DNA from: Caedibacter sp. 37-49
GTDB taxonomy: Bacteria; Pseudomonadota; Alphaproteobacteria; Caedimonadales; Caedimonadaceae
Length of the DNA: 34,532 nucleotides
Reading direction: 5' to 3'
Assembly: GCA_001898725.1 (NCBI GenBank)
Contig: MKUV01000056.1
Span: 1 to 34,532, forward strand
Part shown: positions 1 through 34,532 of the stretch, in pieces
How positions within the stretch are numbered: the stretch's first letter is position 1
Layout: each line of letters begins with the position of its first letter
The notes under the pieces: model-generated
Seen by the model: the letters and a program-made list of their open reading frames with translations, nothing else
What the model was told of the DNA's origin: nothing
Databases searched by the model: none
Program-made: the position numbers and the translations under genes

Positions 1-216
1 CCACATCTGCAGGCCAAATGCAGCACATAATCTTCCAAAAACTCATACTTCAGGAACGACTACCATAAACAGATACAAATATCAAGAAAATTCACCCCAA
101 GAATGAAGTATTTTATCAAAATAAATCAACAACTTATAAAATAATCTTTATAGATAAAATACCCCCTTGAATTACAGGGAAAAGATTCCTAAAGTTATCT
201 CGTTTTATATAATTAT

Positions 217-3200
217 TTAATTCATTATAAACTTTTTTGATTGAGACGCTTGCAGATCGATTAATTTGTTTTGAATTCTAATGATGTGAGAAGAATCTTT
301 TGGAAAATGAGTTTGAACAATTTGTAAAGCTTGTTCTAAATATTGAATCGCTTGAGGTTGAAAATCTTTTTTTAAATATAACTCTGCTAAGTATTCTAAA
401 GAGAGATAGCTTTCACTATACTTATAAAATTTAAATATATTTAAAGATTTAATAAGCCGCTTTTCAGCCTCCAACATTTTTCCTTCTAAAAGGTAAACTC
501 GCCCCAAACTTCTTAAAGTACGTGCCGTTTGGATATGATTTTCACCATAATTTTTTTCATATATTTCGAAACTCTTTTCGAGCAAAAGACGCGCCTTCTT
601 ATACTCTCCCATTTCGGTATGTAAAGCACCTAAATAAGCTAAAGAAGACGCAATATAAACATGGTTTTCTGGGAAATATTTGCGGCAAATAACAAGACTT
701 TGTTCAAGTAAAATTTTAGCTTTTTTATACTCACCTAAAGCTCTATAGGCATCACCTAAATAGCCAAGAACCCAAGCAACGCCCACGTAATCTTCAGAAT
801 GTTTTTTATAGATTGCAAGGCTTTGTTCAAGTAAAGCACAGGCTTGTTTATAGCTGCCTAATATAAGATAGGTATTCCCCAGATGAGATAAGACCCAAGC
901 ATGCACAATACTGTCATGTGAATGAGCTTGGTAAATTTCCAGGCTTTTCTCAAGCAAACTTCTTGCCTTTGAATAATCACCTAATCCTCTATAGATTATG
1001 CCTAAATAACCTAAAGCCCGGCCATTTCCAACATAGTTACCAGGATATTGAGTATAAATTGAAAGACTCTCTTCAAGTAAATTTTTAGCCTTTTCAAAAT
1101 CACCAAGCGTTCTATAAACATTTCCTAGATACATGAGAGCACGCGCGATCTTATGATGATTGTTGTGATAATCATTCCTTAGGTTTAAAAGGCTTTCTTC
1201 AAGAAGCTGCTTTGCTTTTACATAGTTACTTAAGTAATAATAGATACATCCCAGCACACTTTTAAGGCTATCCTTAATACGATTGCTTAGTAATTCATCA
1301 TGTTTTAAGAAAGCTTCACCTTGAGAAAGTAATAACTTCATCTGTAAAAAATCTTCTTTATCAAGTATTTCCGTTATATAGCTCTCTAACATATTAGCGA
1401 CTTTATCTAATAAAATGTTATCCTTTCTTAACGTTAAAGTTTTTTTAAGATAAGCGAGGCTTATTTCTTGCGTCGTGCGGTGAATAGAAAAAACTGGAAT
1501 CAAATTTCTATAAGTCTCATTAGCAATTAATGAATACTTATTTAAATGATAAAACAAACCATCTACTAAGGAATTGTCACCACATGTATCTAACAAAGAT
1601 TTGGGGATATTTTTGGGATCCAATAAACTAATTAATAAAAGTAATTTTTCAAAATTTTTCTGCGTATCAATAATTTTCTTTAAAGATAAAGTAATAATAT
1701 TATAACGCGTTTTCGTATAATCCGAAGCTTCCTTAAGGATATGTTCCTGCGTTTCGGCAAATTCTTGATTATAATTCATTAAATGCTTGAGATAGCCTTC
1801 TAAGGTAACATTCGTTGCTTTTAGATAATAAGCTGCCGTAGAGATATCTAAGGGAAACGGAGGAATATTATCTAAGAATTTTTTATAACCAATTTGAGAA
1901 TGATGGACATTCCCGATACGCATAATATTATTAAAAAGAGTTAATTTTTCTTTAGCGTTTAATTCCTTAATTTGAATGGTGTGGTTAATATAATTATTGT
2001 TTCCCAAATTATGGTCACGGCTTGTAATAATTATCTTACCCTTCCCCCAACTCTCAGGATCATAAGGGAAATATTTCTGAATATTTGTAAATTTTTCAAC
2101 ATTATCATATATTAAAAGCCATTCTGAAATTTCCTTTAATTTACTTTTCAAGAGAAGAATTATTTTCTTTTCTTTTTCTTGAGGGTTCTTAATTCCTTGT
2201 AGATCTCTTAAAATCTTTTTTTCTTCCTTTGTTTTGCACAATGCGTCAACAAGGTTTTCAAAAGAGTTAATTAAATTTTCTTTCGTATCTGCATTTATTT
2301 CCCAAATAAGATTTGCTTTTTGTAGACGTGCATATTGACGCGCAATGGTTGTTTTTCCTGAACCTCCCATTCCCACCAAAGAGATAACTTGAATGCCCTT
2401 CTTCTTGCTCAAACTTTCCTCAATTTGACTTAAAATGTGAGGACGAGAGAGAAGAATCGGTTCAGCTGGAATAGGGAGATCTGATCTTATAATATTCTTT
2501 GAAGGAAGTTTAATACGCTCTAATATACTTCCAAATTGATCATTACTTAGCAATAAAATAAAGCCACTACTAAATACTAACAAGAGTCCCACTAACCAAT
2601 TTAATTTCCACTTTTTAAAAGAATTCGTATTGATATTTTCTGGATGTTGCTGAACGTCTAAAGAAGAATTTGAAGTTTTTTTTATAAGAGGGTTCAGTTC
2701 CAAAGAAACTGAAAGTTCTTCATAATGTTTAATAAATTTTGAAACTGCACTTTCTAAATCGAGAGTCTTTAGCATTCTTTTTAAAAGTTCAAAAAATGAG
2801 AGATAATCATTTTCTTTGATTTCAAGAGTTACGATCTCTTTGTTATTATCTGTTGTCAGCTGTAAAAATTTTTCTTTTACATATCCGATTTCATCAATTT
2901 CATAGGTCGAAAAAGGGAAAAGAATGTAATCTGTTAAAAGTTGCCCTGACTTTTCATCTATTAACGGTTTATCTTTTTTTTCTTTTATAGATTCAGATAC
3001 AACGTTAAAGCCCGCAAGTTTTAGATAAGTCGCAAGGATTTGGTTTCTTTCTTCTGTGTTAAACTCTCCAGGAAGGTAAAGCAGTTTACAGGATGATTTG
3101 TCTTTTTTTATAAGAGCTGAAATTTCCTTCAAACATTCTCTGAACACAACCTCAATTCTTAAATTTGAGTAGTACTTTTTAAGTAATTGGACCTCTTGAG

Positions 3201-3444
3201 ATTTTTCAACAAAATCAACGATTGCCTCACGTGAATTACATTCAATCTTCATCATAATGTTGCGCACGTGATTTTCAACAGTTCTAGGGGAAATAGAGAG
3301 AAAAGAAGCTATTTTCTTAGTTGATTTTCCGTGTACCATAAAAGCGACAATATCAATTTCTCTCCAAGTAAATTTTATACCATTTATTGTTTCTAAATCT
3401 TTAGGGTAAATTTTCGGAAATAAATGTTTTTTTAAATTTTGCAT
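217..3444 (-). CDS. LuxR-type HTH / NB-ARC NTPase / TPR protein (STAND family)
   Basis: Predicted signal-sensing regulator of the STAND class, 1075 residues. Visible order: a LuxR/GerE-type helix-turn-helix at about residues 24-80 (KIASFLSISPRTVENHV), a poorly conserved linker, a hydrophobic stretch at 282-300, then an NB-ARC-like NTPase with P-loop GMGGSGKTT at 358-366, Walker B LLIYDNV at 443-449 and the sensor ITSRD at 473-477. A winged-helix segment has SIHRTTQE at 653-660, which resembles the MHD-like position of related proteins. About eight TPRs of 41-42 residues follow from 724 to 1060. In the family, TPRs bind a ligand, the NTPase switches, and an effector domain acts; here the effector would be DNA binding. 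A candidate promoter lies at 3497-3525; the ribosome site before the ATG is weak. Architecture is clear; ligand and targets are unknown. Confidence 0.9.
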   Translation of the reverse strand: MQNLKKHLFPKIYPKDLETINGIKFTWREIDIVAFMVHGKSTKKIASFLSISPRTVENHVRNIMMKIECNSREAIVDFVEKSQEVQLLKKYYSNLRIEVVFRECLKEISALIKKDKSSCKLLYLPGEFNTEERNQILATYLKLAGFNVVSESIKEKKDKPLIDEKSGQLLTDYILFPFSTYEIDEIGYVKEKFLQLTTDNNKEIVTLEIKENDYLSFFELLKRMLKTLDLESAVSKFIKHYEELSVSLELNPLIKKTSNSSLDVQQHPENINTNSFKKWKLNWLVGLLLVFSSGFILLLSNDQFGSILERIKLPSKNIIRSDLPIPAEPILLSRPHILSQIEESLSKKKGIQVISLVGMGGSGKTTIARQYARLQKANLIWEINADTKENLINSFENLVDALCKTKEEKKILRDLQGIKNPQEKEKKIILLLKSKLKEISEWLLIYDNVEKFTNIQKYFPYDPESWGKGKIIITSRDHNLGNNNYINHTIQIKELNAKEKLTLFNNIMRIGNVHHSQIGYKKFLDNIPPFPLDISTAAYYLKATNVTLEGYLKHLMNYNQEFAETQEHILKEASDYTKTRYNIITLSLKKIIDTQKNFEKLLLLISLLDPKNIPKSLLDTCGDNSLVDGLFYHLNKYSLIANETYRNLIPVFSIHRTTQEISLAYLKKTLTLRKDNILLDKVANMLESYITEILDKEDFLQMKLLLSQGEAFLKHDELLSNRIKDSLKSVLGCIYYYLSNYVKAKQLLEESLLNLRNDYHNNHHKIARALMYLGNVYRTLGDFEKAKNLLEESLSIYTQYPGNYVGNGRALGYLGIIYRGLGDYSKARSLLEKSLEIYQAHSHDSIVHAWVLSHLGNTYLILGSYKQACALLEQSLAIYKKHSEDYVGVAWVLGYLGDAYRALGEYKKAKILLEQSLVICRKYFPENHVYIASSLAYLGALHTEMGEYKKARLLLEKSFEIYEKNYGENHIQTARTLRSLGRVYLLEGKMLEAEKRLIKSLNIFKFYKYSESYLSLEYLAELYLKKDFQPQAIQYLEQALQIVQTHFPKDSSHIIRIQNKLIDLQASQSKKFIMN
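267..1275 (-). repeat. tandem TPR-coding repeat, about 8 units of 41-42 codons
   Basis: The 3' third of the LuxR/NB-ARC gene encodes near-regular units with consensus LGYLGxxYRxLGxYxKAxxLLExSLxIY. The central four or five units are the most alike (41 residues each), and the first and last are diverged. The period and the YLG/LLE positions resemble kinesin-light-chain-type TPRs. Similarity among the central units suggests fairly recent duplication or homogenisation, so unit number could vary between strains. Confidence 0.85.
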
Positions 3445-3496
3445 AAGTCACATAAGCTCTGTTTCAGGTTTTTATTTCTGTAAAAAGAATAACATA

Positions 3497-3525
3497 ATCC
3501 TAAGGATATTTTTATTCACATTCAA
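3497..3525 (-). promoter_or_regulatory. candidate promoter of the LuxR/NB-ARC gene with overlapping palindrome
   Basis: Read on the minus strand, TTGAAT (3525-3520) and TAGGAT (3502-3497) are separated by exactly 17 bases, about 50 bases upstream of the ATG. The -10 element sits inside a perfect 5+1+5 palindrome, ATCCTAAGGAT (3497-3507), which could be an operator, perhaps for self-regulation by the HTH protein. Boxes match 4-5 of 6 consensus bases; in AT-rich DNA this is only suggestive. Confidence 0.4.
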
Positions 3526-3666
3526 GAAATTGATGTTTTTCTCTTTCGGCCAAAAAAGATAAATGAATAGAATAATTTTAGCTCCCCCTCTTTATTCTAA
3601 GTATAGTTTATTTAATTCAAGAAAAATAAAAGAACTTGTAAAAAGCTCTATTTCATTAGACGCAGA

Positions 3667-4065
3667 TTATAATGAATGTATAACCGTTGTAACAACCCCC
3701 CATATAGGAATTTGTTTAGTATCTTCTAAAGACAAGAACTCTATATGCGAGTAGTCAGTTGAAAGAATAATTTTTTGCTCGCTCTCAGTATAATTCCGAA
3801 TAGAGAGTTCTCCATCAATTTCAGCGATAACAATATCGCCTGACGTTGGCTTCGCACTGCGATCAACAACGAGTAAATCTTCTTTAAAGATCCCAGACTT
3901 CTTTAAGGCATCACTTCCAGCTCTTAGAAAAAAAGTGGCGATAGGATTCTTTATTAAATGCTCGTTAAGGTCAACTTTATCCGCAGGCAAGCGATGACCA
4001 TCTTCAATTGAGTATGACACTTCACTTGCAAGAGATTTATCTTTATTGGCATCCACTGAGGACAT
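3667..4065 (-). CDS. UmuD-like (LexA/S24 family) protein lacking catalytic residues
   Basis: 132 residues that align without gaps to the C-terminal two thirds of UmuD, from VDLNEHLI through DLLVVD, SGDIVIAEIDGE and the final WGVVTTVI. UmuD and LexA are Ser/Lys self-cleaving proteins of the SOS response; cleaved UmuD joins UmuC in translesion polymerase V. Here the UmuD motif SGDSM reads GSDAL, so the position of Ser60 is Ala53, and the Lys97 position is Arg90. The first 30 residues have no Cys-Gly or Ala-Gly cleavage pair. Self-cleavage is therefore unlikely. No umuC lies nearby. The start is supported by AAGGA about 7 bases upstream. It may be a decayed relic or a non-cleavable dimerising regulator; the conserved fold and intact frame favour some retained role. 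Confidence 0.8.
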   Translation of the reverse strand: MSSVDANKDKSLASEVSYSIEDGHRLPADKVDLNEHLIKNPIATFFLRAGSDALKKSGIFKEDLLVVDRSAKPTSGDIVIAEIDGELSIRNYTESEQKIILSTDYSHIEFLSLEDTKQIPIWGVVTTVIHSL

Positions 4066-4232
4066 AAAGTATTCCTTTAAACTACATTTCGAATTAACCT
4101 CTTATCAAGAATAATTATTTCTAAGGAATAATTCAAGGGACTTACTTTTTTGGATAATAACTTTAAAAAACATAATTATAATCTCTTAAATAACCTTGAT
4201 TTAGCGTTATAAGTCATCATACTGTAAGAACT

Positions 4233-6152
4233 ATGAAAACTCTCTCTTTCCCTTTACAACGTGTTTTACCTGATAATCATCCTGTTGCCCGTGTCCGCAG
4301 GTTATTGCTTGGACATCCTCTCAAAAGTTCATCCCAACACCAAGAGAGATTAGGCTTTTTTCTAGGATTACCCCTTTTAGCTGTGGATGCGCTCTCTTCT
4401 ATTGCTTATGCCACAGAAGAAATTTTAATTGCCCTTTCATTAGCTGGAAGTAATTTTATAAATTTTTCAACTTCTATTGCATTAGCAATTGTTGTTGTAT
4501 TAATGGCACTTATTGCTTCTTATCGCCAAACCGTTCAAGCTTACCCCGAGGGAGGCGGAGCCTATGTGGTCGCTCGACAGAATTTGGGTGTCTCTTTCTC
4601 TTTAATTGCAGCGTCTTCCCTTCTTATTGATTACGTTCTAACAGTTGCTGTTTCTATGACAGCAAGTGTTCGAGCTCTTTGTTCTGCTTTCCCCTATTTG
4701 CATGACTTTAAATTATCCTTGTGCTTTGTTGGAATCTGGCTCTTAACATGGATTAACTTAAGGGGTATTCGTGAGTCAGCTTATGCAGTAGCCTTCCCCG
4801 TGGGTGCTTTTATCCTTCTCATTATTTGCTTATGTATTGATGGTTTGTTTAAGACGAGTTTAACGTTACAAAGACCTTCTCATCTTTCGTTTGAGATTCT
4901 CTCTAACCTTGCAACCTTAACGATTATTTTACGTGCATTCGCGGGCGGATGTACTGCGATGACAGGAATTGAAGCCATTGCGAATGCCGGCACGATGCTT
5001 GCAAAACCCTGCTCAACAGTGGCACGCCAAATTCTGTTAGCGCTTGGGATTATTCTTGGGGGAACATTTCTTTCAATAACCGTAATTTCTCAAAATCTTG
5101 GTCTCGAACCAATAGCTTCGGAAAGTTTATTAAGCCAAATAACGCGTACGCTTTGGGGTGATGGACCTCTTTATCATACGCTTCAAATCTTGACAGCGAC
5201 CGTTTTATTCATGGCGGCAAATACAGTCTTTGCAGGGTTCCCTAAGTTAGGCGCTATTTTGGCAAGAGATGGTTGGCTTCCTCGTCAACTTGCGGCAATT
5301 GGGGATCGTCTTGTTTTCTCTAAGGGAATTTTATGGTTGGCTATTTTAGCGAGTATTCTAATCCTCATTTTTAGAGGAAATACGCATGCTTTAATTCCTC
5401 TATACGCAATTGGTGTGTTTAGCGCTTTTACGCTAAGCCAGATTGGGATGATCAAGTATTGGGCTCGCCATCTAAAAGAAACAACTCAATCCTTTTGGTC
5501 CTCAACAGGGTGCAAAATGGCTTTAAATACTTTTGGCGCCTGTTTAACGGGAATTGCTCTTCTTGTCACTTTTGAAGCTAAATTTTTTGAAGGCGCTTTT
5601 CTTGTCTTCCTTGCTGTGCCCATGATTATAGGATTATGTTGGGGTATAAAAAAGCACTATAATGAAATTGAACAGCAACTCTCTGTGGATATTGCCCTTG
5701 AAAAAAATATTCATAAAAACTTTAGCCAGTCAAAAACTTCAACGGCCGTTGTGCCTGTTTCTCGGGTTCACAAAGGAACCCTTGAAGCTTTAAGATTCGC
5801 ACGTCAAATGACAACGAATGTGAAGGTTATCCTTGTTAATATTTATGATACGTCTCAAGCAAAAGAGCAGTTAGAAGCTTTAGGGTGGGGACTTGATATC
5901 GTTATTTTAGAATCTCCTTATCGCTCAATTATTAGGCCTATTATTGAATATGTTCATAAGTTAGATGCTCAAAATGACGCCTCTTCAGTTCTTATCCTGC
6001 CTGAATTTATTCCTGAGCATTGGTGGCATAATCTTCTCCATAATCGTACGGCAGAAGCCATTGTACGTACGCTTTCTTGGAATGAGCACCTTCATAATCA
6101 AGCACGGATTATTATTAACGTGCCTTACTACCTTTCCACTAGTAAGCAATAG
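4233..6152 (+). CDS. APC-superfamily permease, KimA/YdaO-like (probable potassium or amino-acid transporter)
   Basis: 639-residue inner-membrane transporter with about 12 hydrophobic segments between residues 40 and 470 and a soluble C-terminal domain from about 501 to 639. The first helix carries AVDALSSIAYATEEIL (50-65), followed by YPEGGGAYVVA (104-114) and DYVLTVAVSM (133-142), which I recall from the YdaO/KimA branch of APC permeases. The tail has the VVPVSRVHKGTLEALRFAR, ESPYRSIIRP and WWHNLLHNRTA segments also seen in that branch; it resembles a UspA-like domain. KimA of Bacillus imports K+ and is controlled by c-di-AMP; whether that holds here cannot be told from sequence. Stands alone on the plus strand, with a weak ribosome site. 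Confidence 0.8.
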   Translation: MKTLSFPLQRVLPDNHPVARVRRLLLGHPLKSSSQHQERLGFFLGLPLLAVDALSSIAYATEEILIALSLAGSNFINFSTSIALAIVVVLMALIASYRQTVQAYPEGGGAYVVARQNLGVSFSLIAASSLLIDYVLTVAVSMTASVRALCSAFPYLHDFKLSLCFVGIWLLTWINLRGIRESAYAVAFPVGAFILLIICLCIDGLFKTSLTLQRPSHLSFEILSNLATLTIILRAFAGGCTAMTGIEAIANAGTMLAKPCSTVARQILLALGIILGGTFLSITVISQNLGLEPIASESLLSQITRTLWGDGPLYHTLQILTATVLFMAANTVFAGFPKLGAILARDGWLPRQLAAIGDRLVFSKGILWLAILASILILIFRGNTHALIPLYAIGVFSAFTLSQIGMIKYWARHLKETTQSFWSSTGCKMALNTFGACLTGIALLVTFEAKFFEGAFLVFLAVPMIIGLCWGIKKHYNEIEQQLSVDIALEKNIHKNFSQSKTSTAVVPVSRVHKGTLEALRFARQMTTNVKVILVNIYDTSQAKEQLEALGWGLDIVILESPYRSIIRPIIEYVHKLDAQNDASSVLILPEFIPEHWWHNLLHNRTAEAIVRTLSWNEHLHNQARIIINVPYYLSTSKQ

Positions 6153-6155
6153 AAA

Positions 6156-6737
6156 TTACACTTTAGTGTAAATCATTAGTTTGTTGAGGAAACGACGCAG
6201 ATGGGGATCTAAGTTTTCATAAGGAATATTGTCGAAATTAAACCATTGTATTGCTTCGAATTCATTCATATCAAATTTATAGTCTTGTTTTTCTTGGCCA
6301 TGAATGACGTAACATAAACTTACATCTGTATATCCTGCAGTTAGCCCAACCGTAAGCGTTGAGGTCAAGAATAAAGGCTCATCCCGCCAAAAATCGGCAG
6401 GGCACCCTAATTCTTCTAAGCACTCTCTTTTAACTGTGTCGTAAGGATCTTCATTAAGTTCAACATGCCCTCCTGGCGATAACCAAAGCCCAGATTTTTT
6501 GTGAGATGTTAATAAGATTTTATTCTTGTTTCTATCAAAAGGAACAAAATAAGAGACAAGATGCTTATTCGGAGTATCGGGTTTTTACAGACGGTAGATA
6601 GGAACACCACTTTGGATCCAATGAAGCGTATCATTAACATGTTGCGCTTCAAGATCATCTAAAGGGGAAATTTTGCGAATAATTCTTTCAATGTTAGAAT
6701 GGCTTTTAGCAGTGCTTAAGCCAAGAAAGATTGTCAT
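6156..6737 (-). pseudogene. Nudix hydrolase gene interrupted by one in-frame TAA
   Basis: From the ATG at 6737 the frame reads MTIFLGLSTAKSHSNIERII and continues to SGVPIYRL, hits TAA at 6587-6585, then resumes in the same frame with KPDTPNKHLVSYF and runs to the stop at 6156. The downstream part has a complete Nudix box: GGHVELNEDPYDTVKREC then LEELG, matching GX5EX7REUXEEXGU. In homologues I know the sequence around the stop is continuous (xFRxAKPATPPKHLVSYF), so a single sense codon has become TAA with no frameshift. Start is confirmed by a TAATG overlap with the upstream gene's stop. The 5' fragment (50 codons) lacks the catalytic box, and the 3' part has only a poorly placed TTG (6368) beyond the box. 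Recent nonsense mutation, readthrough or a sequence error are the options. Confidence 0.8.
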
Positions 6738-7129
6738 TATTTATGGTCAGATTTTTTATAGAGTCTCCAATGCACCCAAAAAAACAATAAAGCAACCAGA
6801 ATCCATTGAATTGTTTTAATAAGGCTATCTAAAGCGCGAAAATATTCTACTTCTATAAAATGTTTTTGATCTTTAAGTCTTATTTCTGTTAGCTTTTCAG
6901 GTGTTAATTTTTTTGCTTCTAAGCGTTCCGTATCACTTCCGAAATTGTAGTGCCGTAAATAGGCGTCATTTGATTGAAAAGTTAATAACTGACTTGCATT
7001 GCGGTAAGAAGGAAATAAAAAGCGTGTCGAATCATCTAAAAAATTTCCCCCCTGTATTAACAGCACGATCATGCTTACCAAACAAATAAGAAGCGCATAG
7101 ACTTGTTGTAGATTTTTAAAAGATATCAT
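6737..7129 (-). CDS. small two-helix membrane protein, unknown function
   Basis: 130 residues. Hydrophobic segments at about 10-27 (VYALLICLVSMIVLLIQG) and 106-123 (TIQWILVALLFFWVHWRL) flank a roughly 80-residue hydrophilic loop that is probably periplasmic, given the basic residues outside the helices. No family recognised. Its stop overlaps the start of the broken Nudix gene (TAATG), so the two were translated together. AAGGGAAACAA ahead of the ATG gives a good ribosome site. Confidence 0.75.
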   Translation of the reverse strand: MISFKNLQQVYALLICLVSMIVLLIQGGNFLDDSTRFLFPSYRNASQLLTFQSNDAYLRHYNFGSDTERLEAKKLTPEKLTEIRLKDQKHFIEVEYFRALDSLIKTIQWILVALLFFWVHWRLYKKSDHK

Positions 7130-7197
7130 TTGTTTCCCTTTTTTTTGAATTTAGCACAGGTTTAAAGAGGCAGCAAGGTACCTTCACCATATATTAA

Positions 7198-7770
7198 TTA
7201 TAAGTCTTGTTGTCCGCTTAAATTACACACAATCCAGGGATGGGTTTCTTGTTGAGGCGGTTTAAACAGAAAAGGAATACAATTTGCTGTTCTTAAAAAA
7301 GGATAGCCTAACATCTTTACAAGAGTAATAAAAACTCCACTATGCGCAACAATTAATGGCGGAATGTCTGACAAGTTTAAAATCTGACAAAGTACTCTCA
7401 AAATACGAGCCTCAAAATTGATAGACGCTTCAGCATCAACTGGAAGGTTATCAACAGTTATTTCTTTGTCTTTAATACAGGTGCGGCTTAACCCTTCTAA
7501 TTGTCCCCAATGTCGTTCTTTTAGTAAATTTTCGGAAATAACTTCTTTCTTCAATCCATCACTTAAAATCTGGGCTGTTTGATAGGCGCGTTGAAGTGGA
7601 CTTGTGTAAATTGTGGAAAAATTCTCTTGCTCTAAAATCTTTCTCGCATGATGTGCTTGCTGAATTCCAGTGGTATTCAAAGGAATATCTTGCTGTCCCA
7701 TGATGATGCCTTGCCGATTCCACTCTGTCTCTCCATGACGGATAAAATAGAAAGATTTTAATGGAAGCAT
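7198..7770 (-). CDS. histidine phosphatase (phosphoglycerate-mutase-like) family protein
   Basis: 190 residues, cytoplasmic. Residues 7-21 hold YFIRHGETEWNRQGI, the branch-1 phosphohistidine motif (His12). YTSPLQRAYQTAQIL supplies the usual substrate-binding arginine, KERHWGQLEG the acid/base glutamate, and VAHSGVF the second histidine. The family includes cofactor-dependent phosphoglycerate mutases, alpha-ribazole phosphatases and broad-specificity phosphatases; at this length a phosphatase is more likely than the glycolytic mutase. The substrate cannot be named. AGG lies 6 bases before the ATG. Same strand as the beta-barrel gene but separated from it by a strong hairpin. Confidence 0.85.
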   Translation of the reverse strand: MLPLKSFYFIRHGETEWNRQGIIMGQQDIPLNTTGIQQAHHARKILEQENFSTIYTSPLQRAYQTAQILSDGLKKEVISENLLKERHWGQLEGLSRTCIKDKEITVDNLPVDAEASINFEARILRVLCQILNLSDIPPLIVAHSGVFITLVKMLGYPFLRTANCIPFLFKPPQQETHPWIVCNLSGQQDL

Positions 7771-7824
7771 CGCAAACCTAAAGAAGATGTTTAAGGGTAG
7801 CTTACCGTATTTAATATAAAAGGA

Positions 7825-7857
7825 AATTTGATGGCTTAAATTTTAAGCCATTAAATT
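7825..7857 (-). terminator. inverted repeat downstream of the beta-barrel gene
   Basis: AATTT-g-ATGGCTTAAA-t-TTTAAGCCAT-t-AAATT forms a 16-position stem interrupted by one G.T pair, with essentially no unpaired loop in linear form. It lies 31-63 bases beyond the stop of the outer-membrane gene, followed on the minus strand by a T-rich stretch (TTTCCTTTTAT). Likely a terminator, although the U-tract is imperfect. Confidence 0.5.
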
Positions 7858-7887
7858 ATTCGTCTGGTTTTGATGCATCAAAGCATT

Positions 7888-8661
7888 TTAGAAAAAGTAT
7901 GACAAGCGCACCACAATAGCATCAGAAGAGGGCTTTACTTTTTTGGAAATAATTTCTGAGCGTGGGTAAGGACGTGGAGGCGTTCCTTTAGCGTCGAGAA
8001 AGCGCATAGTGTTTTTAGCTACTACAATTTTATAAAAATGATGTGTATAATCAACACTTAGAGCTAATCCATTACAAAAGAAATATTCTAATCCAGCTCC
8101 TACCCCTAAACCAACACTAGTCTTCTTAATTTTAAATGTATCATCTAAGGTTTGGTACCTCATTTGATGGGTTTTATGAGACCATTTAGCTATTGAGGGA
8201 CCGCCGAGAATATAAACCATCGTCTTCGGCGTTACTCTGTACCCCAACTTAGCTAAAATATTTATATAATAAGACATTCTGAACTTATGCTTAAAGTACG
8301 TCTCGAATTTAAATGGTGTTCTAGACTCTTTTTTAGCGTTGGAATAATGCCAGCTTATATTAATACCAGTGTAATAATGGTTAAAACTTGTTTTTCCCAA
8401 TTCAAATGCCGGAGAAACTTGTACTTTTTGTTGCGTTTGATCTTGATCTCCAAACTGGATGATACCAAATTTTGTAAGATCGCTTTTTAATTTTGCGTCA
8501 ACATTCAAGTATTCAATCCCGATACCAAAACCTATTCGCCAGTCATTTTGAGGAATATCACATGTTGGCCACTGAAATGTTTGAAGATTATCCCACGTCG
8601 CAGCATAAGAAGATAAGCTAAAAAAGAAAGCACCCAAATAACATACTGACCTTTTCAACAT
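7888..8661 (-). CDS. outer-membrane beta-barrel protein (porin/surface-antigen-like)
   Basis: 257 residues. The N-terminus MLKRSVCYLGAFFFSLSSYA is a signal peptide with probable cleavage at SYA-AT. The mature part alternates short amphipathic strands (WRIGFGIGIEYLNV, YYTGINISWHY, YYINILAKLGYRV, TSVGLGVGAGLEYFF, LALSVDYTHHF) and ends in VVRLSYFF, with the terminal aromatic residue recognised by the Bam complex. It resembles 8-stranded OmpA/porin-family barrels and bacterial surface antigens without clear membership in a named family. GGAGG precedes the ATG by 4 bases. Third gene of the coiled-coil locus, so it may act with the two exported coiled-coil proteins. Confidence 0.8.
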   Translation of the reverse strand: MLKRSVCYLGAFFFSLSSYAATWDNLQTFQWPTCDIPQNDWRIGFGIGIEYLNVDAKLKSDLTKFGIIQFGDQDQTQQKVQVSPAFELGKTSFNHYYTGINISWHYSNAKKESRTPFKFETYFKHKFRMSYYINILAKLGYRVTPKTMVYILGGPSIAKWSHKTHQMRYQTLDDTFKIKKTSVGLGVGAGLEYFFCNGLALSVDYTHHFYKIVVAKNTMRFLDAKGTPPRPYPRSEIISKKVKPSSDAIVVRLSYFF

Positions 8662-8687
8662 TTGCCTCCAAATATATTTTATTTAGT

Positions 8688-8735
8688 AAAAAAATGAAAC
8701 AGGTTCATGATTCCAAAAAAGAATCAGAGCCTGTT
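8688..8735 (-). terminator. intercistronic hairpin with T-tract before the beta-barrel gene
   Basis: On the minus strand AACAGGCTCTGATTC (8735-8721) pairs imperfectly with GAATCATGAACCTGTT (8713-8698) across a TTTTTTG loop, followed by seven T at 8694-8688. This is the form of an intrinsic terminator for the coiled-coil gene, yet it ends only about 27 bases before the next start codon. It may act as an attenuator or protect a processed end. Confidence 0.6.
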
Positions 8736-8736
8736 C

Positions 8737-8765
8737 CTATTAGCATTAATATTTATTAATCTCAA
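8737..8765 (-). promoter_or_regulatory. candidate promoter for the beta-barrel gene
   Basis: Minus-strand TTGAGA (8765-8760), 17-base spacer, TAATAG (8742-8737) preceded by TGC as in extended -10 sites. It lies just after the stop of the coiled-coil gene, and its predicted start falls inside the hairpin at 8698-8735. It would give the barrel gene a separate transcript. Weak statistical weight in AT-rich DNA. Confidence 0.3.
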
Positions 8766-8768
8766 CCT

Positions 8769-9653
8769 TTATTCATCGCCAATGGCTGTTATATTTTTCC
8801 TGTTATTATTAGACTGGGTACTTTTTATCGCTGAATTACCACTAGGAGCGCTTGAAGCACCAGGAACTAATACAGGGGTAACTCCAGTTTTAAAAACATG
8901 GTCTTTCACTGTTGATAATTTTTCTTGGGTCTGTTTCAATTTCTCTTCTGAAGTTTTAAGTTTTTGCTCTAGTTCTGTTGCTTCTATAGTTTTCTTACTT
9001 AACTCTTTACTTTTTGCATCATACTGTTCTCTTGTTTCTGTAAGAGATTTACTCAAAGTTTCTATAACATGCTTACGGTTTTTCAAGTTCTCTAGTAACT
9101 CATGGATTTTTGTGCTATCTTGATCTGATGCTGTTTGCGCTGTAATAAGGTCAGTTGATAATTTTGTGATTTCATCCGTTTTCGTACGTATATCATCGTT
9201 AATTCTTGTCTGTTCCTCTTCCAATTTTTTCTTATCTGCTTGCAATGTTTCGTTTTGTACCCGAAGACTTTCTAAGTTCGAACGTAGAGAGATCAACTCA
9301 CTTTCATTAGCTGTTTTTGAAACATTTAATGCTTCTAACTGTTTATGCAAATCCTCCAACTCTTTCTGATGCTGTTCTGCTTCTTTTCTTCTTTTATTTT
9401 CAGCTTCCCTCGTTAACTCTTCTTGTGCTTTCTGAGCTTGAGCTTGCAAAACCATATCTTGTTTTTTTTGTCTTTCTTGAGCTATTAAATCCTGTTCAAT
9501 AACCCCTTTAGAAAAAGGGGAATAAGGTAGAGCCGCTACCTGCCTCGAAATAGCTGCCTTTGCCTTTGGTGTAACTGGATCATCATTTGATGCTATTAAT
9601 GCGCTTGACATCATTAATCCACATATAATTTTATAAATAGTTTGTTTTTTCAT
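8769..9653 (-). CDS. exported coiled-coil protein, unknown function
   Basis: 294 residues. Signal peptide MKKQTIYKIICGLMMSSALI with likely cleavage near LIA-SN. Residues about 55-250 form a long Glu/Lys/Gln-rich coiled coil with heptad leucines (for example LEDLHKQLEALN, LEEEQTRINDDI, ELEQKLKTSEEKLKQTQEKL). The last 45 residues are non-helical and rich in Ser, Gly, Pro and Asn. No catalytic domain seen. AAGGAG before the ATG lies in the 11-base gap after the preceding gene, so the two are co-transcribed. Periplasmic or secreted; a structural, envelope-spacing or effector role is possible. No named family recognised. Confidence 0.8.
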   Translation of the reverse strand: MKKQTIYKIICGLMMSSALIASNDDPVTPKAKAAISRQVAALPYSPFSKGVIEQDLIAQERQKKQDMVLQAQAQKAQEELTREAENKRRKEAEQHQKELEDLHKQLEALNVSKTANESELISLRSNLESLRVQNETLQADKKKLEEEQTRINDDIRTKTDEITKLSTDLITAQTASDQDSTKIHELLENLKNRKHVIETLSKSLTETREQYDAKSKELSKKTIEATELEQKLKTSEEKLKQTQEKLSTVKDHVFKTGVTPVLVPGASSAPSGNSAIKSTQSNNNRKNITAIGDE

Positions 9654-9664
9654 AATATACTCCT

Positions 9665-10657
9665 TTAATTTTCACGATCTAAAAGTCTTTTGTTTTCCCC
9701 TGTATCCTTAATAAACAAGCTCCTTAGCCATGCCCAGAACCCTGTCTTCCTATTGGAAGTAACTTTCGTAGTTGGGGGAATATCAAGTACTGTCTCTGAT
9801 GACTTATTAAGTTGATCAATTTGAGATTTAAGCCGTTTATTTTCTTCAATTAGCGCTGCACTTGCCTGTTCATTTTTAAAAATCTGAGATTTTAATAAGG
9901 TGTTTTCCTTTGCCAAATCTTCTTTTTCTTGTGTTAGCGTTTGGTTAAGTTCTTCTAATTTCTTTTTACGTCTTCCTAATTGTTCTTCCCAACTTTTATT
10001 CATTGTTTGTAAAACTTTAACTTGTCCAATAAGGGAAATTTCTCTTTCATAAGCTTCCTGCAAAAGTATAAAGTCAGCTAGAATACGTTTACGCAACAAT
10101 ACGACAGATTGGTTAAGGCTAAAAAAGCAATCCTTTAAAACGGGCCATTGTCGTATGGATAATTCTAGAGTTTCTCTAAACTCCGGTAATTCCATTTCGT
10201 GACTATTTATAACAACCTTAATGTCACACCCACTTCGTGTTAAAATATCTAAAAACTTTTCTTCCCCTGACATAATGCTTGCATTTTTATAATCTTCAAA
10301 AAGAGTTGGTAAATTTATCACCCCAGTAAATGCACTTTGCCCTTGAGTTCCCTTCGCTTTTCGAGCGGCATCAGTCACTTGTAAACTAACTAACTCAGGC
10401 CAAAAAGTATTTCCTAGAAGTTCCTCAACTGTTGGTATCTTTATAGGTTGTAATACAGGGACGTCAGGAGTGATTTCACTTACAAGCATATTAGGCGCAT
10501 TTAACGAAGCACTTGCCGCCGCCGGCCTAGATTCTCCATCACCAGCTTCTTCCTGCAAACTCGCTTCACATTTAAAGACATTTGCACCCAAACAGGAAAG
10601 AATTAAGCCCGCCGAAAAGGTATTAAAAAAGGAGGATTTCTTCGTCATATTTTTCAT
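9665..10657 (-). CDS. exported protein with C-terminal coiled coil, unknown function
   Basis: 330 residues. A basic N-terminus and hydrophobic stretch (FFNTFSAGLILSCLGANVF) form a signal peptide, cleaved perhaps at CEA-SL. A globular part of no recognised family spans about 35-205. A coiled coil at about 210-293 (KKLEELNQTLTQEKEDLAKE, LLKSQIFKNEQ, LIEENKRLKSQIDQL) follows. The tail has a Trp/Phe-rich patch GFWAWLRSLFIKD before a basic end. First gene of the locus, with GAGGA ahead of the ATG and a strong -35 box overlapping a palindrome upstream. Its pairing with a second exported coiled-coil protein suggests the two may bind each other. Confidence 0.75.
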   Translation of the reverse strand: MKNMTKKSSFFNTFSAGLILSCLGANVFKCEASLQEEAGDGESRPAAASASLNAPNMLVSEITPDVPVLQPIKIPTVEELLGNTFWPELVSLQVTDAARKAKGTQGQSAFTGVINLPTLFEDYKNASIMSGEEKFLDILTRSGCDIKVVINSHEMELPEFRETLELSIRQWPVLKDCFFSLNQSVVLLRKRILADFILLQEAYEREISLIGQVKVLQTMNKSWEEQLGRRKKKLEELNQTLTQEKEDLAKENTLLKSQIFKNEQASAALIEENKRLKSQIDQLNKSSETVLDIPPTTKVTSNRKTGFWAWLRSLFIKDTGENKRLLDREN

Positions 10658-10712
10658 TTTAATTTTTCCTCATATACACAAATTGTCTTAAATTTTAATC
10701 TTCTTGCTTATG

Positions 10713-10744
10713 TAAATATACTATCATTTAAAGTTGTCAACTTT
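10713..10744 (-). promoter_or_regulatory. promoter of the coiled-coil/beta-barrel locus with operator-like palindrome
   Basis: Minus strand has a perfect -35 TTGACA (10740-10735) and AT-rich -10 candidates TATTTA (16-base spacer, 10718-10713) or TATATT (14-base spacer). The -35 lies within a perfect 7+1+7 palindrome, AAAGTTGTCAACTTT (10730-10744). A dimeric regulator bound there would block RNA polymerase. The -35 is convincing, the -10 less so. Confidence 0.5.
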
Positions 10745-11104
10745 TTTTTCAAAAAAATTACTTTTTTATTAAAATTTGATGATTCTATTTATTCTTTAAG
10801 AAAATCCTTGGCAAATATATTATAAAATTTTAGATAATTTTTAGATAATCATATCTTTTTTTATTTATTATCAATTTATTTAAGGGACTATACTTAAGCA
10901 TATTCAAAGTTATTTAAAAAAATAAGACAAGGTTATGATTTTTAACCTAATTATTTATTACAAAATAAACTACCTGACAATAATTTTTCCGTTTTCTTTG
11001 AGGTCTTTTCTTACCTCGTTCACTTACCAACGAAAAAAGCCGATATCATCTTACAGTTGAAATTTCACTTACATATCAAATTCTCTACTCACTCTCGCTT
11101 CTCT
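10745..11104. other. AT-rich divergent intergenic region, no gene seen
   Basis: About 360 bases between the divergent coiled-coil locus and the small exported peptide gene. It is very AT-rich with homopolymer A and T runs. Translation in all frames gives only short, unrecognisable peptides. A weak GGTTA/TAACC hairpin lies near 10931-10947. I see no tRNA, repeat array or gene remnant; A-tracts could cause intrinsic bending. Confidence 0.6.
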
Positions 11105-11129
11105 TATACTGAAAAATAGAAAAAAGGAG
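11105..11129 (+). promoter_or_regulatory. -10 element and ribosome site for the small exported peptide
   Basis: TATACT (11105-11110) is a 5-of-6 match to the -10 consensus; no good -35 is seen 16-18 bases upstream. GGAG at 11126-11129 sits 7 bases before the ATG at 11137 and fixes that start. Confidence 0.4.
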
Positions 11130-11136
11130 AATTTAA

Positions 11137-11370
11137 ATGAATAAAATCACCATTGTAGCGTTTATCTTTTTATTCTTACATTTTATGATTAAACCTATGG
11201 CACATACTTTCCCGACTTTGGAAACTGCTGAAATAGAACAAGAGAACCCTTCTAAGTCAATGTTTTATGAGGCTGTAGGTACGTTTCAAGAACCTAATTC
11301 TTATGAACCTTTAGACGAATTTATTAATCAATTTGAAGACACAAAAGAACAAGAGCAGAGTTACATTTAA
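11137..11370 (+). CDS. small acidic exported peptide, unknown function
   Basis: 77 residues. MNKITIVAFIFLFLHFMIKP is a signal peptide with likely cleavage at PMA-HT, leaving about 54 residues rich in Glu and Asp with almost no basic residues. No cysteines and no known motif. A strong ribosome site (AAAAAGGAG) supports it as a real gene despite its size. Its stop is directly followed by the GTG start of the DUF72 gene, which suggests translational coupling. No homologue recognised; possibly lineage-specific. Confidence 0.65.
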   Translation: MNKITIVAFIFLFLHFMIKPMAHTFPTLETAEIEQENPSKSMFYEAVGTFQEPNSYEPLDEFINQFEDTKEQEQSYI

Positions 11371-12099
11371 GTGCTTTTGACGAATAATGTTTATATTGGA
11401 TGTTCTGGTTGGTCTTATCAGGAATGGAAGGGAAAATTTTACCCCTTAAACTTATCTTCTAATCATTATTTCGATTTTTATACATCCCAATTTAATACGA
11501 TCGAAGTTAACAGTACTTTTTATCATTATCCTTCTCTTAAAACAGTTAAAAATTGGTATCAGAAGGCACCTTCAAATTTAAAATTTACCTTTAAAGCCAA
11601 TCAAATGATTACCCATACCTTAAAATTTTATGAAGCTCAAGAATGGGTTAAAAGGACTTATGAGCTCTCAACGATTCTAAAAGAAAAGATGGGTTGTTTT
11701 TTATTTCAACTACCACCTAGCTTTACTTTTACGTCCCAAAATCTTGAACATATCTTAACTCATCTAAATCCATTTTTCAAAAATGTTATCGAGTTTAGGC
11801 ACCCAAGTTGGTGGGATCCGGAAGTCTTTAAAGCATGTAAGCTAGCCAACATTACTATTTGCAATACAATTGGTATGAGAATGCCCGAGATTATTATCCC
11901 TCATCAAACAGACTTATATGTACGTTTTCATGGAAACTCAACCTATGAAGCAAACTATGATGACGCCGCTTTATTGGAATGGTCTCAACGAATCAAAGAA
12001 TTAAATGCTAAAGAGATCTGGATATATTTCAACAATACGCGCCTAGGACATGCGCCTTATAATGCGTTAAATTTAAGACGTCATCTTAACTCTTTTTAA
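11371..12099 (+). CDS. DUF72 family protein
   Basis: 242 residues. Begins VYIGCSGWSYQEWKGKFYP, the typical DUF72 N-terminus, and continues with FNTIEVNSTFYHYPS, FKANQMITH, FLFQLPPSF, VIEFRHPSWW and YVRFHGN, all expected in order. The family folds as a TIM barrel; its biochemical role is not firmly established. GTG at 11371 is chosen because it directly abuts the upstream stop and leaves the normal short N-terminus; there is no independent ribosome site. The C-terminal half ends at the usual point (IYFNNTRLGHAPYNAL), so the gene looks complete. Confidence 0.85.
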   Translation: MLLTNNVYIGCSGWSYQEWKGKFYPLNLSSNHYFDFYTSQFNTIEVNSTFYHYPSLKTVKNWYQKAPSNLKFTFKANQMITHTLKFYEAQEWVKRTYELSTILKEKMGCFLFQLPPSFTFTSQNLEHILTHLNPFFKNVIEFRHPSWWDPEVFKACKLANITICNTIGMRMPEIIIPHQTDLYVRFHGNSTYEANYDDAALLEWSQRIKELNAKEIWIYFNNTRLGHAPYNALNLRRHLNSF

Positions 12100-12167
12100 A
12101 TCTTGGTTTTGCGAAGATAAAGTGCTAGGCATTAGGTGCTTTATTAATATCTCTAAAACCATGAGTA

Positions 12168-12800
12168 ATGTTGATGGCTGAGTTATATCCTTTAAAAGTT
12201 CATCGTAAACCCAGAACGCTTCAAGATCATATAGCCCTAAGGATCGTTAGATTTATGCGGTTATTTGCCGATGCTTTCTTTAAAAAAAGATATGGCCATC
12301 GCGCTGTTGTTCTTGAAACAGTTGCGGCAATTCCTGGTATGATTGCCGGAATGTTGAGACACCTAAGATCATTACGACGTATTGAAGATGATCATGGATG
12401 GATTAAAGAACTTTTAGACGAAGCTGAAAATGAAAGAATGCATCTCATGACTTTCATCCATATTGCGCAGCCGAGTACTTTGGAACGATTTCTTATTATT
12501 GCAGCTCAAGGAATTTTTTATACGCTCTATTTAATTATGTATGTTTTCTCTGCTAAAACGGCCCACCGACTCGTTGGTTATTTGGAAGAAGAAGCGGTCA
12601 TTAGTTATACGCAATATCTTGAGGAAATTGAGAAAGGTCGAATTCCGAATAGTGATATCCCTCAAATTGCAAGAGAGTATTGGAATCTTTCACAAGAGGC
12701 TCGGTTAAAAGATTTAATTGTTGTCATTCGAAATGACGAATGCAAACACCGCGATGTTAATCACCAGTTCTCTGATATGTTAATAAATGAATCTAAGTAA
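12168..12800 (+). CDS. aox: alternative oxidase (cyanide-insensitive ubiquinol oxidase)
   Basis: 210 residues, a membrane-bound di-iron ubiquinol oxidase that would reduce O2 to water without pumping protons. All four iron-ligand motifs are present in order: LETVAA (Glu50), NERMH (Glu89, His92), LEEEA (139-143) and DECKHRDVNH (Glu181, His184). The family hallmarks PGMIAGMLRHLRSLRR and VGYLEEEAVISYT are intact, so it should be active. The protein lacks the mitochondrial presequence and the regulatory N-terminal cysteine of plant forms. Start at ATG 12168 or 12174; the ribosome site is weak. Convergent with hldE. Bacterial members are known in some alphaproteobacteria; in a putative intracellular bacterium it would relieve over-reduction or cytochrome oxidase inhibition. 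Confidence 0.93.
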   Translation: MLMAELYPLKVHRKPRTLQDHIALRIVRFMRLFADAFFKKRYGHRAVVLETVAAIPGMIAGMLRHLRSLRRIEDDHGWIKELLDEAENERMHLMTFIHIAQPSTLERFLIIAAQGIFYTLYLIMYVFSAKTAHRLVGYLEEEAVISYTQYLEEIEKGRIPNSDIPQIAREYWNLSQEARLKDLIVVIRNDECKHRDVNHQFSDMLINESK

Positions 12801-12809
12801 GCTATCACT

Positions 12810-14303
12810 TTACGCGACTTTATCTAATTCTTGTTGAGCTTCTTTTATCTTGTGCACTGTTCCTGTTGTGCTTTGTTCTGGAATGAGCTTGACCAATAGA
12901 ACCTCACCACCCCAACTTTGAACCTCACGGGCGCCTACAACTTTATCAATCGTATAGTCGGCCCCTTTAATCAAAACATCTGGACGTAATGTGTGAATTA
13001 AGTTTATCGGCGTATCTTCTTCAAAAATAACAACCATATCAACCATCTCTAAAGAAGAAAGAACGATGGCGCGCGACTCTTGAGATTGAATTGGTCGTTG
13101 TAACCCTTTTAAACGCTGGATTGAGGCATTACTATTTAAACCAACAATCAATTTATCGCATTTGGCTTTTGCTTCTTGTAAAAGCGCTATATGGCCTGGA
13201 TGAAGTAGATCAAAACATCCATTGGTAAATCCAATTTTTAAGCCTTGTCGTTTCCAATGGATAACAGCTTCATTTGCTTCTAAAAGTGTTAAATTCTTTT
13301 CCTGTATATTAAAAGCTTGTTGAGTTTGTAGACATTTTCTCATTTCTTCTAAGGTAACCGTGGCCGTACCAACTTTTGCAACCACGACGCCTGCCGCTAA
13401 ATTCCCAAAGTAAGCGGCCTCTTCTAAGGATGCGCCACTTAGAAATGCCGCTGAAAATGCCGCTATCACCGTATCCCCCGCACCGGATACATCAAATACC
13501 TCAAGCGCTTGGGTTGGAATATGAAAAGGTTCTTTGTTGGCTTGAATTAAGCTCATACCTTGTTCACTGCGGGTGACAAGAATCGCTTTAAAATCATATT
13601 TATGAATTAAATGAGAAGCAGCTTCAACAATTTGCTTATCCGTTGCAACAGGCATTTGAGTTGCTTGAGACAGTTCTCGTAAATTTGGTGTCAGAATTGT
13701 TACACCTTGATAAACACTGTAATCACTGCCTTTGGGATCTATAATGACAGACTTTCCTGCTTGTTTTGCTAAAAACAGCAATTCTCTTAAAAGTGAGGGG
13801 GGTAACATCCCTTTACCATAATCAGAAAAAATGACCCCTTGAATTAAAGGTAACTTCTCTTGAAAGAACTGTTTAACCTTGTCTTGAAGATCTAAAGAAA
13901 GAGAAAATGTTTCTTCCGTATCAGCTCGAAGTATTTGTTGGTTATGTGCTAAATAGCGAATTTTATGGGTTGTAGAACGATGAGCATCCTGAATCAAAAA
14001 ACCATTTGTTTTTGGTAATTCATCAACTAACTTATTTAACTTTGAACCATTATAATCTTGCCCTACTACGCCACAAAAAGAGGTCTCAACACCCAGAGCA
14101 GACAGATTTCTAACAACATTGCCTGCACCTCCTATGGAAATGGTTTTATGGCTGGTATGAAAAACAGGGACGGGCGCTTCAGGAGAGATACGCTCAACAC
14201 GACCATAAATAAAGCTATCAAGCATTAAGTCGCCGAGGCATAATACATGAGTTCCCGTGAAATGACTTAGATATTGATCAAAATTTAAAGAAGAAAACAT
14301 CAT
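12810..14303 (-). CDS. hldE: bifunctional heptose 7-phosphate kinase / heptose 1-phosphate adenylyltransferase HldE
   Basis: 497 residues, full length. Residues 1-320 are a ribokinase-family (PfkB) domain with GGAGNVVRNL at 58-67 and DVSGAGDT at 271-278, containing the catalytic Asp277. Residues 350-497 are a cytidylyltransferase-like domain with GFTNGCFDLLHPGH (358-371) and IPEQSTTGTVHKI near the end. The enzyme phosphorylates D-glycero-beta-D-manno-heptose 7-phosphate and then adenylylates the 1-phosphate, giving ADP-heptose for LPS inner core. Downstream of gmhA with a 6-base gap. Two adjacent ATGs (14303, 14300) follow AAGGG; either could start. Confidence 0.96.
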   Translation of the reverse strand: MMFSSLNFDQYLSHFTGTHVLCLGDLMLDSFIYGRVERISPEAPVPVFHTSHKTISIGGAGNVVRNLSALGVETSFCGVVGQDYNGSKLNKLVDELPKTNGFLIQDAHRSTTHKIRYLAHNQQILRADTEETFSLSLDLQDKVKQFFQEKLPLIQGVIFSDYGKGMLPPSLLRELLFLAKQAGKSVIIDPKGSDYSVYQGVTILTPNLRELSQATQMPVATDKQIVEAASHLIHKYDFKAILVTRSEQGMSLIQANKEPFHIPTQALEVFDVSGAGDTVIAAFSAAFLSGASLEEAAYFGNLAAGVVVAKVGTATVTLEEMRKCLQTQQAFNIQEKNLTLLEANEAVIHWKRQGLKIGFTNGCFDLLHPGHIALLQEAKAKCDKLIVGLNSNASIQRLKGLQRPIQSQESRAIVLSSLEMVDMVVIFEEDTPINLIHTLRPDVLIKGADYTIDKVVGAREVQSWGGEVLLVKLIPEQSTTGTVHKIKEAQQELDKVA

Positions 14304-14309
14304 ATACCC

Positions 14310-14921
14310 TTAAGAGTTAGAAAAAAAATCTTCTACCGCCCCACACAGCATTTGTCCCAACATAATATGCATTTCTTGAATCCGACTTGTTATCGAAGAA
14401 GGAACACAAAGCATTAAATCGACTTTTCCAGGAAGTTCTCCTCCTGTCCCGCCTGTGAAAGCAACTGTTGTAAGGCTTAATTCTTTAGCCTTCTCAAAAG
14501 CCAAAATGACATTTGGGCTTTTGCCTGAAGTTGAAATGCCAATAACAAGGTCTTCAGGTTTAGCAAGAGCTTCAAGCTGCCTTTCAAATAGATGATTAAA
14601 ACCAAAATCATTTCCAATTGCTGTCAAAGCAGATGTATCTGTCGTTAGAGCAAGAGCAGCAAGAGCAGAGCGATTTTTACGATAACGTACTGTTAACTCG
14701 GTTGCTAAATGTTGAGAATCAGCAGCACTTCCACCGTTCCCAAAAAAAATGATTTTTCCGCCTTTTTGTAAAGAATTAAGCGCCATCTCAACGAGAGAAA
14801 CAAATTGACTTTCTAAGCTTTTTTGAGTTTTCTCAGCAACTTTTAAGTGCTCTTTCACTTCAGCTTGAAAAAAAGCGTCCCAAGAAACTTTGTTTGAAGT
14901 TAACGAAGATGTTAAAGCCAT
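14310..14921 (-). CDS. gmhA: sedoheptulose 7-phosphate isomerase GmhA
   Basis: 203 residues, one SIS sugar-isomerase domain. GNGGSAADSQHLATEL (61-76) includes the conserved His71 and Glu75 that bind zinc, STSGKSPNV is the phosphate-binding loop, and RIQEMHIMLGQ near the C-terminus supplies the last active-site residues. It converts sedoheptulose 7-phosphate to D-glycero-D-manno-heptose 7-phosphate, the substrate of HldE encoded just downstream. AGGAG lies 6 bases before the ATG. Confidence 0.95.
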   Translation of the reverse strand: MALTSSLTSNKVSWDAFFQAEVKEHLKVAEKTQKSLESQFVSLVEMALNSLQKGGKIIFFGNGGSAADSQHLATELTVRYRKNRSALAALALTTDTSALTAIGNDFGFNHLFERQLEALAKPEDLVIGISTSGKSPNVILAFEKAKELSLTTVAFTGGTGGELPGKVDLMLCVPSSITSRIQEMHIMLGQMLCGAVEDFFSNS

Positions 14922-14930
14922 GAAAAGCTC

Positions 14931-15629
14931 CTAAAACTCAACTGTAATATCTTTTGCGCCTTCAATCATAACATGAGGAGGTGTTTCAAAACTTAATCTC
15001 TCAGAGGGAAATAGACGTGACTCAGAAAGGGTATAATCCCACTTTTCTAGAGTACAAATCCCTTCACTCATATTCGGATTTTTTAACATTTTCCCTAATG
15101 TCTGTTTTAACTGCATCTTTAGTTGCGACATTAAAGGAGCTCCTTTGCAATCTCCTTTAACAATAATATGTAAAGTAGGGATCATACGAATTAAAGAAGA
15201 AGTGTTTACAAGCTCTCCTTTTAAAACAATCATTGAACTTGTTCCTTGCGCAAGCTGAACAGGCGTAATATTTTCGATTTGTAAGCCTTCTGCCGGACTA
15301 GAAATTGAAAATCCCATTTTTGAAAAGAGCACACCCGCATTTGGCCAATAAGAAATTATTGTATTACGAGCCATTAAACATGTAGCAAGGATCATGAATG
15401 CTCCAACGACCATAAAAAGCCAAGTCGAAGAAAACCGCTTTGAGGCAATCACATTCTCTTTTTCAGAGAAAAAATCTTTTGTAAGGTCAGCTAAAGCCGA
15501 AGTTTCTTCATCCAATTGTTGGTGCCAAGTGTGGCGACAAGCAACACAACGGACAAGTCTTCCTTTTGAGCCAATCTCTCGTGACTCAACCATATAGCGT
15601 TTCTGACAAGAAGGACATGTTAGAATCAT
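14931..15629 (-). CDS. MJ0042-type zinc-ribbon membrane protein
   Basis: 232 residues. An N-terminal zinc ribbon with CPSC (Cys5, Cys8) and CVAC (Cys28, Cys31) matches the MJ0042/zinc_ribbon_5 motif common in alphaproteobacteria. A single transmembrane helix lies at about 69-87, followed by a periplasmic domain of the DUF3426 kind (VQLAQGTSSMIVLKGELVN, then IPTLHIIVKG). Function is not established; such proteins have a cytoplasmic metal-binding head and an exported beta-rich domain. First gene of the unit with gmhA (9-base gap) and hldE. Confidence 0.8.
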   Translation of the reverse strand: MILTCPSCQKRYMVESREIGSKGRLVRCVACRHTWHQQLDEETSALADLTKDFFSEKENVIASKRFSSTWLFMVVGAFMILATCLMARNTIISYWPNAGVLFSKMGFSISSPAEGLQIENITPVQLAQGTSSMIVLKGELVNTSSLIRMIPTLHIIVKGDCKGAPLMSQLKMQLKQTLGKMLKNPNMSEGICTLEKWDYTLSESRLFPSERLSFETPPHVMIEGAKDITVEF

Positions 15630-15710
15630 CTTACTAGAAAACTCCCTTCATTTTCTTTAGATTTATAAGAATTTTTATTAAGAAAGGCAAGTTTTATGTC
15701 CTATGCTCTA

Positions 15711-15741
15711 TTGACTTTTATAATTTGACGTGCAAAGTCAA
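15711..15741. promoter_or_regulatory. divergent promoter region with three TTGAC/GTCAA sites
   Basis: TTGAC at 15711-15715 and again at 15725-15729 (14-base period), and its inverse GTCAA at 15737-15741. Each could be a -35 box for the plus-strand lipoprotein gene or the minus-strand zinc-ribbon gene, or halves of an operator (TTGAC-7-GTCAA). No well-spaced -10 stands out, so the role is uncertain. Confidence 0.35.
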
Positions 15742-15773
15742 CATATATTCAAATGTTTAATTATGAGAAATTT

Positions 15774-16226
15774 ATGGTGAAAAATTTAAATTTTTATTTT
15801 TTTGTAAGCTTATTTCTTATGCTTAGTGGTTGCACCGCTCGAATTGATCATCGTGGAAAACTACCTGATTTAAATGAAGTTGAAAAAATAAAAAGTAATT
15901 ATCATACAAAAGAAGATGTTTTACGCTTTCTTGGAAGCCCTTCAAGTACTTCTCTTTTTGATGAAAATATATGGGTTTATTACTATAAGATAACAGAAAG
16001 TCTTGCGTTCTTTGACCCAAAACCTCTTGAACAAAAACTCATCATGATTCGCTTTGATAACTTAAATAAAGTAAAAGAAGTTTCCGTAAAAACCGCACCT
16101 GAGGATGAAATTACACCTAGCAAAGATATCACTCCTTCTGTAGGCCATGAGCGTCCCCTCCTTCACCAAATATTTGGAAATTTTGGACGCGCAGGACGTA
16201 AAGAAGAAACGAAATCTGGAAAATAA
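15774..16226 (+). CDS. bamE: BamE/SmpA-family outer-membrane lipoprotein
   Basis: 150 residues from the chosen ATG; an earlier in-frame ATG at 15753 is possible but would put a charged segment ahead of the signal. MVKNLNFYFFVSLFLMLSGC is a lipoprotein signal with lipobox LSGC. The domain shows the SmpA/BamE pattern: DLNEVEKIKSNYHTKEDVLR, LGSPSSTSLFDENIWVYYY and LIMIRFDNLNKVKEV. BamE is an accessory subunit of the barrel-insertion complex. The C-terminal 40 residues after the domain are charged and low in complexity. Divergent from the zinc-ribbon gene. Confidence 0.85.
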   Translation: MVKNLNFYFFVSLFLMLSGCTARIDHRGKLPDLNEVEKIKSNYHTKEDVLRFLGSPSSTSLFDENIWVYYYKITESLAFFDPKPLEQKLIMIRFDNLNKVKEVSVKTAPEDEITPSKDITPSVGHERPLLHQIFGNFGRAGRKEETKSGK

Positions 16227-16266
16227 ATAAGTGTACGTTTTAATTAATCAAACGAAAGGTAAATAA

Positions 16267-16875
16267 ATGACATTTACACTTCCCCCTCTTCCTTATAGAC
16301 ATGATGCTTTAGAGCCTTATCTTTCAGAGCGAACTCTTGATTTTCACTATGGGAAACATCATCAAGCTTATGTGAACAATTTAAATAATCTTTTAGCTGA
16401 CGCGCCGGATCTTGCAAACCTTACTTTAGAAGAAATTATTTTAAAAACAGCCGGCTCCTCTGCGACAGGTAGTATTTTTAATAATGCCGCTCAAATTTGG
16501 AATCATACCTTTTTATGGAACTCAATGGCGCCAAATGGCGGCGGCGAACCACAAGGCGGTTTAGCTACTAAAATAATTGAAGATTTCGGAAGTTTCTTAG
16601 AATTCAAGAACCAATTTAAACAAGCTGGTGTGACACAATTTGGCTCTGGTTGGGCATGGCTTGTTTACGAAAAAGGAAAATTAAAGATCACAAAAACAGG
16701 TAACGCAGATCTTCCAATGATACATGGACAAACCGCTCTTTTAACATGTGATGTTTGGGAACATGCTTATTATCTTGATTATCAAAATCGTCGTCCTGAT
16801 TATTTAGAAATTTTTCTAAATCATCTTGTAAATTGGCATTTTGCAGAAGAAAATTTTACAAACCTTAAAAAATAA
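16267..16875 (+). CDS. sodB: iron superoxide dismutase
   Basis: 202 residues, full length, cytoplasmic. Metal ligands His27, His80, Asp162 and His166 are in their usual settings (HYGKHHQAYV, WNHTFLW, DVWEHAYY). Gln76 in NNAAQIWNH is at the position where iron enzymes carry the active-site glutamine, favouring Fe over Mn. It converts superoxide to H2O2 and O2. AAAGG lies 7 bases before the ATG. It follows the BamE-like gene by about 40 bases. Confidence 0.95.
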   Translation: MTFTLPPLPYRHDALEPYLSERTLDFHYGKHHQAYVNNLNNLLADAPDLANLTLEEIILKTAGSSATGSIFNNAAQIWNHTFLWNSMAPNGGGEPQGGLATKIIEDFGSFLEFKNQFKQAGVTQFGSGWAWLVYEKGKLKITKTGNADLPMIHGQTALLTCDVWEHAYYLDYQNRRPDYLEIFLNHLVNWHFAEENFTNLKK

Positions 16876-17126
16876 AGTCCAAAATTTGTTTCTAATTGGA
16901 TCTCTTCTAGCCATAGATGCGTAAAAAAAAGCGATAATTTAAGCCTTTGCGCTTTATTAAGGCATGCAATTTTTGCATTTCATATCTGTCAATTTTACTC
17001 TTGTTAATAAAAACAATTTCTTTCTTAATCATACAATCAGGAAAATTATTCTTTTACTAACTCTTGTAATAGTCAAATTGGTACTTACATATAATTTAGT
17101 TCTATCACTAATGAGGAAAATAAATT

Positions 17127-18026
17127 ATGGATCTCGATAAATTACGTATCTTTTATTATGCTGCTAAAGCAAAGAGTTTCACAAACTGTGATCTCAATTT
17201 AAGTCCTTCTGCCGTTAGTCGACATATTAGTGATCTTGAGCATCGTCTTAAAGCTCCTTTATTTTATCGACAAGTTAGAGGTCTCAGCTTAACAGAGCAA
17301 GGTGAAGTTCTTTTTGAATCCGCTCACAAAGTTTTTGCAGAACTTGATGCTGCACGTTCATTGTTGAATGAAGTAGGCGTTGAACCTCAGGGTGTATTAA
17401 GAGTTGCTATTCCAAGTGGTTGGACATCAACCGTACTTATTCAATACATTGCAGAATTTTTAAAACGATACCCTAAAATTCGCCTTCACATGACACCTAT
17501 TGAACGTCTTAACGACTTTAATGTTACTGAAGTAGATGCTGCTATTATACCTTTTACCCCGGATCGTCCTACTTGGATTCAACGTCATCTTATGCAATTT
17601 CAATTAAAATTATTTGCAAGCCCAAACTATCTTGAAAATCATGGAACGCCAGAAACTATTGAGGATTTAACTTCTCACAAAATGATTTCGCATATAACCA
17701 ACGGTTCTTCTCTATCTGATCTTAAATGGCATCTATCCTTAGGTACAAAAGATGATAAAGAAAGAGAACCTTATTTAGTCGTCTGCAGCCCTTATCACGC
17801 TGCTGAACAAGGCTTAGGAATTGTGACCCTTGCACAAGAAAATTTGCTTTTAAGAAGTGGAAAACTTGTTGAAGTTCTGCCTAATCTAAATGGACCAACG
17901 ATAGATGCTTATTATGTTTATCCAGAGCATTTAAAAGAATCAAAAAAAGTACGTTTATTAGGAGATTATATTGTTGATTTCATCCGAATTACAAAAAATC
18001 TTTCTAATCTTCCAAAAGTAGCTTAA
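17127..18026 (+). CDS. LysR-family transcriptional regulator
   Basis: 299 residues. Winged HTH at 1-60 (LDKLRIFYYAAKAKSFTNCD, then LSPSAVSRHISDLEHRLKAP) and a periplasmic-binding-like sensor domain from about 90 (GVLRVAIPSGWTSTVLIQYI, and EQGLGIVTLAQENL near 235). GAGGA precedes the ATG, and a TATAAT -10 lies at 17090-17095 with no clear -35. LysR genes often regulate a neighbour; sodB upstream is in the same direction and no divergent target lies at hand, so the regulon is unknown. Confidence 0.9.
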   Translation: MDLDKLRIFYYAAKAKSFTNCDLNLSPSAVSRHISDLEHRLKAPLFYRQVRGLSLTEQGEVLFESAHKVFAELDAARSLLNEVGVEPQGVLRVAIPSGWTSTVLIQYIAEFLKRYPKIRLHMTPIERLNDFNVTEVDAAIIPFTPDRPTWIQRHLMQFQLKLFASPNYLENHGTPETIEDLTSHKMISHITNGSSLSDLKWHLSLGTKDDKEREPYLVVCSPYHAAEQGLGIVTLAQENLLLRSGKLVEVLPNLNGPTIDAYYVYPEHLKESKKVRLLGDYIVDFIRITKNLSNLPKVA

Positions 18027-18108
18027 AAATTGAAACTAAGGTATTAGATTAAATTACTTTAATAGATTCTTTTTTAATTTTTACTTCATAAACACAGCAG
18101 GTATTGAG

Positions 18109-18852
18109 TTGCAGTGGAAAGACCAAGGTATTGTTATCTCGCTTAAGCGATTTGGTGAGAATAAAATTATTGTCACATGCCTCACAAATGAACATGGTCG
18201 TCATATGGGGGTTATGCGGCTAAGTAAAAAGGCTGAACAAGTTCTTCACCTTGGAAACTTTTGTGAACTCAGTTGGCAAGCTCGTCTTCCAGAGCATTTA
18301 GGAACTTGGCATCCAGAGAACATTTACAGTGCTTTTGCGACAATTTTTCAAGATCCCTTGCGGCTTGAAGCTCTCAACACGGCTTGTTGCCTTATTGAAA
18401 AAATACTGCCTGAACGTGAACCTCAAAAGGAAATTTTTAACCTCTTTAAGGAATTTGTTTTTAATTTAGCTCATGAAAACTGGGCTTGGTTTCTAATTGA
18501 ACTTGAGTTTATTCTTCTTAGATATGCAGGTATTACTTTAGATTTTTCAAGCTGTGCCGCGACCGGCGATAAGCAAAATCTTGTCTTTGTATCACCTCGA
18601 ACCGGAAGAGCCATATCAAATTCAGCCGGATTACCTTATAAAGATAAGCTTTTAAGGCTTCCTCCTTGCTTGACAGAAGCTAACAGGCATGAGATTCCTC
18701 TTTCAAGTAAGGAGTTTCTTACAGTGTTAGAATTAAATGAATATTTTTTAGAGCGTTATCTTTTTGGCCTTCATGGTTTAAAATTGCCGGAAGCACGTGA
18801 ACGTCTTAAAAACCGATTATCCCGACAAGCTTATATAGCGAGACCCGAATGA
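18109..18852 (+). CDS. recO: DNA repair protein RecO
   Basis: 247 residues. The start MQWKDQGIVISLKRFGENKI is the typical RecO N-terminal OB fold, followed by the helical RecO C-terminal domain (LEALNTACCLIEKILPERE, then FELEFILLRYAG-like helices). RecO loads RecA with RecR at single-strand gaps. The start codon is TTG, fixed by the family N-terminus and an AGG about 8 bases upstream. The TGA stop overlaps the parC ATG (ATGA). Confidence 0.92.
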   Translation: MQWKDQGIVISLKRFGENKIIVTCLTNEHGRHMGVMRLSKKAEQVLHLGNFCELSWQARLPEHLGTWHPENIYSAFATIFQDPLRLEALNTACCLIEKILPEREPQKEIFNLFKEFVFNLAHENWAWFLIELEFILLRYAGITLDFSSCAATGDKQNLVFVSPRTGRAISNSAGLPYKDKLLRLPPCLTEANRHEIPLSSKEFLTVLELNEYFLERYLFGLHGLKLPEARERLKNRLSRQAYIARPE

Positions 18853-21071
18853 CGAGTTTTATTGGAAAAGTTAAAGATACCCTCCTTAATGAAGCACTTT
18901 CTGAACGCTATCTAAGTTATGCTTTGTCAACAATTACAGCACGTTCTCTTCCTGATGTACGCGATGGATTAAAACCTGTTCAAAGACGCATCCTCTATGC
19001 CATGGGAGAATCGGGTAACACACAAGATAAACTTCATCGTAAATCAGCAAGCGCAGTCGGCTATGTTATGATGAAATATCATCCTCATGGGGACGATCCT
19101 ATTTACGAATCCATGGTCCGTATGGCGCAAGATTTTTCTCTTCGCTATCTTATGATTGATGGGCAAGGAAACTTTGGGAGCATTGACGGTGATAATGCAG
19201 CAGCAATGCGTTATACAGAAGCGCGGCTTACTTTAGCTGCCTCTTATATGCTTGAAGGTATTTATGAAGAAGCTGTTGATTTTCAGAAAACTTATAACAA
19301 TGAAACCGAAGAACCTTTAGTACTTCCTGCTAAATTTCCAAATCTTTTAGCAAATGGAGCAACAGGAATCGCGGTAGGGATGGCAACTAACATCCCACCT
19401 CATAATGTAGAAGAGATTTGCGAAGCTCTTCAACTTCTTCTCAAGAATCCAATGATTTCTATTAATGATCTTCTTAAAGTAATGCCAGGACCTGACTTTC
19501 CAACTGGAGGTTTGCTTGTAGAGCCGCATGAGAACATTTTAAAGGCTTATGAAACAGGCCGAGGTAGCTTTAGATTGCGGTCAAGATTTGAAGTTGAGTC
19601 TTTGAAAGGCGGTGCATATCAAATTATTGTCACTGAGCTTCCTTATCAAGTTCAAAAAGCACGCCTTATTGAAAAAATAGCAGAATTAATTCTTGAGAAA
19701 AAAATCCCTCTTCTTGGTGATTTAAGAGATGAATCGGCAGAAGACATTAGGCTCGTTTTGATACCTAAAAACCGCAGCGTTGATCCTCTGATACTTATGG
19801 AAGCGCTTTATCGACAAACGGATCTCGAAATTCGTTTTAATATGAACATGAATGTTCTTGATGAAGCTCGTATACCTAAAGTTATGAGCTTGAAGGAAGT
19901 TCTTCAAGCTTTTCTTAATCATCGTCGTCAAGTTCTCCAGCGAAGATCTAACTATCGTATTATTCAAATTGATCATCGGCTCGAAGTTTTAAAAGGATAT
20001 CAAATTGCGTATCTGAACTTAGACGAAGTTATTCGTATTATTCGAGAAGAAGACGATCCAAAAAGTGTAATGCAACAACGATGGTTGCTTTCAGATACCC
20101 AAGTAGAAGCGATTTTAAATATGCGCCTTCGCGCTTTAAGAAAGCTCGAAGAAATTGAAATTATTAAAGAGTTGCAATCCCTTGAAGCAGAAAAAGAAAA
20201 TCTTCAAGAATTGATTTCTACAGAGAAACAGCAATGGGCAGTTATTGCTAAAGAAATTAAAGACATTCAAAAAGCTTTTGGCTCTTCACATCTTTTTGGA
20301 AAGCGTCGTACTACGTTTGAAACAGCCCCTCAAATCACAGATGTACCTATTGAGGCTTTCCTCGAAAAAGAACCTGTCACTATTGTTTGTTCACATAAAA
20401 ATTGGATTCGTACCCTTAAAGGACATCAACTTAACCATCAGGATATAAAATACAAAGAAGGTGATGAAGCTCGTTTCGTACTTGAGGGAGAATCAACAGA
20501 CAAACTGTTAATTTTTGCTTCAAATGGACGGTTTTATACGCTTGGGGTGGATAAATTACCCGGTGGCAGAGGCCATGGCGAGGCTTTGTCTCTTTTAATC
20601 GATCTCGAAAATGAAGATGAGATTCTTTCAATCTTTATTATTAAGCCTGAGACCCTTGCCCAAAAATTTATTGTTGCCACTTCAGAAGGAAAAGGATTTA
20701 TTGTGGCTGCTCAAGAAATCCAAGCACAAACTAAGCTAGGCAAGCAAGTTATTCTATTGGATGAGGGCGTTAAAGCTCAAAAATGTGTCCCCCTTACAGG
20801 TGACCATGTTGCAATAATGGGCACCAATCGTAAACTTCTAATCTTTCCAACAACTGAAATTCCTCAACTTTCTCGAGGAAAAGGCGTTATTTTACAAAAA
20901 TATAAAGAAGCGGCTTTTTCAGATTTGAAAGTATTTACATTTTCTGAGGGCTTAAGTTGGACTTATGGTACGCAAAATCGAACTGTTACAGATTTACGTC
21001 CTTGGCTTGGAAGTCGTGCGCAAACAGGAAAGCTTCCACCTTTTGGTTTTCCTAAAAATAATAAATTTTAA
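18849..21071 (+). CDS. parC: DNA topoisomerase IV subunit A ParC
   Basis: 740 residues. The N-terminal breakage-reunion domain has LSTITARSLPDVRDGLKPVQ, KYHPHGDDPIYESMVRMAQ and AAAMRYTEARLT with the catalytic Tyr122. A coiled-coil/tower region follows at about 350-470, then a short beta-pinwheel-like C-terminal domain. Length and the short tail favour ParC over GyrA. With ParE it decatenates daughter chromosomes. In the quinolone region the position of E. coli Ser80 is Asp83, while the Glu84 equivalent is kept (Glu87). Translationally coupled to recO. Confidence 0.93.
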   Translation: MTSFIGKVKDTLLNEALSERYLSYALSTITARSLPDVRDGLKPVQRRILYAMGESGNTQDKLHRKSASAVGYVMMKYHPHGDDPIYESMVRMAQDFSLRYLMIDGQGNFGSIDGDNAAAMRYTEARLTLAASYMLEGIYEEAVDFQKTYNNETEEPLVLPAKFPNLLANGATGIAVGMATNIPPHNVEEICEALQLLLKNPMISINDLLKVMPGPDFPTGGLLVEPHENILKAYETGRGSFRLRSRFEVESLKGGAYQIIVTELPYQVQKARLIEKIAELILEKKIPLLGDLRDESAEDIRLVLIPKNRSVDPLILMEALYRQTDLEIRFNMNMNVLDEARIPKVMSLKEVLQAFLNHRRQVLQRRSNYRIIQIDHRLEVLKGYQIAYLNLDEVIRIIREEDDPKSVMQQRWLLSDTQVEAILNMRLRALRKLEEIEIIKELQSLEAEKENLQELISTEKQQWAVIAKEIKDIQKAFGSSHLFGKRRTTFETAPQITDVPIEAFLEKEPVTIVCSHKNWIRTLKGHQLNHQDIKYKEGDEARFVLEGESTDKLLIFASNGRFYTLGVDKLPGGRGHGEALSLLIDLENEDEILSIFIIKPETLAQKFIVATSEGKGFIVAAQEIQAQTKLGKQVILLDEGVKAQKCVPLTGDHVAIMGTNRKLLIFPTTEIPQLSRGKGVILQKYKEAAFSDLKVFTFSEGLSWTYGTQNRTVTDLRPWLGSRAQTGKLPPFGFPKNNKF

Positions 21072-21076
21072 GCTTC

Positions 21077-21415
21077 TTACTCGAATTTAATTGGATCCAG
21101 AAATTCAAAAATTATGGGTTCTTCTTTCATATATTTTAAGCGAAGTTTTTGATTATTTAGAGGTCTTCTTTGACTAATGCTAAATTGCTCAATAATCCCA
21201 TTTATACTTTTACCTTCTTTATTAATAGCCGTACTTTCAGATGCTTCATACTTAATTATGTAATCATAAGATCCATCTGTAATACTTGGACTTGAAATAA
21301 TAGTTGCTATCGTTTCTACCCACGGACTTACCTCTGTTTTTAGTATTTTTTGTTGTTGGCATCCTAATAAAATTATTCCAAGAATAAATACTAGTAATAT
21401 ATTGTTTTTCTTCAA
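21077..21415 (-). CDS. small lipoprotein, unknown function
   Basis: 112 residues. MKKNNILLVFILGIILLGCQ carries lipobox LLGC (Cys19), so the mature protein is a lipid-anchored domain of about 94 residues, mostly beta-strand by alternation (YDYIIKYEASES, QKLRLKYMKEE). No family recognised. The start is TTG at 21415 with AAGGA about 11 bases away, so the exact start is uncertain. Convergent with parC (5-base gap), 14 bases downstream of the pseudouridine synthase. Confidence 0.65.
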   Translation of the reverse strand: MKKNNILLVFILGIILLGCQQQKILKTEVSPWVETIATIISSPSITDGSYDYIIKYEASESTAINKEGKSINGIIEQFSISQRRPLNNQKLRLKYMKEEPIIFEFLDPIKFE

Positions 21416-21429
21416 TTCAATTATTTTCC

Positions 21430-22353
21430 TTAAAGTTTAAATTCTTTCAAAGTTTTTATCATATGTTGAGGAAGATCTGCTTTAAAAGCCCATGTTCTTC
21501 CTTGAGGATCTTTAAATTCAATTTGAGATGCATGAAGATGAAGCATAAAGCGTAGGCCATCCAAATGAGCTCTCTTTCCACCATATTTACCATCTCCCAA
21601 AATTGGGGTGCCGAGTTCTGCACAATGAAGACGCAACTGATGCATTCTTCCTGTCTTTGGTTTTAGTTCAAGCAAGGACAAATTATCCTTCGTTTCAAGA
21701 ACACGATAAGATGTTATTGCTTCTAAGCCTTCATTAAAATCAACAACCATACGTTCTCCTGCCTTTCCTGGAAGCTTGCATATTGGTAAATTAATCTCTC
21801 CTATTAAAGCAGGTAACACCCCAACAACAACTGCGATATAAGTCTTAGAAACAGTTCCTTCTTTAAACATTTGTGTGATCCAACGCGCATCCTCAAGTGT
21901 CTTTGCTAGCAAAAGAAGACCACTGGTATCTTTATCAAGGCGATGGGTAAGCTTAGGTGAAGGCGTAAATAGGATTTCCATGAGTTGATCAACGCTTTCT
22001 TTAATTCCTGTTCCACCTTGTGTTGCAAGTCCTTGTGGCTTATTAAGAACGATCCAACGCTCATTTTGATAAATAATGGCTTCTTGTACTTGTTTTAACC
22101 TCTCAGGTTTTGGCTCATGCTTTTTTAGGAAATTATTTCTCTTAAAATCCGAAGTGTAAGAAGGTAATCTAAGTTCTTGGCTCAAAACTAAGATCTCACT
22201 TCCTTTCACCCGTTTTCCATTAACACGAATTTGTCCAGTTCTTAACCATTTCTGTAATTGATTAAAGGGCATACCTTGGTAGTAATTCTTTAACCAACTT
22301 AATAACTTTATCCCTGCATCATTTTTAGAAATTATTACTTTTTGAATCGCCAT
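21430..22353 (-). CDS. rluC: RluC/RluD-family pseudouridine synthase
   Basis: 307 residues. An N-terminal S4-like RNA-binding domain (about 12-60, LQKWLRTGQIRVNGKRVKG) is followed by the RluA-type catalytic domain with THRLDKDTSGLLLLAK, where Asp140 is the catalytic aspartate. KPKTGRMHQLRLHCAELGTP and LHLHASQIEF are the other conserved blocks. It isomerises specific uridines in 23S rRNA; RluC (955/2504/2580) is the likeliest, RluD the alternative. Confidence 0.85.
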   Translation of the reverse strand: MAIQKVIISKNDAGIKLLSWLKNYYQGMPFNQLQKWLRTGQIRVNGKRVKGSEILVLSQELRLPSYTSDFKRNNFLKKHEPKPERLKQVQEAIIYQNERWIVLNKPQGLATQGGTGIKESVDQLMEILFTPSPKLTHRLDKDTSGLLLLAKTLEDARWITQMFKEGTVSKTYIAVVVGVLPALIGEINLPICKLPGKAGERMVVDFNEGLEAITSYRVLETKDNLSLLELKPKTGRMHQLRLHCAELGTPILGDGKYGGKRAHLDGLRFMLHLHASQIEFKDPQGRTWAFKADLPQHMIKTLKEFKL

Positions 22354-22418
22354 CTTTACTCTTTCTTTCTTGAAAAGTTATAATAGCCTGAAATTGCTTG
22401 ATGCTTAAATAGAGAAAG

Positions 22419-23255
22419 ATGATGAATACTTTTGAACAAAATATTCTGAATATTTATGGCCAAAAAGGCCGAGAATGGCTTGAGAAAATTCCAGGAACGG
22501 TACAACAAATATCAGAAACATGGGATTTAACAAATTTAAATCCTATAGAAACAATCACTTACAATTATGTTCTATCTGGAACTCAGAAAGGCAAGCCTAT
22601 TATTCTTAAGTTGTCGCTTGACGCTGAACGCCTGAACAAAGAAATTGATGCTCTCAAGGTTTTCTCAGGTTATGGGGTCCCTAAAGTCCTTAACAATAAT
22701 AATTCTGCGCTTTTATTAGAGCATCTTATCCCCGGTTATCCCCTTAAGACCTTCCTATCTGAAAGAAAAAACGAAGCTCGGATTATCGCTTGTCAAGTTA
22801 TGAAAAAACTTCATCAAGCTTCCTTTTCTCCTGCATATAAAAACTCTTTTCCACTCATAAATGATCTTTTAAAAATCCTCGATAAGACATGGGATATCCC
22901 ATCCCAGTACCTTATAAAAGCTCGCTTTCTTAGAGATAATCTTCTTGAAACACATCAAGAATACAAACTTCTTCATTGGGATTTGCATCATGAAAATATT
23001 CTTTTAAATGACAATGAATGGTTTGCTATTGATCCCCAAGGCGTAATTGGCCCCCCTATAAGTGAAACTTGGGCTTTTATTATAGACCCAATTTTAGATA
23101 CAGAATATATTGCTCGCTATTTTAATTATCCACTTGAAAACATTCGACAATGGTATTTTGTTCGCCTTATCTTGGCAATTTGTTGGAATCTTGAGGATAA
23201 CCTTAATCCTCAACATTTTTTACACCTTGCCGAATTAACATTTCCTTTGGTTTAA
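22419..23255 (+). CDS. APH(6)/hydroxyurea-kinase-like phosphotransferase
   Basis: 278 residues with a protein-kinase-like phosphotransferase fold. KPIILKLS carries the ATP lysine, the catalytic loop is HWDLHHENIL with Asp188 and Asn193, and IDPQGVIG carries the metal-binding Asp205. The DPxGxIG form and overall layout match the aminoglycoside 6-phosphotransferase/hydroxyurea kinase family, which phosphorylates small hydroxylated molecules. Family members usually have HGDLHHGN; Trp187 replaces the glycine. Resistance cannot be inferred, since many chromosomal homologues have unknown substrates. Divergent from rluC by 65 bases; ATGs at 22419 and 22422 are both possible. Confidence 0.75.
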   Translation: MMNTFEQNILNIYGQKGREWLEKIPGTVQQISETWDLTNLNPIETITYNYVLSGTQKGKPIILKLSLDAERLNKEIDALKVFSGYGVPKVLNNNNSALLLEHLIPGYPLKTFLSERKNEARIIACQVMKKLHQASFSPAYKNSFPLINDLLKILDKTWDIPSQYLIKARFLRDNLLETHQEYKLLHWDLHHENILLNDNEWFAIDPQGVIGPPISETWAFIIDPILDTEYIARYFNYPLENIRQWYFVRLILAICWNLEDNLNPQHFLHLAELTFPLV

Positions 23256-23291
23256 TCTAACATTTATTGTATATCTTGGATTATAAAAGCT

Positions 23292-23624
23292 TTACTTTTT
23301 GTAGTCTTTATTAGTTGGAAAAGTATTAGATTCTATACAAGTGATATAATTTTGATATGCTTTTAACCTATCTTGAGGAGGCAATTCAGAAAAAATAATT
23401 TCCCGAGCCGAAGTTCTAAAACCCGTGCTAGCTTGAGCTTCAAAAGGGTAAGCTGCATAGGAAGCACCTAGCGATCCTAATGCCGAATCAGAAAATCCAG
23501 CGCCACAGGCAATCACTCTATCTCTCAATGCTTGGTTTCGTATTTCTTGATTTTGGAAAGAACATCCAGATAAAAAACATACCTCTATAAAATAAATATA
23601 TTTATTTATTGAATAATATTTCAT
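23292..23624 (-). CDS. putative small lipoprotein, unknown function
   Basis: 110 residues. The N-terminus ends in lipobox LSGC (Cys21), but the hydrophobic core is short and contains a glutamate (YIYFIEVCFLSGC), so export is likely rather than certain. The mature part has two further cysteines (ACGAG and ITCIE) that could pair, and a Gly/Ala-rich middle (SALGSLGASYAAYPFEAQAS). GGGGGA before the ATG is a strong ribosome site. No family recognised. Confidence 0.6.
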   Translation of the reverse strand: MKYYSINKYIYFIEVCFLSGCSFQNQEIRNQALRDRVIACGAGFSDSALGSLGASYAAYPFEAQASTGFRTSAREIIFSELPPQDRLKAYQNYITCIESNTFPTNKDYKK

Positions 23625-23783
23625 ATTATCCCCCTATTTATTATTAATTTCATGATATATTATTTGATTATTTATGTAAAGTTTCAAATTTTATAGATTT
23701 TATTTCAATAAAATTGCTATTTTAAAGATGAAAATATTATCTTTATTTAAAAATTAAAATAATAATAGAGATTTTAGAGGTTG

Positions 23784-23859
23784 TGGTGGGCCCGGTAGGA
23801 TTCGAACCTACGACAACACCGTTATGAGCGGTGCGTTCTAACCTCTGAACTACAGGCCC
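23784..23859 (-). tRNA. tRNA with CAT anticodon, probably tRNA-Ile2
   Basis: Full cloverleaf on the minus strand with acceptor GGGCCTG/CGGGCCC, D stem GTTC/GAAC, anticodon loop CTCATAA (CAT at 23824-23826), T arm GTAGG TTCGAAT CCTAC, and encoded CCA at 23786-23784. A CAT anticodon can be initiator Met, elongator Met or Ile2; there is no C1-A72 mismatch, and the GGGCCTG acceptor resembles alphaproteobacterial isoleucine tRNAs, so Ile2 (needs TilS lysidine) is preferred. Confidence 0.9.
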
Positions 23860-23868
23860 TTCACCCGC

Positions 23869-23897
23869 AAAGTATTAAGCTTTTAGAGCTACGTCAA
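23869..23897 (-). promoter_or_regulatory. promoter of the tRNA-Ile2 gene
   Basis: Minus-strand TTGACG (23897-23892), 17-base spacer, TACTTT (23874-23869), followed by a GC-rich discriminator (GCGGGTG) typical of stringently controlled stable-RNA promoters, immediately before the tRNA. Confidence 0.5.
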
Positions 23898-23937
23898 GGG
23901 TTTGTAATAAAAAGTCCACAATTTATTAACTTTTAAG

Positions 23938-23966
23938 TTGACCAAACGATTGCATGCCCTTAAGTT
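23938..23966 (+). promoter_or_regulatory. promoter of the tRNA-Lys gene
   Basis: TTGACC (23938-23943), 17-base spacer, TAAGTT (23961-23966); predicted start about 14 bases before the mature tRNA 5' end. It is divergent from the tRNA-Ile2 promoter. The -10 is weak. Confidence 0.45.
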
Positions 23967-23986
23967 CATCTTGATTCATTTACGTG

Positions 23987-24062
23987 GGGCATTTAGCTCA
24001 GTCGGTAGAGCACCTGACTTTTAATCAGGGGGTCATAGGTTCGAATCCTATAATGCCCACCA
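23987..24062 (+). tRNA. tRNA-Lys (TTT)
   Basis: Complete cloverleaf: acceptor GGGCATT/AATGCCC, D arm GCTC/GAGC, anticodon stem CCTGA/TCAGG with loop CTTTTAA (anticodon TTT at 24020-24022), T arm ATAGG TTCGAAT CCTAT, and encoded CCA at 24060-24062. Confidence 0.96.
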
Positions 24063-24125
24063 TTCCATATGTGTTTTTGATCGTTAATGTGATATATTTC
24101 CAGTACTAATTTAAGTAAACACGAA

Positions 24126-33149: not shown

Positions 33150-34326
33150 GAAAATTAAATACTTTCTTAAGCAGATAATATTTTGTTATTAAAAATATAA
33201 CGATCGTTACCATCAAGATTATAAAAAATAAACTAAAAGGATTTCCATTGTAAAAAATGCTTGTTAATCCCACAACCATAGCACATATGAATGCTCTCAA
33301 AGCCATGGTTAAAGAACTCGCAGGTCCCTTAATGGTGGGAAATAATTCAAGCGATATAGTGAAAATTAAAGGATAGCATAGTGCAAATCCAATACAAAAA
33401 ACAACCATACATCCTGTTATTAATAAAGGATAATTTAACTCAAATAGGTTGCAAGTATTGAGTATGCTTATACTGATAATTGCCATACTGACACCCCATA
33501 TTATACAGTGCTTTTTTCCAAAATGTTTTACAAATTGAGTAGAAAATAAACTTACTCCTGAGAAAATGCCTATTATTAAGGCTTGATGACAAGCATATGT
33601 AAATATAGGAAGGTTAAATGTTTTCATATATAGAAAGGGGGCGGATGTTATAAAAGCGACATAACATCCATAGAACAAACTGGGAACAAGCGAAGAGAAC
33701 ATAAATTCAAGACTATTAAATAATTTCATGTAGTCTTGATAAATCTTTTTAAATAAAAAACGACGCAAATTCTTTTTTGTCTCAGGTAACTGCTTAAATA
33801 AAAGAACCCAAGAAATAAGTGTAATCCACCAGACAACATAATAATTACCGCGCCATCCACAAAGTTGATTAATTACACTCCCAACAACAGGGGCTATCGC
33901 AAGTATTAAAGTTAATGTCGCATTCATAATACTTATGATACGAACAGCTTCCTGACCTTTATAAATGTCTGCGACCATTGCAAATACAAGAACAGCAGAA
34001 GTACTTGCACCTAATCCTTGAATAAATCTCCATCCTAAAAGTTGATCCATTGTAGATGCCATTCCACACCCAAAGGCACCCACCAAGAGAAGAGTGTTTC
34101 CTACGATCATTATTCTTCTTCGCCCATAACATTCTGACAAAGGACCATAAATGAGGGAAGAGATCCAAAATCCAAAAAAATTATAAGCTATTGTTAATTC
34201 CACCTTTCCCTCTGAAACATTAAAATAACGAGCAATCTCTGGGAAACTGGGGGCAGAGATATCAACTTCAATACAACATGGAATTAAAGAAATTATAAAT
34301 AGAATTAGCAGCTTAGATTTAAGCAT
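33133..34326 (-). CDS. MFS transporter, Bcr/CflA-like drug efflux
   Basis: 397 residues, about 12 transmembrane helices. IYGPLSECYGRRRIMIVG (60-77) is the MFS motif between helices 2 and 3, LGWRFIQGLGAS is the helix 4 motif of proton antiporters, and APVVGSVINQLCGWRGNYYV is the motif C/Bcr region. These place it in the 12-helix Bcr/CflA drug/H+ antiporter group, with an unknown substrate. AGGAG precedes the ATG. Co-transcribed with the acetyltransferase, a pairing seen in small resistance or tailoring cassettes. Confidence 0.85.
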   Translation of the reverse strand: MLKSKLLILFIISLIPCCIEVDISAPSFPEIARYFNVSEGKVELTIAYNFFGFWISSLIYGPLSECYGRRRIMIVGNTLLLVGAFGCGMASTMDQLLGWRFIQGLGASTSAVLVFAMVADIYKGQEAVRIISIMNATLTLILAIAPVVGSVINQLCGWRGNYYVVWWITLISWVLLFKQLPETKKNLRRFLFKKIYQDYMKLFNSLEFMFSSLVPSLFYGCYVAFITSAPFLYMKTFNLPIFTYACHQALIIGIFSGVSLFSTQFVKHFGKKHCIIWGVSMAIISISILNTCNLFELNYPLLITGCMVVFCIGFALCYPLIFTISLELFPTIKGPASSLTMALRAFICAMVVGLTSIFYNGNPFSLFFIILMVTIVIFLITKYYLLKKVFNFHDNKK

Positions 34327-34466
34327 AAAATACTCCTATAGAATAGAATGACAAAAATTCTTATTGATACAATAGATTTATATTGAACTTATTTTAGAAA
34401 ATTAAATTTAGAAAATAATTATTAGATATTAATAATTATCATTTATAATTAAAGAACAATTTGAAA

Positions 34467-34532
34467 TGGAGCGGGCGAAGGGATTTGAACCCTCGACCCC
34501 AACCTTGGCAAGGTTGTGCTCTACCCCTGAGC
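34467..34532 (-). tRNA. tRNA-Gly (GCC), cut by the window edge
   Basis: Minus strand: D arm GCTC/GAGC, anticodon stem-loop AACC TTGCCAA GGTT with anticodon GCC, T arm GAGGG TTCAAAT CCCTT, 3' acceptor CGCCCGC, T discriminator and encoded CCA at 34469-34467. The 5' acceptor strand lies beyond 34532. Confidence 0.93.

Follow-up and report, generated by a model that had tools for sequence, protein, structure and literature searches.

The window, meaning the whole stretch of 34,532 nucleotides analysed here (Caedibacter sp. 37-49, assembly GCA_001898725.1, contig MKUV01000056.1), carries on its reverse strand a short gene for a UmuD-like protein in which neither residue of the Ser-Lys catalytic dyad is present. 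This gene, its neighbours and related loci are listed in Table 1. The product of the downstream gene was assigned as a STAND-type regulator, and this gene adjoins the UmuD-like gene in three species. No umuC was found in the window, in agreement with the initial annotation; the umuC search of the genome matched only four other contigs (2, 8, 25, and 63). The term orphan, used in that annotation, is retained below for the gene and its product, although it holds only locally: genome-wide there are these four umuC genes, one of which is conserved without a umuD.

Table 1. Features of the window and of related loci in other contigs and genomes
Feature	Sequence	Position	Strand	Basis or remark
Dyad-less UmuD-like protein gene, 132 aa, ATG start	window	3667..4065	-	ORF list; Peptidase_S24; UmuD' by sequence and model
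Ala53 codon GCC, column of catalytic Ser60	window	3907..3909	-	alignment and codon reading
Arg90 codon CGG, column of catalytic Lys97	window	3796..3798	-	alignment and codon reading
Ser51, in place of Gly of the G-x-S-M motif	window	3913..3915	-	alignment
N-terminal arm, residues 1-31, without cleavage bond	window	3973..4065	-	sequence, model, column conservation
Downstream neighbour: LuxR-type HTH, NB-ARC and TPR protein, 1075 aa	window	217..3444	-	Pfam, synteny
Divergent neighbour: amino-acid-permease family protein	window	4233..6152	+	Pfam AA_permease_2, synteny
Intergenic region upstream of orphan, without 22-bp palindrome	window	4066..4232	.	palindrome scoring
Operon-type umuD, overlaps umuC, Ala-Gly bond (TAGFPSPA)	contig 63			Val/Arg
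Operon-type umuD, overlaps umuC, Ala-Gly bond (TAGFPSPA)	contig 2			Ala/Arg
Operon-type umuD, overlaps umuC, Ala-Gly bond (TAGFPSPA)	contig 25			Ser/Arg; its umuC shortened by a stop
umuD-like fragment	contig 59			Ala/Arg
Intact UmuDAb-like paralogue	contig 18			Ser/Lys, Ala-Gly, long N-terminus
UmuDAb-like gene	L005	1207-1815
UmuDAb-like gene	L020	1216-1815
UmuDAb-like gene	L021	1495-2094	-
UmuDAb-like gene	L016	1498-2118	-
22-bp palindrome	L155	upstream of 4505	-
22-bp palindrome	L156; L002; L003; L004; L019
22-bp palindrome	L191	1501-1521
22-bp palindrome	L196	2371-2391

Peptidase_S24 (PF00717) was the sole Pfam domain match of the orphan protein (E 1.1e-13, 51.3 bits, cut-off 23.3). Residues 29-130 matched the E. 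coli UmuD' chain 1ay9 in a phmmer search (E 4e-15), and the best solved relatives were UmuD' chains. Against the NCBIfam UmuD model NF007621 the orphan scored 101 bits, under the cut-off of 110, and its two orthologues scored 104.4 and 100.3. The structural model had a mean pLDDT of 77.8 and a pTM of 0.68, with mostly low confidence in the arm, where residues 6-19 fell below a pLDDT of 50. It was closest to UmuD' (Foldseek E 5.2e-08 to 1ay9) and aligned with UmuD' 1umu over 103 residues at 3.1 A (VIA-align Z 15.6); a predicted fold shared in this way shows no function.

The replacement of Ser60 by Ala and of Lys97 by Arg, as read in the initial annotation, was confirmed by alignment with 16 relatives, in which Ala53 and Arg90 occupied the two catalytic columns. 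The G-x-S-M motif has also lost its Gly and its Met, with Ser51 and Leu54 in their places. Ser51, two residues upstream of the Ser column, was conserved among the orphan orthologues. The annotation had named another Ser/Lys pair in the active site as a finding that would overturn it; no such pair was visible in the alignment, and Lys was absent at and next to the Lys97 column. An Ala-Gly or Cys-Gly pair was found neither in residues 1-31 of the orphan, as had been claimed, nor in the two orthologues. Because the dyad is gone, the protein would not be switchable by self-cleavage, and because there is no bond to cut it would not be switchable in trans either.

For comparison, the dyad columns were read in 113 homologous ORFs outside the genus, comprising 71 from the class sample, 4 from the order, and 38 from named genome contigs. 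The homologue sample was picked by similarity to UmuD and the genome-contig loci by short exact patterns. Of 95 places in the class search, the best 80 were read, which leaves aside the 15 with the weakest matches (E 1.1e-10 to 7.8e-9); duplicates (16 named) were dropped, which left 10 ORFs of the genus in addition to those just listed. The genome-contig set represents 38 of 39 loci, L074 having an incomplete frame, and P0001 also stands outside the counts. Both Ser and Lys were present in 108 of the 113 ORFs, one residue was missing in five, and both were missing in none; the motif Gly and Met were kept in 112. Judged from these sequences, the double loss in the orphan is more than chance.

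The five single losses were Cys/Lys in three ORFs (L099, L107, and L109, from three genomes of one genus), Ala/Lys in one (L153, genome G207), and Ser/Arg in one (L148, genome G277, with the motif SDSL); at four of the five loci umuC lay within the fetched stretch. These losses appear to be independent events. Membership of L148 in the orphan's clade was considered and rejected, as in the tree it grouped (91/94) with a relative from its own family that has Ser/Lys, and for this reason its Lys-to-Arg change was counted as an independent loss, on a long branch.

Orthologues were sought in the genus, for which genomes of three species (G000, G002, and G003) were compared. The orphan had an orthologue in both of the other species (66% and 62% identity), between the same two flanking genes, and Ala and Arg stood at the dyad columns in all three. 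The codons differed (GCC/GCA/GCT for Ala and CGG/AGA/CGA for Arg), so both residues have outlived synonymous change. The dN/dS calculation proposed in the initial annotation gave low pairwise values, namely 0.039, 0.046, and 0.081 by maximum likelihood (ML) and 0.114, undefined, and 0.127 by NG86; since dS was saturated in the G000 pairs, these ratios are approximate and their low level alone is meaningful. For the flanking genes, ML values were 0.045-0.084. The three orthologues agreed at 70 of 102 domain columns, 47 of these with synonymous differences, and at 10 of 30 ungapped columns of the arm; the arm start was partly conserved, with GKSLxS in two orthologues and KSL in all three. The orphan is thus under purifying selection. 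Plain decay of a duplicated umuD has a little in its favour, namely a truly decaying paralogue in the same genome (the contig 59 fragment) and orphan dN/dS values above those of the intact UmuDAb-like gene (ML 0.008-0.024). It was nevertheless rejected as very improbable and is already largely refuted by the frames that remain open in three species, the conserved position, the low dN/dS, and the invariant domain columns with their synonymous differences. Relatives with an intact dyad, which the annotation had taken as a sign of decay, were not found among the three orthologues. Its main proposal, a pseudoprotease that naturally lost the dyad and kept the fold, is supported by the shared Ala/Arg, the selection estimates, and the match of the model to UmuD'.

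Including the orphan, six S24 UmuD-like places were found in the genome, and G003 contributed an additional Ser/Arg UmuD with an Ala-Gly bond, beside which umuC was not seen. Arg replaced Lys in all eight members of a genus-specific UmuD clade (92/96). In the UmuD tree, which was based on 102 columns and had unsettled bootstraps, the three orphans grouped together (100/95) as sister to the operon-type UmuDs of the genus (97/89). As all eight Arg-bearing UmuDs form one clade, Arg probably came first and the Ser column drifted later. The Ala-Gly bond was kept in four of the eight, three of which overlap umuC. In the alignment, the operon-type UmuD of G003 starts with KEGKNL, resembling the KEGKSL of the orphans, and the orphans are without the stretch that holds the cleavage bond; from this likeness and the missing stretch, we infer an internal loss in the orphans.

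The intact umuC on contig 8, identified by its Pfam IMS domains, has no adjoining umuD. The same type of umuC was syntenic in G002 and G003, again with no adjacent umuD, and was spread over two contig ends in G003. In the UmuC tree, the umuD-less umuC of the three species was sister to the operon umuCs (100/99), a pattern that mirrors the UmuD tree. Among 10 genomes of the order, UmuC was present in five and a short UmuD (neither LexA nor UmuDAb-like) in the same five, although these represent few independent events because the positives come from two genera (three genomes and two genomes). In G002 the orphan was the sole short UmuD, and G004 had a UmuDAb-like protein and no UmuC, orphan, or short UmuD. 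The mirrored trees and the co-occurrence make the distant UmuC the likeliest partner of the orphan. As a separate observation, about 7 kb of G002 contig 28 and G003 contig 67 (L158 and L159), carrying a C-terminal umuC fragment, showed 100% protein identity, which points to recent transfer or assembly contamination.

The searches for umuC, lexA, and an intact umuD suggested in the initial annotation thus yielded four umuC genes, no LexA DNA-binding domain (PF01726; 0 of 3 genus genomes), and an intact paralogue. The latter, a UmuDAb-like S24 protein starting with HGGARKGAGRK and having Ser/Lys and Ala-Gly, was present in all three genus genomes and in G004. It was 43% identical to an Acinetobacter UmuDAb-type protein over its full length, N-terminal domain included, and its gene lay about 8 kb from recA in all three genus genomes. 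In a genus without LexA, this UmuDAb-like protein is the likely candidate to stand in for it.

A palindrome of 22 bp, TTGAT-N12-ATCA, whose best copies have GATC at the centre, was found before the three umuDC operons, before the umuD of G003, and, in G000 and G002, before the contig-8-type umuC. It scored 17.6-24.1 in leave-one-out tests, compared with maxima of 16.3 at the 99.9% level in random 250-bp sequences; these scores overstate independence, because the six training sites had been selected visually and by pattern and those of the three operons are copies of recent origin. Genome scans allowing at most one mismatch returned 25 rows (the two strands of one site counting as two) against 1 for the backwards pattern. 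Further copies stood just before the methyladenine glycosylase gene (tag) in G000 and G002, and before greA in G002 and G003. The palindrome is regarded as a candidate operator of a damage regulon. Its layout is similar to that of the Acinetobacter UmuDAb operator, described in PMC11332147 as TTGA/TCAA arms around a GTnAC core. It was absent upstream of the orphan in all three species (best scores 1.7, 3.6, and 5.9) and upstream of the UmuDAb-like gene, and none of five types of classic SOS boxes was found in 13 upstream regions. Should the palindrome prove to be an operator, regulation would extend to umuC and not to the orphan. Its presence before umuC and not before the orphan fits a constitutive subunit awaiting a regulated polymerase; an unrelated function would look alike.

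The reading that we favour, with a probability of roughly one half, is that the umuDC system has been split and that an uncleavable UmuD'-like subunit works with a distant UmuC. An ancestral umuDC pair of the genus, already changed from Lys97 to Arg, would have been duplicated, and one copy would have been split, with umuD at the orphan locus and umuC elsewhere. The orphan would then have lost the stretch with the Ala-Gly bond, the dead site keeping Ala/Arg, and would presumably dimerise and act, constitutively and already activated, as the UmuD'-like partner of the distant UmuC. Licensing of Pol V would thereby be freed from RecA-driven UmuD self-cleavage and rest on transcription of umuC. 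Dimerisation, binding to UmuC, activation as opposed to inhibition, and the regulation by the palindrome are what we infer for the orphan. Counting against this reading are the retained arm, the missing linkage to umuC, the lack of the umuC palindrome upstream of the orphan, the score below the NCBIfam UmuD cut-off, the approximate dN/dS ratios, the small UmuD tree, and the few independent events behind the co-occurrence. A wider proposal is made tentatively, as possible and clearly less likely than the split itself: Pol V control may have moved from proteolysis to transcription throughout the genus, with LexA gone, the UmuDAb-like S24 repressor and the 22-bp operator governing umuC, umuDC, and tag, all UmuC-directed UmuD lineages devoid of Lys at the catalytic column, and the core UmuD serving as a dedicated pseudoprotease, uncleavable and separated from its umuC. 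Change of Lys to Arg at the equivalent LexA position has been described as giving an uncleavable protein (PMC5760743).

The initial annotation had offered two roles, a permanent full-length UmuD or a decoy; both are possible, and the uncleavable UmuD'-like partner of a distant UmuC fits better. As a decoy, the orphan would enter mixed dimers with the UmuDAb-like paralogue or the operon-type UmuDs and tune repression, RecA-stimulated cleavage, or delivery to ClpXP. This seems unlikely: the genus does combine the absence of the LexA DNA-binding domain with a conserved UmuDAb-like protein, UmuD subunits are reported to exchange and to form mixed dimers that are cut in trans or target the partner to ClpXP (PMC5342242), and dimerisation of UmuDAb is stated to matter for repression (PMC11332147), but the distribution of the orphan follows that of UmuC rather than that of the UmuDAb-like protein, which occurs without an orphan in G004, and the identity between the orphan and UmuDAb-like domains is just 41-43%.

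It is the arm that decides whether the orphan mimics UmuD' or UmuD. According to PMC3901139 and PMC5342242, uncut UmuD restrains UmuC in E. coli and UmuD' activates it, and uncleaved S60A UmuD strongly lowers mutagenesis; suppression of mutagenesis by uncleavable full-length UmuD is stated in the former. Given these effects, and because it retains some 31 arm residues whose start is partly conserved, unlike HumD and UmuD', the orphan could act as a checkpoint-like brake that permanently keeps UmuC or the replicase clamp non-mutagenic. We consider this less likely than the decoy: the arm is divergent, lacks the conserved UmuD arm sequence, and is poorly modelled, and the stretch surrounding the cleavage bond is absent, for which reasons the UmuD'-like role is favoured over a brake. 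Least likely of the three is a function unrelated to DNA damage tolerance, perhaps one exercised together with the LuxR/NB-ARC/TPR regulator next door. That gene lies on the same strand in all three species, and the dead superfamily member SipA binds its pilus-assembly partner without Ser or Lys (PMC4049620); the gaps between the orphan and this neighbour are 156-228 bp and poorly alignable, however, and neighbour order alone is weak evidence where both co-occurrence and the trees of UmuC point in another direction.

The closest precedent for an uncleavable partner is HumD of phage P1, which is UmuD'-like and made without cleavage, although its descent differs. Both HumD and the orphan are UmuD-like, have no cleavable bond, and have no umuC neighbour, and the database record of P1 HumD notes that it "functionally complements E. 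coli UmuD'". The phage-borne HumD has its start at the N-terminus of UmuD' (MGFPSPA), whereas the orphan is chromosomal with an unrelated arm; P1 HumD also keeps Ser and Lys in the alignment, where the orphan keeps neither. Assignment of the orphan to HumD was rejected, since it scored 62.7 bits against the cut-off of 120 in NCBIfam NF051876 (P1 HumD 221.5) and its N-terminus is not GFPSPA. In the alignment, dyad columns drift among HumD relatives, with Thr/Lys in N15 (gp26) and phiKO2, Thr/Met in HK639, and Tyr/Arg in Hafnia phage yong1. E. coli UmuD/UmuD' of DNA polymerase V shares the S24 domain and the UmuD' fold (predicted for the orphan), but the orphan lacks Ser60, Lys97, the Cys-Gly/Ala-Gly bond, and an adjacent umuC. 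Engineered UmuD S60A and UmuD 3A, the latter cited as a UmuD' mimic, lose self-cleavage because the arm or the active site was altered (PMC5342242); these are laboratory variants, while the double change in the orphan arose naturally and has become fixed in three species. Acinetobacter, as presented in PMC4807011 and PMC11332147, likewise has a LexA-less genome with diversified UmuD relatives, among them UmuDAb, and the orphan's genus has its own UmuDAb-like paralogue. Unlike UmuDAb, the orphan has neither the N-terminal domain (HGGAR..AGRK..EPT.V.RVP) nor an intact dyad, both of which UmuDAb needs and both of which are present in the paralogue L005, and unlike LexA it has no N-terminal DNA-binding domain. 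Streptococcus pyogenes SipA, whose structure 4n31 was among the structural matches of the orphan model, is also a dead member of the wider Ser-Lys superfamily, both residues having been replaced (PMC4049620), but it is a cell-surface protein of the signal-peptidase branch with a different function.

In the open-licence literature, no description of a natural dyad-less UmuD was found by title, none was found on UmuD with K97R, and a search for pseudoprotease with LexA gave no title on UmuD. Naturally uncleavable UmuD'-like proteins are already known from phages; for a chromosomal, genus-wide, dyad-less UmuD split from umuC, a precedent was not found in the same literature. In the textbook account, a checkpoint complex becomes a mutagenic polymerase through self-cleavage of UmuD. 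A natural UmuD lacking both dyad and bond across a whole genus, if true, would mean that this step is dispensable, and the UmuDs of the genus are ready-made proteins for asking which of the two gates UmuC, the arm or the cleavage. Dyad losses that arose independently elsewhere in the class suggest that further such cases are filed as peptidases.

Viral contigs were scanned with the operon-type UmuD and contained no relatives, and a plasmid search returned at least 5000 matching records, all below 60% identity. A YhgA-like putative transposase gene, for which a Pfam Transposase_31 search was made at L003, lies next to umuDC in two of its three copies (L002 2131-3030, reverse strand; L003 278-1177), and because of this adjacency the two copies may be mobile.
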